DNA of 64,000 nt from Verrucomicrobia bacterium S94. Its GTDB lineage: Bacteria; Verrucomicrobiota; Kiritimatiellia; Kiritimatiellales; Pontiellaceae. The first letter of the stretch is position 1, and each line of letters opens with the position of its first letter. The DNA is taken from NCBI GenBank assembly GCA_004299845.1, contig CP036201.1:496001-560000 (forward strand), in the 5' to 3' direction. Below, in pieces: positions 1 to 64,000 of the stretch. Under the pieces are notes generated by a model. The model saw only the letters and a program-made list of their open reading frames with translations, ran no database searches and had not been told where the DNA came from. Made by a program: the position numbers and the translations under genes.

Positions 1-2235
1 AAAAAGGTTCAGGAAACGCAGCAGATTGCGGTTGAGATTATCCGCAACCGTATTGATGGGCTGGGTACTGCAGAACCTGAAATTTATCCGCAGGGAAATG
101 ACCGGATTGTGGTTCGTCTTCCCGGTGTCGATCCGGAAACCCGTGCAGAAGCCAGAGCGCAGATTTCACGCGATGCGGTGCTGAGCTTCAAGCTGGTCCA
201 TAAAGACAGCGCGCAGTGGGTCGCGGAAGTTTTCGGTTCCGGTCAGATGCCGCCCGGTTTTAAAATGGGTGGGCAGGACAATGCGGGGATTTTCCTGGTA
301 CGCGATCGAGAAGCCATGGCCGATGAAGAGCTCGACCGCGAATTCTTCAAGCGTCTGCGCCGGTTCGGCGACAAGCCGGCTGACTTTATGCTGATGGAGG
401 ACCGTCACAAGGATAATTCCAAAATTTACCGTCCTGAATATATTGAGCGCCGCCGCCAGATGGGCGGAGACCGTGTGCAGAATGCATCGGTTATGCCGGA
501 TCCGATGACCGGTCTGCCGACGATCTCACTCGAATTTGATTCAGAAGGCCGCAACGAATTCGGTCGTATTACGGAAGAAAATGTAAACCGGCGTCTTGCG
601 GTGATTCTTGATGATAAACTGTATTCTGCGCCGAATATCAATGAAGCGATTTACGGGAATGCATCGATTTCCGGAAGTTTCAGTAACGCTGAAGCCCGCA
701 AACTGGCCAATGTGCTGAAAGCCGGGGCTCTGCCGGGCCGGGTGAAAATTGTGGAAGAACGTACGGTTGCTCCGACTCTCGGCCATGATTCAATCAGCAG
801 CGGGATCAAAGCGATTATCATCGGTGGAGTTGCCGTGCTGGTCTTTATGGGCGTCTACTATCTGATTCCGGGGATGATTGCGAACTTCTCGCTGATTTTC
901 GTTCTGCTGCTGCTGCCGATCGGCATGGTGGTTTCATCCGGATTTCTCGGTGCGGCCACGGGATCGCTGCAGGGCGGGGGAATCAGTCTCCCGACGCTGA
1001 CGCTTTATGGTATTGCCGGTATTGTGCTGACTGTCGGTATGGCGGTGGATGCCAACGTACTGACCTTTGAGCGTATGCGTGAGGAATGGAAAGTCGGCAA
1101 GTCCGTTTCCGGCGCCATTAACGCCGGTTACAATAAAGCTTTCAGCACCATTCTGGATGCGAACGTTACGACTCTGCTTACCGCCGTTATTCTGTTCTGG
1201 CAGGGTTCCGGTCCGATTCGCGGCTTTGCGGTGACGCTGAGTGCGGGTATTATTGTTTCGATGTTCATCGTGCTGGTCATTACCCGTCTTGGGTTTAATA
1301 CGTTGGCGGATAACGGTATGCTCAAGAGCATTAAGATGCTGTCTATTCCGGGGCTGCAGAATGCAAACTTTAATTTCCTGGGCAGCCGGAAAATCGCTGC
1401 AGCTGTGTCGTTGCTGATTATTATCGGTTCGTGGGGCCTTTTCTTTAAGAAAGGTGATGCGAACTTCGGGGTCGATTTTAAAGGGGGGTCCGTGATTACC
1501 TTTGAATTCGACCAGAAGCAGGATATCGAAGTGGTCCGCGCTGCACTGAATGATGCCGGATTTCCGACGGCGGGTATTGCCTATCAGGCTGATGTCAGCG
1601 GCGGGGAAGTGCTGGAACTGAAAATCAGTGATTCCGGTGAAGAAGCGGAGCCGGCCCTTGAGGCGGTTAAAGCTCTCGACGGCGGCTATATTGATGTTAA
1701 AAACGACAGTGTAGGTTCGCAGATCGGATCTGAGCTGAAGCGTAAGGGGCTGATGGCCATTATCTGGTCGCTGGTCGGCATCATTATCTATATTTCGATC
1801 CGCTTCGAATTTGCTTTTGCCTGCGGTGCCATTACTGCATTGGCGCATGACGTGCTGATTACGGTCGGGCTCTTCTGTGCGCTGGGTAATGAGCTGAGTA
1901 TGCCGATTATTGCAGCCCTGCTGACTATTGTCGGTTACTCGGTGAACGATACGATTGTGGTGTTTGACCGTATTCGGGAAGATCTGAAGCTGGAGAAGGG
2001 CAAATCCTATCAGGAAATTGCGAATCTCTCCATCAACCAGACCCTCAGTCGTACGCTGCTGACCTCGGTGACTACGTTGCTCACAGTGATCATGCTGTTG
2101 CTGTTCGGCGGTGGTGCAGTACAGGATTTTGCACTGGCACTGACTATCGGTATTCTGGTGGGCACCTATTCTTCAATCTTTGTGGCCACACCGGTGGTTC
2201 TGCTCTGGCACAAGGGAGAGAAAAAGGTTCAGTAG
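1..2235 (+). CDS. secDF: Protein translocase subunit SecDF fusion, 5' end cut by window edge
   Basis: The frame is open from base 1, so the N-terminus lies outside the window. The first residues (IIRNRIDGLGTAEPEI, then NDRIVVRLPG) are the conserved SecD periplasmic start region, so a GTG at 109 is not the true start. The SecD membrane half follows (VGMAVDANVLTFERMREE near bp 1030-1090). The SecF half begins with GVDFKGGS near bp 1470 and contains GYSVNDTIVVFDRIRE near 1935-1980. Both halves lie in one polypeptide, as in several phyla with fused SecDF. The product is an RND-type inner-membrane protein that uses the ion gradient to complete Sec export. A strong terminator follows the stop. Confidence 0.97.
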   Translation, partial: KKVQETQQIAVEIIRNRIDGLGTAEPEIYPQGNDRIVVRLPGVDPETRAEARAQISRDAVLSFKLVHKDSAQWVAEVFGSGQMPPGFKMGGQDNAGIFLVRDREAMADEELDREFFKRLRRFGDKPADFMLMEDRHKDNSKIYRPEYIERRRQMGGDRVQNASVMPDPMTGLPTISLEFDSEGRNEFGRITEENVNRRLAVILDDKLYSAPNINEAIYGNASISGSFSNAEARKLANVLKAGALPGRVKIVEERTVAPTLGHDSISSGIKAIIIGGVAVLVFMGVYYLIPGMIANFSLIFVLLLLPIGMVVSSGFLGAATGSLQGGGISLPTLTLYGIAGIVLTVGMAVDANVLTFERMREEWKVGKSVSGAINAGYNKAFSTILDANVTTLLTAVILFWQGSGPIRGFAVTLSAGIIVSMFIVLVITRLGFNTLADNGMLKSIKMLSIPGLQNANFNFLGSRKIAAAVSLLIIIGSWGLFFKKGDANFGVDFKGGSVITFEFDQKQDIEVVRAALNDAGFPTAGIAYQADVSGGEVLELKISDSGEEAEPALEAVKALDGGYIDVKNDSVGSQIGSELKRKGLMAIIWSLVGIIIYISIRFEFAFACGAITALAHDVLITVGLFCALGNELSMPIIAALLTIVGYSVNDTIVVFDRIREDLKLEKGKSYQEIANLSINQTLSRTLLTSVTTLLTVIMLLLFGGGAVQDFALALTIGILVGTYSSIFVATPVVLLWHKGEKKVQ

Positions 2236-2264
2236 ACTTCGGGTACTTAATTATTCTATCCTGT

Positions 2265-2295
2265 GGGCGTTCCGTTGACCGGGGCGCCCTTTTTT
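2265..2295 (+). terminator. Rho-independent terminator after secDF
   Basis: A ten-pair stem (GGGCGTTCCG with CGGGGCGCCC, two G-U pairs) with a five-base loop is followed by six T. It lies 30 bases after the secDF stop. The next start codon is only five bases beyond the T-run. Confidence 0.85.
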
Positions 2296-2299
2296 AATA

Positions 2300-3553
2300 A
2301 TGACTGAAAAAAGACACAGATTAGCGTTTCCGATCATGAACTTTCTGCTTCAGCGGGTGGTGGTTCAGGATCTTCCGGCTGATAGCCATGAAAACCGCAC
2401 ACGCCTCGGCATGCTGGCCGGGTGGGTGAGTACGGTGATGAGTGGGTTCATGGCGGCGGCAAAGTTTTTTCTCGGTTTTATCTCCGGGTCGGTTTCGATG
2501 ATGGCCGATGCCACAAACAATCTGACGGATATGGGCAGTTCGCTGGTGATTGCCCTGGGTTTTCAGTGGTCGAGAAAACCGCGGGATGAGGATCATCCTT
2601 TCGGTCATGGACGAATCGAGGCTGTAGCCACCCTGGTGCTGGCGATTGCGCTGATTCTTGTGGGGGCCGAGGTTGGACGTTCGGGCATTGAACGACTGGT
2701 GAATCCGAAACCGGTTGAAGCCCCGTTCTGGGTGCTGGTGATGGTCGGGCTGACGGTTGCGGTTAAGACCTGGATGGCGGTTTTTGCGCGGCAGCTTGCG
2801 CGGCTTTCAAAATCAAAAGTATTGGAGGCCGATGCCTGGAATCATGCTTTTGATATTGTCTGTACGCTCATGGTTCTGGTGGCTCTGCTCAGTTCCGGAT
2901 ACGGGTGGGGGGCTGTCGATGGTTGGACGGCAATCGGTGTGGCGGGGTTTATTCTCTACACCGGAGTTTCATATGCGCGGGAGGCGATCGATATTCTGCT
3001 GGGTAAAAAGCCGGATCCTGAAACCGTACGTGAAATTCATGATGCTGTGCTCGATGTTGACGGTGTGATGGGGGTGCATGAAATCATGGTGCATCACTAC
3101 GGTGATGTGAAAATGGTATCTTTTCACGTGGAGGTGGATGCCAATATCAGCCTTGTGGATGCCCATCTGATCTCGGAGGAGGCGGAATCGGCTGTGGAAC
3201 GGAGCTTCAGGTGGCGGGCTCTGGCTCATCTCGATCCGGTGGATCGGTCCCATCCGTTTTTTGATGTGCTCAGCCGCAGTGTGCATGAGTTTCTGGAGCA
3301 GGAACACTGTCTGGTGGATGTGCACGATCTGCGCGCGGAAGGTGATGCGGAGCCGTTCAGTATTTCCTTTGATCTGGTTACTGATATGGAAACGTCCCGC
3401 ACTGAGTATGATGGGATTTATGATCGGGCGGTCCAATGGCTGGAAGAGCGCATCGGACGGCAGGTGAACCGGGTTGAGATCGGTATTGAAGCCGCTGTGG
3501 AAAGTGCTCCGATGGTCCGCAGGGCATTCCGGCTTCCAGACGCAGGAAAATGA
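2300..3553 (+). CDS. Cation diffusion facilitator (CDF) family metal transporter
   Basis: A 417-residue inner-membrane protein of the CDF family, which exports divalent cations such as Zn2+, Fe2+ or Mn2+ in exchange for protons. The family metal site is intact: ADATNNLTD in TM2 and NHAFD in TM5. The cytoplasmic HPFGHGRIE motif is also present. After TM6 (about residue 225) comes the ferredoxin-like cytoplasmic domain (VHEIMVHHYGDVKMVSFHVEVD). A further 100 or so residues make it longer than the usual 300. The start is uncertain: ATG 2300 abuts the upstream terminator and has no Shine-Dalgarno sequence, and ATG 2336 is an alternative. The metal specificity cannot be read from the sequence. Confidence 0.92.
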   Translation: MTEKRHRLAFPIMNFLLQRVVVQDLPADSHENRTRLGMLAGWVSTVMSGFMAAAKFFLGFISGSVSMMADATNNLTDMGSSLVIALGFQWSRKPRDEDHPFGHGRIEAVATLVLAIALILVGAEVGRSGIERLVNPKPVEAPFWVLVMVGLTVAVKTWMAVFARQLARLSKSKVLEADAWNHAFDIVCTLMVLVALLSSGYGWGAVDGWTAIGVAGFILYTGVSYAREAIDILLGKKPDPETVREIHDAVLDVDGVMGVHEIMVHHYGDVKMVSFHVEVDANISLVDAHLISEEAESAVERSFRWRALAHLDPVDRSHPFFDVLSRSVHEFLEQEHCLVDVHDLRAEGDAEPFSISFDLVTDMETSRTEYDGIYDRAVQWLEERIGRQVNRVEIGIEAAVESAPMVRRAFRLPDAGK

Positions 3554-3633
3554 TCCATTGCGTATTTGCTACGGTCTTTATTGCTGTTATGATTTGAGAT
3601 CACTTTGATGATTTGATTTAAGCGGAGAAAAAT

Positions 3634-3984
3634 ATGGCGCAGAAACTGGGAGATACCACCTGGGTAAACGAACTTATTCCGGATCTTGAGGTACGGAAAA
3701 ACCAGTTTGTTGTTGATACAGATGAGGTGGATGATGAACTGATCGAAGTTTTTGTCGATGAACTGCATCGCCTTTCCAATGAACTGAAGGAGGGGCTGTC
3801 TTCGGAAAATGCCGAAATGGTCCGTATTGCGGCGCACTCCATTAAAGGTATGGGCGGTACGATCGGTCTGCCTGAGATTTCCGTGCTGGGGCTGGAAGTT
3901 GAAAACTGTGCAAAGGAAGAACGCCTCTCTGATGCGCGCCGGCTGGTGACGGCGCTCGGGGATTGGATGAAAACGCTGGATTAA
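3634..3984 (+). CDS. Hpt domain phosphotransfer protein
   Basis: A 116-residue stand-alone histidine phosphotransfer domain. The motif AAHSIKGMGGTIGL (about residues 67-80) holds the phospho-accepting histidine and the lysine-glycine stretch typical of Hpt. A Shine-Dalgarno-like GCGGAG lies just upstream of the ATG. Hpt proteins relay phosphate between receiver domains. The gene directly downstream, six bases away, starts with a receiver domain and is the obvious partner. No cognate hybrid histidine kinase is visible in the cluster, so the phosphate donor must be encoded elsewhere. Confidence 0.9.
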   Translation: MAQKLGDTTWVNELIPDLEVRKNQFVVDTDEVDDELIEVFVDELHRLSNELKEGLSSENAEMVRIAAHSIKGMGGTIGLPEISVLGLEVENCAKEERLSDARRLVTALGDWMKTLD

Positions 3985-3990
3985 CGCCGA

Positions 3991-5634
3991 ATGATTTCAT
4001 CATCTCAGGATAATATGCAGAATTTGCCCTCTTCCCGGCTGGCTCAGAAGTTGTCCGGCCGGGTACTTGTTGTGGATGATGAACTGCCGAACAGGCTCTA
4101 CCTCAGGAAACTGCTTGAAACCAGAGGGTGTGAGGTTTTTGATGTCGATGAGGGACCGGCTGCGCTTAATATTGCCATCCGGCAGGCACCGGACCTTATT
4201 CTGGTCGATGTGATTATGCCTGGAATGGATGGTTTTGAACTCTGCGATCTTTTGCGGAAGGAACCCCGTACCTCCCATATCCCGGTTATCATGGTGACGG
4301 CGAAGTCGAAGATTGAAGACATTGAAACGGGATTTGAACTCGGTGCGATGGATTATATCCGGAAACCCTTTAATCCCCGTGAGCTGGTTCTGCGGGTCGG
4401 CAATGCGCTGGCGCTGAAAAAAAGTAATGATGAGATTACGATCTGGAATAAGCGCGTTTCGCGCGATCTTTCTCTGGCGGGGGCCATCCAGCGGTCGCTC
4501 TTTTCCGATATTCCGCATTTTTCTCAGCGGTTTGAAGTCCGGATTGCTTATGAACCCTGCATGGATGTCGGGGGTGACGCGTTTGATATCATATCGCTTC
4601 CGAACGGAAAGCATGCGGTTTATGTGGCGGATGTGTCCGGGCACGGCGTGGCACCGGCTATGATTTCTTCGCTGTTGAAAGCCACGGCCAGCGAAATGAT
4701 TCATCGGTATGCTGACCGGGGACCTGCGGAGGTGTGTAATGCTCTGAATATGATGTTCCGGCGGCGGATTGATAATCCCTCCTATTTTGCAACTCTGTTT
4801 ATGGCCATTCATGATGCGGAGACGCTGGAGTGGCGGTGTATGAACTGCGGTCATCCGAATCCGGTGCTGATTCGCGACGGTGAATATATCAGTCTTGGTC
4901 GTGAAGGCGATGGCGGGGGGGCTCCGGTGGGTTTTCCTTTCGGGCCGGAACGTCCGTATACGGAAGACGATGAGGTGATCATTAAAGACGAGGGAAACTC
5001 CTTTCTGCTTCTTTACACCGACGGTCTTATGGAAGCGCGCCACCGCGAGAGCGGCGAGGAGTGCGGCGATTTCATGAAGAAGACTTATCAGAAAGTGGTC
5101 TCTCAGCCGGAACATCCCAATAAAGCAGTACGTCTGCTGCGTGAACTGGAGGGGTATGATTTCGATATTGCGGCTGACGACTGTACGGCCATATCGATCC
5201 ACATGCTTGATCCGCGGCGCATTGTGCTTGAGCAGACTGTGCCGCGAAATATTCATCTGGTATCTGAGGTTGCCCGCCAGTCTGAAGCCGCGGTGACCTC
5301 GGTCGGTATTTCGGTGAATACAGCGGCCATGCTGCGGTTGCTGGTGATGGAACTTGGTGCGAACCTGGTGGACCATAGCGGGCTGGATGAAGATGATTCG
5401 TTCTGGCTGCAGATCCGGGTGGATGGAAAAACCTGTCAGGTGGTACTGCGTGACGAGGGCGCGGAGTGGGATCTGGAAGAAGCGCTGAACCGGAAACTCG
5501 ATGATTCCTACATGGGCGAGCGCGGGCGCGGACTGGCTATTACCAATACGATTACCGACCGGATTGAACGTTATCGGGTTCAGACACAGAATCTGACCTA
5601 TTGTACCATTGTTGACGAGGAACGCGATTCATAA
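3991..5634 (+). CDS. Receiver domain + SpoIIE/RsbU-type PP2C phosphatase + RsbW-like kinase domain
   Basis: A 547-residue three-domain regulator. Residues 25-140 are a CheY-like receiver (VLVVDDE, phospho-Asp in LILVDVIMPGMDG, Lys in IRKPFNP). Residues about 160-400 are a PP2C/SpoIIE phosphatase (PCMDVGGDAFD, VADVSGHGVAPA, LLYTDGLMEA). Residues about 430-540 are a GHKL ATPase of the RsbW type (MELGANLVDHSG, RDEGAEWD, GRGLAITNT). Phosphatase and anti-sigma-type kinase in one chain suggest both activities act on the STAS protein encoded downstream at 6384. The stop overlaps the next start by one base, indicating one operon with the Hpt gene and the sugar transferase. Confidence 0.93.
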   Translation: MISSSQDNMQNLPSSRLAQKLSGRVLVVDDELPNRLYLRKLLETRGCEVFDVDEGPAALNIAIRQAPDLILVDVIMPGMDGFELCDLLRKEPRTSHIPVIMVTAKSKIEDIETGFELGAMDYIRKPFNPRELVLRVGNALALKKSNDEITIWNKRVSRDLSLAGAIQRSLFSDIPHFSQRFEVRIAYEPCMDVGGDAFDIISLPNGKHAVYVADVSGHGVAPAMISSLLKATASEMIHRYADRGPAEVCNALNMMFRRRIDNPSYFATLFMAIHDAETLEWRCMNCGHPNPVLIRDGEYISLGREGDGGGAPVGFPFGPERPYTEDDEVIIKDEGNSFLLLYTDGLMEARHRESGEECGDFMKKTYQKVVSQPEHPNKAVRLLRELEGYDFDIAADDCTAISIHMLDPRRIVLEQTVPRNIHLVSEVARQSEAAVTSVGISVNTAAMLRLLVMELGANLVDHSGLDEDDSFWLQIRVDGKTCQVVLRDEGAEWDLEEALNRKLDDSYMGERGRGLAITNTITDRIERYRVQTQNLTYCTIVDEERDS

Positions 5635-6368
5635 TGGAACGTCCTGTATACAGAGCCCGGCGGGAGTTGTTTGATCGGATGGAAATTCCGATCACAAAGG
5701 CTGATGCACATATTCTCAAGTTTAAGCAGCGTTCGCGCCTGCTGGTCTGGGAAGGGATGCTTCGCAGTCTGCTGGTGGTAAAGCGGACGATGGATATTCT
5801 GGGTAGTACTGTGGCGATTCTTGTTCTGCTGCCCGTTTTTTTTCTGGTGGCGCTCTGTATTCTGATGGAGGACGGCTTCCCGGTGATTTATGTGCAGAAA
5901 CGCGTGGGGTTGAATGGACGTGAATTCCGGTTCTATAAATTCCGTACCATGGTCCGCAATGCCGATGCATTGCGCGCGGAGCTGGAAGAGCAGAATGAAC
6001 TGAGCGGAAGAGTTACATTTAAAATGAAAAACGATCCACGTGTATTGAAAGTCGGGCGCTTCCTCAGACGTTCGAGCATAGATGAAATTCCTCAGTTTTT
6101 CAATGTGCTCATCGGGGACCTTTCTCTGGTTGGGCCTCGTCCGCCGTTGCCGGAGGAAGTGCGGAAGTATACACTGTCGGAACGGAAGCGGCTGCATGTT
6201 AAACCCGGGCTGACGTGTCTGTGGCAGATCGGCGGGCGGGCGGATGTTCCGTTTCATGAACAGGTCGGCCTGGATATGCAGTATATACAGAGTCAGAGTT
6301 TCTTTAAAGATATGATAATCATGTTGAAAACGATTCCCGCTGTATTATTCGGTCGCGGGGCATATTAG
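5634..6368 (+). CDS. Bacterial sugar transferase (undecaprenyl-phosphate sugar-1-phosphate transferase, WbaP/ExoY type)
   Basis: A 244-residue membrane enzyme expected to move a sugar-1-phosphate onto undecaprenyl phosphate and so start a surface polysaccharide repeat. The hallmarks are complete: KRTMDILGS leading into a hydrophobic segment, FPVIYVQKRVGLNGREF, FYKFRTM, RRSSIDEIPQFFNVLIGDLS, LVGPRPPLP and PGLTCLWQI. It is the short form, with about 80 soluble residues before the membrane segment. Its ATG overlaps the upstream stop by one base. Placement between a PP2C/kinase regulator and a STAS protein suggests signalling control of polysaccharide initiation. Confidence 0.95.
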   Translation: MERPVYRARRELFDRMEIPITKADAHILKFKQRSRLLVWEGMLRSLLVVKRTMDILGSTVAILVLLPVFFLVALCILMEDGFPVIYVQKRVGLNGREFRFYKFRTMVRNADALRAELEEQNELSGRVTFKMKNDPRVLKVGRFLRRSSIDEIPQFFNVLIGDLSLVGPRPPLPEEVRKYTLSERKRLHVKPGLTCLWQIGGRADVPFHEQVGLDMQYIQSQSFFKDMIIMLKTIPAVLFGRGAY

Positions 6369-6383
6369 GGAGGTACTTGCGTT

Positions 6384-6725
6384 ATGTTGGTGAATTGCGA
6401 GAAACAGAATGAAATAGGAGTCGTGCGGGTCAGTAAAGCCCTCACGGCGGCGACGGTCGATGCCTTCCGCGATCAGTTTAATCATTGGTCTTCGGCGGAG
6501 ACCGATGTGAAAAACTATGTTATCGATCTGGCCGAAGTGGATTTTATGGATTCCGCCGGACTCGGTACACTGATTGCCGTATTGAAGCGGGTTACTGAAC
6601 AGGGCGGGGATATGAAAATCGCCAATCTGCAGAAGAAGCCGCGTATGGTTTTTGAAATAACACGGGCGTATAAGGTGTTTGAAATTTATGAGTCCGTCGA
6701 AGATGCTATCAAAGGTTTCGAGTAG
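6384..6725 (+). CDS. STAS domain anti-sigma-factor antagonist-like protein
   Basis: A 113-residue stand-alone STAS domain of the SpoIIAA/RsbV type. The conserved strand-helix YVIDLAEVDFMDSAGLGTLIAV (about residues 47-68) contains the serine (DSAGLG) that partner kinases phosphorylate and PP2C enzymes dephosphorylate in this family. GGGAGG lies 12 bases upstream of the ATG. The natural partner is the PP2C/kinase fusion two genes upstream. No sigma factor is present in the cluster, so the STAS output could act on a neighbouring sugar-transfer protein rather than on transcription. Confidence 0.93.
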   Translation: MLVNCEKQNEIGVVRVSKALTAATVDAFRDQFNHWSSAETDVKNYVIDLAEVDFMDSAGLGTLIAVLKRVTEQGGDMKIANLQKKPRMVFEITRAYKVFEIYESVEDAIKGFE

Positions 6726-6736
6726 AGTGCTGACCG

Positions 6737-8155
6737 ATGATCGCCGTAATCAACACCTCCATCCCATGCACATGGGCAGGGGATATCAGCGAAAAGCCGT
6801 GGGCGTTGCTTCCCATTGCGAACCGGCCGCTGATTGATTACTGGCTGGAAGCCTGCACAGAACAGAATATCCGGTCGGTTCATATTGTTCTGCATGATGG
6901 TGCGGAAGAGGTGGAGCGCTTTGTGGGGTCCGGCTCCCGCTGGAATGTGGTCGTTGAATATGTTTTTGCGCGAAGCACCGAGACGCCGGTCGATTATCTT
7001 CGTTCGATTTCCGGATACTGGAAAAACGGACTGCTCTATTTCGGCGGGCCGTTTTTTATGCGCCGGCGGCAGGCGTTCACTCCGGAGCATTTCAGCCGGT
7101 TGCCGGCCTGCTGTCATGGGCCGGGCGATCCGCCGGTTTTTCTCTATGGTCGGGATGAACACGATGTGAACCTGCTGCTGGACGGCGGTTCCCCGCCCGG
7201 CCGCGGGCTTGAGGAGGTGCATGTTCATCCTTATATTATTGAAACAATCGAGGATTATTTCGATATCAATATGAAACTGGTTGCGGGGGAGTTCACGCGC
7301 TACGTCACGGCCGGATTCGCTACGCCCGATAAATCCTCCGTGGGGTTTAATGTCCGGACGCCCCCGTCGAGTTACCTGCGTGCGCCGATCATTGTCGGCG
7401 ATGACTGTCGTTTCGGGGCGATGACCACCATTGGTCCCAAAGCACTTGTGGCGAATCATGTCATCGTGGATGCATTCAGCGAGCTTTCCAACTGCCTTGT
7501 GCTGGAAGATACGTATATCGGACGGAATCTTGAAATCCGCAATAAAATTGTGGCGGGCAACCGGGTGATTGATCCGAGAGACGGAACGTGTATTCAAATT
7601 GATGATTCGTGGTTGATTGCGCGGAACCGGCCCGAGCTGCTGACCGAAGATGTGGTACGGCTCACTGTGCTTTGGGGAGTGGCGCTTGTGCTGGCAACAT
7701 TGCAGTTGATTCCGTTTCTGGTGTTGTATCCTCTGATCAGGCTGACCGGGATTGCCGGTTTCAAGAAACAGCAGTTTCATGATCCGCACACCGGATATAT
7801 CGCTCTCCCGGTTTTCGGCAAAAAAGCCAACCGAAAGTCGATGCTTTACCGTGTTTTCCGGGCGCTGTCGCTCGACCGCTTCCCGCTGATTCTGCTGGTT
7901 TTGCGCGGGCGCATGTTTCTGAGCGGACAGCCGCCGCTGCGGCATCCGAAGGATGATGAAGTTGTGAAGCAGCTTCGTCGCTATTATCCCGGGGTCTTCT
8001 GCTACCGTGATTATAATCTTGATTCCGACCTGCTCACGGATGCGCTTTGGTATGCACACATCCGTTCGTTGTATGAGGATCTTAAAATTCTGGTGAAAGC
8101 GCTCGTCAGTCGTTTCCTTACAGCTGGTCGTCAAATTCCGGCGGATACCGAGTGA
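6737..8155 (+). CDS. Nucleotidyltransferase-like/left-handed beta-helix protein fused to a sugar-transferase-like tail
   Basis: A 472-residue protein with two recognisable parts. Residues 1-280 resemble NDP-sugar pyrophosphorylases: a GT-A-like fold (EKPWALLPIANRPLIDYWLEA, LLYFGGPFFMR), then hexapeptide-type turns (APIIVGDDCRFGAMTTIG to LEDTYIGRNLEI). The glycine-rich nucleotide loop expected near residue 12 is missing, so catalysis is doubtful. From about residue 305 there is a hydrophobic segment, then a region mirroring the C-terminal half of the nearby sugar transferase (LSLDRFPLILLVLRG, LSGQPPL, YYPGVFCYRD). The catalytic DEIP and GPRP elements are lost. Stop and recJ start overlap by four bases. 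It may be a regulatory or scaffold relative of a sugar transferase. Confidence 0.8.
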   Translation: MIAVINTSIPCTWAGDISEKPWALLPIANRPLIDYWLEACTEQNIRSVHIVLHDGAEEVERFVGSGSRWNVVVEYVFARSTETPVDYLRSISGYWKNGLLYFGGPFFMRRRQAFTPEHFSRLPACCHGPGDPPVFLYGRDEHDVNLLLDGGSPPGRGLEEVHVHPYIIETIEDYFDINMKLVAGEFTRYVTAGFATPDKSSVGFNVRTPPSSYLRAPIIVGDDCRFGAMTTIGPKALVANHVIVDAFSELSNCLVLEDTYIGRNLEIRNKIVAGNRVIDPRDGTCIQIDDSWLIARNRPELLTEDVVRLTVLWGVALVLATLQLIPFLVLYPLIRLTGIAGFKKQQFHDPHTGYIALPVFGKKANRKSMLYRVFRALSLDRFPLILLVLRGRMFLSGQPPLRHPKDDEVVKQLRRYYPGVFCYRDYNLDSDLLTDALWYAHIRSLYEDLKILVKALVSRFLTAGRQIPADTE

Positions 8156-9870
8156 GCCGTGCTTCCAAACATTGGGAAATCCGCCCGGCCGATGAGGGGC
8201 GGGTCCGGCAGCTCAGTCTGAAGGCTGAACTGCCGCTTCCGCTGGCCCGGGTTCTGTTGCTGCGCGGTTTTCAGACCCCGGATGAGCTTGAGGCCTTTCT
8301 GAATCCGAAACTGGCTGATCTCTCCGATCCGTTTCTTCTTCCGGATATGGAAAAGGCGGTGTCCCGGCTTTGGCAGGCTTTTGAGTCCGGAGAAACCATT
8401 ACGGTTTTCGGGGACTATGATGTGGATGGCGTGACATCGGCGGCTCTGCTTACCCGTGTTTTTGTTGAGCTGGGAGCAAAGGTGGTACCATTTATTCCTG
8501 ACCGTCTGGATGAGGGATATGGACTTTCCACCGAAGCGTTGGAGCGCTGCATTACCTCGCATGAATCCTCTGTGGTGGTGTCGGTGGATTGCGGTGTCAA
8601 TTCGGTGGACAGTGTCCGGATGGCTCAGGCGAGGGGAGTGGATGTGATCGTGACCGACCATCATGAACCTGCAGAGGAGACGGCCCCGGCTTTTGCTCTC
8701 ATCAATCCCAAACTCGGCGAGGTCCGGTCGCTGGAAATGCTTTCAGGGGTCGGTGTGGCATTCAAGCTGGCGCATGCGCTGGTTAAATACGGTCGGGAGT
8801 GCGGCCATTCCGCAGCGGTTACGTTGAAGCTGCGTGAGTATCTCGATATTGTTTCATTGGGCACTGTAGCGGATATCGTACCGCTGCGTGGAGAAAACCG
8901 GATTCTGGTGCGCCATGGCCTGGCCCAGCTGGGCCGCACGCGCTGGCCGGGACTGGAGGCCCTGAAAAATGTGGCTGGGATGAAAGGGGAACCGGAAACC
9001 TATCATCTGGGTTTTCAGCTCGGGCCGCGCATTAATGCTTCGGGCCGGATCGGCCAGCCGATGGAGGCGCTTTCTCTGCTGCTTACTCCCGATCCGGCGC
9101 AGGCGCAGCGTACTGCGCAGGTTCTCGATCGGACCAATGCGGAGCGCCGGAAGATTGAGCGGGAAATGGCCGATGAGGCGTTTGAAGAAATCGACACGTA
9201 TTTTGATCCGGAGAAACACTATGGTCTGGTGGTGGCCCGCGAGGGGTGGCATCCCGGTGTGGTCGGGATTGTGGCTTCACGAGTGTCCCGCCATTATAAC
9301 CGGCCGGCTATCATCATGGGGATTGAAGAAGATGGGCATGCGCGCGGATCGTGCCGGAGCATTACGGAGTACAACATGCTCGACGGGCTGCAGGCCTGTG
9401 CGGAGCTGCTCACGAAATTCGGCGGCCATAAAATGGCGGCGGGGCTGGAGGTAAAGTCGGGGCAGCTGGATGCGTTTAAGGAGCAGTTCAACCGCGCGGT
9501 TTCCCTGGCTCTGAAAAAGGTGGATCTGACTCCGGTTCTGCAAATTGATGCTGTACTTAACCCGAACGATGTAAATGATGAATTTTACAATGAGATGAAA
9601 AAACTGCGGCCGTTCGGGCAGGATAATCCCGAACCGGTCTGGGCCATGGAAAAGATGTCGGTTTCGGGGGCGCCGCGTGTGGTTGGAGAAAATCATCTGA
9701 AGCTGTCTCTGGTTTCGGCTGGATGCAGATTTGATGCGATTGCATTTAATTTTCCGCTGGAAAACCTGCCGTCCGGAAATATAGACGTTGCATTCATGCT
9801 CAAAGAAAACTGCTGGATGGGGAATACCACGCTGCAGCTTCAGGTTCTCGATATCCGTTCCTCACGTTAG
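8152..9870 (+). CDS. recJ: Single-stranded-DNA-specific exonuclease RecJ
   Basis: A 572-residue DHH-family 5'-3' exonuclease of recombinational repair and mismatch-repair excision. The metal-binding motifs are visible: FGDYDVDGVTSAALL, VSVDCGVNS and VTDHHEPAE, the last being the DHH signature. The DHHA1 segment carries GGHKMAAGLEV, and the C-terminal OB-like region ends the protein. The length is usual for RecJ. The start is GTG 8152, overlapping the upstream stop (GTGA), which indicates translational coupling to the preceding gene even though the functions are unrelated. Confidence 0.97.
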   Translation: MSRASKHWEIRPADEGRVRQLSLKAELPLPLARVLLLRGFQTPDELEAFLNPKLADLSDPFLLPDMEKAVSRLWQAFESGETITVFGDYDVDGVTSAALLTRVFVELGAKVVPFIPDRLDEGYGLSTEALERCITSHESSVVVSVDCGVNSVDSVRMAQARGVDVIVTDHHEPAEETAPAFALINPKLGEVRSLEMLSGVGVAFKLAHALVKYGRECGHSAAVTLKLREYLDIVSLGTVADIVPLRGENRILVRHGLAQLGRTRWPGLEALKNVAGMKGEPETYHLGFQLGPRINASGRIGQPMEALSLLLTPDPAQAQRTAQVLDRTNAERRKIEREMADEAFEEIDTYFDPEKHYGLVVAREGWHPGVVGIVASRVSRHYNRPAIIMGIEEDGHARGSCRSITEYNMLDGLQACAELLTKFGGHKMAAGLEVKSGQLDAFKEQFNRAVSLALKKVDLTPVLQIDAVLNPNDVNDEFYNEMKKLRPFGQDNPEPVWAMEKMSVSGAPRVVGENHLKLSLVSAGCRFDAIAFNFPLENLPSGNIDVAFMLKENCWMGNTTLQLQVLDIRSSR

Positions 9871-9997
9871 TGGGATTCCTGAATCATTTTTGAGGCCGCT
9901 ATTGTTGAGATTCTGTTTTGATTGCTTGCCTGCTGCTATGGGGTCTGTCAAAATTGCGCGCAATACGCAGGGGGCACAGTTTACGTAAGGAAATAGC

Positions 9998-11716
9998 GTG
10001 GAAGCACTACAACAGATTTTCGATTCAATTTTACAGAATGCGGGGGATTTAAGTCCGTTTCTTGTGGTCGGGATATTGATACTTGCCGGTTTTGCGGGCA
10101 ATTATTTCGGGAAATTTTTAAAACTCCCGCATGTGACCGGAAATATTCTCGGCGGCATTATTATCGGTCCAACCTGTCTGGGATTGATCGGAACCGATGA
10201 GCAACTGCATGATCTGCAGCCGATTGCAACGTTTGCAATGAGTCTGGTGGCTGTGAGTATTGGTGGACATTTGTCGTACCGGCGTATTCACAATTCACTT
10301 CGGCGCATTATTTCCATTTCCATGTTTGAGGTGACGTTTTCGGTTATTACCGTAATTATTGCGGGAAAGCTGTTCGGGATGGATTGGCCGACGACGCTGC
10401 TGCTTGCCGGGATCGCGGCTTCCACGGCGCCGGCTACGACTATTGCTCTGATCCGGGAATCGCGTGCAAAGGGGCCGTTTGTAAAAACGCTGATTTCGGC
10501 GGTGGCACTGAACAACATTCTCTGCATCCTCATTTTTGTGATGATGCGCACATTTGTGTCGGCTTATTTTGAGAGCGGGGAAACCATTGGAAAAATTGAT
10601 GATGCTCTGATTCTTTCAGCCTATCATCTGCTGGGAGCTGTGGTGCTGGGACTGGGGATGGGATGGATTACCAGAATACTGGTTTCAAAGCCCCGTTTTC
10701 ATGATTTTACGACTATTCTGCTGGTTATTATGCTGCTGGACGGATTGGCCGCATATCTGACCCTGAGCCCGCTGCTGGTCTGCCTTTTCTTCGGGGTGTA
10801 TCTGGGCAATAGTTCTGAGGTGGCGGAAAAGCAGCTGAGCACGCTGACTCCGCTGGAGCCCACGCTCTACGTCATTTTCTTTACACTGGCCGGGGTGTCG
10901 CTGCATCTCGATGCTCTGATGGCGGTGGGCCTGGTGGCTATGGTTTATATCGGATCGCGCATGCTGGGAAAAACACTGGGGGCCGCAATCGGGGGGATTG
11001 TCGGCAAATGTTCAAAGCGTATGTGGACGAATATGTCGTATGCGCTCTATCCCCAGTCGGGCATTGCTATCGGTCTGGTGGTGCTGCTGAGCGACGATGC
11101 GTTTGTTCCTGAAGACATCCAGCAGGCGGTCGGTGCAATTATTCTGGCCGGCGTGACGGTGGCCGAAATTATCGGACCGTTTGCGACGAAAGCGGCACTG
11201 TCGCGCTCGGGTGAAGCAAACCGCGATCGGCAGCGTCTGGTCGAATTCCTGGCCGAGGAGTTTATCATGGTTAATCTGAAGGCGCTGGATAAATGGGATG
11301 CCATCCGCCAGATGGTCGCTTTTCTGATAAAAACGCATCGGGTTGAGCATATCAGTCAGGAAGAGCTGTATCAGTCCGTTGTTGCGCGTGAAAAGGAGAT
11401 GTCGACGGCTATGGGAAAAGGTATTGCCATTCCGCATGGTCATATTGAAAAAGGGCCGGCTATTCAGGGTGTTATGGCGATTTGCCGGGAAGGGCTGGAG
11501 TTTGATGCCCCCGACAACGGCCCGGTTAAACTGATCATGCTGATCATTACGCCGAAGGATAAAAAGGATATGCACCTGAAAGTGCTTTCCAGTCTTTCCG
11601 CCATGATTTCGGACGATGCAATCCGTGATCGTCTGATCTCCGCAATGAGTCCTGAAGATGCCATGGAAGTCATCGAATCCAAAGAAGCACGGGACTATAA
11701 TTATTTTCTGGAATAG
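9998..11716 (+). CDS. Cation:proton antiporter with C-terminal PTS EIIA-type domain
   Basis: A 572-residue fusion. Residues 15-400 form about twelve membrane segments of a CPA-type Na+(K+)/H+ antiporter (GNYFGKFLKLPHVTGNILGG near the start, then long hydrophobic stretches). Residues about 420-565 are a soluble EIIA domain of the fructose/nitrogen-PTS type, with the phospho-histidine motif AIPHGHIEKG and the downstream MLIITPKDKKDMHLKVL stretch. Such fusions suggest that exchanger activity responds to the phosphorylation state of a phosphotransferase chain. The start is GTG 9998, with AAGGA upstream. No EI or HPr is in the window. Confidence 0.93.
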   Translation: MEALQQIFDSILQNAGDLSPFLVVGILILAGFAGNYFGKFLKLPHVTGNILGGIIIGPTCLGLIGTDEQLHDLQPIATFAMSLVAVSIGGHLSYRRIHNSLRRIISISMFEVTFSVITVIIAGKLFGMDWPTTLLLAGIAASTAPATTIALIRESRAKGPFVKTLISAVALNNILCILIFVMMRTFVSAYFESGETIGKIDDALILSAYHLLGAVVLGLGMGWITRILVSKPRFHDFTTILLVIMLLDGLAAYLTLSPLLVCLFFGVYLGNSSEVAEKQLSTLTPLEPTLYVIFFTLAGVSLHLDALMAVGLVAMVYIGSRMLGKTLGAAIGGIVGKCSKRMWTNMSYALYPQSGIAIGLVVLLSDDAFVPEDIQQAVGAIILAGVTVAEIIGPFATKAALSRSGEANRDRQRLVEFLAEEFIMVNLKALDKWDAIRQMVAFLIKTHRVEHISQEELYQSVVAREKEMSTAMGKGIAIPHGHIEKGPAIQGVMAICREGLEFDAPDNGPVKLIMLIITPKDKKDMHLKVLSSLSAMISDDAIRDRLISAMSPEDAMEVIESKEARDYNYFLE

Positions 11717-11726
11717 CACCGGGGAC

Positions 11727-11774
11727 AAAAAGAGAGGCGGTGTAAGGAAAAGAGGAGGGAAACCTTACACCGCC
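11727..11774 (-). terminator. Perfect 12-bp hairpin, probable minus-strand terminator
   Basis: GGCGGTGTAAGG (11736-11747) is exactly complementary to 11763-11774, with a purine-rich 15-base loop as read on the plus strand. Read on the minus strand, the stem is followed after four bases by a short T-run (11727-11731). It lies about 115 bases beyond the stop of the small minus-strand gene and 20 bases after the antiporter stop, so it may insulate the two convergent genes. Confidence 0.55.
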
Positions 11775-11889
11775 CAAGCTGTGCCAAAGCACATGCTTAT
11801 AATCAACGACGGAGCTCATTCTTTATTGTGGACAAAGTAGCGCTTTTTTTTCAGTGGCGGGAGACAGGCTGATCCCGGGTCGGCAGCGG

Positions 11890-12264
11890 CTACTCTGAAA
11901 ATACATGATGCCATATGGAGCTTCCACCGAGCATAAAGTCCAGACGCACAGAGTTTTCCGACCATTTCAGATCTGGGTGGTGTGTTTCCGGCGGCATGTT
12001 GGTATAGGCAGGAATGTAGTACAGGCTGTTCCAGTATTTCTGGTCGGTGTCGCGGAAGTAGATTTTATACGAAGGCTGATGGTCGAAATAAAATTCGGTT
12101 TTCAGACGCGCTGTTCTGGAGCCGTCCGGTGAAGTCACAATCAGGGTGTCTTCACTGGGCGGGGTGAGAATCCGATAGGCAATGAATACCACAAAAAGTG
12201 CAAAGATAACTTTTCCCGGATTTCTAACATCAAATGCCGGGCGCTTTCTGTAGTTGCGTTTCAT
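11890..12264 (-). CDS. Small single-pass membrane protein of unknown function
   Basis: A 124-residue protein if started at MKRNYRKR (ATG 12264). An in-frame start 16 codons upstream adds a stretch that looks non-coding. A basic N-terminus leads into one membrane segment (VIFALFVVFIAYRIL, about residues 17-31). The rest is a soluble domain with many aromatic residues (TARLKTEFYFDHQPSYKIYF, SIWHHVF at the end). The topology suggests an inner-membrane anchor with the domain outside the cytoplasm. I do not recognise the family. It stands alone, convergent with the antiporter gene and upstream-adjacent on the same strand to the sensor kinase gene. Confidence 0.7.
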   Translation of the reverse strand: MKRNYRKRPAFDVRNPGKVIFALFVVFIAYRILTPPSEDTLIVTSPDGSRTARLKTEFYFDHQPSYKIYFRDTDQKYWNSLYYIPAYTNMPPETHHPDLKWSENSVRLDFMLGGSSIWHHVFSE

Positions 12265-12342
12265 AGGGAAAAAATAGGTTAACGGTGCGAAAGGTTGAAG
12301 ACAAAACAACACTCTTTCAGGCGGTTTCCGTATTGCGCTGAT

Positions 12343-13956
12343 TCAGGAAGGGGAGTTGGGCAGGGTAATCGTAAAAATACTTCCATGAGGCGAGGTTTTG
12401 AGCTGAACCGATCCGTTGTGAAGGCGGACGTAGGCTTGTACAAGGCTTAATCCGAGTCCGTTTCCGGGGATGGTTCTACTGGAATCACATCGGTAAAACC
12501 GGTTGAAGATATGTGGAATATTTTCTTCGGCAATACCCTCCCCGGTATCGGCGATACTGAATCGCACAGAATCCTTTCTGTTTTCAAGAGTGACCCGAAT
12601 AGATCCGTTAATCCGGTTGAACTTTATGGCATTGTCCAGAAGATTTGCGATGCTTCTCTGGATTTTGCTTCGGTCGGCCCGGATCGCAACCGCTTTGGAG
12701 GGGATCTTATTTTCGATAGAGATATTTTTGTTTTTAGCGGAGACAGAAAAAATATCAATGGATTTGCGGAGTTCCTGACCGAGGTCAACGGTTTCGTAGT
12801 TCAAAGTCAATACGCCGGTTTCTGCACGTGAAACATCAAGGATGTCGCTGATAAGAGGTGCCAGCTGTTCGCATTCCATGATTACGGAATCGGCGGTCTG
12901 TTTGTATTCAGCCGCCGTTGCTGTTTCCCAATCCTGGGTTTCCATCAGTCCTCTGATACGGGTAAGAGGTGTGCGGATATCATGTGCTATGTCGGTAGTT
13001 ACGTTGCGCAGTTCCTGTACCAGCTTTTCAATGTGTTCCGCCATATTGTTGAATGAATTGCACAGTTCTCTGATTTCCGTTCCTGCATTCTGAATCTGCA
13101 CCCGCTGCTTCAGGTTTCCTCTGGAAAATAAGGCGGCCGCGTCTGAAACCTTTTTCACCATACGCATTGTGTGATGGGACAGTTTGAATCCTGCGATGAT
13201 GCTGAAGGGGATGAACAGGGCCAGTAAGACCAGAAAAAGCAGGCTCAGACGCTTCAGCTCAGCAATTCCGTTGGCAAAGTTGCTGTGCAGGAGCATGATG
13301 TTTCCGTCATACATTTTTTTCATCACGGCCTGTCCCAATCCCGGGGTGGATAGGTGAGCGATGTTTTTCTGACCAAGGGCGGTACTTTCGGTTTTCAGCA
13401 TATTTTCTGGGACCAGACCGGCTTTGCCGTTAAGTATGCGGCCTGCGGAATTCAGAATCAGAAGATCGATGTTTTCTGCTGAGGTATGGGCCATGGGATT
13501 TTGAATCTTCGATTCGAGAGACTGAAAAATATCGGATAAGGATTCTGAATGGGCAACCCACATATCACCTTGTGCGGAAACGAGTATTTCCAGGTGGTTT
13601 TGTCCGGTCGAAGCCTGAACTTCATAGCCGGAGCCATCGTGCAGATCTTCCTGCTCAATACGACCGATCAGGGCTTCCGGGAACTTCCGCCGGAATGTGG
13701 TTATGTATTTTTCCGGCCAGCCGGAGGCTGGAAGAATGCGTGATTCGTCCGGGTGTTCTGCTCCCGTGTATTCTTCGGTGATAAACAAGAGGATTTGTTC
13801 CAGGTGAATATGGGTTTTAGAGCGTGACTGGCTGTAAACCGCGAACAGTCCGATAAGATAACCGGAGAGAAGCAGTAGAACAGTGATCTGCAGACTGTAG
13901 ACCGCTGTCCGGAACTGAAACGATTGTGTTTTTTTATTACTGGACCATAAGGGCAT
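12343..13956 (-). CDS. Two-component sensor histidine kinase
   Basis: A 537-residue membrane kinase from ATG 13956; an in-frame start at 13995 is possible. TM1 (YSLQITVLLLLSGYLIGLFAVY), a periplasmic sensor region of about 170 residues, TM2 (LLFLVLLALFIPFSIIAGF) and a HAMP linker come first. Then HisKA with the phospho-His in VTTDIAHDIRTPLTRI, the N-box NLLDNAIKFN, and G-boxes ADTGEGIAEENI and GNGLGLSLVQAYV. The gene order and 20-base overlap with the upstream OmpR-type regulator show that the pair is one operon. The architecture resembles CusS/QseC-type kinases, but the stimulus cannot be read from the sequence. Confidence 0.95.
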   Translation of the reverse strand: MPLWSSNKKTQSFQFRTAVYSLQITVLLLLSGYLIGLFAVYSQSRSKTHIHLEQILLFITEEYTGAEHPDESRILPASGWPEKYITTFRRKFPEALIGRIEQEDLHDGSGYEVQASTGQNHLEILVSAQGDMWVAHSESLSDIFQSLESKIQNPMAHTSAENIDLLILNSAGRILNGKAGLVPENMLKTESTALGQKNIAHLSTPGLGQAVMKKMYDGNIMLLHSNFANGIAELKRLSLLFLVLLALFIPFSIIAGFKLSHHTMRMVKKVSDAAALFSRGNLKQRVQIQNAGTEIRELCNSFNNMAEHIEKLVQELRNVTTDIAHDIRTPLTRIRGLMETQDWETATAAEYKQTADSVIMECEQLAPLISDILDVSRAETGVLTLNYETVDLGQELRKSIDIFSVSAKNKNISIENKIPSKAVAIRADRSKIQRSIANLLDNAIKFNRINGSIRVTLENRKDSVRFSIADTGEGIAEENIPHIFNRFYRCDSSRTIPGNGLGLSLVQAYVRLHNGSVQLKTSPHGSIFTITLPNSPS

Positions 13957-14623
13957 AGCCGCATCCCCGGATAGTATGGATGAGTTTAGGTTCATACGAG
14001 CGATCTATTTTTTCCCTTAATTGGCAGATGCGGCTTTCAACCACATTGGTCAGGGAGCCGGCGTTAAAGTCCCAGACTTCCTGAAGAATGGTATCTTTCG
14101 AAACGACTCTCCCGTTTTGCCGCATGAGATAGACGAGCAGGGAATATTCCAGGGGTTGAAGGATAATCTCATGGCTGTCCCGGTATACTTTGCCCCGAAC
14201 AAGATCAACCTTCAGGTCAGCTACACAGAGAGAACTGGTTATTACCGGCTGGGGGCGGCGAAGCCGGGCTTCAATACGGGCAAGCAGTTCAGCGAAAGAA
14301 AAAGGTTTGCCTAGATAATCATCCGCTCCGTCCTGAAGTCCCTGTACGCGGTCTTCAATATCATTTTTGGCACTCAGTATAAGAACCGGTCCATCCCGGC
14401 CGGCCTGTCTGAATTTCCGGATAATTTCAATTCCGTTCATTCCCGGCAGCATTAGATCGATAATCAGCAGAGCGTATGTTTGTTCAAGGGCCAGGCGCAA
14501 TCCCTCACAGCCTTCGGTGGCATGGTCGACCATGTATCCGGCTTTTCGCAGCCCTTTCAGGATGAATGCTGCAATTTTAAGATCATCTTCTATCAGTAAA
14601 AGGTTCAGACCGGTTCCATGCAT
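13937..14623 (-). CDS. OmpR/PhoB-family response regulator
   Basis: A 228-residue regulator starting at ATG 14623 (MHGTGLNLLLIEDD). Upstream in-frame residues do not look like a receiver and are excluded. The receiver has the acidic pair EDD, phospho-Asp in LLIIDLMLPGMNG and Lys in YLGKPFSF. The winged-helix DNA-binding domain follows (LEYSLLVYLMRQNGRVVSKDTIL, SRICQLREKID, IRGCGYALM). It is transcribed just before, and overlaps by 20 bases, the sensor kinase gene. Targets are unknown; the divergent glycosyltransferase at 14790 shares its upstream region and is a candidate. Confidence 0.95.
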   Translation of the reverse strand: MHGTGLNLLLIEDDLKIAAFILKGLRKAGYMVDHATEGCEGLRLALEQTYALLIIDLMLPGMNGIEIIRKFRQAGRDGPVLILSAKNDIEDRVQGLQDGADDYLGKPFSFAELLARIEARLRRPQPVITSSLCVADLKVDLVRGKVYRDSHEIILQPLEYSLLVYLMRQNGRVVSKDTILQEVWDFNAGSLTNVVESRICQLREKIDRSYEPKLIHTIRGCGYALMVQ

Positions 14624-14789
14624 ACGAATGGGACTATCAGATTGGAAGCTCCGGCGCAATGTTTGCAATATGACGAAATGGTTATTTTCAAAATATTGTT
14701 TTCCAGCTCCGAAATCATACAGCTTCAGGCATGAATTCACTGTGTGGATTCCGGGTGTCTGAAATCAAATAAGACCGTTGGAGCTCAAT

Positions 14790-15797
14790 ATGAAATGCCG
14801 GAAAAGAATTCTTATCATCCGCCTGAAATCTATAGGGGATGTTATACAGACTCTGCCTGCAGTGCGCATGGTACGGGAAAATTTTCCCGATGCACATATT
14901 TCATTTCTTGTGTGCCGTTCAAATGCATCTCTTATTCAGGGATTTCAGGATGTGGACGAGATTATTGAAATAGATCGGAGCAGAATGAAACGGGGGATAT
15001 TTGCTTTTATAGCGGAGCTTTTCCGAATTATTCACAGGATGATAAACGGAAGATTTTCGCTGGTAATTGATCTTCAGGGCTATGGAGAAACCGCACTTCT
15101 TTCCCGGATTACCGGTGCGAAGGAGCGATGGGGAATGGTTTATAGCCGAGGTCGAAAATGGGCTTACACCAAATGGGCAAATAGAAATAAACATGTTCAT
15201 GCGATCGAGAAAAACATACAGCTTTTGACGGCATGCGGGCTGAAACCCGGAACGATTGAAAACCATTTTGTATTGCCGGCGTCTTCACGTGAGGCGGCGA
15301 AAAAAGTTTTCATATCCAGAGGACTGGATCTTGATAAACCTCTGCTTTACATTCAGGCGTTTACCAGTACTCCCAGTAAAAACTGGCCGTTGGAAAAATA
15401 TTTGGCAGTTGCAGAAGACTGGAGAGCGTGCGGGGGACAGGTTGTGTTTGGAGGCGGAACTGCTGATGCCGTCGCTCTTGCTCCGGTAAGTGCTGCGGGT
15501 TTCGAGGTTTTTACCGGTTTACCTATACTGGTGTCAGCGGGATTGATGTATTGGTCTACATTGGTTCTTGGCGGTGATACGGGCATGCTGCATATCGCCA
15601 ACGCGATGGGGAAGCGGGCCGTTATGCTGATTAAGAACTGTCATCCGGGAAGGGCGGATTTATATCAGCATAAGGAGTGGGTTATTGATCCTTCCGGATG
15701 CGGTTCGCTATCGGAAATTGCGGTTGAAAAAGTGATCGATACATGCAGAAACGGATTTCCCATGAGTTATGTGCCCGGGATAAGTCTGGCCGTTTAA
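14790..15797 (+). CDS. Glycosyltransferase family 9 (ADP-heptose:LPS heptosyltransferase-like)
   Basis: A 335-residue GT-B fold protein. ATG 14790 is preferred over the in-frame TTG 14778 because GGAG lies eight bases before it. The N-terminal motif LIIRLKSIGDVIQTLPAVRMVRENFPDAHISFLV is typical of GT9, and the nucleotide-sugar site LGGDTGMLHIANAMG is in the C-terminal half. GT9 enzymes add heptose or related sugars to lipopolysaccharide core at the cytoplasmic face. The gene diverges from the response regulator operon and converges with rseP. Substrate assignment is family-level only. Confidence 0.92.
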   Translation: MKCRKRILIIRLKSIGDVIQTLPAVRMVRENFPDAHISFLVCRSNASLIQGFQDVDEIIEIDRSRMKRGIFAFIAELFRIIHRMINGRFSLVIDLQGYGETALLSRITGAKERWGMVYSRGRKWAYTKWANRNKHVHAIEKNIQLLTACGLKPGTIENHFVLPASSREAAKKVFISRGLDLDKPLLYIQAFTSTPSKNWPLEKYLAVAEDWRACGGQVVFGGGTADAVALAPVSAAGFEVFTGLPILVSAGLMYWSTLVLGGDTGMLHIANAMGKRAVMLIKNCHPGRADLYQHKEWVIDPSGCGSLSEIAVEKVIDTCRNGFPMSYVPGISLAV

Positions 15798-15831
15798 AAA
15801 AGACGAATCTTTCCCCCGTAAATCTGTTCGG

Positions 15832-17256
15832 TCATTCAGCCCCCGTTTCTCCGGGGGAGACATCCGGAGTCGGTTCGGTCATTTCGGTCTGCTGTTGATC
15901 GCCCTTGAAGAAACGGCTGACATTCCAGATGCGGTCGGTGTCGCGCCAGGTGAGAATGGCCATGGCGGAGAGCAGCAGAATGGCAAAAACATTAACCAGC
16001 GAGGCAACCACTTTCGGGGGAACTTTACGTTTGGTAATGCCTTCCCAGAGGGCGAAACAGATGTGGCCGCCGTCGAGTACCGGAAGCGGCAGCAGATTGA
16101 GTACAGCGAGGTTTATGTTAATGAACCGGATCAGCCCCAGCGTGGTCAGGAGCCCGATCTGCAGGGAGACAAAGATCATCTGAAAAATCGAGACCGGTCC
16201 GCCGAGTCCGCTGGCGGCCTGTTTGGATTCACTGGGGGTTACCAGCGCTTTAAGCAGCCGGAATATAGAGGATGAGTCGCTGGAGATCTGCTCAAGCGGA
16301 TTGCCGGTCAGCGTCCACGGGAGCCCCATTGAACCTCCGAACTGAATGCCGATCATAACCATATCGTTTTCTTCGTTGTATTCCGGGGTAACCGGAATGG
16401 TGAGCTTTTCACCGGCGCGATCAACATACATCATAATTTCGGTGTCGGGATTCTGCTGAATCAGTTCCCGGAAATGCTCCACACCGGTTACGACGGTGTT
16501 ATCCACTCGATAAATCATGTCGTTAGGCTGAAGTCCGGCTTTTTCGGCCGGCATGCCTGAGACAACGGAGAAAATCTGGCAGGGCTCGGCCTGTCTGACG
16601 CCGTCGATCAGTTGTTCCGGATTTTCTTCCGGATGGTTGACCGCAAGCTGAAGGGTGCGTTCCCCGTCGGTTTCATTATAGACAACAAAATCAACGCCTT
16701 TTCCTTTACCACTGCCCAGCAGGCTTTCCACCTGGGTATCATACCAGCTCTTAACTTTGGTTCCGTTCACCGCGCGGACTTCGTCGCCGGCACGCAGGCC
16801 GGCCTCATAAGCCGCACTGTCTTCCGCCACTTCCGCAATGAAAACCCCGTTTTCCTCCCGGATCTCCTGCCGGGGAAGCAGCATGACACCAATGCCGAGA
16901 ATCAGTGCAAAGATGATATTGCAGGCCGGGCCGGCCACTGCGACGGCGATTTTCGCCCAGGGGGAGACATCAGGCAGTTCTTCTCTGGGGGTTTCTTCAT
17001 TATCACCCTGTACTTTTTCCATGCCGGCCGGATCAAGCTGCGGCAGGGAGACATAACCGCCCATGGGCAGTGCTCCGATTTTGTAGACGATGCCATCGAT
17101 TTCTTTTTTCCAGATTGCCGGTCCCATACCGATAGAGAACGCCTCCACTTTTAGACCGCATTTTTTGGCAACGATGAAGTGACCCCATTCATGGACAAAA
17201 ACCGTGATTCCGAACAGGAAAACCATCATGATGATTATGAAAATGATACCGAGCAT
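15832..17256 (-). CDS. rseP: Site-2 intramembrane metalloprotease RseP
   Basis: A 474-residue M50 zinc protease of the inner membrane that cuts anti-sigma factors and signal-peptide remnants within the bilayer. TM1 carries the active site VHEWGHF (HExxH). Two PDZ domains follow (around AYEAGLRAGDEVRAVNG and AEKAGLQPNDMIYRVD). The third zinc ligand lies in NLLPLPVLDGGHICF near the C-terminus. It is the last gene of uppS-cdsA-rseP, 31 bases after cdsA, which is a common bacterial order. The family member dxr, often found between cdsA and rseP, is absent here. Confidence 0.96.
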   Translation of the reverse strand: MLGIIFIIIMMVFLFGITVFVHEWGHFIVAKKCGLKVEAFSIGMGPAIWKKEIDGIVYKIGALPMGGYVSLPQLDPAGMEKVQGDNEETPREELPDVSPWAKIAVAVAGPACNIIFALILGIGVMLLPRQEIREENGVFIAEVAEDSAAYEAGLRAGDEVRAVNGTKVKSWYDTQVESLLGSGKGKGVDFVVYNETDGERTLQLAVNHPEENPEQLIDGVRQAEPCQIFSVVSGMPAEKAGLQPNDMIYRVDNTVVTGVEHFRELIQQNPDTEIMMYVDRAGEKLTIPVTPEYNEENDMVMIGIQFGGSMGLPWTLTGNPLEQISSDSSSIFRLLKALVTPSESKQAASGLGGPVSIFQMIFVSLQIGLLTTLGLIRFININLAVLNLLPLPVLDGGHICFALWEGITKRKVPPKVVASLVNVFAILLLSAMAILTWRDTDRIWNVSRFFKGDQQQTEMTEPTPDVSPGETGAE

Positions 17257-17287
17257 TGAAACGTTCCTTTGTTAACAAATGTAGAAA

Positions 17288-18163
17288 TTAAGACAGTGCG
17301 AATTTCATGAAGATATAAAGAAGAGGCGAAGCGAACAGAATGCTGTCGATCATGTCCAGAATGCCGCCCAGACCGTAGACCATGGTATTGGAATCCTTCA
17401 CACCTACCGCCCGTTTAAACATGGATTCCACCAGATCGCCGGCTGTGCCGACAACGGGAATCAGAATACTGAGAATCAGAGCGTGGCCCAGGTTGAAACT
17501 GAATGCGCCGAGTTTTCCGCCGGAGAGGAGAAGCCACAGCATGTTGATGACGAGGCAGAAAATAATACCGCCGAACAGCCCTTCCCAGCTCTTGTTCGGT
17601 GAAATAACAGGGGAGAGTTTATGTTTTCCGAATTTGGTGCCGAAAAAGTAGCCGCCGGAATCCGACAGTTTCATGCAGGCCAGCAGATAAAGTCCGGCCC
17701 ATGCCGGTTGAGTTGCATCGCCGCTGAGAAAGACGCGGATGAAAAAACTCCAGAGAAACGGCACATACATAAAGCCGAGCAGGGTGCCCAGTGCATTGTC
17801 GAGGCCTTCGCGCATGTCGGGGTAGGCCAGTATGCGGAAAAAGATGGAAATCACTGCCAGCAGAATGGTGAGCCAGAGCAGGGTATCGTGCGGCAGATAG
17901 CTTCCGGTCAGCGTAGTCAGGTCCGGATATTTATTCATATACTGCCAGGTGGCGGCCACAAACAGGATTCCACAGACGGTCCCCCATTTTTTTGACGCTT
18001 TCAGACCGCCGGCCTCAAGCATGTTGTAGAATTCCCAGGTGGCCACACCGCAGACTGCAGAGAGTACAATAAGGCAGACCCAGTGGCTGGAAGGCACCAC
18101 ACTCATCAGGAAGACGAGAACGGAGGCGATTGAAGCACCTATTATAATCCGTTTTTTATCCAT
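17288..18163 (-). CDS. cdsA: Phosphatidate cytidylyltransferase CdsA
   Basis: A 291-residue polytopic membrane enzyme that makes CDP-diacylglycerol from CTP and phosphatidate, the branch point of phospholipid synthesis. Conserved parts are SDSGGYFFGTKFGKHKLSPVISPNKSWEG and, near the C-terminus, GTAGDLVESMFKRAVGVKDS followed by GLGGILDMIDS. The last motif normally reads GHGGILDRIDS, so the His and Arg are replaced here. The gene follows uppS by 12 bases and precedes rseP. Length and hydrophobicity are normal for the family. Confidence 0.95.
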   Translation of the reverse strand: MDKKRIIIGASIASVLVFLMSVVPSSHWVCLIVLSAVCGVATWEFYNMLEAGGLKASKKWGTVCGILFVAATWQYMNKYPDLTTLTGSYLPHDTLLWLTILLAVISIFFRILAYPDMREGLDNALGTLLGFMYVPFLWSFFIRVFLSGDATQPAWAGLYLLACMKLSDSGGYFFGTKFGKHKLSPVISPNKSWEGLFGGIIFCLVINMLWLLLSGGKLGAFSFNLGHALILSILIPVVGTAGDLVESMFKRAVGVKDSNTMVYGLGGILDMIDSILFASPLLYIFMKFALS

Positions 18164-18175
18164 AAAGAACTCCGG

Positions 18176-18907
18176 TCACACTTTCTTGACTCCACCATAC
18201 CTGCGATCCCGATTGTTAAAAGCTTCCAGTGCAAGGAAAAACTGCTCTTCGCGGAAATCGGGCCAGTAGGTGTCGGTGATGTAAAATTCGGAATAGGAGA
18301 GCTGCCAGAGCAGAAAATTGCTCAGCCGCAGTTCGCCGCTGGTACGGATCATCAGTTCCGGATCAGGCACGTCCGGAAGGTCGAGATGATTTGCAACAGT
18401 CTCTTCATTGATATCCTTCACCTTCAGGAGCCCCGACTGTACCTTTTCAGCAATTCTTCTGGCAGCCGTGGCGATTTCATTACGCGAGCCGTAACTCAGG
18501 GCGATAACCAGGGTGTGGTCGGTATAATGCGCTGTGGCATCAATGGTTTTCTGTACCCGCATGCGGACCGGAAAGGGGAGGCGTTCAAACTGCCCCATCA
18601 CACGCAGGCGAATTTTATTATCGTGAAGCTCCTGCTCATATTCATTCAGGGAATGAATCAGCAGTTTCATCAGGCCGTCCACTTCAGCCGGCGGGCGCTT
18701 CCAGTTCTCGGTGCTGAAGGCATAAACGGTAATGAATTCAACCCCCGCCTGAGCCGCAGCGCGGAGTACAGCCCGAACGGACTGCGCGCCCTCTTTATGC
18801 CCTTCGATCCGCGGAAGTCCGCGCTCCTGCGCCCAGCGCCCGTTGCCGTCCATAATGAGGGCCACGTGGCGCGGAATTTTTTTCAGGGATTTGAAATCGA
18901 GATCCAT
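18176..18907 (-). CDS. uppS: Isoprenyl transferase (undecaprenyl diphosphate synthase) UppS
   Basis: A 243-residue cis-prenyltransferase that builds undecaprenyl diphosphate, the lipid carrier for peptidoglycan and surface glycans. The start is ATG 18907; the longer frame upstream overlaps purA and is not coding. Motifs are VALIMDGNGRWAQERGLPR with the catalytic Asp, ITVYAFSTENWKRP, and PELMIRTSGELRLSNFLLWQ near the end. It heads uppS-cdsA-rseP and lies 31 bases after the purA stop on the same strand. Confidence 0.97.
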   Translation of the reverse strand: MDLDFKSLKKIPRHVALIMDGNGRWAQERGLPRIEGHKEGAQSVRAVLRAAAQAGVEFITVYAFSTENWKRPPAEVDGLMKLLIHSLNEYEQELHDNKIRLRVMGQFERLPFPVRMRVQKTIDATAHYTDHTLVIALSYGSRNEIATAARRIAEKVQSGLLKVKDINEETVANHLDLPDVPDPELMIRTSGELRLSNFLLWQLSYSEFYITDTYWPDFREEQFFLALEAFNNRDRRYGGVKKV

Positions 18908-18938
18908 AAGGGGGTTATGTGTTAAAACCCGGTCCGGG

Positions 18939-20216
18939 TCAGCGGTCCAGAACCAGTGTGCTGGAGCGTTTTGGACCGACGGAGAGAATGCTGACTTTGA
19001 CGCCGGTAATCTCTTCGATGTATTCGACATATTTTCTGCACTGCTCGGGCAATTCGTCCCAGCTTGTGCATTCCGTGGTCGGCGTGTTCCAGCCTTTAAA
19101 CTCTTCATAGATCGGTTTGCACCGGGACAGCTTACTGATCGAAGCCGGAACGGTTTCGATGCGTTCGCCGTCGCATTCGTAGGCCACGCAGACTTTAATG
19201 GTTTCCAAGGCATCGAGAACATCCACTTTCATCAGGGCCCATTCGTCGATGCCGCTGACCATGGCGGAATATTTGGCAACAACCGCATCAAACCATCCGC
19301 AACGGCGCGGGCGGCCGGTGGTGGCGCCGAATTCATCACCGATCTTGGCGAGGTGCATGCCCATATCGTCAAACAGTTCGGTAGGGAAAGGGCCTTCCCC
19401 GACACGGGTAGTGTAGGCTTTGACGATGCCGATGCAGCGATCGATGGCACCCGGAGCAATCCCGGAACCCGCCGGAGCCCCTCCGGCCCCTGTACTTGAG
19501 GAGGTTACGAAGGGGTAGGTGCCGAAATCAACATCGAGCATCACACCCTGCGCACCTTCGAAGAGAATTTCATCGTCGTTTTTAACCGCTTCGTTGAGCA
19601 TCGGAATGGTATCGCGGATAAACGGTTTCAGATAATCGGCGGCCTCGGAAATGTCTTTAACAACCTCTTCGATATCCAGCGGTTCGCCGCCCATGGATTC
19701 GATGAGGGTATTCTTTTCAGCCGTCAGTGTACGGACGCGGTCGAGAAAGTCAGCTTCAAGGATGTCGCCGATACGCAGGCCGATGCGCTCGGCTTTATCC
19801 ATATAGCACGGCCCGATGCCGCGCTTCGTGGTGCCGATTTTTTTACCTTCTTCCAAGTTGCCTTCCTTGGTGCCGTCGAGCGCTTTGTGGTAGGGCAGCA
19901 CAATGTGTGCGCGATCGGAGATGAAGAGGCGGTTTTCGAGTTTAATGCCGCGTTCGACGAGTTCGGAAAGTTCACTCTGCAGGCCGACAATATCGACGAC
20001 GAGGCCGTTGCCGATGACACATTTGCAGTGTTCGCGGAGGATGCCGGACGGGGTAAGGTGGAGGACGTATTTTTCGTCGCCGATTTTTACAGTATGACCG
20101 GCGTTGTTACCGCCCTGGTAGCGGACCACCCAGTCAACGTCGGCGGTCAGAACGTCAATGATTTTTCCTTTTCCTTCATCGCCCCACTGGGAGCCGATTA
20201 ATACAGTTTTGGACAT
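18939..20216 (-). CDS. purA: Adenylosuccinate synthetase
   Basis: A 425-residue cytosolic enzyme joining IMP and aspartate with GTP to give adenylosuccinate, the first committed step to AMP. The GTP loop GSQWGDEGKGKIID is at the N-terminus, followed by GGNNAGHTV, the IMP-binding region (TTKRGIGPCYMDKAERIGLR) and GATTGRPRRCGWFD. Length is normal. A minus-strand terminator-like hairpin lies about 80 bases upstream (20297-20321), separating it from genes further right. uppS follows closely, so cotranscription is likely. Confidence 0.97.
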   Translation of the reverse strand: MSKTVLIGSQWGDEGKGKIIDVLTADVDWVVRYQGGNNAGHTVKIGDEKYVLHLTPSGILREHCKCVIGNGLVVDIVGLQSELSELVERGIKLENRLFISDRAHIVLPYHKALDGTKEGNLEEGKKIGTTKRGIGPCYMDKAERIGLRIGDILEADFLDRVRTLTAEKNTLIESMGGEPLDIEEVVKDISEAADYLKPFIRDTIPMLNEAVKNDDEILFEGAQGVMLDVDFGTYPFVTSSSTGAGGAPAGSGIAPGAIDRCIGIVKAYTTRVGEGPFPTELFDDMGMHLAKIGDEFGATTGRPRRCGWFDAVVAKYSAMVSGIDEWALMKVDVLDALETIKVCVAYECDGERIETVPASISKLSRCKPIYEEFKGWNTPTTECTSWDELPEQCRKYVEYIEEITGVKVSILSVGPKRSSTLVLDR

Positions 20217-20289
20217 CTTTCAGCTTTCTCCATTAGTAATTATCCGGTTATCGGAAGATCCGCATCATTCCGCCTTTTTTCTGATAACC

Positions 20290-20321
20290 ACTAAAAAAGC
20301 CCTCTCATCATAAGGGGGCTT
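20290..20321 (-). terminator. Hairpin with minus-strand T-run upstream of purA
   Basis: AAGCCCTC (20297-20304) pairs with GGGGGCTT (20314-20321), one G-T pair. Read on the minus strand it is followed by a run of T. It would stop leftward transcription arriving from the ribF operon before purA. Confidence 0.6.
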
Positions 20322-20493
20322 ATGAAGCGTGGAACTTAGGGAAACGGGGTGTTCAGGTCAAGTTTTGAGGGATTCGAATGCGCCGGATTCAGGGTGGACA
20401 CGGACAGAATCATGGGTAATACTGGTCATGAATTCTGGCAGTGCTGCTGGGTTGCAGTACAAAAAATAAAATCCCTAACGAATAGGAGAGATT

Positions 20494-20739
20494 ATGTTTC
20501 TTGAAGTTTATGCCGTAAAACGCAGTGAGTATACCGAAGCTACAGGCGTTTCCCAGGTTCCGGAAAACAAGCGCCTCATTGAAATGACCGGTGCGCGTGT
20601 GCGTCATTCAAGCCTCTTTCCCGACCGTGCGGAAATCATTCTTCCGAGCAAGTCCACTTTTCTTGCTGCTGAAAGTTATGAAGAGATTGTGAAGCGTATT
20701 GCGGAATCTACCGATGGTATTTCGCGCGTAGTCGACTGA
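20494..20739 (+). CDS. Small conserved-looking protein of unknown function (81 aa)
   Basis: An 81-residue soluble protein with its own strong ribosome site (AGGAGA, six bases before ATG) and its own terminator, so it is very likely real. The sequence has a beta-rich N-terminus (MFLEVYAVKRSEY), a central stretch RLIEMTGARVRHSSLFPDRAEIILPSKS, and a C-terminal helix SYEEIVKRIAES. The final part loosely resembles small FlbD-like proteins, but I would not assign that. No membrane segment or cysteines are present. It is a monocistronic plus-strand gene wedged between two minus-strand operons. Confidence 0.75.
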   Translation: MFLEVYAVKRSEYTEATGVSQVPENKRLIEMTGARVRHSSLFPDRAEIILPSKSTFLAAESYEEIVKRIAESTDGISRVVD

Positions 20740-20760
20740 TCTTTTCAGGTATGGACGCCG

Positions 20761-20785
20761 GCCGGTCCTGGTGACCGGCTTTTTT
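20761..20785 (+). terminator. Rho-independent terminator of the 81-aa gene
   Basis: GCCGGTC and GACCGGC form a perfect seven-pair stem with loop CTGGT, followed by six T. It begins 21 bases after the stop codon. Confidence 0.9.
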
Positions 20786-20809
20786 GTGTCCTGAGCCACC
20801 GTTTTCGAA

Positions 20810-21736
20810 TCAGCCGAGGATTTTTCGGATCGCTTCTATATCGGCCTGAATCTGCTTTTTCAGGGCATAGGCATTTTCGAAAACTTCGTCGCCTCGAATA
20901 TATTCAATGTAGCTGACTTCTACGTGCTGATCGTAAAGATCGAGCCCTTTTTCATCAATCAGGTGAACTTCAAGTACCTGCGGTTCATTTTCGTGGAAGG
21001 TTCTGCGGTGTCCGATATAGGCTGCGGCGTGGTAGAGGTTCTGTCCGACCCGCAGTTTGGCGGCATAGATACCGCGCGGCGGAAGCATTTCATTTTCAGG
21101 GGCGATATTGGCGGTAGGATAACCCAGTTTTCGGCCGATTTTTTCGCCGTGCATCACTTTTCCGATGGTTGAAACCGGTCGGCCGAGCATGGCGGTGGCA
21201 TCGGCCAGATGGCCGAGACGGATGGCCTCGCGGATGCGGGTACTCGAAACCCGTTCACCGTTCCATTGCACTTCCGGCAGAGTGGAAAACCAGATGCCGC
21301 GTTCTGTGCAGAGTCGGGTCAGCAGTTCTGCATTTCCGGCGCGGTTGCGGCCGAAGGTCCAGTCTTCGCCGACCGAAATGCCGGACAGATGGGGGATGCA
21401 GGTGCAGAGGTTTTCAAAAAAGTCGAGCGGCTCCTGTTTCATAAACTCAAAAGTGAACGGCTGGAGAATGCAGCCATCGACACCGAGTTTCTGCAGATAG
21501 AGGCTCTGCTGGACGGTGGTGAAAATCAGCGGAGGAGCGCGATCCGGCATCAGCACTTTTGCGGGATGCGGATCAAACGTGAAAACCCAGGTTTCGCCAC
21601 CGATGGCGCGGGCCTGTTCGAGCGCTTTTCCGATTACGGCACTGTGGCCGATATGTATGCCGTCGAAGCTGCCGGCAGCCAGAACGACCGGAGTGTTTTT
21701 TTCGTGAAACTCTTCCAGTGAATGGATAATTTTCAT
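20810..21736 (-). CDS. ribF: Bifunctional riboflavin kinase/FAD synthetase
   Basis: A 308-residue cytosolic enzyme converting riboflavin to FMN and then FAD. The N-terminal FAD synthetase half carries GSFDGIHIGHSAVIG and the VSSTRIREAI segment. The C-terminal flavokinase half carries GYPTANIAPENEMLPPRGIYAAKL and LEVHLIDEKGLDLYDQHVEV. Its ATG overlaps the truB stop (ATGA), so it is translationally coupled. It ends the run birA, 3D-domain lipoprotein, rbfA, truB, ribF, whose last three genes are a classical order. Confidence 0.97.
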   Translation of the reverse strand: MKIIHSLEEFHEKNTPVVLAAGSFDGIHIGHSAVIGKALEQARAIGGETWVFTFDPHPAKVLMPDRAPPLIFTTVQQSLYLQKLGVDGCILQPFTFEFMKQEPLDFFENLCTCIPHLSGISVGEDWTFGRNRAGNAELLTRLCTERGIWFSTLPEVQWNGERVSSTRIREAIRLGHLADATAMLGRPVSTIGKVMHGEKIGRKLGYPTANIAPENEMLPPRGIYAAKLRVGQNLYHAAAYIGHRRTFHENEPQVLEVHLIDEKGLDLYDQHVEVSYIEYIRGDEVFENAYALKKQIQADIEAIRKILG

Positions 21737-22461
21737 TTAAGTAAATCTTCCAGAAGGATCATTTTTTCGCAGAGTGTCTCGCGATCGCACGCAAGAATTT
21801 CGTCCAGTGTATAGGCCTTGTCAACCGAGAGCGGGCCGGAGCCGGTCCGGCGCAGGGCATCGAGGCTTCCGCCGACTCCGAGGGCATTGCCGATGTCGAA
21901 CGCGAGGGTTCGGACATAAGTTCCTTTTGTGCTTTTCACGCGGAATTTAACCAGAGGATTTTCAAACTCCAGCACATCGAATTCGAAGACTTCGATTTTA
22001 CGGGGTTCGCGTTCAATTTCCTGTCCTTTGCGCGCCATTTTATAAAGAGGAACGCCGTCCTTTTTAATGGCTGAAACCATTGGCGGGATCTGCTCGATCG
22101 GACCCATAAACTGTTCGGCAATCACGTTTTCAACCATTTCGCGGGTGACGTGCGAAGCGTCTTTTTCTTCGAGAATCTCGCCGTCGGCATCCTGCGTATT
22201 GGTGGTCACACCGAGGTGCAGAGTGCCTTCATAGACTTTGTCGCCGTTCATGATGCGGTCGGACAGTTTGGTACCTTTTCCGATCAGCAGTACCAGCAGA
22301 CCGGTGGCGAGGGGATCGAGCGTTCCGCCATGGCCGCATTTGCTCAGTTTGAAATAGTTGCGGATTTTTGCGACGACGTCGTGTGAAGTCCAGTCGGTCG
22401 GTTTATCGACCAGCAGAATGCCGTCGTATGGATCCGGAGCGCGGCGCCTACGATTTCTCAT
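21733..22461 (-). CDS. truB: tRNA pseudouridine(55) synthase TruB
   Basis: A 242-residue enzyme that isomerises U55 in the T-loop of tRNAs. The start is ATG 22461 (MRNRRRRAPDPYDG); 31 upstream in-frame codons overlap rbfA and are not needed. The catalytic motif KCGHGGTLDPLATGLLVLLIG carries the nucleophilic Asp, followed by TQDADGEIL and STKGTYVRTLAFDIG. It overlaps rbfA by 14 bases and ribF by four, indicating tight coupling. Confidence 0.97.
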   Translation of the reverse strand: MRNRRRRAPDPYDGILLVDKPTDWTSHDVVAKIRNYFKLSKCGHGGTLDPLATGLLVLLIGKGTKLSDRIMNGDKVYEGTLHLGVTTNTQDADGEILEEKDASHVTREMVENVIAEQFMGPIEQIPPMVSAIKKDGVPLYKMARKGQEIEREPRKIEVFEFDVLEFENPLVKFRVKSTKGTYVRTLAFDIGNALGVGGSLDALRRTGSGPLSVDKAYTLDEILACDRETLCEKMILLEDLLK

Positions 22462-22843
22462 GGTTCTCTTTGTCGTCTTTAAACGCGTCAGGATTTTCTC
22501 GTTCCATTTCATCAAGCATAGCGAGAATGTGGTCGCCGCCCTCGATCGATTCATCGAGGATAAAATGGAGACGGGGCGTGTACTTGAGTTTCACACGCTT
22601 CACCATCATGCGGATGATTTCCTGTCGGTGGCGGTTGAGATAGTTAATCATTCCTTCGCGCTCATCCTCGTGTCCGAAAATAGAGACGAAAACATTGGCA
22701 TCGCGCAGGTCCGGAGCGCATTCAACGCGTGTGACCGTTACCGCGGAGGCTTCGAAGTCCGACCCGGCATAATTGCGGTAGAGATCTTCCGCAATTTCGC
22801 GTTTCAGTAATTCATTTACTCTGACTAAACGTGGTGTTCCCAT
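22448..22843 (-). CDS. rbfA: Ribosome-binding factor A
   Basis: A 131-residue KH-like protein that helps 16S rRNA 5'-end maturation and 30S assembly. The start is ATG 22843 (MGTPRLVRVNELLKREIAEDL), with GAGGAA directly upstream; the longer frame before it is non-coding. Typical features are the N-terminal helix, CAPDLRDANVFVSIFG, and the C-terminal RLHFILDESIEGGDHI. infB, which often precedes rbfA, is not here; the preceding gene is the 3D-domain lipoprotein. Confidence 0.96.
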   Translation of the reverse strand: MGTPRLVRVNELLKREIAEDLYRNYAGSDFEASAVTVTRVECAPDLRDANVFVSIFGHEDEREGMINYLNRHRQEIIRMMVKRVKLKYTPRLHFILDESIEGGDHILAMLDEMERENPDAFKDDKENHEKS

Positions 22844-22934
22844 AATTTCCTCGAAAAACGCGCTACTATAGGGCTCCTGCGGTGAAATGCAATGCAGGTA
22901 TTTTCCCTTTTTCGGTGGATGCGGCTTTCCGGTT

Positions 22935-23387
22935 CTATTTTCTGCCCTGTGGTTTCCAGACTTTGACGTCTTTCCATACCCGTCCCCACTGCAGTGCTTT
23001 TTTGTGTGACGGGAAGTGGAGATCGATGTGATGGCCTTTGACGGCGCCGCCGATGTCTTCAACGCGACCCCAACCGTAGTCCGGAATATACATGATGGTG
23101 CCGAAAGGATAGTAGCGGGTGTCGGCGGCGATAGTTCCCCAGTCGGCTACCGTGCCGGCGGCGGTGATTCCGACCGCTTTCGGTGCTCCTTTGTTCGGGC
23201 CATAGGCGACAACCGGCTGAAATTTCCAGTTCCGCTTCCAGCCGCAGCATTTGCCGCAGTTGCAGTAGCCGGTGGTTTCCATATGGATGATTTCCGGTTT
23301 CTGGCTTCGCGGAATCCGGTAGCGTTTACTGTTTGTTGCGCACCCGCTCAAAAGAAGAACGAGAACAGGCAGAATAAATTTGATCAT
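22935..23387 (-). CDS. 3D-domain lipoprotein (putative cell-wall lytic domain)
   Basis: A 150-residue lipoprotein: signal peptide with lipobox LLLSGC at residues 13-18, then a double-psi beta-barrel 3D domain like the catalytic part of MltA and of YuiC/resuscitation-type proteins. Seen motifs are METTGYCNCGKCCGWKR, ADTRYYPFGTIMYIPDYGWGRVEDIGG and KGHHIDLHFPSHKKALQWG, which contain the conserved Asp residues. It probably acts on peptidoglycan from the periplasm; substrate is not known. The ATG overlaps the birA stop by four bases. Confidence 0.88.
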   Translation of the reverse strand: MIKFILPVLVLLLSGCATNSKRYRIPRSQKPEIIHMETTGYCNCGKCCGWKRNWKFQPVVAYGPNKGAPKAVGITAAGTVADWGTIAADTRYYPFGTIMYIPDYGWGRVEDIGGAVKGHHIDLHFPSHKKALQWGRVWKDVKVWKPQGRK

Positions 23388-24115
23388 GAAACATCTCCTG
23401 ACCAGATGGTTTCCAATCCCCGGGACGTTTGCAACAGCAATTCGCCGTGATTGCCGTAGCCGGCGAGGGTGCCTTCTTTGTACGCCGCGCCGTCGTGTAC
23501 CTTTAACGGTTTCCCAATGGGACCCGCTTTTTCAGTCCAGGTGTTTCTCAGGCCGGGAAAACCGCCGGATTGCCATTCCCCGATCCAGTGTTTTAAATAG
23601 GGGAGCAGTTCCTCCAGCGTTCGGGACAGATCGCCGGCCTGTCCGGTTTCGATCAGCATGGAAGTGGCAGGACGGTCAATGGCGCCGGCTTCTTCGGAAC
23701 TCATGTTTACATTCAGTCCAATCCCCACAATGATTCCGCGTCGTGCCGGTGCGTCGACGCGTTCGGAAAGAATCCCGCAGATTTTACGGTTTCCCACGAG
23801 TACGTCGTTGGGCCATTTGGGTGTGGCGGCAATATTCCGGCCGTTCAGGAAATCGGTGATGCCCAGTGCGGCGGCCATGGTGGAGGAGGCCACTTCAATG
23901 AGTGGGCAATCGGTTTCAACAAACAGCGAAAAGCAGAGATTGGTATCGGGAGAGGAGATCCACCGGCGCTCGGATCTTCCTCTACCCGCTGTCTGGTCGC
24001 GGGTTGCAAAAACGGTCCCATTGGCGGGCGGAGAATTCCTATAAAAACGCTCCTTCATATAGGCATTTGTGGAGGACAGGCGGTCGAACCACTCAATACG
24101 GTAACTCATTTTCAT
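23384..24115 (-). CDS. birA: Biotin--[acetyl-CoA-carboxylase] ligase
   Basis: A 243-residue biotin protein ligase that attaches biotin via biotinyl-AMP to the lysine of carrier domains. Seen: DRLSSTNAYMKE, AGRGRSERRWISSPDTNLCFSL (biotin/ATP loop), KWPNDVLVGNRKICGIL. It lacks the N-terminal helix-turn-helix of the E. coli repressor form, so it is ligase only. It is divergently placed from oadG-oadA-oadB, whose OadA carries a biotin-lysine motif (AMKME), so the two flanking operons are functionally linked. Confidence 0.94.
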   Translation of the reverse strand: MKMSYRIEWFDRLSSTNAYMKERFYRNSPPANGTVFATRDQTAGRGRSERRWISSPDTNLCFSLFVETDCPLIEVASSTMAAALGITDFLNGRNIAATPKWPNDVLVGNRKICGILSERVDAPARRGIIVGIGLNVNMSSEEAGAIDRPATSMLIETGQAGDLSRTLEELLPYLKHWIGEWQSGGFPGLRNTWTEKAGPIGKPLKVHDGAAYKEGTLAGYGNHGELLLQTSRGLETIWSGDVS

Positions 24116-24242
24116 TAATCCTTTATTTAGATTGGGTTCTATTAATTGGAATTGCTAGCCTTTATCCGTTTTTCACTAGGCATATAAATGGGAAATCCGT
24201 ATACATGGAGCTCATTTTATCAAAATCAAGGAGATGATAAAG

Positions 24243-24473
24243 ATGGAACTACTGATGCAAGGGGTTACCCTGATGGTTATCGGTATGGCAACGGTGTTTG
24301 TCTTCCTCGTTCTGTTGATCGCCGTAATGGGTGCCTCAGCAGGATTCTTCAAGAAATTCGGCCATCTTTTCCCTGAAGAGGTGGTGGAAAGCAAGGCACC
24401 TGCGGCGGCAACTGTAGATCCTTCGGAGGAAGTCGCAGCCATTATCGCAGCTATTCGGGCCAAACGGGGTTAA
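24243..24473 (+). CDS. oadG: Na+-pumping decarboxylase gamma subunit (OadG family)
   Basis: A 76-residue single-pass protein. ATG 24243 is preferred because AAGGAG (24228-24233) directly abuts ATG 24234 but lies nine bases before 24243. The membrane helix is MVIGMATVFVFLVLLIAVMG, the usual OadG start. It is followed by a short charged linker and a C-terminal SEEVAAIIAAIRAKRG. OadG subunits stabilise the alpha-beta complex and bind zinc in known enzymes; no clear zinc motif is visible here. The gene is 35 bases upstream of oadA in the same operon. Confidence 0.9.
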   Translation: MELLMQGVTLMVIGMATVFVFLVLLIAVMGASAGFFKKFGHLFPEEVVESKAPAAATVDPSEEVAAIIAAIRAKRG

Positions 24474-24508
24474 CGGGAATTGTAATTTAAGTAATCAGGA
24501 GATATATC

Positions 24509-26320
24509 GTGGCAAAAAAAACTATTCATATCATGAACACTGCGTTCCGCGACGGCTTCCAGTCCGTCTACGGCGCCCGCGTTTTTACCAAGGATTTCAT
24601 GCCGGCTGTAAAAGCCTGTTGTGAAGCCGGACAGACTCATTTTGAAGCCGGCGGCGGCGCACGCTTCCAGGCTCCCTTCTTTTACTGTAATGAATCGGCG
24701 TTCGACATGATGGACACTTTCCGCGAAACGGTGGGCCCCGATGCTGACCTGCAGACGCTGGCTCGCGGTATCAATGTGGTTTCGCTTGACTCGCAGTCGC
24801 GCGACATTATCGATCTGCATGCGAAGATGTTCAAAAAGCATGGTATGACCACGATCCGTAACTTCGACGCTCTTAACGACGTCAACAACCTGATCGACTC
24901 CGGCAAGTCCATCATGAAACACGGCCTCAATCACGAAGTGGTGGTGACGATGATGGAACTTCCGCCCGGCTGCACCGGCGCGCACGACGTTGAATTCTAC
25001 ATTAAAACGCTGAAGGATATTCTCGCCGCTGAAATTCCGTTTACCAGCGTCTGCTTTAAAGATGCTTCCGGCACCTCGGCACCGAAAAAAGTCTATGACA
25101 CCATTAAAGAGGCCCGGAAAATTCTGCCGGGCGACACCAAAATTGCTTTCCACTCGCACGAAACCGCCGGCGTGGCCACCATGGGTTACGTGGCAGCGAT
25201 TAAAGCCGGTGCCGATCAGGTCGACTGCTCACTGGCTCCGGCTTCCGGCGGAACCTGTCAGCCGGACGTTTCCACGCTGTGGCATGCGCTGCGCGGCGAA
25301 GATTATGAACTCGACGTGGACATCGATAAAATGATGGAAGCCGCCAATGTCTTTAAAGAATGCATGGAAGATTACATCATTCCGCCGGAGGCTCTCGCTG
25401 TTGAACCGCTGATTCCATGGTCTCCGATGCCGGGTGGAGCCCTGACGGCCAACACGCAGATGATGCGTGATAATAATCTGATGGATAAATATGAAGACTG
25501 TATCAAAGCCATGGGCGAAGTGGTTCGACGCGGCGGTTTCGCCACGTCCGTTACGCCGGTTTCGCAGTTCTATTTCCAGCAGGCATTCAACAATGTCATG
25601 TTCGGTCCGTGGGAAAAATTTGCCGATGGTTACGGAAAAATGATCCTCGGTTATTTCGGTAAGACTCCGTGTGAGCCTGATCCGGAACTGGTGAAACTTG
25701 CTTCTGAAAAAATGGGGCTTGAACCGACTACCGAAAATCCGGTTGATCTCAACGATGCCGATCCGAACAAAGGGATTGAAGCTGCGAAAAGAATGCTCGA
25801 CGAAGCCGGTATTACCGATCATTCCGAAGAGAATATTTTCATCGCCTCCTGCTGCGAACAGAAGGGCATTGATTTCCTGCTAGGTAAATCCAAGGTGAAC
25901 GGGGTTCGTAAAAAATCGCTGATGCCGAAAGAGAAAACGTCTGAACCGGGTGGTGACGGCGGGTACACGGTGTCTGTCAATGGCAAGAAATTCGCAGTGG
26001 AAGTCAAAGGCGATTCCGCCATTGTTAACGGAAAATCGTATGACATTGTTGTGGAAGACGGCATTGAAACGTCCGGTACAGCGACGGTTGCGCATGAGTC
26101 TGCGGATTCCATCGAAGTCACCGCTCCGATGAATGCCAAAGTGATCAAGGTGCTTGTGAATGTCGGCGATCATGTGAATGAAGGCGATGTTCTCTTCATT
26201 GTTGAAGCCATGAAGATGGAAGTGGAAGTGAAAGCCTCCGCCTCGGGTACGGTTTCCGCCATAGTCACTGAAGCCGGTGCATCGGTATCTTCCGGCGAAG
26301 CCCTGGCATCCATCAACTAA
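24509..26320 (+). CDS. oadA: Biotin-dependent carboxyltransferase alpha subunit (OadA-type Na+-pump decarboxylase)
   Basis: A 603-residue protein, GTG start with AGGAG upstream. Residues about 5-270 form a DRE-TIM barrel carboxyltransferase. The usual RDAHQS segment reads RDGFQS, a form I associate with spirochaete-type OadA relatives. [15 protein letters not shown] and the zinc-type HSHETAG motif are intact. A conserved carboxylase domain follows, then a hinge and a C-terminal biotinyl domain ([12 protein letters not shown] near residue 570). The enzyme transfers CO2 from a 2-oxo acid such as oxaloacetate or pyruvate to biotin; decarboxylation by the beta subunit then drives Na+ export. The substrate is not certain. 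Confidence 0.92.
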
Positions 26321-26346
26321 GTTTCACAGCGAAGGAGAATTCCGAC

Positions 26347-27822
26347 ATGAAGAAATTCATCACAATGGGGCTTCTCGCTGCCGCCGTTCTTGGCGGAGCC
26401 GCCCGTGTGCAGGCTGCTGACGATGCGGCTGCACCGGCGGAAGCAGAGAAGACCGAGAAGGGGATTTCCATTGCCGAAGGGTTTATGAAACTCGGCAGGG
26501 AAACCGGAGTCTATCGTTTTTTTAATCCGCAGACAGCGGAGGAAAAGCACGATGCGTATGTTGCGGCACTGGAGAAAACGGTTGATGCGGAAATAGCCGC
26601 CGGCCATTTCCACGGTGCTATGGAGGAAATTCATAAAGCGCATGGCGTGGATCAGGAGCTGCTTGATCAGCTGACGCAGGAAGTGAAGGATGCTGAAGCT
26701 GAAGGTTATCATGCGCCGGCGTCGCTGCCGGAAGGTGCAGGACAGTTTGTTATGATCCTCGTGGGGCTGCTGCTGATTTTTCTGGCCATTAAGAAAGGCT
26801 TTGAGCCGCTGTTGCTGCTGCCGATCGGTTTCGGGGCCATTCTGACCAATATTCCGATGGCTGGAATTTCCGCAGGTCCGATGCCGGGTCAGCCGGGCGG
26901 GTTCCTGTATTATTTCTATACGGTGGGGGTGGAGTCGGGTGTGTTCCCACTGCTCATCTTTATGGGTGTTGGTGCCATGACCGACTTCGGTCCATTACTG
27001 GCGAATCCGAAAACCGCGCTGCTGGGTGCGGCCGCGCAGTTCGGGATCTTTGTTGCGCTGTTGGGGGCCATGGCCTGCGGAGGACTGTTTAATCTGCAGG
27101 ACGCAGCGGCTATTGGTATTATCGGCGGGGCAGACGGACCGACGGCGATTTTCCTGGCGTCGCGGCTTTCACCGAATCTGCTTGGTGCGATTGCGGTGGC
27201 GGCGTACTCTTATATGGCACTGGTGCCGATTATTCAGCCGCCGATTATGCGCATGCTGACGACCAAGGAAGAGCGGGCCATTGAAATGAAGCAGTTGCGT
27301 CACGTCACCAAAACCGAGAAAATTGTATTTCCGCTGCTGGTGCTGATGCTTTGTCTGCTGCTGCTGCCGTCAGCTACGCCGCTGATCGGGATGCTGATGC
27401 TGGGTAATCTGATGAAAGAGTCCACCGTGGTGGATCGTCTTTCGGATACCGCCCAGAATTCGCTGATCAATATTGTAACGATCATGCTCGGTCTGGCGGT
27501 CGGTTCTAAACTGGCGGCGGATAAATTCCTGAATGTGCAGACACTGGGTATTCTGCTGCTCGGTCTCGGTGCATTTGTTATCGGAACGGCTGCCGGTGTT
27601 ATTATTGCCAAGATCATGAATAAATTCAGTAAGGACCAGATCAATCCGCTGATTGGTTCTGCCGGTGTTTCGGCGGTGCCGATGGCGGCACGTGTATCCA
27701 ACAAGGTCGGTCTTGAAGCCAACCCGCAGAACTTCCTGCTCATGCATGCCATGGGTCCGAATGTGGCCGGTGTAATCGGTTCTGCCGTGGCGGCCGGGGT
27801 GCTGCTGGCCCTCTGTGGATAG
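26347..27822 (+). CDS. oadB: Na+-pumping decarboxylase beta subunit (OadB family) with secreted-type N-terminal extension
   Basis: A 491-residue membrane protein, AAGGAG before the ATG. From about residue 140 it is a standard OadB/GcdB carboxybiotin decarboxylase and Na+ channel ([50 protein letters not shown], and the C-terminal [19 protein letters not shown]). Before that come about 135 extra residues. They start with a signal-peptide-like stretch ([23 protein letters not shown]) and continue as charged helical sequence. The usual length is 375-440. The terminator is 25 bases downstream, so oadGAB is a closed operon. Confidence 0.95.
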
Positions 27823-27846
27823 TATTTCCCGGTATCGGAAGTCTGA

Positions 27847-27872
27847 AGGGTCGCCAAACGGCGGCCCTTTTT
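27847..27872 (+). terminator. Rho-independent terminator after oadB
   Basis: AGGGTCGCC and GGCGGCCCT form a nine-base stem (one T-G pair) with loop AAAC, followed by T-rich sequence. It closes the oadGAB operon. Confidence 0.9.
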
Positions 27873-27937
27873 GTTTCCCGATGCCGGGAGTTTTTGGCAG
27901 GATTTTCTAAACACGAAAACGGGGACAGGAGGTTTCA

Positions 27938-29581
27938 ATGATCAATCTACTCATGACGGCGGCATTGGCTGTTTCTTCTCAGGTGACAGATGTTACGGTA
28001 TTCAATGATCGTGCGCAGGTGGTGCGTTCGGCGGAGGTTGAGCTGGAGCAGGGAATGACGACGATCCGCTTTGGTCATCTTCCGGAGGCGATTGATTCGC
28101 GCGGGATACAGGTGACCGGTGACGGCGATGCGACGGTGCTGGATGTGCGGTTTAAAACCGAGAATTTTGAGGATATTCCGGAAGAGGCCTGGAAAAAACT
28201 GTCCGATGAAAAAAAGCGGCTGGAGATGGAGGCGGAAACTGTCCGGCAGACCATTGAGCGGTTTGATGCTTCGAAAGCATTTCTGAATGCGATCAGCAAA
28301 AAGGTGACTCATGCTTCGGAGAAAGAGGAGGGAGCCGCTTCGCTTGATCCGGGCAGTTGGGAAAGTATGCTGGCGCTCTACAGCTCCAAAAGTGAGGAGT
28401 ATGACGAAGGTCGCCGGCTTGCGCTGGAGAAACTGGAAGGTATTCAGAAAGCTCTGGATAAGGTGAATGCGGATATCCGTGATGCCGGAATGCACCAGCG
28501 TAAAAAACGGCGTGTGGTTGAGGTGGATCTGGAAAGTTTCAGTGCCGGTAAAGCCATGCTGAATCTTTCCTATATTGTATACGGACCGAAATGGGTTCCT
28601 GCCTATGATATCCGTGTCGATACTGAATCCCGCAGGATGGAGGTGAAATATTTTGCGCTTGTGAAGCAGAATACCGGTGAAGACTGGGGGGATGTGGCGT
28701 TGAAACTTTCCACGGCCAATCCCGGCCTCGGCGGTCAGCATCCGGAGCTGGATCCCTGGAGGATCCGTATGGATTCACCTCACGCGGCTAAATCCCGGGC
28801 CCACAGTTTTTCTTCCGCCGCAATGCCGGAACTGGCCGGGCGGGCGGATAACTTTTATCAGGGCGACAATCTGTTGTATGACGTAGACTCGCCGAATGAA
28901 CAGGCAGCGTCTGTTCCGATGAAGCCGCGTACATCTTCGGTTTCGCACAAGGGGGCATCAGTGGTTTTTGAGGTGAAGGGCAGGAGCGATATTGCGTCGG
29001 ACAATGTGGAGCATCGCGTGGCAGTGGCCGCGGTCGAGCTGCCGGCGACGTTCCGTTATTCTTCGGTCCCGAAACTCAGTCCGTTGGCTTATTTGAAAGC
29101 CCATGCGGAAAATTCAGGGGCGCATCCTTTTCTGGAAGGGAAGGTGAATGTATTTCTGGATGGAAATTTTGTGACGTCTACGCAGATGGAACTGGTGGCT
29201 CCGGGCGAGGAGTTCTGGGTGTTTCTCGGTGCGGATGAAAGTATGAAGGTGGAGCATAAGCTCATTAAAAAATATCAGAGCCGGGAGGGCTTTGGCGGAA
29301 AGACGGTTCGGCATACGTTTGAATATCTGATGACCGTTAAAAATACCCATCGCGTGCCGGAAGAGGTGGTCGTGATGGATCAGCTGCCTATTTCGGGCAG
29401 TGAGGGGCTGGAGGTGAAACTGATCGAGCCGAAGTATTCGAAGGATACGGACGCGCTTAAAATCGACGAGGAAAAGCGGATCAGCTGGATTCGTACCGTG
29501 CAACCTGGCGAAACGTGGGAAATTCCGTTCCGTTTCTATGTGGAAGCTCCGCGTGATATGAATATTTCGGGGCTGGAATGA
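27938..29581 (+). CDS. Mucoidy inhibitor MuiA-family protein (DUF4139)
   Basis: A 547-residue protein with AGGAGG ahead of the ATG. It starts with a short hydrophobic stretch and the family's N-terminal beta domain (VTDVTVFNDRAQVVRSAEVELEQGMTTI). A coiled-coil follows (residues about 85-175), then a C-terminal DUF4139 beta region (LNLSYIVYGPKWVPAYDIRVD and later). MuiA-type proteins are linked to suppression of mucoid capsule in Sinorhizobium; the biochemical role is unknown. Its stop overlaps the dapF start by four bases, so the two are cotranscribed, though no functional tie is apparent. Confidence 0.88.
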   Translation: MINLLMTAALAVSSQVTDVTVFNDRAQVVRSAEVELEQGMTTIRFGHLPEAIDSRGIQVTGDGDATVLDVRFKTENFEDIPEEAWKKLSDEKKRLEMEAETVRQTIERFDASKAFLNAISKKVTHASEKEEGAASLDPGSWESMLALYSSKSEEYDEGRRLALEKLEGIQKALDKVNADIRDAGMHQRKKRRVVEVDLESFSAGKAMLNLSYIVYGPKWVPAYDIRVDTESRRMEVKYFALVKQNTGEDWGDVALKLSTANPGLGGQHPELDPWRIRMDSPHAAKSRAHSFSSAAMPELAGRADNFYQGDNLLYDVDSPNEQAASVPMKPRTSSVSHKGASVVFEVKGRSDIASDNVEHRVAVAAVELPATFRYSSVPKLSPLAYLKAHAENSGAHPFLEGKVNVFLDGNFVTSTQMELVAPGEEFWVFLGADESMKVEHKLIKKYQSREGFGGKTVRHTFEYLMTVKNTHRVPEEVVVMDQLPISGSEGLEVKLIEPKYSKDTDALKIDEEKRISWIRTVQPGETWEIPFRFYVEAPRDMNISGLE

Positions 29582-30372
29582 TTATTCCTTTCCATAAAAT
29601 GCAGGGGGCCGGGAACGATTTTATGGTGATCGATGATTCCGGCCTGCAGTTTCCTCTGGCGGATACCGAATTTATACGGCGGATTGCAGCGCGCCGTACC
29701 GGTGTCGGCTGTGACGGAATTCTGTTGATTCAGCCCTCTGAGACGGCCGATTTCCGGATGCGGTTTATCAATCCTGACGGCGGTGAAGTGGATATGTGCG
29801 GAAATGGTGCGCGGTGTATTGCACGGCGGGCGTATGATCTGGGCATTGTATCGCCGGAAATGGTTTTTGATACCGGGGCGGGAAGGGTTGAGGCCCGGGT
29901 GCTGGATGAGCAGGTCCGGGTGGGTTTAACCGAGCCGGAAGATCTGAGGCTGGGACTGGATGCCGGACTGGATCGGCCGGTGGATTTTATCAACACCGGT
30001 GTGGAACATGCCGTCGTCTGGGTGGATGCTCCAGCTGAAACCGATGTTTCGGTGCTTGGAGAAAAAATCCGGTATCATCAGCTGTTTATGCCTCGGGGAA
30101 CCAATGCCGATTTCGCGAAGGTGGAGCCGGATGGGTCGATTACGCTACGCACCTATGAGCGCGGGGTTGAGGCGGAAACACTGGCCTGCGGAACCGGCGC
30201 GGCGGCGGTCGGGCTGATCGGAGCTGAACGGGGCTGGGTCAGTTTGCCGGTTCGCGTGCATTGCGCCGGCGGGTATGATCTGGTAATTGATTTGTTTTGC
30301 GGTAAGGTCACGCTGACCGGTGACGCGGAGTATGTTTTTGAAGGGACGGTCGAATATGGAGATCGGTTTTAG
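29578..30372 (+). CDS. dapF: Diaminopimelate epimerase
   Basis: A 264-residue cytosolic PLP-independent epimerase converting LL- to meso-diaminopimelate for lysine and peptidoglycan. Both catalytic cysteines are present: VDMCGNGARCIARRA near residue 79 and ETLACGTGAAAVG near residue 204. The N-terminal KMQGAGNDFMVID and PRGTNADFAKV motifs are also typical. It is coupled to the upstream gene (ATGA) and overlaps folK by 17 bases. Confidence 0.97.
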   Translation: MIIPFHKMQGAGNDFMVIDDSGLQFPLADTEFIRRIAARRTGVGCDGILLIQPSETADFRMRFINPDGGEVDMCGNGARCIARRAYDLGIVSPEMVFDTGAGRVEARVLDEQVRVGLTEPEDLRLGLDAGLDRPVDFINTGVEHAVVWVDAPAETDVSVLGEKIRYHQLFMPRGTNADFAKVEPDGSITLRTYERGVEAETLACGTGAAAVGLIGAERGWVSLPVRVHCAGGYDLVIDLFCGKVTLTGDAEYVFEGTVEYGDRF

Positions 30373-30862
30373 CCTGGGGTCCAATTTATACAATCGGAAG
30401 CGGTTGCTGATGCAGGCGAAAAATCTGCTGCTGTCCGCTCCGCGTACCTCATTTACGGCGCAGTCGCCGATTTATGAAACCACGCCGGTGGATGTGAAGC
30501 CGGAGTATCAGGATATGGCGTATCTGAATTCGATTGTTCTGGTGGAGAGTGAGCTCCCGCTGGACAGCTGGCTTTCCTATATCGGGAAAATTGAGCATAT
30601 GCTGGGGCGCGAACGGAATATTGAAGACCGTAATGCGCCGCGTCCGATTGATGTAGATATTATTTATGCCGGGAATTCGATTATTGACAGCGGCGGTCTT
30701 GAAGTGCCGCATCCGCGCTGGGCGGAGCGCGAGTTTGTTGTGCGTCCTCTGGCGGATGTGCGTCCGGATATGGTGCTGCCGGAAGCCAGTAAATCAGTTG
30801 TGGAGATTCTGGCAACACTTCCGCCGGACAAAGGACTCCACGTTTTTGACGAACGTTGGTAA
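30356..30862 (+). CDS. folK: 2-amino-4-hydroxy-6-hydroxymethyldihydropteridine pyrophosphokinase
   Basis: A 168-residue HPPK that transfers pyrophosphate from ATP to the pterin in folate synthesis. The start is ATG 30356 (MEIGFSLGSNL), within the dapF 3' end. Motifs are the GSN loop, QSPIYETTPV, LGRERNIEDRNAPRPIDVDIIYA with the two Mg-binding Asp residues, and VPHPRWAEREFVVRPL. Length is normal. panB follows after 14 bases. Confidence 0.96.
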   Translation: MEIGFSLGSNLYNRKRLLMQAKNLLLSAPRTSFTAQSPIYETTPVDVKPEYQDMAYLNSIVLVESELPLDSWLSYIGKIEHMLGRERNIEDRNAPRPIDVDIIYAGNSIIDSGGLEVPHPRWAEREFVVRPLADVRPDMVLPEASKSVVEILATLPPDKGLHVFDERW

Positions 30863-30876
30863 ACGGGATTTTTCTA

Positions 30877-31667
30877 ATGAAATGGACGGCCTCAAAAATC
30901 AGGGCTCTTAAGGGCGAACAGAAAATTGCCATGGTCACGGCCTACGACGCACTGACCGGTGCGCTGGCGGATGATGCAGGAATTCCGGCCATTCTGGTGG
31001 GGGATTCGCTGAGCATGACAGTGCTGGGCTATGAAACCACACTGCCGGTAAGTATGGAGGAAATGCTTCATCACACGGTTGCGGTCTCCCGCGGGGTGCA
31101 GAATGCATTGGTGATTGCGGATATGCCGTTTATGTCGTATCAGCCGTCGGTGGCCATCGGACTGGAAAATGCCGGACGGTTTCTGAAGGAGGCGCAGGCC
31201 GATGCGGTGAAGGTTGAGGGGGGGCTGTCCGTGGAGAGCTTATTGAGTCGCTGGTGAAAAACGGAATACCGGTCTTGGGGCATATCGGGCTCACGCCGCA
31301 GAGCATCAAAGAGATGGGCGGCTACAGAGTGCAGGGGAAAACCTCTGAACAGGCCCGGCAGCTGATGGATGATGCCATGGCGGTGGAACAGGCAGGGGCG
31401 TTTGCGCTGGTGCTCGAATGTGTGCCTTCGGATCTCGGAACCATGATTTCGCAGGCTCTGTCCATACCTACCATTGGCATTGGTGCCGGTGCCGGGTGCG
31501 ATGGCCAGGTGCTGGTTTTTACCGATCTGCTGGGCATGAGTGGAAAACCGGTGCCGAAGTTTGTGAAAAAATACGCTCATCTGAACGGTATTATTTCGGA
31601 AGCGCTGGCGAATTATAAAGACGAGGTTGAAAAGGGCATTTTTCCTGATGATGAACACGCCTATTAG
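30877..31667 (+). CDS. panB: 3-methyl-2-oxobutanoate hydroxymethyltransferase PanB, frameshifted in this sequence
   Basis: PanB makes ketopantoate from 2-oxoisovalerate for pantothenate and CoA. The first frame ([13 protein letters not shown] to DAVKVEGG) contains the substrate and metal region [20 protein letters not shown]. It runs to a stop at 31257. The second frame resumes with [19 protein letters not shown] and continues to [18 protein letters not shown]. Adding one G to the seven-G run at 31218-31224 gives [16 protein letters not shown] and one 263-residue protein of normal length. As written the gene is broken; a sequencing error is the simplest explanation. panC lies downstream beyond two inserted genes. 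Confidence 0.93.
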
Positions 31668-31677
31668 TCAATCGGAA

Positions 31678-32324
31678 ATGTATGCGGTTCTGACAGGAGA
31701 TATTGTGGGGTCCTCTGCGCTTTCTCCGGAGGAGCACCGGCAGGTTGTACGAACCGTTAAGGCGGTGTCTGAGGTGTTTCCGGATGCGGTGATCGGCAGT
31801 GTCGACTTTTTCAGCGGGGACAGTTGGCAGCTGCTGGTTTCCGACTGCAGCAGATCGCTGGCGGTGGCGTTGTATGTGCGTGCCGGACTGAAAAGGGAAA
31901 AACGCCTCGCGGTTGACAGCCGGATTTCCATTGCCTGGGGGAAGTGGATATGGCGCAGGTGGATATGGAGAGGATGTCGGAATCCACCGGCGATCTTTTT
32001 ACAGCGTCCGGCCGTGCTCTGCAGGAACTCAGAAAAAACACGTTGATGTGTTTTTCTCTTCTGAATAATGAATGTCTGACGCGATCTATCGGCTGTGCTG
32101 TCGGTCTGCTGGATGTACTGGTCCGGCAGTGGAGCCGGGAACAGGCGCGTGCGGTGGCGGAATCGCTGAAAGGCAGCACTCAAACGGAAATCGCTTCGGC
32201 ATTCGGGGTGGGCCAGTCATCCATTAATAAGTCATTACAGGCCGCACATTGGGCTGAAATTTCATCAGCGCTGGGTTCCATCGGAAGCATAGCGGCTTTG
32301 GTTGCGGAAAATAATCACCCATAA
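31678..32324 (+). CDS. satD: SatD family protein, frameshifted in this sequence
   Basis: A SatD-family protein of about 215 residues once one G is added to the run at 31937-31941 (SIAWG then EVDMAQVDME). The N-terminal part MYAVLTGDIVGSSALSPEEH is characteristic of the family. The C-terminus has a helix-turn-helix-like stretch (STQTEIASAFGVGQSSINKSLQAAHW), so it may bind DNA. Two palindromes at 32314-32363 begin inside its last codons and precede the DUF3307 gene, so they are natural operator candidates. SatD was first noted in the Streptococcus mutans acid-tolerance sat operon; its function is unknown. The start could also be ATG 31651. Confidence 0.8.
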
Positions 32325-32331
32325 GGGTGAT
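32314..32331. promoter_or_regulatory. Palindrome 1 (ATCACCC-N4-GGGTGAT), candidate operator
   Basis: Perfect seven-base arms separated by ATAA, overlapping the satD stop codon. It shares the ATCACC/GGTGAT half-sites with a second palindrome whose centre lies 29 bases downstream, about three helical turns. Likely a repressor site upstream of the DUF3307 gene. Confidence 0.6.
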
Positions 32332-32339
32332 AAAAGTAT

Positions 32340-32363
32340 ATTATCACCTTAATAGGTGATAAT
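32340..32363. promoter_or_regulatory. Palindrome 2 (ATTATCACCT-N4-AGGTGATAAT), candidate operator
   Basis: Perfect ten-base arms around TAAT, 28 bases before the DUF3307 ATG. There is no T-run, so it is not a terminator. The half-site matches palindrome 1. The upstream gene product SatD has a helix-turn-helix-like C-terminus and could be the binding protein. Confidence 0.65.
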
Positions 32364-32390
32364 TTGGACTCGGATTGCAGGAGAAATGGA

Positions 32391-33092
32391 ATGAAGGAAG
32401 CTGTAATTGTGCTGGTTTCGGCTCATTTTATAGCCGATTTTCTACTTCAGTCGGACGGCCTCCAGCAACGCAAAGACCGGTTTCTGATATTGCTTCTGCA
32501 TGCTGCATGGGTTGCGGTTTCAGGATATCTGCTGTTGCAGCAGTGGTCGGCCTGGATTCCATTTCTGCTGATATTTGTTTTTCATGCTGCAATTGATGGG
32601 ATTAAACGGCGGTTTCAGGATACGGTCCGTGTTTTCTGTCTGGATCAGGCGGCTCACATCATTTCGGTATTTTTCGTAGTCTGGTTTTGCAGAACCGCAG
32701 GGTGGATGCATGGTTTTTCGGGCAAAGGACTGACCTTGATTGTTCTGGTTGCAGGGTTTGCTGTGTGTGTGCCCGGTGCCGGTTTTCTGGTGGGGAAAGT
32801 GGCAGGAAAATTACAGGCCGAAAATGCACTGGCTGAAAAGATTATCGGACTCATAAACGGGGGTAAGCTGATTGGTCAGCTGGAGCGCGCGTTGATATTC
32901 ATGCTGGTTATGATCGGTCAACCGGGCGGAATCGGGTTTCTGGTTGCCGCGAAGTCGATTCTTCGTTTCGGTGAAGCGAAGGATGATCAGAAACTGGCGG
33001 AATATGTGCTGATCGGAACGTTGCTGAGTTTCGGACTGGCCATTGCCGCCTCCACACTAACAAAATATATACTTGAGGATGTCAGTTCATGA
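32391..33092 (+). CDS. DUF3307 family membrane protein
   Basis: A 233-residue polytopic protein. ATG 32391 is chosen for the GGAG seven bases ahead; an upstream TTG lacks one. The N-terminus VLVSAHFIADFLLQSDGLQQRK is the DUF3307 signature, followed by several membrane helices and FHAAIDGIKRRF. The C-terminal half has GLINGGKLIGQLERALIFMLVMIG. Function is unknown. It pairs with satD and stands behind two palindromes. Its stop overlaps the panC ATG by four bases, so panC translation is coupled to it. Confidence 0.88.
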   Translation: MKEAVIVLVSAHFIADFLLQSDGLQQRKDRFLILLLHAAWVAVSGYLLLQQWSAWIPFLLIFVFHAAIDGIKRRFQDTVRVFCLDQAAHIISVFFVVWFCRTAGWMHGFSGKGLTLIVLVAGFAVCVPGAGFLVGKVAGKLQAENALAEKIIGLINGGKLIGQLERALIFMLVMIGQPGGIGFLVAAKSILRFGEAKDDQKLAEYVLIGTLLSFGLAIAASTLTKYILEDVSS

Positions 33093-33934
33093 AGATTGTT
33101 CAGTTACCGGATGAAATGCAGCGGATCGCGCTGGAGATAAAGCGGACCGGGAAAACCATTGGTTTTGTTCCAACGATGGGTTTTCTGCATGAAGGGCACC
33201 TTTCGCTGATGCGTCTGGCCCGCCGGAAGTGCGATGTGCTGGTGGTCAGTATTTTTGTAAATCCTGCACAGTTTGGTCCGAATGAGGATCTCGAGGCTTA
33301 TCCCCGCGATTTCGAGCACGATGAAAAACAGTGCGAGGCGGAAGGGGTCGATATCCTGTTTTATCCGGAAGCCGGGAAAATGTATTTTGATGACAGCAGC
33401 TGCTGGGTGGATGAAAATGCGTTGAGCGTTGGACTTTGCGGCGGTTCGCGGCCCGGGCATTTCCGCGGGGTTTGCACGGTAGTGGCCAAGCTGTTCAATC
33501 TGGTGCTTCCGGATCGGGCGGTCTTCGGGGAAAAGGATGCTCAGCAGCTGCGGGTGATTGAACGGATGGTCCGGGATCTTAATTTTCCGGTTCAGATCAT
33601 ACGTGGTCCGATTGTGCGCGAAGCGGATGGGCTGGCCATGAGTTCGCGAAACAAATATCTTAATGCGGAGCAGCGGCAGCAGGCACTCTGTCTGAAACAG
33701 TCCCTTGATCTGGCCCGTTCGATGGTCGAGGACGGCGAGACTTCGGTTTTGAATATCAGGCAGCAGATGGAAGTCCTGATCGGTACCGTTTCGGAGGCGG
33801 AAATCGACTATATTGAATTTGTTGATGATGAAACCATGGAGCCTATGGAGTTCCTCGGGTCGAAAACTCTGGTGGCGCTGGCGGTGAAAATCGGTGCGAC
33901 GCGACTAATTGATAATGCTGTGATTGATTTGTAG
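33089..33934 (+). CDS. panC: Pantoate--beta-alanine ligase
   Basis: A 281-residue cytosolic enzyme that joins pantoate and beta-alanine with ATP to give pantothenate. Seen: FVPTMGFLHEGHLSLMRLA (the HxGH nucleotide motif), VSIFVNPAQFGPNEDLEAYPR, FGEKDAQQLRVIERMVRDLN and the MSSRNKYLN loop. Length is normal. It is intact, unlike panB. It overlaps the DUF3307 gene stop by four bases, an unusual partner between panB and panC. Confidence 0.97.
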   Translation: MKIVQLPDEMQRIALEIKRTGKTIGFVPTMGFLHEGHLSLMRLARRKCDVLVVSIFVNPAQFGPNEDLEAYPRDFEHDEKQCEAEGVDILFYPEAGKMYFDDSSCWVDENALSVGLCGGSRPGHFRGVCTVVAKLFNLVLPDRAVFGEKDAQQLRVIERMVRDLNFPVQIIRGPIVREADGLAMSSRNKYLNAEQRQQALCLKQSLDLARSMVEDGETSVLNIRQQMEVLIGTVSEAEIDYIEFVDDETMEPMEFLGSKTLVALAVKIGATRLIDNAVIDL

Positions 33935-34038
33935 TCCGCTACCGGAGAGGCGGTTGCAATACCTTCTGTTTTTTTTAATCATTTCTGTTTGAAAACCATG
34001 GGCGCATCATTACATTGGTGTCCGCTTTTGAAACAAAA

Positions 34039-34112
34039 GGTGCGGTAGCCAAGCGGTTAGGCAGTGGATTGCAAATCCATCTAGATCGGTTCGACTCCGA
34101 TCCGCACCTCCA
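34039..34112 (+). tRNA. tRNA-Cys (GCA)
   Basis: A 74-base tRNA with encoded CCA. The acceptor GGTGCGG pairs with CCGCACC, the discriminator is T, the anticodon stem GTGGA/TCCAT encloses TTGCAAA with anticodon GCA, and the T-arm is ATCGG-TTCGACT-CCGAT. The fold is complete. It lies between panC and gcvH. Confidence 0.97.
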
Positions 34113-34150
34113 TTTTTTCAGGTCGCTTAATCGATAACCAGGAGAAGAAA

Positions 34151-34534
34151 ATGTCGGTTCCACAAGATCTGTTCTACGCCAAGTCCCATGAATGGGTGTC
34201 CTTAGAAGACGGTATTGCAACAGTTGGAATCACTGATTTTGCACAGAACCAGCTCTCTGATCTCACCTTTGTTGAACTTCCCGAAGTCGGTACAACGTTC
34301 GAAGCCGGGGATGAAGCTGCAGTGGTTGAATCGGTGAAAGCGGCTGCAGATGTATATGCTCCGGTTGGCGGCGAAGTGGTGGAAGTGAACAGCGAGCTCG
34401 AAGACACTCCTGAACTGATTAACAATGATCCGTTTGATAAGGGCTGGATTTTTAAAATCAAAGTGAATGATGAATCGGAAGTCGATAACATGATGGATGC
34501 CGATTCCTACGAGGAACTCTGCCCTTCGGAATAA
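34151..34534 (+). CDS. gcvH: Glycine cleavage system H protein
   Basis: A 127-residue lipoyl carrier with AGGAG before the ATG. The lipoylation motif VVESVKAAADVYAPVGGEVVEVN has the target lysine near residue 63; the C-terminus WIFKIKVNDESEVDNMMDADSYEEL is standard. H protein shuttles the aminomethyl group among glycine-cleavage enzymes and can donate octanoyl groups for lipoate synthesis. gcvT and gcvP are not in the window, while lipB, an octanoyltransferase able to modify it, is directly downstream. Confidence 0.96.
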   Translation: MSVPQDLFYAKSHEWVSLEDGIATVGITDFAQNQLSDLTFVELPEVGTTFEAGDEAAVVESVKAAADVYAPVGGEVVEVNSELEDTPELINNDPFDKGWIFKIKVNDESEVDNMMDADSYEELCPSE

Positions 34535-34558
34535 TTTTTGCTCACATAGGAAGTTTAC

Positions 34559-34583
34559 GGGAGGACGGTTGTCCTCCCTTTTT
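34559..34583 (+). terminator. Rho-independent terminator after gcvH
   Basis: GGGAGGA and TCCTCCC form a perfect seven-pair stem with loop CGGTTG, followed by five T. It lies 24 bases after the gcvH stop, so lipB has its own promoter or depends on readthrough. Confidence 0.9.
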
Positions 34584-34630
34584 CGTTTTGAACAACGTAT
34601 TGCAGGCTGCCGGCCTGCTTTCAGCTGAAA

Positions 34631-35334
34631 ATGATGAACGCATGGTCTGTCAGTTTTAATGAGCCGGTCCCGTATCAGAAGGGGCTTGATCTTCAACACC
34701 GTTTACTGAAAGCACGGCAGGAAAACCGGATTCCCGATACCGTGCTCCTTCTTCAGCATACCCCGACGGTTACACTGGGTAATCGCGGGCGGGATAATTA
34801 CCTGCTGAAAACCGAAGCTGAATACAAAGAGCTCGGAATTGAACTTTTTCATGTGGAACGCGGCGGCGATGTCACGTTCCACGGTCCGGGGCAGTGGGTC
34901 ATCTATCCGATTCTTTATCTGGGGGGAATGAGGCGGACTCTCACGGTTACCTTTTTAATCTTGAGGAAACCGCTATCCGGACCTTGAGCGATTACGGAGT
35001 AAAGGGTTTCCGGCGCGAGGGAAAGTCCGGGGCCTGGACCGATGCAGGTAAAGTGGCGGCCATTGGGTTTCGGCTTAAAAAGTGGGTTTCTTTTCACGGG
35101 ATGAGTTTTAATGTCAGTAATGATCTGATGGGATTTAATACTATTGTTCCGTGTGGACTGGTCGGAGAGCCGGTGGCCACTCTCAGGACGATTCTCGGGA
35201 AAACCTGTCCCGAAATGCCGGCGGTAGGAAATTCGCTGCTGAACCATTTTTCCGATGTCTGTAATCGTAAACTCGAGCGGTTTAATGCAGGCGATGTGCT
35301 GCCGGCGGAGCTGGCCGAATTAATCAAAAAGTAA
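34631..35334 (+). CDS. lipB: Octanoyltransferase LipB, frameshifted in this sequence
   Basis: LipB moves octanoate from acyl-carrier protein to lipoyl domains. The first frame ends at 34987 and holds [15 protein letters not shown] and [26 protein letters not shown]. The second frame continues [44 protein letters not shown] and NTIVPCGL with the catalytic Cys. Adding one G to the six-G run at 34921-34926 joins them into one 234-residue protein of normal size. All active-site parts are conserved, which argues against an old pseudogene and for a base-calling error. Confidence 0.93.
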
Positions 35335-35344
35335 GGTTTTTAAG

Positions 35345-35688
35345 ATGAGTGAAATTCCAATGTGTCCGGAATGTAATTCAGAATATGTTTACGAAGACCG
35401 GGATATGCTGGTCTGCCCCGATTGCGCATATGAATGGATTCCGGGCGATGAAACGGCCACGGCTTCGGACGGCGGTCTGGTGGTTCTGGATGCCAATGGC
35501 AATGCGCTGGCGGACGGCGATGATGTAACCATTGTTAAAGGGTTGAAGGTCAAGGGGCTCAGTCTGATCTGAAGGCAGGAACCAAGGTTAAAGGGATCCG
35601 TCTTTGTGAGGGGGACCATAATATTGACTGTAAAATCGCAGGTTTCGGAGCCATGAAGCTGAAATCCGAGTTTGTGAAAAAGGCTTAG
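35345..35688 (+). CDS. yjdM: YjdM/PhnA-type zinc-ribbon protein, frameshifted in this sequence
   Basis: The first frame has a zinc ribbon ([26 protein letters not shown]) and the family stretch [25 protein letters not shown]. It stops at 35572. Adding one G to the run at 35554-35557 continues it through [22 protein letters not shown] to [10 protein letters not shown], giving 114 residues, the usual YjdM length. The name PhnA is historical and no phosphonate role is established. As in panB, satD and lipB, exactly one G appears to be missing. Confidence 0.92.
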
Positions 35689-35742
35689 TGTCGCGGCATC
35701 AGTAGTTGGTTGGGTGCTGTTCCGGGAAAATTATCCTGGCGA

Positions 35743-36510
35743 TTAGGGATTGAGCATATCGCTCCATGCTTCGATCTGTTTCATGGCATGATGGTCGGTG
35801 AGATCGATGTGGATCGGTGTGAGGGCAACATAGCCGGATTCAACGGTGCGGATGTCGGTGTCGACGGCATCGTCCAGCTGATCGAGTTCCCCATCCAGCC
35901 AGTAATAAAGATTTCCCCGGGGATCCCGGTGTTCGGAAAATTTTTCGATAAAGCGGGAGCGTCCCATTCGGGCGGATTTCATTCCTTTTAATTCGGAAAG
36001 TGGAACGTTCGGAATATTGACGTTTAAAAGGGTTCCGGGTGGAAGTGGATGTTTTATTATGTTTTCAACGACGTCCGCAACGACTTTTTCGGCGGTCTCC
36101 CAGTGGGGATCACAATAGGTACAGAGGGAGAATGCGATGGCCGGTACGCCGAGAATGGCCGCTTCGCTCGCGGCCGAAACCGTGCCGGAATAGAGTACAC
36201 TGATGCCGGTGTTTGAACCGAAGTTGATTCCGCTGACGACCAGATCGGGCGGGTCGTCTTTATACAGAAAACTGACGGCCAGTTTTACGCAATCGGCGGG
36301 AGTCCCGTCTACGGCGATTCCGAAATGGCATCCGTTTTTCTCGACGGGAATGGTGCGGATGGGGTCAAAAATCGTGATGGCGTGTCCGGTGGCGCTCCGT
36401 TCGGTATCGGGGGCAACCACATGAAGCGTTCCTGTATTCTTCAGTGCGTTATGCAGGCTCAGAATGCCCGGAGCGTGGATGCCGTCGTCATTACAAAGGA
36501 GGATCTTCAT
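35743..36510 (-). CDS. surE: 5'-nucleotidase SurE
   Basis: A 255-residue stationary-phase survival nucleotidase that dephosphorylates nucleoside 5'- and 3'-monophosphates. The start is ATG 36510 (MKILLCNDDGIHAPGI), with AAAGGAGG eight bases ahead on the minus strand. 121 upstream in-frame codons are antisense to rsmE and are rejected. The metal site NDDG and the loop DLVVSGINFGSNTG are intact, and the C-terminus SGYVALTPIHIDLTDH is family-like. It diverges from rsmE. Confidence 0.96.
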   Translation of the reverse strand: MKILLCNDDGIHAPGILSLHNALKNTGTLHVVAPDTERSATGHAITIFDPIRTIPVEKNGCHFGIAVDGTPADCVKLAVSFLYKDDPPDLVVSGINFGSNTGISVLYSGTVSAASEAAILGVPAIAFSLCTYCDPHWETAEKVVADVVENIIKHPLPPGTLLNVNIPNVPLSELKGMKSARMGRSRFIEKFSEHRDPRGNLYYWLDGELDQLDDAVDTDIRTVESGYVALTPIHIDLTDHHAMKQIEAWSDMLNP

Positions 36511-36590
36511 GGAGCGAATATGCAGGTCCGATGATGAAACTGCAAGAAAGGACGGTTGCATCTGCCGGTTGCTCTGTTCATGCTGTCCGC

Positions 36591-37328
36591 ATGAATTTAA
36601 TCCTTCTCCAACCGGTGGAAATTGATGCGGAAAACCGCGTGGTTTTAAACGATGAGCGCGCCGTGCATATTCGGAATGTTTTGAAGGCGGAGGGCGGGAA
36701 GAAACTGAGGATCGGGCGGTTGAACGGTCCGCTGGGCATTGGAACGGTTGAGATGGCGGATTCGCAGCAGGTTGTTCTGTCGTGTGTATTTGAGGAGAAT
36801 CTTCCGGAGAAGCCGCGGGTGGATCTGCTGCTGGCGATGCCGCGCCCGAAGGTGTTGAAGAGGATGTGGGCACAACTTGCGGCCCTCGGGGTGGGGCGGA
36901 TCGTGCTGGTGCGTGCGGAAAAGGTGGAACGGTACTATTTTGACAGTCATGTGCTTGAACCGGATTTTTATAACCGGAGACTGATTGAGGGCCTGCAGCA
37001 GGCCCGATGTACGCATCGGCCGGGCGTTCAGATTGAGCCGCGTTTCAGGCCCTATGTGGAGGATCGGCTGGAAACCGATTTTCCCGGTCAGTGTAAACTG
37101 CTGGCAGATCCGTCCGGAACAACGCGGATTCGCGATCTGCAGCCTGCGGAGAACTTCGGCCGTATTTTGCTGGCCGTCGGTCCGGAGGGAGGCTGGACTC
37201 CTTATGAGCTGGATATGCTGCGGGCGCGGGGATTTGAATTGATTGGAATGGGGAATCGTATTCTGCGGACAGATACGGCAACAATTGGGCTGTTATCGGT
37301 ACTGAACGAATATCTTGCCGGGAGTTGA
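36591..37328 (+). CDS. rsmE: 16S rRNA (uracil(1498)-N(3))-methyltransferase RsmE
   Basis: A 245-residue SPOUT methyltransferase acting on 16S rRNA. The start at ATG 36591 (MNLILLQPVEI) follows the divergent surE start by 80 bases. Typical motifs are AVHIRNVLKAEGGKKLRIG, the knot-forming ILLAVGPEGGWTPYELDML, and LRTDTATIGLLSVLNEYL at the C-terminus. The pgpA start follows two bases after the stop, so the two are cotranscribed. Confidence 0.95.
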   Translation: MNLILLQPVEIDAENRVVLNDERAVHIRNVLKAEGGKKLRIGRLNGPLGIGTVEMADSQQVVLSCVFEENLPEKPRVDLLLAMPRPKVLKRMWAQLAALGVGRIVLVRAEKVERYYFDSHVLEPDFYNRRLIEGLQQARCTHRPGVQIEPRFRPYVEDRLETDFPGQCKLLADPSGTTRIRDLQPAENFGRILLAVGPEGGWTPYELDMLRARGFELIGMGNRILRTDTATIGLLSVLNEYLAGS

Positions 37329-37330
37329 AG

Positions 37331-37780
37331 ATGAAAAATTTAATAAAGTGGATTGCGATTGGTTTCGGAACCGGGCTGAGTCCGGTCATGCCGGGTACGG
37401 TTGGGACGTTGGTGGGGCTTCCGCTTGCCTGGTGGGTGATGCGGTTGCCGGAAATCAGCACGCAGATCATCATCTGTGCGGTTTTAAGTCTTCTCTCCGT
37501 TCCGATCTGTGAAGTGGCGGAGCGGGTAATCGGCGGAAAGGATCCGGGCTGTATTGTGGCGGATGAGTATCTGACACTGCCGATTACAGTGATCGGCCTG
37601 ACCAGTCCCTGGGCACTATTGAGCGGATTTGTTTTTCACCGTATTTTTGACATCACTAAACCGCCGCCGATCAAGCAGCTTCAGCATATTCACGGCGGTT
37701 TCGGAATAACGATTGATGATTTTCTGGCGGCGCTCATTGCGCTGGGCCTGAATCATGCGTTATTCCGCTTTATCGGTTAG
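37331..37780 (+). CDS. pgpA: Phosphatidylglycerophosphatase A
   Basis: A 149-residue inner-membrane phosphatase completing phosphatidylglycerol synthesis. ATG 37331 has GGGAG upstream and is preferred to TTG 37325. Seen motifs are GTGLSPVMPGTVGTL, IVADEYLTLPI, FHRIFDITKPPPI and HGGFGITIDDFLAALIA. Its stop codon overlaps the convergent TPR gene stop by four bases, leaving no intergenic space. Confidence 0.95.
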   Translation: MKNLIKWIAIGFGTGLSPVMPGTVGTLVGLPLAWWVMRLPEISTQIIICAVLSLLSVPICEVAERVIGGKDPGCIVADEYLTLPITVIGLTSPWALLSGFVFHRIFDITKPPPIKQLQHIHGGFGITIDDFLAALIALGLNHALFRFIG

Positions 37781-38853
37781 GGCTGTTCGATACTGAGTAT
37801 GAGCGCCTGATAGTCTTCATCGTTGCGCAGACGGTCAAACTCTTCATCGTTCATATAGTTGAGTGCCTGATTCGGATCTGAAAGCTGAGCGGCCCGCTGG
37901 AATGCGGCAATGGCGGCTTTATCGTTTCCTCGCCGCATTTCAACCCGGGCAAGGAGCTGGTAGAGTGTAGCATCCTTTCTGATCTCTTCGGTCAGGGTAT
38001 AGAGCTGTTCCGCAGCCAGGTCCCAGTTTCCGATTTTGGTGAGATAGAGGGCAAAACTGTGGCGGGTATCGCTGTCCTCCGGGCGGAGATCGAGATATTC
38101 TTCATATGCATTGACGGCATCGGACTCCTTATCCATTTTGCGGTAGAGCAGGGCCTGGTTTTTAAGGGCTTCCGGATAGGCCGGTTTCAGTTCCAGTGCA
38201 CGCCGCAGATATTCTTCGCCTTTGTCATATGCTTTAGCTTCAATACAGGCGGCGCCCAGATTGTTCAGCACGTCGTAGCTCAGATCCGCATCGGAGGCGT
38301 CTTCGAGCAGGGCGAGAGCCTGGTCGAATTTTTTCTGCTTAAAATAAGCCATGCCGAGCGGGATTCTGACCCCGTCGAGATCCGGCAGAATTTCAAGAAC
38401 GTTTTCGTAATGTGTGGCGGCTTTGTTGTATTCGCCGATTTCCATGGCCTGTTCGGCCAGAATAATATTATAGGCCGCTTTTTTAACCCATGCGGAGTTA
38501 AACGGACGTTCGCCTTCGCCGTTCCAGGTCGGATCGGCATAATGGCTGGGGAAATCCATTACCCATTGTGATTCGGCGGGAAGGGAGTAGCGCGGGATAT
38601 ACTCCTGGGTAATCGGTGCCGGCGCTTCGGCTTCGCGGAGGATTTCCATATATTCGCGGACCACTACGAAGACGAGAGCCACGCCCAGCAGCAGTACCAC
38701 CATGCCGAGCGAGAAGCTGACCATCTGGTGCCGGCGGATTTCGCGATTACGTTCCGCAATCATTTCCTGAGAGACCTGCGGCGTATAGTCATCGCGCTGA
38801 GAGGTGTCTGTTGCGTAAATATCCTGAAGGTGCTGACGTTTTCCTGGTTCCAT
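37777..38853 (-). CDS. Membrane-anchored TPR repeat protein
   Basis: A 358-residue protein from ATG 38853 (MEPGKRQHLQDI); in-frame ATG 38898 is an alternative. A basic stretch leads to one membrane helix (MVSFSLGMVVLLLGVALVFVVV, about residues 45-66). A spacer is followed by at least five tetratricopeptide repeats, for example YNKAATHYENVLEILPDLDGV, KFDQALALLEDA and DKGEEYLRRALELKP. The repeats are probably on the outer side of the inner membrane and serve protein-protein contact. No specific function can be assigned. It is divergent from aroC. Confidence 0.88.
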   Translation of the reverse strand: MEPGKRQHLQDIYATDTSQRDDYTPQVSQEMIAERNREIRRHQMVSFSLGMVVLLLGVALVFVVVREYMEILREAEAPAPITQEYIPRYSLPAESQWVMDFPSHYADPTWNGEGERPFNSAWVKKAAYNIILAEQAMEIGEYNKAATHYENVLEILPDLDGVRIPLGMAYFKQKKFDQALALLEDASDADLSYDVLNNLGAACIEAKAYDKGEEYLRRALELKPAYPEALKNQALLYRKMDKESDAVNAYEEYLDLRPEDSDTRHSFALYLTKIGNWDLAAEQLYTLTEEIRKDATLYQLLARVEMRRGNDKAAIAAFQRAAQLSDPNQALNYMNDEEFDRLRNDEDYQALILSIEQP

Positions 38854-39080
38854 AATAAAGCGATATCCTTTTTGGCGTAGAGATTGCGGATTCTCCATAT
38901 CAGACGTTTTTTTGCAATTCAAATCGCGGTGCAGGTTATGTTGGTAAAGGGTGCGGCAGGAGAAGAATTTCTTGGTTTTTTCGTCCATTCCGATGTGGGT
39001 TGGTGCTATAAACACAGGCTTTGAGTAATTTGAACCCAGCGGGATTCCATGGATTGGAACCCGGTAGAAAAGGAAAACCC

Positions 39081-40166
39081 ATGTCGAGTACCATCGGAAC
39101 CCTGTATAAAGTATCCACATTCGGTGAGTCGCACGGAAAAGCGGTTGGTGCCATTGTTGACGGCTGTCCGGCAAACCTTGAGCTGAGCGAAGCGGATATC
39201 CAGCCGCAGCTGACGCGTCGTCGGCCGGGGCAGAGTGCCATGACTACTGCCCGCGACGAGGCGGATAAAGTGATTATTCTTTCCGGCGTTGAAAACGGAA
39301 AAACGCTGGGCACACCGATCGGCCTGATGGTGAACAATAAAGACCAGCGTCCTGGCGATTACGGCGAAATGAGCAACGTGCCGCGTCCGTCGCACGCCGA
39401 TTTTACCTATCAGGTGAAATATGGAAACCGCGCGGCCAGCGGCGGCGGACGTTCCAGTGCACGCGAAACGATCGGCCGTGTTGCAGCGGGGGCCATTGCG
39501 GAGAAATGGCTGAAACAGCAGTTTAACACCGAAATTATTTCCTGGGTGAGTTCTGTGGGCGATATTGATGCCCGGGATATGAGCACGGAAAATCTGACCC
39601 GTGAGCAGATCGATTCCAATATCATCCGCTGTCCCGATGAGGCGGCAGCGGAGCAGATGATTGCGCTGGTGAAGAAAACTGCTGCCCGAAAGGATTCTGT
39701 GGGCGGTGTTTTAACCTGTGTGGTCAGAAATGTTCCCGTCGGTCTGGGTGAACCGGTTTTTGAGCGTATGGAGGCTGTTCTTGCGCAGGCGATGCTTTCG
39801 ATTCCGGCAACCAAAGGATTCGAGATCGGTTCGGGATTTGCCGGGGCCCGTATGTTCGGTTCCGACCATAACGATCCGTTTGAACTGAAACCGGATGGTC
39901 GTCTGGGAACATCAAGCAACTTCAGCGGCGGTGTTCAGGGCGGAATTTCCAATGGGGAACCGCTGGTGTTCCGTATTGCGTTTAAACCGCCGGCCACCAT
40001 CGGCAGAGCGCAGGATACGGCGACGTTTGATGGAGAGGCGACGGTGCTTGAAGCCCGGGGACGTCATGATCCCTGTGTTGTGCCGCGTGCGATTCCGATT
40101 GTTGAAACCATGACGGCGATTACAGTCATGGATTTTGCGCTGCGTCAGGCCTATCGTCAGGCGTAG
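39081..40166 (+). CDS. aroC: Chorismate synthase
   Basis: A 361-residue FMN-dependent enzyme converting EPSP to chorismate, the last shikimate-pathway step. The start is ATG 39081 ([23 protein letters not shown]), AAGGA ahead. Motifs are the FGESHG start, [36 protein letters not shown] and [19 protein letters not shown]. Length is normal. The sulfatase maturase gene follows 16 bases later on the same strand. Confidence 0.97.
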
Positions 40167-40182
40167 TTCCGGAGTATGGAAA

Positions 40183-41559
40183 ATGTCCGCCCCCCGCTAC
40201 AGTGCGTCCCGTTCGTTTCATGTGATGACCAAGCCGATCGGCCCGCTGTGTAACCTCGATTGCACATACTGTTTTTATCTGGAGAAAGAGAAACTCTTTC
40301 CCGGAGAGGAAAGCTACAGAATGAGCGATGAGGTGCTGGAAACCTATATCCGCAAATATATGCAGAGCCAGCATACGCCGGAAATTTCGTTTGCATGGCA
40401 GGGCGGTGAACCGACCCTGATGGGGCTCGATTTTTTCCGGAAAGTGGTGGCCATTCAGCGGCAGTATGCCGGTGGGCGTGCGGTACATAATGCATTTCAG
40501 ACGAACGGGATGCTTCTGGATGATCAGTGGTGTTCTTTTTTTGCGCGGGAAAATTTTCTGGTTGGACTGAGTATTGATGGGCCGGAGCATATTCATAACC
40601 GCTATCGGGTGAACAAAGGCGGAAAAGGTTCGTTTTCAAAGGTCCTGCAGGCTCTGGAACGGTTGAAAAAACACGGGGTGGAATTCAATACGCTCACCTG
40701 TGTGACGCGGCAAAGTCCGGATGAGGCCGTCGAAATCTATGAGTTCCTTAAAGAGCAGGGCGTTACCTTTATGCAGTTTATTCCGATTGTGGAGCGGACG
40801 GGGGACCGTGCGGCTCATGATATCGGGCTGGGGCTGGCGGTGCCTCCGGATCCGACTTCGGAGGAAAATCCGGATGCGCTGATGCCGTGGGCGGTTTCGC
40901 CGGAGGGGTTCGGGCGTTTTCTCTGTCGTATTTTTGATGCGTGGGTGAAAAAGGATGTCGGCCGAGTTTTTGTGAATATATTTGATGTTGCGCTAGGCGC
41001 CTGGTGCGGGGTTGAGCCGAACCTGTGCACCTTTTCGAAGCGGTGCGGTCAGGCGGTGGCGATGGAACACGACGGTGGGGTGTATTCCTGCGATCACTAT
41101 GTCTATCCGGATTATTTTCTGGGTAATATCATGGAGAAATCGCTGGAGGAGATGATCTATTCTCCGAAGCAGGTGAAATTTGGAAAGGATAAATCCGATG
41201 CTCTGCCGGCGTACTGTAGAGCGTGTGAATTCCTTTTCACCTGTAACGGAGGCTGTCCTAAGCACCGGTTTATTAAAACTCCGGAGGGTGAACCGGGGTT
41301 GAACTATCTGTGTGCAGGTTATAAAACGTTCTTCAAACACATTGATCCTGTTATGAAGGATATGGCGGAGCTTGTCCAAAAAGGGCGCCCGGCGGCAGAC
41401 ATAATGGGTGTCGAACAAAAGAGGAAGCCAGTTGCTGAAATTGGAAAAACGCTGTCTTTTAAGGGTCGGGGACAGGTCCCGGAGGCTGGAAACGTAAACC
41501 GTAATGATCCGTGTCCGTGTGGCAGCGGGAAAAAATTTAAGAAGTGCTGTGGAAGGTAG
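40183..41559 (+). CDS. Anaerobic sulfatase-maturating enzyme (radical SAM, SPASM) with C-terminal SEC-C motif
   Basis: A 458-residue radical SAM enzyme that oxidises a Cys or Ser of sulfatases to the catalytic formylglycine without oxygen. The cluster motif CNLDCTYCFYLEKE is at the N-terminus. Cysteines for two auxiliary clusters follow (WCGVEPNLC, RCGQ, SCDHYVYPDYFLGN, CRACEFLFTCNGGCPKHR). The last 22 residues are a SEC-C zinc motif (NDPCPCGSGKKFKKCC), a module found in SecA and many unrelated proteins. No sulfatase is in this window, but Kiritimatiellota genomes are known for many. The start has CGGAG upstream. Family-level function is secure; targets are inferred. Confidence 0.92.
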   Translation: MSAPRYSASRSFHVMTKPIGPLCNLDCTYCFYLEKEKLFPGEESYRMSDEVLETYIRKYMQSQHTPEISFAWQGGEPTLMGLDFFRKVVAIQRQYAGGRAVHNAFQTNGMLLDDQWCSFFARENFLVGLSIDGPEHIHNRYRVNKGGKGSFSKVLQALERLKKHGVEFNTLTCVTRQSPDEAVEIYEFLKEQGVTFMQFIPIVERTGDRAAHDIGLGLAVPPDPTSEENPDALMPWAVSPEGFGRFLCRIFDAWVKKDVGRVFVNIFDVALGAWCGVEPNLCTFSKRCGQAVAMEHDGGVYSCDHYVYPDYFLGNIMEKSLEEMIYSPKQVKFGKDKSDALPAYCRACEFLFTCNGGCPKHRFIKTPEGEPGLNYLCAGYKTFFKHIDPVMKDMAELVQKGRPAADIMGVEQKRKPVAEIGKTLSFKGRGQVPEAGNVNRNDPCPCGSGKKFKKCCGR

Positions 41560-41560
41560 T

Positions 41561-42472
41561 ATGAGCGAAAAGATGATATCCGCCGATGAGGCGAAGCCGA
41601 TTCTGGTTAACGGCGAAGAGATCAGCGATGGGCTGATTCAGCAGGAACTCCAGATGCTGCGTGAACGCTATTCGCAGGAGATGTCCTATACGGAAATGGA
41701 CGAGAAGGCGGCGAAAATTGAGTCTGATGCACGGGAAAATGCTGTGGAGCGGATTTTGCTGATGCAGAAGGCGCGCGAGGAAATTAAAGATCTGCGTCCC
41801 GAGGAGGTTGAAGCGCGGTTTCTGGCCTTGCGGGAGCAGCACGGCGGGGAAGAGGAGTTTTCTAAACGGTTTGAACTGACGGATGAGGATGTCGCGAGAA
41901 TCAAGGAGGATATTGCTGATGGCGTACGCCTTGAAAAATATTTTGAAAAAATCTGTGCAGGCGTTGAGCGTCCGGTAGAGGCGGATTCGCGGGCATATTA
42001 TGAATCTCATCAGGAGGAATTCAAGATTCCGGAGCAGGTGCATGCGGCGCATATTGTTCAGCACCCTTCGCCGGAGCTTCCTATGGAGCGGGTGAACGCC
42101 GATCTGCTGAATGTACTGGAACGTCTGAAAAAAGGTGAGGATTTTGATGCGTTGGCAAAGGAATTTTCTCATTGTGAAGACGGACAGCATGATCTGGGCT
42201 GGTTTGGACGCGGGCAGATGGTGCAGTCGTTTGAAGATGTGGCCTTTTCCACGCCTGTTGGCGAATTCAGTGATATTTTTCAGACGGAGTTCGGGTATCA
42301 CATTCTGATGGTTCGCGGTTATAAGCCGTCGGAAATCCGCCCTTATGAAGAGGTGCGGTATGATATTGAAAGCATGCTTTTTGATGAGCGTAAAAATGAG
42401 GCTATCGGTGTGGTGGCGGATGAATTACGTGCTGAAGCTGAAATTGAAAACCTGGTGATTGTTGAGGATTAA
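41561..42472 (+). CDS. Parvulin-type peptidyl-prolyl isomerase
   Basis: A 303-residue protein starting one base after the maturase gene. An N-terminal helical SurA/PrsA-like chaperone region (residues 10-150) is followed by a PpiC rotamase domain, residues about 160-265 (EQVHAAHIVQHPSPELP, GEDFDALAKEFSHCEDGQHDLGWFGRGQMV, FQTEFGYHILMVRG). No signal peptide or membrane helix is visible, so it is either cytoplasmic or its true start is missed. It abuts the tat genes (next ATG directly follows the stop), so a role in handling folded Tat substrates is a possible inference. Confidence 0.9.
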   Translation: MSEKMISADEAKPILVNGEEISDGLIQQELQMLRERYSQEMSYTEMDEKAAKIESDARENAVERILLMQKAREEIKDLRPEEVEARFLALREQHGGEEEFSKRFELTDEDVARIKEDIADGVRLEKYFEKICAGVERPVEADSRAYYESHQEEFKIPEQVHAAHIVQHPSPELPMERVNADLLNVLERLKKGEDFDALAKEFSHCEDGQHDLGWFGRGQMVQSFEDVAFSTPVGEFSDIFQTEFGYHILMVRGYKPSEIRPYEEVRYDIESMLFDERKNEAIGVVADELRAEAEIENLVIVED

Positions 42473-42913
42473 ATGACGGCCGGTCTTTCACAATTTGGAT
42501 TTATTGGACCCGGAGGTCCGGAACTGATCGTGGTGATGCTGGTGCTGATTATGGTATTCGGGGCCAAGGATGCGCCGAAGATTTTCCGTAAAATCAACGA
42601 GTTCATGAGCACGGTCCGGAATACTGCGGATAGTTTTAAACGTGAGATTATGTACGGAGATCTTACTGCCGAGTCCGCTGCGGACGACATGTCGTATGAG
42701 GACGATGATTACGACTATACCGCAGATTATCCCGGTGAGGATTATGACGATTCCGAAGAATTGAAGGAACAGGATTATTCCGATGAAACCTTCCAGCATC
42801 TGGAACAGGATTTAGAGGATGCAGGTGCTGAAAAAATGACCGGGGAACCGGCCGACGGAGCTGTGTCTGAAAAATCAGGGGATGACGGGGGAGACGATGC
42901 TGAAAAAGCTTAA
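42473..42913 (+). CDS. TatA/TatB-like protein with acidic tail
   Basis: A 146-residue protein, ATG directly after the PPIase stop. Its N-terminus, FGFIGPGGPELIVVMLVLIMVFGAKDAPKIFRKINEFMST, matches the TatA/B pattern: membrane helix, FGAK hinge, amphipathic helix. From about residue 70 the tail is strongly acidic and tyrosine-rich (DDDYDYTADYPGEDYDDSEE). The longer tail and position before tatC suggest a TatB-type role in the twin-arginine export receptor. It is more diverged than the two short TatA proteins in the window. Confidence 0.85.
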   Translation: MTAGLSQFGFIGPGGPELIVVMLVLIMVFGAKDAPKIFRKINEFMSTVRNTADSFKREIMYGDLTAESAADDMSYEDDDYDYTADYPGEDYDDSEELKEQDYSDETFQHLEQDLEDAGAEKMTGEPADGAVSEKSGDDGGDDAEKA

Positions 42914-43949
42914 GTCACTCACAGGAAAATTTCGTTACGATGACTCTGAGATGCCGTTTCTGGAGCATCTTGAAGAATTCCGCCGGATGATTATCCGTGT
43001 AATTGCCTCGCTTGCTGTCGGTATGGTGGTTGTGCTGCCGTTTGCGGATCATCTGATCGGTGTGCTGCGGGCACCGGCTGAACCCTATATTATTAAAAAT
43101 GCCGAAGAGGTGCTGAGCGAGGCGGAGGTTCGGCTCCGGATCCCGGCGGATGCCATTTCAACGAATACGCTGTATATTGCCGAGGACGGTTCCGGCTATT
43201 ATGATGTTAAGGCCGAAGTGGCCCTTAATGAGGGACAGGAGATTCAGACCGGTGGCATTCGTCTGCAGTTTTCCGAACCAGCGGCGGCGATTAAGATGTG
43301 GCTGACCGTGACCTTTTTCGGCGGGCTGCTGCTGAGTCTGCCGTTTGTCGTCTTTTTTATCGGTCTGTTTGTTATGCCGGGCGTACGTGATGTGGAGCGG
43401 AAAGTGATGACCCGCATTTCCCTGTTTTCAGGAGGGTTGTTTGTGGCCGGCATTTATATGGGGTATAAAGTGACGCTTCCGCTGGCTCTGGGGCTGATGC
43501 TGAAAATCGGCGGTCAGCTGGGCGGCGAATCGATCTGGTTTTATAACAAATATATCGGTTTTGCATTGCAGCTGCTGCTGGCGTTCGGTGTGGCGTTCCA
43601 GATGCCGGTAGTGATTCTCATTCTGGGTAAAATGGGGCTGGTCAGTTCGAGCAGTCTGCGAGCTGCCCGGCCGTACGTTGTTGTCGGAATTTTTGTGGTG
43701 GCTATGATTCTGACTCCGCCGGATGTGGTTACCCAGATCCTAATGGCGGCTCCCTTGATTTTACTGTACGAGTTCTGTATATGGTTCCTTTATTTCAGTG
43801 GAAACCGCGACCTCCCGCCTCGTGAAGAGAAGACGGCGGAAGATGCCGATGCAGAGCCGGAACCAGAAAAAACTGTTGTTGAAGACGAGCCGGCGGAGCC
43901 GTCGGACGAAAATGAAAATCAAACGAAGAAAGATTTAAGCGAGGAGTAA
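42897..43949 (+). CDS. tatC: Sec-independent translocase TatC with periplasmic insertion
   Basis: A 350-residue protein; ATG 42897 has GGGGGAG seven bases ahead and overlaps the upstream gene. The twin-arginine receptor signature [14 protein letters not shown] is near residue 20-32. Six membrane helices follow, with the conserved [26 protein letters not shown] at 125-150 and [11 protein letters not shown]. Between TM1 and this region (about residues 62-122) is an extra segment of about 50-60 residues not usual in TatC. The last 45 residues are a charged tail. TatA follows five bases later. Confidence 0.95.
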
Positions 43950-43954
43950 GCGAA

Positions 43955-44182
43955 ATGCATACATTGGCCTTTGGCATGCCGGGCGGACCGGAACTTTTAG
44001 TGATTCTGTTTATTATACTGCTGTTGTTCGGTGCTAAAAAACTGCCGGAGCTCTCCCGGTCTCTGGGTAAGAGTCTCGGTGAATTTAAGAAGGGCCAGAA
44101 GGAGGGTTCCCTGCCGGACAGCACCGAGGACGAGGTGGAAAAAAAAGAAATTTCCACGTCAGATGAGGATGACAAGGAGTGA
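43955..44182 (+). CDS. tatA: Sec-independent translocase TatA (copy 1)
   Basis: A 75-residue TatA/E. The helix [38 protein letters not shown] is a textbook TatA sequence (membrane helix, FGAKKLPEL hinge, amphipathic helix), followed by a short acidic tail. It completes the gene set PPIase, TatB-like, tatC, tatA. A near-identical N-terminus is found in a second copy at 58398. Confidence 0.96.
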
Positions 44183-44185
44183 CGA

Positions 44186-44246
44186 TTGAGCCGTGAAATG
44201 TGCGTTTCCTGAGGTTGGAAATCACGCTTCACGCTTCACGACTCAA
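44186..44246. repeat. Imperfect inverted repeat with tandem TCACGCT units
   Basis: Arms 44186-44202 and 44230-44246 are complementary at 14 of 17 bases (TTGAG...CGTGAA against TTCACG...CTCAA). The right arm contains two consecutive TCACGCT copies and a degenerate third. It fills the tatA-CPBP spacer. It looks like a short intergenic palindrome rather than a terminator, as no T-run follows. Confidence 0.5.
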
Positions 44247-44254
44247 ACGTATTC

Positions 44255-45091
44255 ATGAGCGAACGACAGCTTGCAGAGCTTTCTCCGGAAGAGCAGCGGG
44301 AAAACGGGAAGGCGATTCTTGCCCACGTTCTTCCCTTCGCCATCTGGCTTACCATGATGGTCTGGTTCAGTGACTACAACGCCCGCACCATCGGCGGACT
44401 GGTTCTGCTCGTGGTATTCCGCCCCTGGCGGTGGTATCCGAAACTCAACTGGAAAAATATTCCGGCAGCCATCGGTGTCGGTATTTTCATATTTATAGTC
44501 TGGGTGGGGTTCGAAACGCCGTTTGTTCAGCAGAAGGCACCGGCGGTTACCGAGTGGTATGACCGCCTTTTTGTTGATCCGATCATGAAGCCGTTTAAAA
44601 CGCGGGAGTTGTATGAAATTCCGCTGTCTGCGGAATCTATGGAGATTCAGGAGGCTGTGGCGCTGGGGGAAACGGTTGAACGGACGAAGCTGCCGTATGA
44701 GGTGATCCAGAAGGGCAGACATGCCGGGCTGCATGAATATGATCCGCGTGTGACAGGATGGTTCGCGTTCTGGGTACATATGTTCGGAACATCCGTGATT
44801 ATTGCGATAATTGAGGAGTTTTTCTATCGTGGCTTTTTATATCGCTGGATGCAGGGAAGCCCGTTTTTCAACATTGATGCCGGAAGTTTGAGCTGGCCGA
44901 TGCTGATTCTTATTTCTCTGTTTTTCAGTGTGTCGCATTTCGAGGTGGGTGCGGCTGTTATCTGCGGTCTGACCTATGGGCTGCTCTATATAAAAACGCG
45001 CGATATCTGGGCCGCGATTATCGCTCATGGAACCACCAATTTTGTGTTGGGGCTCTATGTTCTGAAATACGGGCAGTACCACTTCTGGTAG
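44255..45091 (+). CDS. CPBP-family intramembrane protease (PEP-CTERM-associated CAAX-protease-related type)
   Basis: A 278-residue polytopic protein. The CPBP/ABI motifs are intact: IIEEFFYRGFLYRW (EExxxR), FSVSHFEVG (FxxxH) and AHGTTNFVLG (HxxxN). The C-terminus GLYVLKYGQYHFW matches what I recall of TIGR03008-type CAAX protease-related proteins of PEP-CTERM bacteria; that subfamily call is from memory. A soluble insertion of about 70 residues lies before the first motif. Its role may be processing sorted surface proteins, but no exosortase or PEP-CTERM protein is nearby. No clear Shine-Dalgarno is seen ahead of ATG 44255. Confidence 0.85.
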   Translation: MSERQLAELSPEEQRENGKAILAHVLPFAIWLTMMVWFSDYNARTIGGLVLLVVFRPWRWYPKLNWKNIPAAIGVGIFIFIVWVGFETPFVQQKAPAVTEWYDRLFVDPIMKPFKTRELYEIPLSAESMEIQEAVALGETVERTKLPYEVIQKGRHAGLHEYDPRVTGWFAFWVHMFGTSVIIAIIEEFFYRGFLYRWMQGSPFFNIDAGSLSWPMLILISLFFSVSHFEVGAAVICGLTYGLLYIKTRDIWAAIIAHGTTNFVLGLYVLKYGQYHFW

Positions 45092-45185
45092 TTGAATTTT
45101 CAGTGCCCGGATGATTGGCGGTTTTTGGCTAAAAACCGCTTGCAAAGCCCCGGGGGCTAATCTATCTTCCCTGCTCGCTTTTAGC

Positions 45186-45277
45186 GGAAAGATGACTGAG
45201 TGGCTTAAGGTGCTGGACTGCTAATCCGGTGTACTCCTTACGGGGTACCGAGGGTTCGAATCCCTCTCTTTCCGCCA
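45186..45277 (+). tRNA. tRNA-Ser (GCT)
   Basis: A 92-base class II tRNA with CCA encoded. Acceptor GGAAAGA pairs with TCTTTCC, the anticodon loop CTGCTAA has anticodon GCT, and there is the long variable arm expected for serine (around TACTCCTTACGGGGTA) and a standard T-arm. A terminator follows directly. Confidence 0.96.
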
Positions 45278-45285
45278 TTATTTAA

Positions 45286-45313
45286 ACCGCCGGTTTTGCC
45301 GGCGGTTTTTTTT
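45286..45313 (+). terminator. Rho-independent terminator after tRNA-Ser
   Basis: ACCGCCGG and CCGGCGGT form a perfect eight-pair stem with loop TTTTG, followed by seven or more T. Confidence 0.93.
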
Positions 45314-45315
45314 AT

Positions 45316-45770
45316 CTGCAGGACGACGAAGCTTCGCCATATGAAGGTAAAGAGTTTGTTGGGCTGACAATTCTTCAAAGCCAAAATTTTTGTTTGAGAA
45401 AACGAGCCGGCGGTGTTTTTTCGAAACCGCGCCGCATCTGGAAGAGGAATGCACCGTGTGTGAATGACTGGACATTCGGGTGAAGATCTGGCAGGCCGGT
45501 TCTGGAGAATAGACATCCTCTGACGGTTGAGTATTATGCAGTCAGCCAGCAACTGATCGGTAATGCATGTCTTCTTTTTCGGCAGGAGAGAGTATTTACA
45601 CTCAGTTGGGGAAATGATCTGTCCGTGTATTTCCCGGCCGAAAGTGGAATCTGTGAAGTATATTATTGCAGTAACACGATGCGGAGAAATGTATCCCAGG
45701 CAATCGGGTGGCTGTAACGGATAAAACAGGGCAAGAAATGATCCGGTACAGTGTTTCCGGTTCTTTTTGA
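45316..45770 (+). pseudogene. Decayed partial copy of the C-terminal part of the 46082 gene
   Basis: Translating across frames gives scattered matches, in order, to the end of the downstream 617-aa protein. DDEASPYEGKEFVGL stands against the SHD1 end, PHLEEE against PFLEEE, WTFG against WTFG, VKIWQ against LKIRQ, HPLTVE against YPLTVE, and VTDKTGQEMIRYSVSGSF against VTDARGEIIQYETSNSWLF. Stops and frame changes interrupt it. DNA identity is visible near 45432-45500 (for example CTGGAAGAGGA, TGGACATTCGG). No other gene is seen between the terminator and 46082; 45771-46081 holds nothing I can support. Confidence 0.7.
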
Positions 45771-46081
45771 GGAGTGTTTGAAAAAAGTTTTTAAGAGATT
45801 TCGGCAGAACGGTATGGGGATAAAATCTGTAGACAAACCTTTCCGATACCCGTAAGCCTAAGGGAAATTGAGCCTCTCCGGTTCTCTTTTTTTTCAGTAC
45901 AGATTCTGCGGAAGACCCTCTTTTGTTATGTCATCAGTGTGGATCGGGCAGAGGTATTCAATTCTAAGGGGAGCACATGCCGGAGGGAATATACTGCTAA
46001 TATGTGGGAGAAAAATTAAGGCCCATAGGCGAAATCTCTGTATGTTTATACCATCAGATTCAGTAGAGCAGGAGGGTACTG

Positions 46082-47935
46082 ATGGGTATGAAGAGGGATA
46101 ATAAAGTCAGGGGTGTTGTCAAGGGCGCACCAAGCGGTTTTGTGATCAGTCTGGGGATTCATGCTGCCGCATTTTTTCTGGCAGGTCTTTTAGTGGTGTT
46201 CACCGTGGTGCAGAAGGAAGAGAAAAAATTTGTACCGCCGAAACCGGTGGATCGTCCGAAAATGAAGCTGAAAAAGCCGAAGGTGAAGGTGAAAAAGTCA
46301 TCAAAGCCGAAGTCGACTCAGCGTATTGTGACCAAAGTGCAGAAGGCGAGTATGCCCGATATACAGCTTCCGGAAATGAGTGGAATCGGTGACGGGCTTG
46401 CAGGGGATATCGGCGGATTTGATATCGCGCCTAATCTTGAAGAGGTTACGCTGTTTGGTGGCGGCCAAACGATCGGTAATGATTTTGTCGGCACATTTTA
46501 TGATTTTAAACGAGACCGGCAGGGCCGCCCGAGGAGCTCCACGGATCCCGACAGCTTTACATCGGATGTCGCCAGATTCATCCGCAGCGGCTGGCGGACA
46601 TCCATGCTTGCTCAGTTCTATCGCTCTCCGAAAAAGCTGTATGCTACCTCATTTATGGTACCCACCGTACGTTCTTCCACAGCGCCGACTGCTTTTGGAG
46701 AACCGGAGACCGGAGGCTGGTGCTGGATGGCGCATTATACAGGTCAGCTTGTTCACAAAGACGGCATCACTTTCCGTTTCCGGGGGCAGGGCGACGATAT
46801 CCTGGTGGTGCGTGTGGACGGCAAGGTAGTACTGAATGCCAGTTGGCCGGGTACTGCCGAGGAGATTTCCAAATGGCAGTCAAATGATGCAAAGAACCGG
46901 ACCTATAGATTGGGAAATAATGCAGCGGTTATCGGGGACTGGATTACGTTGGAACCCGGTGTTCCTCTCGATATGGAAGTCATCTGCGGCGAAGTACCCG
47001 GCGGTCATTTTGATATGATGCTGGTGGTTGAGGAGAAGGGCGTTGAATATGAACTCAATTCGCAGCAGGGGCCCATTCTTCCGATGTTTAAAACGGCGGA
47101 ACCTAGTCATGATCTGCGGGATCGGATTTACGAACATCTGGTGGAGGGTGAGTGCTTTATCGAAGGCGGACCGGTGTTCAGCGATTTCTCTTCGGGCGGC
47201 GTCAGCGAAGTTCCGGAAGAGGTTATTGAACCCGCCGTTGCTGTTGAGGAGGAGCAGGAGGAACCGGTCGTTCGGATATGGACTTTCAGAAGCGGCAAAA
47301 CCATTGAAGGTGAATATGTTAGTTCCATCGGGGACAAAGTAGTGCTGAAAAGTACTCGCGGTAAGCAGATTAAAGTGCCGGCGGCTGATCTGAGCGGGGA
47401 GGATCTGGAGTTTATTGCGCTCGCCAATCCGCCAACGTTAGATATCGGATTCACGAAGCAGAGTTCGCAGCGGATTATTGAGACATCTCCGTTTCTGGAA
47501 GAGGAGGCGCCGCGTATCTTTGATTGGACATTCGGCCTGAAGATCAGACAGGTGAGTGCCAGAGAATACGGTTATCCGCTTACCGTGGAAATGTTTGTCA
47601 TCGGTGAACAGTATCTCGATGCGGATAAGTTCATTCTGCTGGATCGTCAAATCACTGAATTTACCCCGACAAAAGAAAACGGTATGGCGCACGTCTTTAA
47701 AAGTGGCAATCCCGTGGAGCTGATTCACTACAACATGCACTCTCAGCAGTTCGGGCATAAGTATATGGGGTATCTTATTACGGTTACCGATGCCCGCGGC
47801 GAAATTATTCAGTACGAAACATCGAACAGCTGGCTTTTTCAGGGGCTGGAAAACCTGAAACAGATTCCGGTTGGCCGTTTCTTCGATAAAACCTGCCGGC
47901 GGGTGCATCCGTCCGGTCCGAAGCGGGATTATTAA
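46082..47935 (+). CDS. TonB-like N-terminal anchor + PA14-like domain + SHD1 domain protein
   Basis: A 617-residue protein with AGGAGG before the ATG. Residues 16-40 form one membrane helix, followed by a Pro/Lys-rich stretch (residues 47-80, VPPKPVDRPKMKLKKPKVK) like TonB periplasmic linkers. Residues about 150-320 form a beta domain with GWCWMAHYTGQLVHKDGITFRFRGQGDDILVVRVDGKVV, resembling PA14-type carbohydrate-binding folds. Residues about 400-455 are an SHD1-like domain (RIWTFRSGKTIEGEYVSSIG, ending LSGEDLEFI). The last 140 residues are duplicated in a decayed form upstream. It is probably anchored in the inner membrane and extends into the periplasm; function is unknown. Confidence 0.8.
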   Translation: MGMKRDNKVRGVVKGAPSGFVISLGIHAAAFFLAGLLVVFTVVQKEEKKFVPPKPVDRPKMKLKKPKVKVKKSSKPKSTQRIVTKVQKASMPDIQLPEMSGIGDGLAGDIGGFDIAPNLEEVTLFGGGQTIGNDFVGTFYDFKRDRQGRPRSSTDPDSFTSDVARFIRSGWRTSMLAQFYRSPKKLYATSFMVPTVRSSTAPTAFGEPETGGWCWMAHYTGQLVHKDGITFRFRGQGDDILVVRVDGKVVLNASWPGTAEEISKWQSNDAKNRTYRLGNNAAVIGDWITLEPGVPLDMEVICGEVPGGHFDMMLVVEEKGVEYELNSQQGPILPMFKTAEPSHDLRDRIYEHLVEGECFIEGGPVFSDFSSGGVSEVPEEVIEPAVAVEEEQEEPVVRIWTFRSGKTIEGEYVSSIGDKVVLKSTRGKQIKVPAADLSGEDLEFIALANPPTLDIGFTKQSSQRIIETSPFLEEEAPRIFDWTFGLKIRQVSAREYGYPLTVEMFVIGEQYLDADKFILLDRQITEFTPTKENGMAHVFKSGNPVELIHYNMHSQQFGHKYMGYLITVTDARGEIIQYETSNSWLFQGLENLKQIPVGRFFDKTCRRVHPSGPKRDY

Positions 47936-48071
47936 TCTGCGCTACATCGGCTTTAAAATAGGGGGGTTCCGGATCGTGGAACTCTCTTTTATTGTCCTGA
48001 ATTGGCTTGAGTCAAAAGGTCAAATCACTATGGTTGCGCTTCTCTTTTTTTGACCAGAACAGGATAAACAG

Positions 48072-49373
48072 ATGAAAGAAATCAGAATCGGTATTCTCGG
48101 ATTCGGTACAGTCGGTGCCGGTGTAGTGGAAGGCATACAGAAAAACGGAAGTTTGATGGCCAAGCGAACCGGGATTACGCCTGTGATTGCTAAAATTGCC
48201 GATCTTGATATTACAACGGATCGCGGAGTCACCGTTGCTGACGGTGTGCTGACTACTGATGCGATGGCGGTTATTGCCGATCCGGAAATTGATCTGATTG
48301 TTGAACTGGTGGGAGGAACGACGATTGCCCGTACTTTTACGCTGGAGGCGTTGAAACAAGGGAAACCCGTGATTACCGCCAATAAGGCCTTGCTGGCGGA
48401 TCACGGAGAGGAAATTTACAGAACCGCGCTGGAGAATAATACGGGAATTTATTACGAAGCGGCTGTTGGAGGCGGCATTCCGATTCTTCGGTCCCAGCGC
48501 GCTGGGTTGGTTGGGAACCGCATTGAGAGTATCTACGGAATTCTCAACGGAACCTGCAACTACATCCTCACGCGGATGGAGCGCGAGGGCCTTCCATTCG
48601 ATGAAATCCTGGCTGATGCCCAGGCTCTCGGTTATGCCGAAACGCCGCCGGATCTGGATATTGACGGAATCGACACCGCCCATAAAGCCGTCGTACTGGC
48701 ATCGATGGCCTATGGCGCGCCCGTGCCTATGTCGGCCTGTCCGACCAGGGGAATCCGGGGGTTGGCCGCTTCGGAAATTGAAAATGCGGATGATCTGGGC
48801 TACCAGATCAAGCTGCTGGCAATCATCAAAGATAATAACGGCGAAGTTGAGCTTTCCGTGGAACCGACTCTGGTTCCGAAAGAACATATGATTGCTTCGG
48901 TTGCAGATTCCTTTAATGCCGTCTTCGTGAAAGGCGACATTGTGGACGATACGATGTATTACGGTCGAGGTGCGGGGCGGTTGCCGACCGGTTCCGCCGT
49001 CATCGGCGATATCATGGAAGCGGCGTCCGATAAACTGAACCAGGTTGGCTCACCGGTCAGTGTCACCATGATGCTGCAGCAGTCGGAGCTGAGGTACTGT
49101 TCCGCCGATAACATCGAAAAACGCTGCTATATCCGCCTCTGTCTGGAAGACAAACCGGGGGCCATGGCCAAAGTGATGAAGATTTTCGGTGAACATAATA
49201 TCAGTATTGCATCGGTGGTTCAGAAAGAGCGCCATGAAAGCGGCCGTGCTCCGGTAGTGATTCTGACCCAGAAGGCCAAAGAGTCGGAGTTCGTCGGTGC
49301 GATGGAGCAGATCCAGTCGCTGGATGTTTCCTGTGCCGAACCGATTCGTATGCGTCTGGAAGATTTTGAATAA
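48072..49373 (+). CDS. hom: Homoserine dehydrogenase
   Basis: A 433-residue NAD(P)-dependent enzyme reducing aspartate semialdehyde to homoserine for threonine and methionine. Seen: the Rossmann start IGILGFGTVGAGVVEGI, ANKALLADHGEEIY, YYEAAVGGGIPILRSQRAGLVGN, GILNGTCNYILTRM and the AxGYAETPPDLDIDGIDTAHKAVVLA region. A C-terminal ACT domain (RLCLEDKPGAMAKVMKIFGEHNISIASV) allows feedback control by threonine. lysC follows 67 bases later, so the early aspartate-family steps are together. Confidence 0.97.
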   Translation: MKEIRIGILGFGTVGAGVVEGIQKNGSLMAKRTGITPVIAKIADLDITTDRGVTVADGVLTTDAMAVIADPEIDLIVELVGGTTIARTFTLEALKQGKPVITANKALLADHGEEIYRTALENNTGIYYEAAVGGGIPILRSQRAGLVGNRIESIYGILNGTCNYILTRMEREGLPFDEILADAQALGYAETPPDLDIDGIDTAHKAVVLASMAYGAPVPMSACPTRGIRGLAASEIENADDLGYQIKLLAIIKDNNGEVELSVEPTLVPKEHMIASVADSFNAVFVKGDIVDDTMYYGRGAGRLPTGSAVIGDIMEAASDKLNQVGSPVSVTMMLQQSELRYCSADNIEKRCYIRLCLEDKPGAMAKVMKIFGEHNISIASVVQKERHESGRAPVVILTQKAKESEFVGAMEQIQSLDVSCAEPIRMRLEDFE

Positions 49374-49440
49374 TTTATGATGGACCCCGAGCTCGTGAAA
49401 GGCGGATTGCTGTGCAGTCGGGGTTGAAGGCGGGTATAAT

Positions 49441-50790
49441 ATGAAAGTGGTAAAGTTCGGCGGTTCCTCCGTCGCGAATGCAGAACAGATTTCCAAGATC
49501 ATCGATATTGTTGCGGCTGATGCTGACCGCCGTATGGTGGTGGTCTCCGCTCCGGGTAAACGGCACAGCGATGATACCAAAGTGACCGATCTGCTCATTG
49601 CGCTTGCTGAAAAAGTGATCGCAGGTGAAGACCATGAATCCGCTCTGAAGGAAGTGGTCGATCGTTACGGCGAGATACAGAAAGAACTCGAACTGCCGGA
49701 AGCGGTCATTGCAACCATCGAGTCCGATCTGCGCGGGCGCATCGAAAACCGCAGTTCCAATGATCTTCAGTTCATGGATACGATGAAGGCCTCCGGCGAA
49801 GACAATAATGCTAAAATTATCGCTGAAGCTTTTACCAAAAAAGGCTATCCGGCAAAGTACGTCAATCCGGGTGAAGCCGGGATGCTGCTGTCCGATGAAT
49901 TCGGCAATGCCGAAGTGCTTCCGGAATCCTTTGAAAATCTGGCCAAACTGAAATACGAAGCCGAAATTATCATTTTTCCGGGATTTTTCGGCAGTACCAA
50001 AGGCGGAGAAGTGGCCACATTCCCGCGCGGCGGATCTGATATTACCGGGGCGATTCTGGCTGCTGCCGTGAAGGCCGATGTGTATGAAAACTTTACTGAT
50101 GTGGATTCGGTCTGTGCGATGGATCCGCGGATTATTGAAAACCCGCCGGCCATCGACTGCATGACCTACCGCGAAATGCGCGAACTGGCCTATGCCGGCT
50201 TCGGTGTTTTTCACGACGAGGCCATTATTCCGGCCGTTCGCGCTGAAATTCCGATCTGTATCAAGAATACCAATAATCCGTCCGCACCGGGCACCATGGT
50301 GGTTCCATCACGCAAACCGGAACACGGTTCGGTGGTCGGTATTTCCAGTTCCGACGGGTTCAGTGCCATTTATATTGATAAATATATGATGAACCGCGAG
50401 GTCGGTTTCGGCCGTCGTCTGCTGCAGATTCTTGAAGATGAAGAGATTTCTTTCGAGCACACGCCGTCGGGAATCGACAACATGTCGGTCATTCTTCACA
50501 CCTCTATGCTGGCCGAAAAAGAATCCACAGTGCTCAGCCGCATCAAAAATGAACTGAAGCCGGATAAGGTCGTCATTGAGCACGGTCTTGCGCTGGTTAT
50601 GGTGGTGGGCGAAGGTATGCACTACACTCCTGGTATGGCTGCAAAAGCCACCGAAGCTTTCCATGCCTCCGGCGTAAATCTGGAGATGATCAATCAGGGT
50701 TCATCTGAAATCAGCATGATGTTTGCTGTAAAAGATACGGATCGCATTATTGCCATCCGGGCTCTGGGCGCGGCCTTTTTCGGCGGATAG
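49441..50790 (+). CDS. lysC: Aspartate kinase
   Basis: A 449-residue enzyme phosphorylating aspartate, the entry step to lysine, threonine and methionine. The kinase part carries MKVVKFGGSSVANAEQI, the FPGFFGSTKGGEVATFPRGGSDITGAILA motif and YENFTDVDSVCAMDP. Two ACT domains follow (FGRRLLQILEDEEISFEHTPSG and ALVMVVGEGMHYTPGMAAKATEAF) for amino-acid feedback. GAAGG precedes the ATG. TATAAT stands directly before the start codon but is too close to be its promoter for a leadered mRNA. A terminator closes the hom-lysC unit. Confidence 0.96.
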   Translation: MKVVKFGGSSVANAEQISKIIDIVAADADRRMVVVSAPGKRHSDDTKVTDLLIALAEKVIAGEDHESALKEVVDRYGEIQKELELPEAVIATIESDLRGRIENRSSNDLQFMDTMKASGEDNNAKIIAEAFTKKGYPAKYVNPGEAGMLLSDEFGNAEVLPESFENLAKLKYEAEIIIFPGFFGSTKGGEVATFPRGGSDITGAILAAAVKADVYENFTDVDSVCAMDPRIIENPPAIDCMTYREMRELAYAGFGVFHDEAIIPAVRAEIPICIKNTNNPSAPGTMVVPSRKPEHGSVVGISSSDGFSAIYIDKYMMNREVGFGRRLLQILEDEEISFEHTPSGIDNMSVILHTSMLAEKESTVLSRIKNELKPDKVVIEHGLALVMVVGEGMHYTPGMAAKATEAFHASGVNLEMINQGSSEISMMFAVKDTDRIIAIRALGAAFFGG

Positions 50791-50812
50791 TTTCCAATCT
50801 ATGGAAAAGGAA

Positions 50813-50848
50813 AACGGGTTCCCGACGATTGGAACCCCGTTCTTTTTT
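50813..50848 (+). terminator. Rho-independent terminator after lysC
   Basis: AACGGGTTCC pairs with GGAACCCCGTT, with one bulged base, and is followed by CTTTTTT. It lies 22 bases after the lysC stop. Confidence 0.85.
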
Positions 50849-50861
50849 CAGATGTAGCGTT

Positions 50862-51013
50862 ATACCATTTACTAAAACATTCCGGTCTTAACGACAGCGT
50901 TATTCCGCGTAGCGACGCAGAGCGCGCGGAGCCATTTATGACTGAATTTCTCTGCGTCCTCAGCGCCTCTGCGAGGGATCAAATTTATACCGGATAGTTT
51001 TAACGTTTGGTAT
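50862..51013. repeat. About 150-bp inverted-repeat element between lysC and ppc
   Basis: The outer 24-base arms (50862-50885 and 50990-51013) match at 17 positions, sharing ATACCA, TAAAAC and CCGG. The inner sequence has a second, nested complementarity of CGCAGAG/CTCTGCG type (near 50914-50930 and 50949-50975). No open frame is present. It resembles short non-autonomous palindromic elements dispersed in intergenic DNA. Other copies were not seen in this window. Confidence 0.55.
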
Positions 51014-51032
51014 TCTTCCGTTTCCGACCGGA

Positions 51033-53693
51033 TCAGCCCGTATTTTTCATAGCGGCAGCGATGCCGGCAATGGTGACCATCAGGGCATCTTCGAGCACCT
51101 TGGGATGGGTTTCGTCTTTTTTGATTCGGCGCATCACTTCGCCCTGCAGCAGATTCAGGGGGTCTGCGTAGGGATTGCGGACAAGTACGGATGAACGTAA
51201 TCGTTCGCGTTCAACTTTAACCGGCAGATTTTTTACAATATGTTCCGCTGTCTTCTGGGTCAGGGCAAGCTTTTCACGGAGCGCGCGGCCGAGTGGTTTG
51301 AGCTCTGCTGATGCCAGGCAGTCGTCATAATATTCCGCGACGCGTGCGTCGGCTTTACACAGGACCATATCGAGCATATCCATAAAAAAATAGAAAAACG
51401 GCCACTGCTCAATCATTTCCTGCAGGAGCGGTTCTTTGCCGTCGTCCACGGCGGCCTTCAGCGCTTCACCGATGCCGAGCCATGCCGGAAGCAGCAGGCG
51501 GATCTGCGTCCAGGCGAAAACCCAGGGAATGGCACGCAGACTTTCAATGCCTCCGTCGTTTTTCCGTTTAGCCGGGCGGCTGCCGATATAGAGCCGTCCG
51601 AGTTCCTGTTCAGGCGTAACCTGCCGGAAGTATTTTACAAAATCGGGATGACCTCGCACGATATCGCGGTAGGCGGTGCACGAAATATCCGACATCCGGT
51701 CCATCAGTTTCCGCCATTCCGGCCGGGGAACCGGCGGCGGGGCCAGAGTAGCCTCGGTGACGGCGGCGGTGTATTGCATCAGGTTGAAAACAGCATTGTC
51801 CGGAATGGAGTATTTCTGCTGAATGACTTCGCCCTGTTCCGTAACCCGCATTCTACCGTCAACGGTTCCGGGAGGCTGAGCGAGCAGAGCATGCTCAACG
51901 GGGCCGCCCCCGCGGCCTACCGAGCCGCCGCGACCGTGGAACAGATTCATCCGGATGCCGAATTCCCGGGCAACACGGGTCAGTGTTTCCTGAGCTTTGT
52001 ACTGTGCCCAGGTGGCGGCGAGTTTGCCGGCATCTTTGCCGGAGTCGGAATAGCCGATCATCACTTCCTGATCGCCCTGAATATCGTTGGCATACCACGG
52101 GATGGAAAACAGGCGTTCCATGGTTTTTCCGCAGTTTTCCAGATCGGCCAGTGTTTCAAAAAGCGGAACGACGCGGAGCGGGCGCGCTATACCGGCTTCT
52201 TTCTGCAACAGGCGAACGGCGAGTATGTCCGAGGGAAAACCCGCCATGGAAATGACGTAGGCCCCTAGTCCGTCGCGCGGAAGTTTTGCCACCACTTTCA
52301 GGGTATTCATCAGTTCCTGCTGCTCCGGAGTGAAAGGCATATCGGCCGGAATCAGCGGACGCCGGTTCCGGCATTCTTCAATGAGGAACGCCTGGCGTTT
52401 TTCCTCGTTCCATTCTTTATAGGACCCGAGTTCGAGATATTCTGTGACGGCATTAATGACGTCCTCATGGCGTGGAGCTTCCTGCCGGATGTCGAGCCGG
52501 GCGAGCGATAGCCCGAAGCAGGTCACCCGGCGGATCAGGCTGAGAAGGCTGCGGTCAGCGATCAGATCGCCGTTATTCTCTTTGAGTGAGCGATAGCATA
52601 TTTTGAGCTCTTCGAGCAGTTCGTCAGTATTGTAATAGATATCGGTTTTCGGAATGCTTTGTTTTCCCGCGAGCCGGTCTTCGCACCATTTTTTGGTCAG
52701 ATGCATTCTGCTGCGAATGCCGCGCAGGAATACCCGGTAGGGTTCACGTGCATCGCCCACACAGCAGGCGCGAAGCTCCTCGCTGCAGTTTGTCATGGAA
52801 AGCCGCTGAATGAGTTCGTTGATTTCCCGATAGTATAGATCGGCCGCCATCCAGCGCGAGCGAAGGGAAACCTCGTGGGTCACTTCAGCGGTCACATTGG
52901 GATTGCCGTCACGGTCGCCGCCCATCCAGGAGGCGATACGGATCGGGCAGCAGTCGATCGGCAGTTTTTCACCCAGTGTCTGTTCCGCAATGTTATCGAG
53001 GCTGCGCATGTAGCGGGGCACGGCTTCCCAGAGAATTTCCTCAATAATCGCCATGCCCCATTTGGCCTCTTCAACCGGGGTGGGGCGGGAGCGTCGGATT
53101 TCATCGGTCTGCCAGATGGCGGTAATCAGAATTTCGAGGTCTGTACGCAGTTGTGCCTGTTCAAACGGGGTCAGATTCAGTCGGTCCTGTTTGGCCAGCA
53201 GACTGGAGATCGCCCCGTTTTTCTGGATCAGTGTGCGCCGTTTGACTTCGGTCGGGTGAGCGGTCAGCACCAGTTCGATCTGCATGCTGCTGAGTGTTTC
53301 AAGAATCTCTTTTTTCGGGATGCCCTGTTCCACGAGTTTGGGCAGCAGTTCTTCGAGCATGTTGTACTGATCGCTTAACGCATTTTCGGCATGGTTGCGA
53401 TGACTGCGCATGGAGTGGTAGTTTTCTGCAATATTGGCCATATTCAGAAAATGGCCGAATGCCCGGGCGAGGGTCAGGGTATCTTCATCATCCAGACCTC
53501 GGATCAGTTCACGCAGCCTGCGGGCGGCGGCTTCGTCCTGATTATTCCGAGAGGCCTTTGAAAGTGCACGGATTTCCTCGACCAGTTCAAACAGCCGGTC
53601 TCCCGCCTGGGTTTTCAGGGTGCGTCCGAGAATTTCGCCCAGCAGGCGGATATCTTTGCGCAGCGGCGTCTGTTCATCTTTCAGAATTACCAT
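51033..53693 (-). CDS. ppc: Phosphoenolpyruvate carboxylase
   Basis: An 886-residue enzyme making oxaloacetate from PEP and bicarbonate. The catalytic parts are present: LTAHPTEVKRRT with the key His, IGYSDSGKDAGKLAATWA, and the FHGRGGSVGRGGGPVEHALLAQPPGTVDG loop. The C-terminus ends KNTG in place of the more usual RNTG or QNTG. Length matches bacterial Ppc. The product feeds the aspartate pathway encoded just to the left (hom, lysC) and could supply the oxaloacetate used by an OadA-type pump. It diverges from the SDR gene. Confidence 0.98.
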   Translation of the reverse strand: MVILKDEQTPLRKDIRLLGEILGRTLKTQAGDRLFELVEEIRALSKASRNNQDEAAARRLRELIRGLDDEDTLTLARAFGHFLNMANIAENYHSMRSHRNHAENALSDQYNMLEELLPKLVEQGIPKKEILETLSSMQIELVLTAHPTEVKRRTLIQKNGAISSLLAKQDRLNLTPFEQAQLRTDLEILITAIWQTDEIRRSRPTPVEEAKWGMAIIEEILWEAVPRYMRSLDNIAEQTLGEKLPIDCCPIRIASWMGGDRDGNPNVTAEVTHEVSLRSRWMAADLYYREINELIQRLSMTNCSEELRACCVGDAREPYRVFLRGIRSRMHLTKKWCEDRLAGKQSIPKTDIYYNTDELLEELKICYRSLKENNGDLIADRSLLSLIRRVTCFGLSLARLDIRQEAPRHEDVINAVTEYLELGSYKEWNEEKRQAFLIEECRNRRPLIPADMPFTPEQQELMNTLKVVAKLPRDGLGAYVISMAGFPSDILAVRLLQKEAGIARPLRVVPLFETLADLENCGKTMERLFSIPWYANDIQGDQEVMIGYSDSGKDAGKLAATWAQYKAQETLTRVAREFGIRMNLFHGRGGSVGRGGGPVEHALLAQPPGTVDGRMRVTEQGEVIQQKYSIPDNAVFNLMQYTAAVTEATLAPPPVPRPEWRKLMDRMSDISCTAYRDIVRGHPDFVKYFRQVTPEQELGRLYIGSRPAKRKNDGGIESLRAIPWVFAWTQIRLLLPAWLGIGEALKAAVDDGKEPLLQEMIEQWPFFYFFMDMLDMVLCKADARVAEYYDDCLASAELKPLGRALREKLALTQKTAEHIVKNLPVKVERERLRSSVLVRNPYADPLNLLQGEVMRRIKKDETHPKVLEDALMVTIAGIAAAMKNTG

Positions 53694-53843
53694 GGGTTTT
53701 CTCTCGCTTGAATTCCGTGAAAAGGTACCGGGAATCAGTCAGGTTGCAATTTTAAATAGTATTAAATCGGTTCTGTATTTTGTATGGGCCTGCAGGGCGG
53801 GGTTCTTGACGTGTCCGGGCAATTCCGATTCTATGGCGGGCTT

Positions 53844-54698
53844 ATGAAGGCTGCTCAGGTAAAACAACGTACCGTATTGGTGACCGGATGCTCGTCGGGA
53901 ATCGGCGAAGCGACGGCGTATTTTCTGCGTGATCAGGGCTGGACGGTTTTTCCGACGGCGCGGAAAGCCGAGGATCTTCAAAAGCTGAAAAATGCGGGAT
54001 TTAATGCGCTGGAGCTGGACCTCAGTAACAGTGAATCGGTGCAGGTCTGTGTAGCAAAGCTGCTTGAAAATGTTCCGGAGGGGCTGGGAGGGCTGGTGAA
54101 TAATGCCGGAATGGCCATGCCGGGAGCCGTCGAAGACCTGAGCCGGGAAGCACTGCGCCGTCAGTTCGAGGTGAATGTGTTCGGACTGCAGGAATTGTCC
54201 AACGGGCTGATTCCGACCTTCCGGGAACAGGGGTGGGGGCGAATTGTGACGGTCAGTTCGATCTACGGTGTAATTGCCGCTCCCATGGTGGGGAATTATT
54301 GTGCGTCCAAATTTGCGGTTGAAGCACTGGCCGACGCGCAGCGTGTTGAGCTTTCCGGAACCGGTATTTCGTTGAGTCTGATCGAGCCCGGGCCGATTGT
54401 TTCCGCCTTCCGCCGAAACGCCGCCGCCGCGCTGGAGGAAAATGTGATTTCCGATGATGTGCGTTATGCGGAAAATTATCGCAAAGAAGCGGCGCGGCGC
54501 AAAAAACAGTATAAAAAAGTCGATTTTATAAACCGCCCGCCGCAAGACGTGGCAAAGAGGATTTTCCATGCGCTGGAAAGTCCGCGGCCCCGTCGCCGTT
54601 ATGTCATCACCCTGCCGGCGCACATCGGGGCATTTATGGCGCGGTTTGTTCCTGCGGCGCTGATTGATCGGGTGATGGCTCGGGAGCTTCCTCGATAA
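53844..54698 (+). CDS. Short-chain dehydrogenase/reductase (SDR)
   Basis: A 284-residue NAD(P)-dependent oxidoreductase of classical SDR type. ATG 53844 (MKAAQVKQRTVLVTG) is preferred to an upstream frame start. Seen: the cofactor loop TGCSSGIGEA, LVNNAGMAMPG, and the catalytic Ser-Tyr-Lys set in VSSIYG and NYCASKFAVEAL. The C-terminal segment has RPPQDVAKRIFHALESPRPRRRYVITL, common in lipid-type SDRs. Substrate is unknown. Its 3' end overlaps the convergent lpxL-like gene by 65 bases. Confidence 0.92.
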   Translation: MKAAQVKQRTVLVTGCSSGIGEATAYFLRDQGWTVFPTARKAEDLQKLKNAGFNALELDLSNSESVQVCVAKLLENVPEGLGGLVNNAGMAMPGAVEDLSREALRRQFEVNVFGLQELSNGLIPTFREQGWGRIVTVSSIYGVIAAPMVGNYCASKFAVEALADAQRVELSGTGISLSLIEPGPIVSAFRRNAAAALEENVISDDVRYAENYRKEAARRKKQYKKVDFINRPPQDVAKRIFHALESPRPRRRYVITLPAHIGAFMARFVPAALIDRVMARELPR

Positions 54699-55593
54699 AG
54701 GGGTCGAGGACCCAGCGTTTATTATACCAGAAATACTGCTCCGGCCGTTTCCGGATCTCTTTTTCATACATGGTCATGGTCAGCTGCGTCATCCGCTGCC
54801 AGTCGTCCTCGCGGCTGAGCGATAAATCAGGTTCGATGGGATCGAAAAGAATGCAACGGTGCTGGGTCCAGCTTTCGCGGTAGCAGATCATAGGAAAAAT
54901 CGGGACTTTGGACTGGCGGGCGAAGAGGGCCATGCCGCCGTTCATATTGGCTTCTTTGCCGAGAAACTGAACGGAGATCCCTTTGGTGCGTGACCGCAGG
55001 TCATTGGTCATGGCCAGAATTTTTCCGGCTTTGAGATTTTTCATCACTTTTCTGAGCAGCAGTACGTCATCACGCGGGAGAGCTTTACTGCCGGTTCCGC
55101 CGCGCAGTTCGTTGAGAAATTTATTGAAAAGCGGGTTGCGCTGTGTGCCGACAATGAAAAACAGCGGGACTTCATAGATTTCGGATGCACGGCCGCCCAG
55201 TTCCCAGCTGCCCATGTGCGGGGTTACGCAGATGGCGCCCCGGCCGGTTTTCATGTGCTCGTGCAACCGGTCGGACGCTGTATGAAAGTTGCTGTGTTTC
55301 CGGAACTGTTTCGGTGTCCAGAAACGATGGCGGAAAACATCGACCATATTAAAGAACATGTAGCGCATGGAGAGAAAGGCGATGCGGTTGACCTTTCTGG
55401 AGGAAAGTTCATCTCCGAAGACTTCGCGGATCCGTTTCTTTGCATTGGCGACACGCCAGCGAACCACGTAGAACGCAAACCAGCCGAGGCCGGCACCGAG
55501 GGCGAGGGCGAGGCGGTAGGGCAGGATGTTGAAACAGAACTGGAAAAATTTCAGCGCGGCGTATTCGGCAATATGTTTGGGACGATAAGTCAT
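54634..55593 (-). CDS. Lipid A biosynthesis lauroyl/myristoyl acyltransferase (LpxL/HtrB family)
   Basis: A 319-residue inner-membrane acyltransferase that adds a secondary acyl chain to Kdo-lipid A. The start is ATG 55593 (MTYRPKHIAEYAALKFFQFC); upstream in-frame sequence is antisense to the next gene. An N-terminal helix (LPYRLALALGAGLGWFAFYVV) and the catalytic HX4E motif (PHMGSWELGG) are present, plus RSRTKGISVQFLGKEANMNGGMALFA. The C-terminal tail is Pro/Gln/Glu-rich and overlaps the SDR gene. It shows that the cell makes lipid A. Confidence 0.93.
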   Translation of the reverse strand: MTYRPKHIAEYAALKFFQFCFNILPYRLALALGAGLGWFAFYVVRWRVANAKKRIREVFGDELSSRKVNRIAFLSMRYMFFNMVDVFRHRFWTPKQFRKHSNFHTASDRLHEHMKTGRGAICVTPHMGSWELGGRASEIYEVPLFFIVGTQRNPLFNKFLNELRGGTGSKALPRDDVLLLRKVMKNLKAGKILAMTNDLRSRTKGISVQFLGKEANMNGGMALFARQSKVPIFPMICYRESWTQHRCILFDPIEPDLSLSREDDWQRMTQLTMTMYEKEIRKRPEQYFWYNKRWVLDPFIEEAPEPSPDQSAPQEQTAP

Positions 55594-55656
55594 AGGGGAA
55601 GGATAGTAGGTGAGCGTCGGCTTGTTTTCAATCCAACAGGAGGATAGGCTTTTGTC

Positions 55657-56304
55657 ATGAAAAAAAGATGGAATGCTCTGCTGTGTGTGCTGTTGATTCT
55701 GGCCGGATGCCGTTCCTATGAACCCGCATCGTTTTCCGAGGGAGTGATTTGTAATCCGAATGTCGGATGGAACGGATATTCCATACGTGTTCCTTCCGGG
55801 GTGGAGCGTCTGCAGCCGGCGAGCGAAGAAAACGGGTCGGGCCGAGAGGTGGAGATCCGTCAACGCTACCGGGAAGCGAATGCGCGCTACGAGGCCGATT
55901 ACCATACGTCCTGCTTCGAACAGTTTCTTTTTGAAAATCCGGCACGGTCTTTTTATCTCAGTTTTATATCGGAAACCTATGGGCTTGCCAGAGGCTGGAG
56001 CAGTCTGACGTCGGTCGAAAAACAGTATATTATTCAGAAAATGATCAACCGGAAAAAAGTGGTCATCAATGATACAGCGGCGTATTCCGAACAGCTTGAA
56101 ATCAACGGGCAGCGCGGGTGGTATATCAGCGGAAGCCGCAGACCGTATTTCCGGAAACATGCCGAGCCGGCTGCGTATGAAGGGATATTCCTGATCGGAA
56201 ATCTGAAAGAGGTGTTCTGGATCGAGGCCTTCGGCGCGCCCGCTGCGCGTGAGGACATGAAAAACCGGGTATTTGAAATGGCGGAAAGTCTGGTTGTGAA
56301 GTAG
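55657..56304 (+). CDS. Putative lipoprotein of unknown function (215 aa)
   Basis: A signal peptide with lipobox LILAGC (cysteine 18) leads a 197-residue mature domain with no family I recognise. It contains WNGYSIRVPSGVERLQP, a central helix-rich stretch and a beta C-terminus (GWYISGSRRPYFRK, LKEVFWIEAFGAPAAREDMKNRVFEMAESLVV). The last part resembles stress- or lipid-binding lipoproteins that measure a fit against a gradient, but no assignment is made. It precedes a secreted protease and another lipoprotein on the same strand. Confidence 0.8.
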   Translation: MKKRWNALLCVLLILAGCRSYEPASFSEGVICNPNVGWNGYSIRVPSGVERLQPASEENGSGREVEIRQRYREANARYEADYHTSCFEQFLFENPARSFYLSFISETYGLARGWSSLTSVEKQYIIQKMINRKKVVINDTAAYSEQLEINGQRGWYISGSRRPYFRKHAEPAAYEGIFLIGNLKEVFWIEAFGAPAAREDMKNRVFEMAESLVVK

Positions 56305-56410
56305 CTGTATTTCAGGATCCGGATAGCAGGGGTGGGGTTAAACATTGTTTACCATGTCTGAATGGCCTAAATTACAGCGTCAGTTTTATGGATAACAACT
56401 GGATGGGAAG

Positions 56411-57931
56411 ATGTCGAAACGATTGCTATTGCTTCTGCTGTTGCTTGCGGCCGGGTTTACTGTACGGGCCGGAGAGGTGGAGGATGCGCTGAAAACAGTG
56501 GAAGCTCCGGGCGGTGAATATGTCCGAATGCCGGCCCGTTATATTTTCCGGCACCTGGAAAAAACAGCGCGCAACAGCGGAATTCCGGTTCTTGGCGGCT
56601 TTGTGATTGAACCTCGGCTTGAAGGTGTGGATCAGCAGAAAATCAATGTTTCGTTTGGCGGAATGAATGTGCTGCAGGCGTTGCATACTATGGCGGAAGC
56701 CACCGGTTCCCTGCTGGTTTTTGAAAACAATGCGGCGGTGTTTGCGGATGCGCGTCTGATTGAGGTGAAAACAGAGGATGTTCCCGCCGGGCCGGTTGTA
56801 GAGGAAAGGAAGACCGACAGCGAAGTTGCCTTTTCCGACGTGGATTCGGCACTGGTTTTTGTGGAAACCGGATCGGCGCGCGGATCGGCTTTTATTGCGG
56901 AGCAGGACGGGAAAACCTATTTGTTCAGCAATCAGCATAATTTTACAGGTGCCACGCAGCTGGAACTGATTTCAATGCATCAGGGCCGGATCCGTTTCGG
57001 CAGTTTTGAATTCAGCCGCAGTCGTGATCTGGTCCGTTTTGAACTGAGCCGGGAAACGGTTGAGGGGCTCGGTGTATTGAAGCTTTCGGAAAAGAATCCT
57101 TATATCGGTCAGAAAATTGTGGTGTACGGCAACAGTGCGGGCGGGAATGTGGCGACGGAACTGCGCGGCAAAGTGCTGGGTGTCGGTCCTCGCGATATTG
57201 AAGTGGATGCGGAGATAGTTTCGGGGAACAGCGGCAGTCCGATTATCGATGAGCAGGGGAGCGTGGTTGGTGTGGCCACTTATGTTGCCTTCCAGCTGAA
57301 ATCTGACGGGAAGGATCTACACAATGAAATTTTCCGGGGAACGCGGTTTCGAAAAGCGCGGCGTTACGGCGTTCGTATTCCTTCTGACGGGTGGGTAAAA
57401 GTGGATATACGGCAGTTCCTGAACCAGACCTATGTACAGGAGGATTTGAAAAACTATCTTGATGTGCTCTATACGCTTGAGCAGTTCTGGAACGGAAACG
57501 ATGATTTCGAAGAGGCGGCAGGCCTGATTCTGAGCAGCTATTCCACGCTAAGCACACGTGTGAATCCGCCCTATGAATTTCACGCTCCCGGAGTTGAGGA
57601 GCAGGTGCGCATGCTTGTGAAAGCGTTTAAAAGGAATTATGAAGAATTTGTGGGTGTTGTGGCGGATATGGATATGGACAGGCGTGAACTGGCACGACTA
57701 ACCAACCCGAACAACAGGTTGAGTGTCTCCAAAGTTGAACAGCTGGATTACCATATCCGTACAACGTTGCTTGCCCAGGCACGGCAGAAGTATGAAGAGA
57801 TCGGCCGGTATCAGTGGATGAGTGAATATCTTGAAGAGAGTGCAGCTCCGCTGGAGCAGCTGGCCGGTGAGCTGATTCGTGTGCTGGATCAGGAACAGGG
57901 ATTCCGTGAACGTATTGAAGCGGTAATGTAG
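56411..57931 (+). CDS. Secreted trypsin-like serine protease with N-terminal STN-like domain
   Basis: A 506-residue exported protein with signal peptide (LLLLLLLLAAGFTVRAG). Residues about 40-115 resemble the short STN domain of secretins and TonB receptors (INVSFGGMNVLQALHTMAEATGSLLV). Residues about 135-320 are a trypsin-like fold, with candidate triad His in LFSNQHNFTG, Asp in SRSRDLVRFEL and Ser in VSGNSGSPIIDEQG. The C-terminal 170 residues are helical with coiled-coil character. A 154-aa lipoprotein and tatA copy 2 follow closely, so the three may form an operon. Substrate unknown. Confidence 0.82.
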   Translation: MSKRLLLLLLLLAAGFTVRAGEVEDALKTVEAPGGEYVRMPARYIFRHLEKTARNSGIPVLGGFVIEPRLEGVDQQKINVSFGGMNVLQALHTMAEATGSLLVFENNAAVFADARLIEVKTEDVPAGPVVEERKTDSEVAFSDVDSALVFVETGSARGSAFIAEQDGKTYLFSNQHNFTGATQLELISMHQGRIRFGSFEFSRSRDLVRFELSRETVEGLGVLKLSEKNPYIGQKIVVYGNSAGGNVATELRGKVLGVGPRDIEVDAEIVSGNSGSPIIDEQGSVVGVATYVAFQLKSDGKDLHNEIFRGTRFRKARRYGVRIPSDGWVKVDIRQFLNQTYVQEDLKNYLDVLYTLEQFWNGNDDFEEAAGLILSSYSTLSTRVNPPYEFHAPGVEEQVRMLVKAFKRNYEEFVGVVADMDMDRRELARLTNPNNRLSVSKVEQLDYHIRTTLLAQARQKYEEIGRYQWMSEYLEESAAPLEQLAGELIRVLDQEQGFRERIEAVM

Positions 57932-57936
57932 GGGAC

Positions 57937-58401
57937 ATGATGAAGTACTGGTATTCTGCTTTTTTATTAATAGTGTTGATAGCGGGCTGTTCTACGCCGG
58001 AGCCGCCGGCCGAACCGGTGGTGGATCCTGCTGAAGCGATGGAGTTTCTGGAACCCGGGTTGCGTCCCGAGGTGCTGCTGTTTCCGGAATATATGCTCAT
58101 GGAGGAGTATGAGCTTAATCAGCACGGTCGTATTCCGGAAACGAATCTGATCGGTGCAGGATTGCGTGCAAACCTCAGTCTGACCACGGTGAGAAAAGCA
58201 TATAGTGATGTCCTTGATTCCAAAGGGTGGAATGTTTCCGGTATGGAAATCGGCAAACAGTTTTTCCGGCTGATGGCCCGGCTGAAAGATCAGGAGGTTG
58301 AAATCCGGGCGGTTCAGGGGCAGGGGCCTACGGAGGTATTTATTCTCTACAATCCCGGAGAAACGGACGATACAGAAACATTTACTGGAGAAACATTATG
58401 A
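57937..58401 (+). CDS. Putative lipoprotein of unknown function (154 aa)
   Basis: A short lipoprotein with lipobox VLIAGC (cysteine 18 counting from ATG 57937), then a Pro/Glu-rich linker and a compact domain with RANLSLTTVRKAYSDVLDSKGWNVSGMEIGKQFFRLMARL. That segment has the spacing of small periplasmic domains that pack a helix against a sheet. No family recognised. It begins five bases after the protease stop and overlaps the tatA copy 2 start (ATGA), so all three are likely coexpressed. Confidence 0.8.
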   Translation: MMKYWYSAFLLIVLIAGCSTPEPPAEPVVDPAEAMEFLEPGLRPEVLLFPEYMLMEEYELNQHGRIPETNLIGAGLRANLSLTTVRKAYSDVLDSKGWNVSGMEIGKQFFRLMARLKDQEVEIRAVQGQGPTEVFILYNPGETDDTETFTGETL

Positions 58402-58643
58402 ATACATTAGCGATTGGTATGCCGGGCGGTTCCGAACTGCTGGTTATCCTTTTTATTATTCTGCTGCTTTTCGGTTCAAAAAAACTGCCGGAGCTTTCCC
58501 GTTCGCTCGGAAAAAGTCTCGGAGAATTTAAAAAGGGAAAAGAGGATCTCGAACGGGAGATCCGCAGTGTTGAAGAGGATCTGAAAAAATCCCCCGAAAT
58601 CAAAGAAGAGCCTGTTGCAGTCAAAACCGGCAGCGAGGAATAA
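58398..58643 (+). CDS. Sec-independent translocase TatA/E (copy 2)
   Basis: An 81-residue TatA-type protein. Its first 47 residues are nearly identical to the 43955 copy ([39 protein letters not shown]). The tail differs and is longer and charged (EDLEREIRSVEEDLKKS). It lies outside the tatC cluster, coupled to a lipoprotein gene (ATGA overlap) and behind the secreted protease, so a recent duplication with a specialised partner is plausible. Confidence 0.95.
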   Translation: MNTLAIGMPGGSELLVILFIILLLFGSKKLPELSRSLGKSLGEFKKGKEDLEREIRSVEEDLKKSPEIKEEPVAVKTGSEE

Positions 58644-58676
58644 AACTGTCGGCCGGCCTTGAAAAATCCGGCGCAG

Positions 58677-59861
58677 TTAAATCAGAGAGCGAACCAGAGG
58701 AACCGGATCGTTCATGATGGCGTCGAGAACCAGACAGGCTGCACCGAACACGGAATCATTATCGCGTCCGGTCACTTTGATCCGGACATTTTTACGCGGC
58801 TGTTTCAGAGCGCGTTCATCAACAACGGTTCGGGTTCGGTCGAGCATATGGGGCAGGATAGGGCGCATTGCGCCGCCGAGCACTACGGTATCGAGATTGA
58901 ACAGGTTTACCAGATTGGCAATGCCGAGCCCCAGCATTTCAGCCATTTCATCCACGACCGGAGTCAGCTTTTCATCCCGATCCCTCAGGTCTTTGGAAAT
59001 CCGATCCAGATTGATGGACTGTAGACCGGCCTTGCGGGCAAGGGCGGTGATGCCCACTTCGGTCACCCAGCATCCCCGGTCACCGCAGGTACAGGCTTCG
59101 CCGTCAGTGCGTATTTTCATATGCCCGGCCTGTCCGGCAAAACCGGAGCTTCCGTGGAACAGCCGTTCTTCAAGTATGAGTCCGGCGGCCATGCCGACGC
59201 CGATGCTGAGATAGGCGAGATTGCGGGCTTTAGAACGATCGGCGTAGGTGTGATAACCGAGTGCGGAGGTGTTGGCCTCGTTGTCGAGATAGACCGGGAT
59301 ACTGAATTTTTTTCCCCAGAGCTGTTTAAACGGAACATCGCTCCAGTTGAGCGTCGGGGCATAGGTGAGCACACCGTTTTCGGAATCCACAAGTCCGGCC
59401 AGTCCAAGACCGATACCCAGCGGATTGCGTCCTTCAGCGATGCCCCAGTCGAGCGCATCCTGCACGAGCTGTTCGGCCAGTTCAATGCATTCATTCTGCG
59501 ATTGTCCGGTAGAAATTCCGGCGGACTGTTCCCAGAGAATTTTTCCGTTGAAATCGGCAGCGATGACAATGATGCGGTTGATGTCGATTTCCGCACCGAC
59601 TGCAAATCCTCCGAGAGGATCGAGCTCAAGCAGCAGGCCGGGACGTCCCGCCCCGGCTCGACGGAATTCGGTTTCCACCACGAGTCCGGCATTGAGCAGA
59701 TCGGTGACGATGTTGGAGGCGGTATTGCGGGTCATTCCGAGTTCTTTGGCAAGATCGGCGCGGGCAAGCGTTCCTCGTTCGCGAAGCAGTTTGAGAATGG
59801 CTGACATATTCAGCCGCCGTACAGTGACCTGATCCGCTTTTTTATGGTTGACCCGTTGCAT
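58677..59861 (-). CDS. ROK family transcriptional regulator/sugar kinase-like protein
   Basis: A 394-residue NagC/Mlc-type protein. The start is ATG 59861 (MQRVNHKKADQVTVRRLN), preceded by AGGGGAC. A winged helix-turn-helix is at residues 15-70 (LRERGTLARADLAKELGMTRNTASNIVTDLL). The ROK domain follows (VGAEIDINRIIVIAADFNGKI), with the zinc-type motif GHMKIRTDGEACTCGDRGCWVTEV. Such proteins repress sugar-use genes and respond to sugars. No sugar operon is adjacent, so the targets are elsewhere. Confidence 0.93.
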   Translation of the reverse strand: MQRVNHKKADQVTVRRLNMSAILKLLRERGTLARADLAKELGMTRNTASNIVTDLLNAGLVVETEFRRAGAGRPGLLLELDPLGGFAVGAEIDINRIIVIAADFNGKILWEQSAGISTGQSQNECIELAEQLVQDALDWGIAEGRNPLGIGLGLAGLVDSENGVLTYAPTLNWSDVPFKQLWGKKFSIPVYLDNEANTSALGYHTYADRSKARNLAYLSIGVGMAAGLILEERLFHGSSGFAGQAGHMKIRTDGEACTCGDRGCWVTEVGITALARKAGLQSINLDRISKDLRDRDEKLTPVVDEMAEMLGLGIANLVNLFNLDTVVLGGAMRPILPHMLDRTRTVVDERALKQPRKNVRIKVTGRDNDSVFGAACLVLDAIMNDPVPLVRSLI

Positions 59862-59958
59862 TGAAAATGTCCCCTGTGAACGAAAAGAATAATATAGGTG
59901 CTGCCGCTTTGAATGAGAAGCGATTTCCGATGATGGGAATAAATTGCGGTTGTGCGGG

Positions 59959-60360
59959 TTATTCCGCGGCGTTGGCCCACTCTTCCACTTCGGGATCAAG
60001 ATAGGCATTTTCCATAAGTTCTTCGGCCCAGTGTTCGCCCATGGCGGCGATATGGCGGAGTAGGCGGAAGGCCATTACCTGTACTGCGGGTACCTCGGAA
60101 TAGAGGGAATTGTTGAGGCAGCGCCAGTGCGAGGGGATAATTTTGCGCGGATCGTCCACCTGCCGGTGACAACCTTCACAGATGAATACACAGCCTTCGA
60201 CGCTGGGCTCTTCATCCAGCGGCGGAACTTCGTGAACCTCGAGTTTAACACCGTTTTTCCCGCAGAGTTCGCAGTGGGAACGGGAGCGACGGACGAGGTC
60301 CTTTGCATAGCGTGCCAGGAGGTTCTGGCGGTAGAATTTTCCCTTGAATCCCGTGGACAT
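59959..60360 (-). CDS. PhnA-domain zinc-ribbon protein
   Basis: A 133-residue protein from ATG 60360 (MSTGFKGKFYRQNLL), AGGA ahead. A zinc-ribbon pattern CELCG ... CVFICEGCHRQV (residues about 30-68) is followed by the family stretch HWRCLNNSLYSEVPAVQVMAFRLLRHI and WAEELMENAYLDPEVEEWA. It belongs to the PhnA-domain group, distinct in sequence from the YjdM-type protein at 35345. The name does not imply phosphonate use. Function is unknown. Confidence 0.85.
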   Translation of the reverse strand: MSTGFKGKFYRQNLLARYAKDLVRRSRSHCELCGKNGVKLEVHEVPPLDEEPSVEGCVFICEGCHRQVDDPRKIIPSHWRCLNNSLYSEVPAVQVMAFRLLRHIAAMGEHWAEELMENAYLDPEVEEWANAAE

Positions 60361-60559
60361 GGTTTTTCCTTTTTCAACAGATGAAGCGAACAAGATAAGG
60401 GATATTTTTACAATGTCTGGAAAAAAAGCGTATTTTCCGCAGGTACTTACAGCGAAAAAACAGTTGCGGCCGCTTAACAATCCTTCAATACTGTTTTGGT
60501 ACAACAGAGTGTGTGGAACGGGTGTTCCAATAACTGGAAATTACACAGGAGACAGAGAA

Positions 60560-61132
60560 ATGAAACAACTCGCCTTTGGCCTTTTGGCTCTCGCCGTATG
60601 CATCGGATTTACCGGTTGCAAATCTGCCCCTAAAGCAGACTCGGATAAAACCATGTTTGACTATATGCAGGAAGAGGTTGGAAAGATTTCTGAAAAAGGC
60701 GGTATGGCTTCTGTCGGTCTCGGTGAATCCCGCAACACCCAGCTTGCCATCACCAAAGCAAAGCTTGAAGCGCGTAAGAATCTGGCTCAGCTGGTTCAGG
60801 TGAAAATTGAAAATCTGGAAAAAGCTTTCATCGAAGAGGTGGGCGAAGCGAACACCTCTGAAATCAATGAACTGTTCAGTTCGGCCACCAAACAGATCAC
60901 TGCGCAGGAGCTGCAGGGAACTGTGCCGAAAATGCAGAAATATGAAACCAACGACGGCGTCACCACGGCGTATGTGCTGATGGTGCTGAATCCGGATATC
61001 ATCCCGGCCACACTCCAGAAAAGCGGGAACAAGCTTTATGAGCGCTTTCGGGCATCCAAGGCTTTTGAAGAACTTGACAAGGAGATTAAAGAATACGAAG
61101 AGGCAGAGCGCCAGGGCATGCTCGGCATGTAA
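60560..61132 (+). CDS. LPP20-like lipoprotein
   Basis: A 190-residue lipoprotein with AGGAG-type ribosome site. Lipobox GFTGC follows the signal peptide (LAFGLLALAVCIGFTGC). The mature part carries SVGLGESRNTQLAITKAKLEARKNLAQLVQVKIENL and a beta stretch DGVTTAYVLMVLNPD, the arrangement of the LPP20 family, an envelope lipoprotein group with no known biochemical role. A candidate terminator follows. It is monocistronic and diverges from the PhnA-domain gene. Confidence 0.85.
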   Translation: MKQLAFGLLALAVCIGFTGCKSAPKADSDKTMFDYMQEEVGKISEKGGMASVGLGESRNTQLAITKAKLEARKNLAQLVQVKIENLEKAFIEEVGEANTSEINELFSSATKQITAQELQGTVPKMQKYETNDGVTTAYVLMVLNPDIIPATLQKSGNKLYERFRASKAFEELDKEIKEYEEAERQGMLGM

Positions 61133-61155
61133 TCCACTGAAAAGCTAAAGTTTGA

Positions 61156-61190
61156 AAACGGGGCTTGAATCTGTGATTCAGGCCCCGTTT
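61156..61190 (+). terminator. Long hairpin after the LPP20-like gene, probable terminator
   Basis: A 16-base stem with one mismatch (AAACGGGGCTTGAATC with GATTCAGGCCCCGTTT) and a TGT loop. The stem ends in TTT but no longer T-run follows. It lies between this gene and tsaD. Confidence 0.65.
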
Positions 61191-61201
61191 AACTATCCGC
61201 T

Positions 61202-62257
61202 ATGAAAATTTTAGGAATTGAAAGCTCGTGCGATGAAACTGCAGCGGCCGTGGTTGAAAACGGCCGGCATGTTCTCTCCAACGCCATTTACTCCCAGATT
61301 GCCAAACACCGGCCCTACGGCGGAGTGGTGCCCGAAATAGCATCGCGCAATCACGTGGCCAAACTGCCGTCGATTATTGAAGAGGCGCTGGACGGGGCGG
61401 GCGAAACCTACGATTCCATTGATGCCATTGCGGTGACGTACGGGCCGGGGCTGGCAAGTTCGCTGCTGATCGGTTTTTCCGCGGCCAAAACGCTGGCGCA
61501 GCGGCTGGATAAACCGCTGATCGGGGTGAATCATCATGAAGGGCACCTGCATTCGGTGTTCATGATTGAAAATCCGCCGGCGGAAGAAGAGGCTTTTCCA
61601 ATGCTTGGACTTCTGGTTTCCGGCGGCGACAGCAGTATGGTGCTGATGAAAGCTCCGGGTCGTTATGAAATTATCGGCAGTACGATTGACGACGCTTCCG
61701 GCGAAGCGCTCGATAAGGCGGCCGCCATTCTCAAATTGGGCTATCCCGGTGGGCCGATCATTCAGAAAACAGCCGAAGGCGGTGATCCGCATGCTATCAA
61801 ATTTCCGCGCGGGCTGGAAAGCCGGGACCGGGGAAAATGGGTTTATAAATACGACCGCGATCTCTGCTTCAGTTTCAGCGGTTTGAAAACGTCGTTGCTG
61901 ACTTATGTGAAAAATCTTGATCATGAGCCGGAAGGGCAGGAACTGGCGGATATTGCCGCCGGTTATCAGGAAGCGGTGGCCGATGCTCTGACGATGCGGG
62001 TTGAACGCGCGCTTGAGCGGTTTGAGATCAGAAGTTTTTCCTGCGCCGGCGGGGTTTCGATGAACCGGGTGCTGCGTGAAAAACTGGCGGCTCTTTCTGA
62101 AAAAACCGGCGTTCCATTGCTGCTCTGTCCGCCGCCGCTCTGTACCGATAATGCGGCGATGATTGCCGGAGCGGCTTATGAAAAGGTCCGGCTGAATAAA
62201 GCGAAAGAGGAGCCGCTCGACGTCAATCCTAATTTACGTCTTGCCGACTGGGAATAG
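61202..62257 (+). CDS. tsaD: tRNA N6-adenosine threonylcarbamoyltransferase TsaD
   Basis: A 351-residue enzyme that, with TsaB and TsaE, places threonylcarbamoyl on A37 of ANN-decoding tRNAs. Seen: ILGIESSCDETAAAVVENG, the metal-binding HHEGHLHS, LLVSGGDSSMVL, SFSGLKTSLLTYV and CAGGVSMNRVLREKL. The length is normal and the start is ATG 61202. lysS lies downstream beyond a spacer with two hairpins. Its partners tsaB and tsaE are not in the window. Confidence 0.97.
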   Translation: MKILGIESSCDETAAAVVENGRHVLSNAIYSQIAKHRPYGGVVPEIASRNHVAKLPSIIEEALDGAGETYDSIDAIAVTYGPGLASSLLIGFSAAKTLAQRLDKPLIGVNHHEGHLHSVFMIENPPAEEEAFPMLGLLVSGGDSSMVLMKAPGRYEIIGSTIDDASGEALDKAAAILKLGYPGGPIIQKTAEGGDPHAIKFPRGLESRDRGKWVYKYDRDLCFSFSGLKTSLLTYVKNLDHEPEGQELADIAAGYQEAVADALTMRVERALERFEIRSFSCAGGVSMNRVLREKLAALSEKTGVPLLLCPPPLCTDNAAMIAGAAYEKVRLNKAKEEPLDVNPNLRLADWE

Positions 62258-62260
62258 TGT

Positions 62261-62336
62261 GGATGGCGGCGTTCCCGCCGTCCGGTGATGCGCCTTAGAT
62301 CTGTATAGTCCATAACACAGCAAGCTTGCCTTGCTG
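62261..62336. other. Two hairpins in the tsaD-lysS spacer
   Basis: First stem: GGATGGCGG (62261-62269) with CCGCCGTCC (62275-62283), one T-G pair. Second stem: CAGCAAG (62318-62324) with CTTGCTG (62330-62336), perfect. Neither is followed by a T-run. They may be an intergenic repeat or an mRNA leader structure of lysS. Confidence 0.4.
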
Positions 62337-62382
62337 CAGGGGAAGCCGTATGGTTTGCGGCCAATTTTTCAGGAGAGAAAAC

Positions 62383-63825
62383 ATGAGCGAAGAAATTTCC
62401 GGAAACGAATACCGCCAGCAACGTATTGAAAATATGAAAAAGCTTGAGGAGGCCGGTTTCCCGGCTTTCGGAAAAGCGTTTGAGCGTACGGCGCGTCTGG
62501 CGGAACTGCATGCAGATTTCGAACTGGATAAAAAGGTGAAAGCCTGCGGCCGGATTGTGGCGATTCGAAAAATGGGGAAAATGGCGTTTGCTCATATTTC
62601 CGATGGCTCAGCTAAATTCCAGCTCATGGTGAAAAAAGATCTGCTGGGCGATGAAAAATTTGCGGCGTTTAAACTGCTTGATCTCGGCGATTTTGTGGGT
62701 GTGGAAGGCGAACTTTTCATTACCCGCACTGAGGAGGAAACGATCCGCGTGAGTGATTGGACGCTGCTTTCAAAAGCGCTGCTGCCACTGCCGGAAAAAT
62801 TTCACGGACTTACCGACGTGGAAACGCGTTATCGTCAGCGTTCTCTCGATCTGATTTCCAATCCGGAAGTGATGGAGGTTTTCAAAAAACGCACGCAGAT
62901 CTTAAAGGAGATCCGAAACTTTCTCGACAGCCGGGGCTATTTTGAGGTGGAAACGCCGATGATGCATCAGATTGCCGGCGGTGCGGCGGCCAAGCCGTTT
63001 AAGGCACATTATAATGCGCTGAGTACGGATGTTTATATGCGGATTGCCCCCGAGCTTTATCTGAAGCGTCTGATCGTTGGCGGCATGGACCGCGTGTATG
63101 AAATGAACCGGAATTTCCGTAATGAAGGACTCGATCGCACGCATAATCCGGAATTTACGGCGCTGGAAATTTATGAAGCCTTCGGCGATATGCGCACGAT
63201 GCAGGAGCTGATCCAGTCGATGTTCACGCACCTGGCCGAAACCGTATTCGGTAAAATGGAATTTGACTGGATGGGCAATACCATCAATCTGGCGACGCCG
63301 TGGCGTGAGGTGCCGTATTATGACCTTATCAAAGAACATCTCGGTGATGACTGGTTCGAGAAAAACCTTGATGAAGCGCGGGCCAAGGCTGAAGAACTTG
63401 AAGTGCATATCGAAGAGGATATGGATTTCAAACAGGTGACCCATGAGATTTATGACAAGACCATTGAGGGAACACTGATCCAGCCTACCTTTATTACCCG
63501 TCTGCCGAAGGAGCTGGTTCCGCTGGCCAACCACTGTGCCGACGATCCGGAACTGGTCGATGTGTTTGAACTGATTATTGGCGGTAAGGAAATTGCTCCG
63601 GCCTACAGCGAGTTGAACAACCCGATCGAACAGCGCAAACGCTTCGAAGAACAGGCGGCCGGCGATGGCTCCAAAATCGACGAGGACTTTCTTGAAGCGC
63701 TCGAATACGGAATGCCTCCGACCGGCGGTATGGGGATCGGCATCGACCGTCTGGTCATGCTGCTGACCGGCTCCGATGCCATCCGTGATGTAATCCTGTT
63801 CCCGCAGCTCAAGCCGCGTACGTAA
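62383..63825 (+). CDS. lysS: Lysine--tRNA ligase, class II
   Basis: A 480-residue aminoacyl-tRNA synthetase. The start is ATG 62383 (MSEEISGNEYRQQRIENMKKLEEAG), AGGAGA ahead. An N-terminal OB-fold anticodon domain (residues about 55-145) is followed by class II motif 1 (FLDSRGYFEVETPMM), motif 2 (YEMNRNFRNEGLDRTHNPEFTALEIYEA) and motif 3 (GMPPTGGMGIGIDRLVMLLTGS). Length is normal. About 100 bases after it no gene start is evident. Confidence 0.98.
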   Translation: MSEEISGNEYRQQRIENMKKLEEAGFPAFGKAFERTARLAELHADFELDKKVKACGRIVAIRKMGKMAFAHISDGSAKFQLMVKKDLLGDEKFAAFKLLDLGDFVGVEGELFITRTEEETIRVSDWTLLSKALLPLPEKFHGLTDVETRYRQRSLDLISNPEVMEVFKKRTQILKEIRNFLDSRGYFEVETPMMHQIAGGAAAKPFKAHYNALSTDVYMRIAPELYLKRLIVGGMDRVYEMNRNFRNEGLDRTHNPEFTALEIYEAFGDMRTMQELIQSMFTHLAETVFGKMEFDWMGNTINLATPWREVPYYDLIKEHLGDDWFEKNLDEARAKAEELEVHIEEDMDFKQVTHEIYDKTIEGTLIQPTFITRLPKELVPLANHCADDPELVDVFELIIGGKEIAPAYSELNNPIEQRKRFEEQAAGDGSKIDEDFLEALEYGMPPTGGMGIGIDRLVMLLTGSDAIRDVILFPQLKPRT

Positions 63826-63923
63826 TCGCATTCAGGTTGATTGAATGCTGGAACCGCAGTGTCGACGTGATGGTGGAACAAATGCGGTTTCAGTAATTTT
63901 CTGCTAATGCCGGTGGAATGCCG

Positions 63924-64000
63924 TCAACGGTTTCCGCCGTACGAAGCGATCAGATGGTGAATTGCTTTCTGATGAGCAGCAGGGATATGCTGGTCAGTGA
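63924..64000 (-). CDS. Possible C-terminal end of a gene entering from the right edge
   Basis: On the minus strand the frame ending TGA at 63924-63926 reads HIPAAHQKAIHHLIASYGGNR from the window edge with no interruption. That composition looks coding, but only 24 residues are visible, so the gene cannot be named. The stretch 63826-63923 holds a weak hairpin and nothing else I can support. Confidence 0.25.
   Translation of the reverse strand, partial: TDQHIPAAHQKAIHHLIASYGGNR

Follow-up and report, generated by a model that had tools for sequence, protein, structure and literature searches.

Partner switches fed by an Hpt phosphorelay have been described as HptB-HsbR-HsbA in Pseudomonas aeruginosa and CrsR-CrsA in Shewanella: the phosphorelay leads to a single chain that joins receiver (REC), PP2C and kinase domains, and from there to a single-domain STAS protein, whose serine phosphorylation the chain sets (PMC6482189). 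The outputs of these systems are FlgM/FliA, RpoS and the diguanylate cyclase HsbD, and no phosphoglycosyl transferase (PGT) or pseudo-nucleotidyltransferase-PGT partner is described for them in the literature compared. Phosphorylated HsbA (HsbA-P) binds HsbD (PMC5085249), so a STAS protein can partner a non-sigma enzyme. In Vibrio fischeri, the dual kinase/phosphatase SypE and the STAS protein SypA control the symbiosis polysaccharide, apparently through a non-sigma target (PMC8256260, PMC4517449); this pair belongs to the 18-gene syp locus, and a pseudoenzyme partner is not described in the literature compared. In the HmpU/V/W hormogonium system of Nostoc, a partner switch of non-canonical type has ties to motility and to polysaccharide (PMC8256260); its gene set is different, and PGT and pseudoenzyme are absent from the description compared. 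For the STAS-only proteins SypA, HmpV and RbaV the direct target is not known (PMC8256260). Phosphosignalling that reaches an initiating PGT is known from Myxococcus xanthus, where phosphorylated EpsW activates EpsZ post-translationally, apparently by direct contact (PMC12802240).

The locus analysed here lies in a window of 64,000 nucleotides (bases 496001-560000 of the 4.1 Mb single-contig genome of Verrucomicrobia bacterium S94). The five-gene run that had been picked out in the sequence-only reading was recovered in full, with all genes on the + strand and with the expected Pfam domains (coordinates are those of the window):

3566..3593, + strand: candidate sigma-70-type promoter, weak, ahead of the Hpt gene (a single consensus match, against 0.4 expected by chance)
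3634..3984, + strand: Hpt phosphotransfer protein, 116 aa (Pfam Hpt, E 6.8e-12; H68 in AAHSIKGMGG)
3991..5634, + strand: REC-PP2C(SpoIIE)-HATPase_c_2 single-chain switch protein, 547 aa (Pfam Response_reg, SpoIIE and HATPase_c_2), with REC at about 4063-4398, PP2C at about 4603-5202 and a SpoIIAB-like kinase at about 5257-5592
5634..6368, + strand: small monotopic PGT, 244 aa (Bac_transf, 3.8e-65; Asp150-Glu151 dyad at 6081-6086)
6384..6725, + strand: STAS protein, 113 aa (STAS, 1e-22; TIGR00377 above cut-off; predicted phospho-Ser57 at 6552-6554)
6737..8155, + strand: predicted pseudoenzyme (the fusion protein), 472 aa (Pfam Hexapep, partial Bac_transf and sub-threshold NTP_transferase), with a nucleotidyltransferase-like part at about 6737-7306, a left-handed beta-helix (LbH) at about 7319-7636 and a re-entrant helix plus PGT-like part at about 7646-8119

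The genes are co-directional and almost gapless (intergenic distances +6, -1, +15 and +11 nt), and the last one overlaps recJ by 4 nt; given these near-zero gaps and the overlap, the five genes look like one transcript.

In its architecture, the front half of the block matches HptB-HsbR-HsbA and CrsR-CrsA: an Hpt protein, a single-chain REC-PP2C-HATPase protein and a single-domain STAS protein are encoded together, with catalytic and phospho-acceptor residues intact. The Hpt histidine was invariant in 19/19 homologues. The REC aspartate, the PP2C metal-binding aspartates and the N and G boxes of the kinase were conserved in the homologues of the switch protein, and the DS motif of the STAS protein, which holds the phospho-acceptor serine, was invariant in all 37 sequences aligned. 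The STAS proteins of the module also share a conserved helix, FEITRAYK(V/I)F, which may be a docking surface. In relatives, Hpt is fused to a hybrid histidine kinase in one locus and adjoins one in another, and a third locus encodes a STAS domain fused to a receiver domain, with a hybrid kinase with Hpt nearby. A single-chain phosphatase-kinase had been taken as unusual in the sequence-only reading, but fused REC-PP2C-kinase proteins are already known in HsbR and CrsR (PMC6482189). A plasmid search with the REC-PP2C-kinase protein returned generic SpoIIE and receiver matches only. Of the other HATPase_c_2 matches in the genome, considered as possible stand-alone RsbW proteins, one turned out to belong to a pair of histidine kinase-like genes next to a response regulator.

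The third gene encodes what appears to be an active enzyme. Its product carries a Bac_transf domain, the Asp-Glu dyad and a Pro-Arg-Pro motif and has no N-terminal four-helix bundle, as expected of a small monotopic PGT; both dyad residues and Pro-Arg-Pro were invariant in 39/39 sequences. It matches the structures of WbaP and PglC, and its length of 244 aa is kept in nearly all homologues. The locus is not of the EpsW-EpsZ type: EpsW is a phosphorylated single-domain receiver and EpsZ a large PGT, working without a pseudoenzyme, whereas here the PGT is small, the block holds no single-domain receiver and a STAS partner switch is encoded instead.

The fifth gene product had been read as sugar-transferase-like. 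Its sequence instead points to a conserved pseudoenzyme, in which a nucleotidyltransferase-like part, an LbH and a PGT fold are joined and the catalytic motifs of both enzymes are gone. Asp380-Arg381 (7874-7879) stand where PGTs have the Asp-Glu dyad, and Pro-Arg-Pro is lost; in the homologues the dyad glutamate is likewise absent, replaced by R, K, L or C. The nucleotide-binding signature GGxGTR...PK was absent from the aligned homologues, and Trp22, near the P-K position, was invariant in the closer homologue set. An AlphaFold2 model (pLDDT 78.7, pTM 0.62) had low confidence in the LbH part and uncertain relative domain positions. Within it, residues 1-290 aligned with tlr0611 (Z 14.9, rmsd 4.8, 279 residues aligned; VIA-align) and with eIF2B epsilon and GMPPA/GMPPB (Z about 12-13), and residues 298-461 aligned with the PGT domain of WbaP (8t53; Z 12.7, rmsd 3.3, 155 residues aligned; VIA-align), as predicted for a PGT fold. 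The nucleotidyltransferase-LbH chains of eIF2B gamma/epsilon and GMPPA are inactive regulatory or assembly subunits. They share the fold and are structural neighbours of the model, but they lack a PGT-like membrane domain and have no linkage to STAS switches.

With the dyad lost, a role as a second active transferase of the usual kind was rejected. A working enzyme with altered chemistry was also weighed, one that would modify or acylate a lipid-linked sugar while the switch genes served as ordinary co-transcribed regulators of the pathway. Asp380 is retained in 33/40 homologues and LbH domains (the Hexapep match) occur in acyl- and acetyltransferases, both of which would fit such an enzyme. 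However, GGxGTR, the PGT glutamate and Pro-Arg-Pro are all missing in the aligned homologues, the deep alignment holds no invariant histidine, its fully conserved positions being mostly Gly, Pro, Val, Leu, Asp and Tyr, and a kinase-fused paralogue (described below) lacks the dyad as well. We regard this alternative as improbable.

For the conservation analysis, 289 genomes of the phylum were searched with the fusion protein as query and the surroundings of the best matches were taken. Among these best matches, the order Hpt, REC-PP2C-kinase, PGT, STAS, fusion was kept within the genus and also in further families of the class. The flanking genes secDF, cation efflux and recJ were common to the genus only, and differed elsewhere. 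In the named genome contigs with enough upstream sequence to be scored, PGT and STAS genes lay beside the fusion gene in 33/33 loci; since the fusion itself served to find them, and many come from close relatives or from genomes already in the first search, these loci are not independent. REC-PP2C-HATPase was present in all 26 loci that reached far enough and Hpt in 22 of them, in a contig scan whose narrower alignment reached mostly closer relatives.

As a control, all Bac_transf and STAS matches were collected in 12 genomes. Every cassette PGT (13/13) had a same-strand STAS gene within 2 kb, 12 of them within 60 nt, against 0/24 non-cassette PGTs with a STAS gene within 5 kb. A chance neighbourhood was ruled out by this control together with the recurrence of the block among differing flanks. 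In other classes the trio is rearranged, either as STAS-PGT-fusion or as PGT-fusion with STAS and PP2C-kinase genes several kb off. In Planctomycetota, near-full-length fusions are rare (3/294 genomes), and each of the three is accompanied by PGT, STAS and PP2C/kinase-like genes no more than about 7 kb away. Synteny across the PVC genomes, proposed earlier as a check, thus holds over several families and, in rearranged form, extends to another phylum: the five genes are confirmed as a conserved module in many Verrucomicrobiota and, rearranged, in a few Planctomycetota. Two points count against the gating mechanism proposed below. In three distant relatives no STAS gene was seen near the PGT and pseudoenzyme genes, and linkage alone could reflect co-expression.

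The connection to polysaccharide synthesis differs between genomes. In many relatives (six loci) the module is flanked by glycosyltransferases, a WecG-type transferase, Wzz, or O-antigen ligase/polymerase-type genes. In the genome analysed here the module lies outside any export cluster, which counts against glycan gating. One of its Wza-type export loci is at C1:123 kb and the other, which also has Wzz, at C1:2162 kb, and neither contains a Bac_transf gene; the only two intact Bac_transf genes of the genome are the cassette PGT and a large one at C1:1.89 Mb.

A second copy of the fusion bears on this point:

C1:490938-492869, - strand, some 3 kb before the window begins: paralogue, 644 aa, with degenerate nucleotidyltransferase, LbH, degenerate PGT and HATPase_c_2 parts

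Its HATPase_c_2 domain (E 6.5e-16) is RsbW/SpoIIAB-like, and the N and G boxes of this domain look intact; the Asp-Glu dyad is missing here too, and a STAS gene follows. In another genome of the genus, the orthologue stands in the order sulfatase, intact PGT, fused protein, STAS, SLBB/Wza, unknown, Wzz, Wzx, GT4: by this gene order, the trio heads an exopolysaccharide operon, the kinase here being part of the pseudoenzyme. This natural kinase-pseudoenzyme fusion at an exopolysaccharide operon is the strongest single reason for thinking that the switch acts at the pseudoenzyme. The earlier proposal of a signalling circuit for surface glycan output was therefore upheld in part: the genes stay linked, often within exopolysaccharide clusters, and the kinase-pseudoenzyme fusion exists.

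The same operon could be taken to mean that the switch targets some other effector that is not a sigma factor, for instance a diguanylate cyclase or the chain-length and export machinery, and not the initiating step, since Wza and Wzz genes come after the paralogous cassette; the binding of HsbA-P to HsbD (PMC5085249) would be a precedent. We consider this very unlikely: the conserved core consists of PGT, pseudoenzyme and STAS, with Wza and Wzz outside it, and the five-gene block has no diguanylate cyclase gene.

Transfer of a sugar-1-phosphate to undecaprenyl phosphate is the committed first step of exopolysaccharide synthesis. On balance we lean towards a mechanism in which the phosphorelay and STAS partner switch would gate this initiation through a complex of pseudoenzyme and PGT. 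The domains, the status of the catalytic residues, the conserved linkage, the predicted pseudoenzyme fold and the natural pseudoenzyme-kinase fusion are its observed basis. The source of the phosphate would be a hybrid histidine kinase, whose gene lies elsewhere in this genome and next door in some relatives; it would pass phosphate to Hpt, and Hpt in turn would presumably pass it to the receiver of the REC-PP2C-kinase protein. Depending on the state of this domain, that protein would act on Ser57 of the STAS protein as a kinase or as a phosphatase. In one of its phosphorylation states the STAS protein would leave the kinase and dock on the pseudoenzyme, which would sit at the membrane together with the active PGT, and docking would turn sugar-1-phosphate transfer either on or off. 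It counts against the proposal that small PGTs are described as working as monomers (PMC12802240), which would make a gate that depends on a partner unusual. More tentatively, the system might represent a STAS switch whose direct output is a committed glycan step and not transcription, relayed by a three-domain pseudoenzyme that gates an active small PGT, with the kinase built into the pseudoenzyme in one paralogue.

The absence of a sigma factor, on which the sequence-only reading had relied, was borne out for the block, but elsewhere in the genome there are genes for an RpoD-like sigma factor and for one of the FliA/WhiG family, the latter above its cut-off. A classical partner switch was considered for this reason: the STAS protein and kinase would act on a distant sigma or anti-sigma factor (e.g. 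FliA/FlgM, as for HsbA, or RpoD) that drives polysaccharide genes, with the PGT and pseudoenzyme merely co-expressed. HsbR-HsbA and CrsR-CrsA do work on FlgM/FliA and RpoS (PMC6482189), a FliA/WhiG-family factor is available, and the STAS protein passes the cut-off of the anti-sigma antagonist superfamily (TIGR00377). On the other side, no SigB/F/G-family factor matched TIGR02980 over cut-off in this genome, the linked genes encode a PGT and a pseudoenzyme, neither a sigma nor an anti-sigma gene was seen within the block, the paralogue has its kinase domain fused to the pseudoenzyme, and the co-linkage spans two phyla. A transcriptional target is unlikely in our judgement, though it deserves more weight than the other alternatives.

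Compared with the described systems, the switch itself is known; what is new is the probable PGT/pseudoenzyme output and an undescribed pseudoenzyme family, which occurs in many Verrucomicrobiota and is apparently uncharacterised. No report combining STAS with PGT, or STAS with Verrucomicrobia, was found in the open-licence literature. A STAS gene fixed beside an initiating PGT and a pseudoenzyme offers a concrete candidate target for STAS-only proteins, testable with four or five proteins, of which named Pontiella strains could supply some. If gating of the PGT through the pseudoenzyme is true, phosphosignalling would have a second way, next to EpsW-EpsZ, of controlling the initiation of polysaccharide synthesis, and the pseudoenzyme family of many Verrucomicrobiota would have a likely regulatory role.

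Just outside the window, the S94 genome carries a kinase-fused paralogue of the pseudoenzyme, together with a second STAS gene and another STAS match and, elsewhere, an orphan STAS paralogue and other phosphatase genes, as follows:

L039:10935-12869 (G000:C1:490935-492869), minus strand: pseudo-nucleotidyltransferase-LbH-pseudoPGT-HATPase_c_2 fusion, 644 aa
L039:10576-10938: second STAS gene of S94, adjoining the fusion
L039:10222-10455, plus strand (opposite to the second STAS gene): STAS match, E 1.6e-7, internal TGA
L145:7589-7927 (G000:C1, ~2.369 Mb), minus strand: orphan STAS paralogue, 88 bits against the cassette STAS
G000:C1:3098592-3100321, minus strand: two adjoining SpoIIE-type phosphatase genes

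No PGT gene adjoins the 644-aa fusion in S94, whereas an intact PGT is present at its counterpart in the congener G228. In G228, the paralogous exopolysaccharide operon has a sulfatase gene immediately upstream (L134:6038-7465, plus strand). The interrupted STAS match is perhaps a decayed copy. The orphan paralogue carries the related motif VFEIIRAHRHFEI, and no HATPase_c_2 adjoining it was found among the matches listed.

In a planctomycete locus, two PGT-like genes adjoin the pseudoenzyme (L221:8609-12110, minus strand), one of which (388 aa) matches the PGT profile only partly. In the L176 cassette, on a contig labelled as a Desulfonatronospira sp. MAG, the Hpt gene was not detected; this cassette may reflect a binning error, or transfer outside the PVC group.

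Variant forms of the switch were found at two loci:

L078:9833-10531, plus strand: STAS-receiver fusion, adjoining PGT and pseudoenzyme genes
L137:5028-8084, plus strand: GAF/PAS-PP2C-HATPase_c_2 protein, 1019 aa, immediately preceding a PGT, pseudoenzyme and STAS trio

A PAS/GAF hybrid kinase with an Hpt domain is encoded upstream of the STAS-receiver fusion, and this locus comprises the cassette's parts, wired differently; the 1019-aa protein is the switch in sensor form.

Follow-up and report, generated by a model that had tools for sequence, protein, structure and literature searches.

Autoregulated operator arrays are known for toxin-antitoxin operators and for cooperative repressors. The SatD family (PF16264) is named after the sat operon of Streptococcus mutans, and neither a SatD operator nor the array reported here is described in the open-access papers searched. 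A Tn-seq meta-analysis of S. pyogenes (PMC11323703) reports satD as an accessory gene (178 of 249 genomes) that is yet essential in the strains tested; according to the same study it is the single accessory gene in the top quarter of essentiality scores (PMC11323703). Here we analyze a satD-like gene that is followed by two tandem palindromes and a DUF3307 gene, within a 64,000-nucleotide stretch of the Verrucomicrobia bacterium S94 genome (the window). The reading that we arrive at proposes a concrete function for two almost unstudied families, SatD-like and DUF3307; the latter is mentioned in one of the open-access papers searched.

The satD-like locus of the window

The features of the locus are:

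31678..32324, + strand: satD-like gene; predicted N-terminal class III cyclase-like domain and C-terminal HTH; split near 31938-31944
32314-32331, no strand assigned: palindrome 1, ATCACCC-ATAA-GGGTGAT, 7-bp perfect arms
32340-32363, no strand assigned: palindrome 2, ATTATCACCT-TAAT-AGGTGATAAT, 10-bp perfect arms
32391..33092, + strand: DUF3307 gene, a predicted helical membrane protein and the presumed target of the array; scores 49.2 bits with PF11750 (cut-off 23)

As the preliminary description had it, both palindromes have perfect arms and share the half-site ATCACC/GGTGAT, and their centers (32322.5 and 32351.5) are 29 bp apart. This distance amounts to about 2.8 helical turns at 10.5 bp per turn, however, and not to the near three turns that had been suggested. 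Palindrome 1 does cover the satD stop codon (TAA, 32322-32324, inside 32314-32331), and the DUF3307 start codon follows 27 bp past the end of palindrome 2. Exact matches to ATCACC-N6-GGTGAT occur at these two sites only, in the window as in the whole 4,107,983-bp genome; each of the remaining 17 genomic matches carries one mismatch. A blind scan of the window for similar 6-6-6 palindromes 18-45 bp apart returned one perfect pair, namely palindromes 1 and 2.

The satD-like gene lies in two frames, 31678-31941 and 31938-32324, each of which aligns with one half of the protein in an intact relative. With the protein of locus L005 (Pontiellaceae bacterium B1224) as query, tblastn gave 74% identity over 31678-31941 in frame 1 and 70% over 31938-32327 in frame 3. 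Three genes of this one-contig assembly, panB (30877-31664), satD (31678-32324) and lipB (34634-35133), are frame-split and are intact in relatives; the splits are probably homopolymer assembly errors rather than pseudogenes. Seven of 19 phylum homologs match PF16264 at E up to 1 (best 5.5e-10), and a Fusobacterium relative adjoining DUF3307 scores above the cut-off (53.5 bits). The two pieces of the window protein had no match in a PF16264 profile search, and its closest relatives fall below the cut-off (the intact L005 protein with 14.9 bits against 29). With the window protein under the cut-off, 'SatD-like' is the safe name; SatD is used below for short.

A SatD structure was modeled with AlphaFold2 on three sequences (pLDDT 64.6) and has a beta-alpha-alpha-beta-beta-alpha-beta N-terminal domain followed by a helical C-terminus. 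Foldseek ranked class III cyclases in nearly all of its top rows for this model (E from 3.6e-3, probability up to 1.00), and VIA-align gave Z 8-9 to several class III cyclases, with other ferredoxin-like folds interspersed; the best cyclase in a PDB profile search reached E 0.096. Two aspartates presumed to bind metal, D8 and D48, are kept in 26 of the 26 sequences that hold the domain and would correspond to the metal ligands of cyclases. The sites of the transition-state Asn and Arg (aligned positions 109 and 113) are variable, and so are not conserved in SatD. Given the predicted cyclase-like fold and the invariant aspartates together with the variable Asn/Arg sites, the modeled N-terminal domain is likely to be a nucleotide-binding sensor, and we do not class it as an active cyclase. 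The HTH-like C-terminus that had been proposed agrees with predicted helices and with mostly weak profile matches to sigma-70 region 4 and YlxM-like HTH domains. Residues 125-202 gave one VIA-align row to an AlgU-MucA complex (Z 7.8, rmsd 4.5), and other sigma-factor regions were unmatched in the SatD-like proteins of the window's relatives.

The predicted structure of DUF3307 is all-helical, at low confidence (pLDDT 54.5). DUF3307 genes in loci that lack satD (L098-L105, L107-L110) have short open frames of 131-189 aa and satD-linked ones have longer frames of about 226-306 aa, the extra C-terminal part of which is strongly conserved among the window's relatives. Two SatD and two DUF3307 proteins submitted to PADLOC matched none of its families.

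The satD-array-DUF3307 module lies between panB and panC in the window and in three relatives (L005, L006 and L007), and in three other relatives of the window's genus panC follows directly after panB. The module is therefore a cassette.

Spacing and arm letters of the array in other genomes

The closest relatives carry the window's palindrome in their own satD-DUF3307 pairs: three copies in L005, the third with one mismatch, two in L006 (a Kiritimatiellales MAG) and eight in L007 (a Pontiellaceae MAG). The period in these three is always 29 bp and the first copy lies at the satD stop, as it does, or nearly does, in most related loci. Among the four genomes, window included, the spacers are constant in length and variable in sequence. 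A tandem-pair search found ATCACC pairs in three of 387 phylum genomes (those of the window, L005 and L007), each between satD and DUF3307. The literal TATCACC motif that was expected beside other satD-DUF3307 pairs is specific to the window's relatives; across the loci the geometry is conserved rather than the letters.

Homologs of satD were found in 20 of 387 phylum genomes and 16 of 345 class genomes (the sets partly overlap). Most are followed by DUF3307, the usual partner in the loci compared. These satD-DUF3307 loci carry 18-bp palindromes, in two to eight copies with a period of 28-29 bp; the junction arms of other lineages read GCAAGC or GCAACC, ACAACC, ATAACC, ATAGCC or ACAGG. The expectation of similar palindromes beside other pairs therefore proved right, and more broadly than predicted, with 28-29 bp arrays in most pairs. 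When 28 satD loci were scanned blind for palindrome pairs at distances of 18-45 bp, the spacing was 29 bp in 17 loci, 28 bp in four and 30 bp in one, with no other value; 300 dinucleotide shuffles gave a mean of 0.003 loci with a pair at 29 bp. Outside the array region (109,624 bases) the same scan returned two pairs at 28/29 bp, both belonging to a second array in L056. Among loci added after the spacing rule had been seen, L069, L072, L073 and L121 gave 29-bp pairs and L074 a 28-bp pair. The strict blind test is passed by 19 of the 30 loci of the window's phylum, and about 27 of 30 carry the array when weaker copies are counted as well (L024, L056 and L078 at 29 bp; L034 at 29 and 58 and L035 at 28 by autocorrelation; L115 and L116 at 29 and L117 at 28 by eye). 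By the same criteria L038 and L076 have no array, and that of L031 is weak or doubtful.

The array goes with satD. Copies of satD without a visible DUF3307 still have it (L056, L078), and the palindrome-pair scan found none at 12 DUF3307 loci without satD; DUF3307 was accordingly rejected as the owner of the array. Tandem pairs with RCAASC arms occur in nine of 387 phylum genomes, seven at satD loci, including G305, whose array comes after a second copy of the satD 3' end, some 2 kb away from satD. Off-locus RCAASC pairs lie on another contig (G118), in a coding repeat (G190) and in a period-30 repeat (G259). The last consists of ACAAGC/GCTTGT palindromes (L059) near Cas1-like and REP-type transposase-like frames, both labeled by eye. 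In L078 (G185), GGAACACCGGTGTCAGGCATAGACAATA repeats stand immediately behind the satD array, past the satD stop.

The array is also found on plasmids of other phyla. In a Sphingomonas plasmid record two TCAACC palindromes 28 bp apart lie between satD and DUF3307, downstream of satD. In gammaproteobacterial plasmids the array is upstream of satD, and satD and DUF3307 overlap or are within about 40 bp. These are plasmids of Enterobacter (TCAACC arms, 29 bp), Vibrio (three TTAGCC, 28 bp) and Pseudoalteromonas (GTAACC arms, 28 bp), and those of E. coli (pEC34A) and Klebsiella, 3.8-4.4 kb in size, which have one TCAACC site and a degenerate one at 29 bp. Upstream 28/29-bp pairs pass in six of nine plasmid loci (four distinct lineages); shuffles gave a mean of 0.01 and a maximum of 1. 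Two sites about 29 bp apart were noted by eye in Pseudomonas fragi. Segatella, Salinivibrio and Fusobacterium had no array passing the criteria of the scan; by locus, L081 (Segatella copri) and L129 had none, and L130 had a degenerate one only. Plus-strand promoter signals were seen at two arrays: a -35-like TTGACT hexamer lies over the array edge in Enterobacter (L126), and in L127 a match begins inside the array. For L131 and L123 the promoter scans were uninformative, and that of the window's array found no plus-strand promoter.

Some further observations concern the plasmids themselves. The satD-DUF3307 pair makes up a large share of two small ones, L131 (pEC34A, 3770 bp, E. coli) and L128 (4424 bp, Klebsiella), and identical or near-identical SatD occurs in seven plasmid records. 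A Segatella copri plasmid (L081, about 2600-2760) has three GCCATATTTTTCRATTAA copies upstream of satD. When E. coli complete genomes were searched with the pEC34A module no place covered 80% of the query, and phage-borne SatD turned up neither in two tblastn searches of a phage collection nor in a pattern scan over viral contigs.

Arm letters vary by lineage (ATCACC, GCAAGC/GCAACC, ACAACC, ATAACC, TCAACC, TTAGCC), and this variation follows two residues at the start of the predicted recognition helix of SatD. Across 22 of 23 loci (L078 was dropped), motif distance tracks recognition-helix distance after control for N-terminal distance (partial Mantel r 0.65, p 0.0001), and the converse test shows no association (r -0.05). 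Single residues were compared with arm bases in 28 loci. At the position aligned with S181 of L006, Q goes with C at arm base 2 in 18 of 18 loci and non-Q residues in none of 10; at the preceding position, R goes with G at arm base 1 in 12 of 14 and non-R residues in none of 14. Among known HTH proteins, Arg often contacts G. Within one genus, L033 and L069 have RQ and GCAAGC arms and L032 has QS with an ATCGG array nearest satD (the one used in the test) and a GCAAGC array behind it. Loci omitted from this test were L031, L038, L081 and L130 (no clear array), L034, L115 and L116 (29-bp direct repeats with unclear arm register), L128 and L131 (base 2 mixed), L078 (no N-terminal part), L124 (a near-copy of L123) and L076, L077 and L129 (unaligned). 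The counts share ancestry and independent changes are few: the tree holds five independent pairs for the Q/C association over all branches and two over well-supported ones, and the two tested agree, which is not significant by a sign test. An earlier and smaller tree gave a still weaker result.

The array is evenly spaced and ancient; its spacing is kept across distant bacteria, and its letters change with the predicted DNA-reading helix of SatD. Nature thus provides a set of putative regulator/operator pairs that share one architecture and differ in specificity.

What the array may do

Since the spacing is kept and the letters change with the helix, the array is very probably SatD's switch for DUF3307. 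We put at about 0.7 the probability that the palindromes of the window are a short version of a SatD operator array controlling DUF3307. Tandem palindromes at constant phase do lie beside the gene of the presumed regulator, as in an operator array. One predicted SatD dimer would sit on each 18-bp palindrome through its C-terminal HTH, and the fixed 28-29 bp period would place neighboring dimers in contact, so that binding would be cooperative. The bound array would control transcription of the downstream DUF3307 or, where the genes are close, of the entire satD-DUF3307 operon. SatD would most likely act as a repressor of DUF3307; more speculatively, repression might be lifted once the N-terminal, cyclase-like domain has bound a nucleotide ligand or made one. 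Points against this reading are the missing plus-strand promoter at the window's array, the small number of independent helix/arm changes, the loci that lack an array and a G.T excess among arm mispairs.

The array could instead act in RNA, as hairpins of the satD-DUF3307 transcript, perhaps bound by SatD or another protein, that steer translation, processing or readthrough of DUF3307. Both window palindromes are predicted to fold as stable hairpins (z -4.04) within the presumed transcript and right before the DUF3307 ribosome site, a terminator-like match on the minus strand is scored at each, and the arm mispairs lean to G.T (14 of 28, against 5 C.A/A.C). Palindromes fold by construction, however, and the G.T excess is also obtainable from C-to-T changes on the coding strand. 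Moreover, a period kept at exactly 28-29 bp while the spacers vary freely suits DNA phasing and not hairpins, the gammaproteobacterial array stands as much as about 130 bp ahead of satD (TTGACT lying over its edge in Enterobacter), and the arm letters track the recognition-helix residues, all of which makes action in RNA unlikely in our view. This tracking of the SatD helix also speaks against the array being the site of another, unlinked regulator to which SatD is a mere neighbor. Such a regulator would fit the two palindrome kinds found in single loci (GCAAGC and GCAACC in L026, ATCGG and GCAAGC in L032, ATAACC and ATAGGG in L022), but it is decidedly improbable: the array accompanies satD and not DUF3307, tandem searches place arrays at satD loci only, bar three unrelated places, and counts of single palindromes at other places are mostly close to those of controls, giving no sign of a wide regulon.

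We give little credit to a centromere-like or membrane-tethering array, coated by SatD and with DUF3307 anchoring the DNA to the membrane. The eight copies in L007, the pairing of a predicted DNA-binding protein with a membrane protein and the occurrence on plasmids would all agree with it, but most phylum loci have only 2-4 sites and the smallest plasmids that carry the module are of the ColE1 type, generally multicopy and without need of a segregation or tethering system. Dispersed REP-like repeats and chance were both rejected, and we find either scarcely credible. The elements are palindromic and repeated, and a period-30 REP/transposase-like array does exist at an unrelated place in G259; against this, the window's genome holds two exact copies, counts in most of 14 genomes are near control, and the observed spacing is approached neither by shuffles nor by the background scan.

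Defense-type neighbors are present at several loci: type I restriction in L026, HmaB-like methylase genes in L073 and L121, a DISARM/Hma-like helicase in L022, HEC-01 genes in L056, and in Sphingomonas a Pycsar effector together with one cyclase and one TIR gene. The neighbors in L027 and the window are of other kinds. In L056 (1-2900) the HEC-01-type candidate defense genes are inserted behind satD, and beyond them comes a duplicate of the 3' end of satD with a second array. We suggest, tentatively and as something that may well prove wrong, that satD-DUF3307 is a mobile addiction or defense-type module. A cyclase-fold repressor on a phased array would restrain a harmful membrane protein and be released by a nucleotide, for example upon phage infection; new specificities would arise by joint change of helix and array, the 28-29 bp staying constant. 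If SatD does restrain a harmful partner, essentiality of satD in S. pyogenes is to be expected, which would explain the puzzle posed by the meta-analysis (PMC11323703) and would suggest a transcription factor with a cyclase fold and a ligand.

Comparison with known systems

The proposed SatD array resembles the autoregulated operator arrays of small HTH regulators in its tandem palindromes, its fixed helical phase and its position beside the regulator and partner genes, and in both cases the operon itself encodes the regulator, a small protein. It differs in that SatD, the presumed regulator, has a cyclase-like domain and in that the array of the window's phylum lies between the genes, not ahead of the operon. 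Class III nucleotide cyclases, among them the Pycsar cCMP/cUMP synthases, have the fold tentatively predicted for the SatD N-terminal domain and share its invariant, presumably metal-binding aspartates; unlike them, SatD lacks conserved Asn/Arg sites, has no PADLOC match and is fused to an HTH. Sigma-70 region 4 and YlxM-like HTH domains, finally, are similar to the C-terminal helices of SatD, with profile matches that are mostly weak, whereas the SatD domain is distinguished from them by its fusion to a cyclase-like domain.
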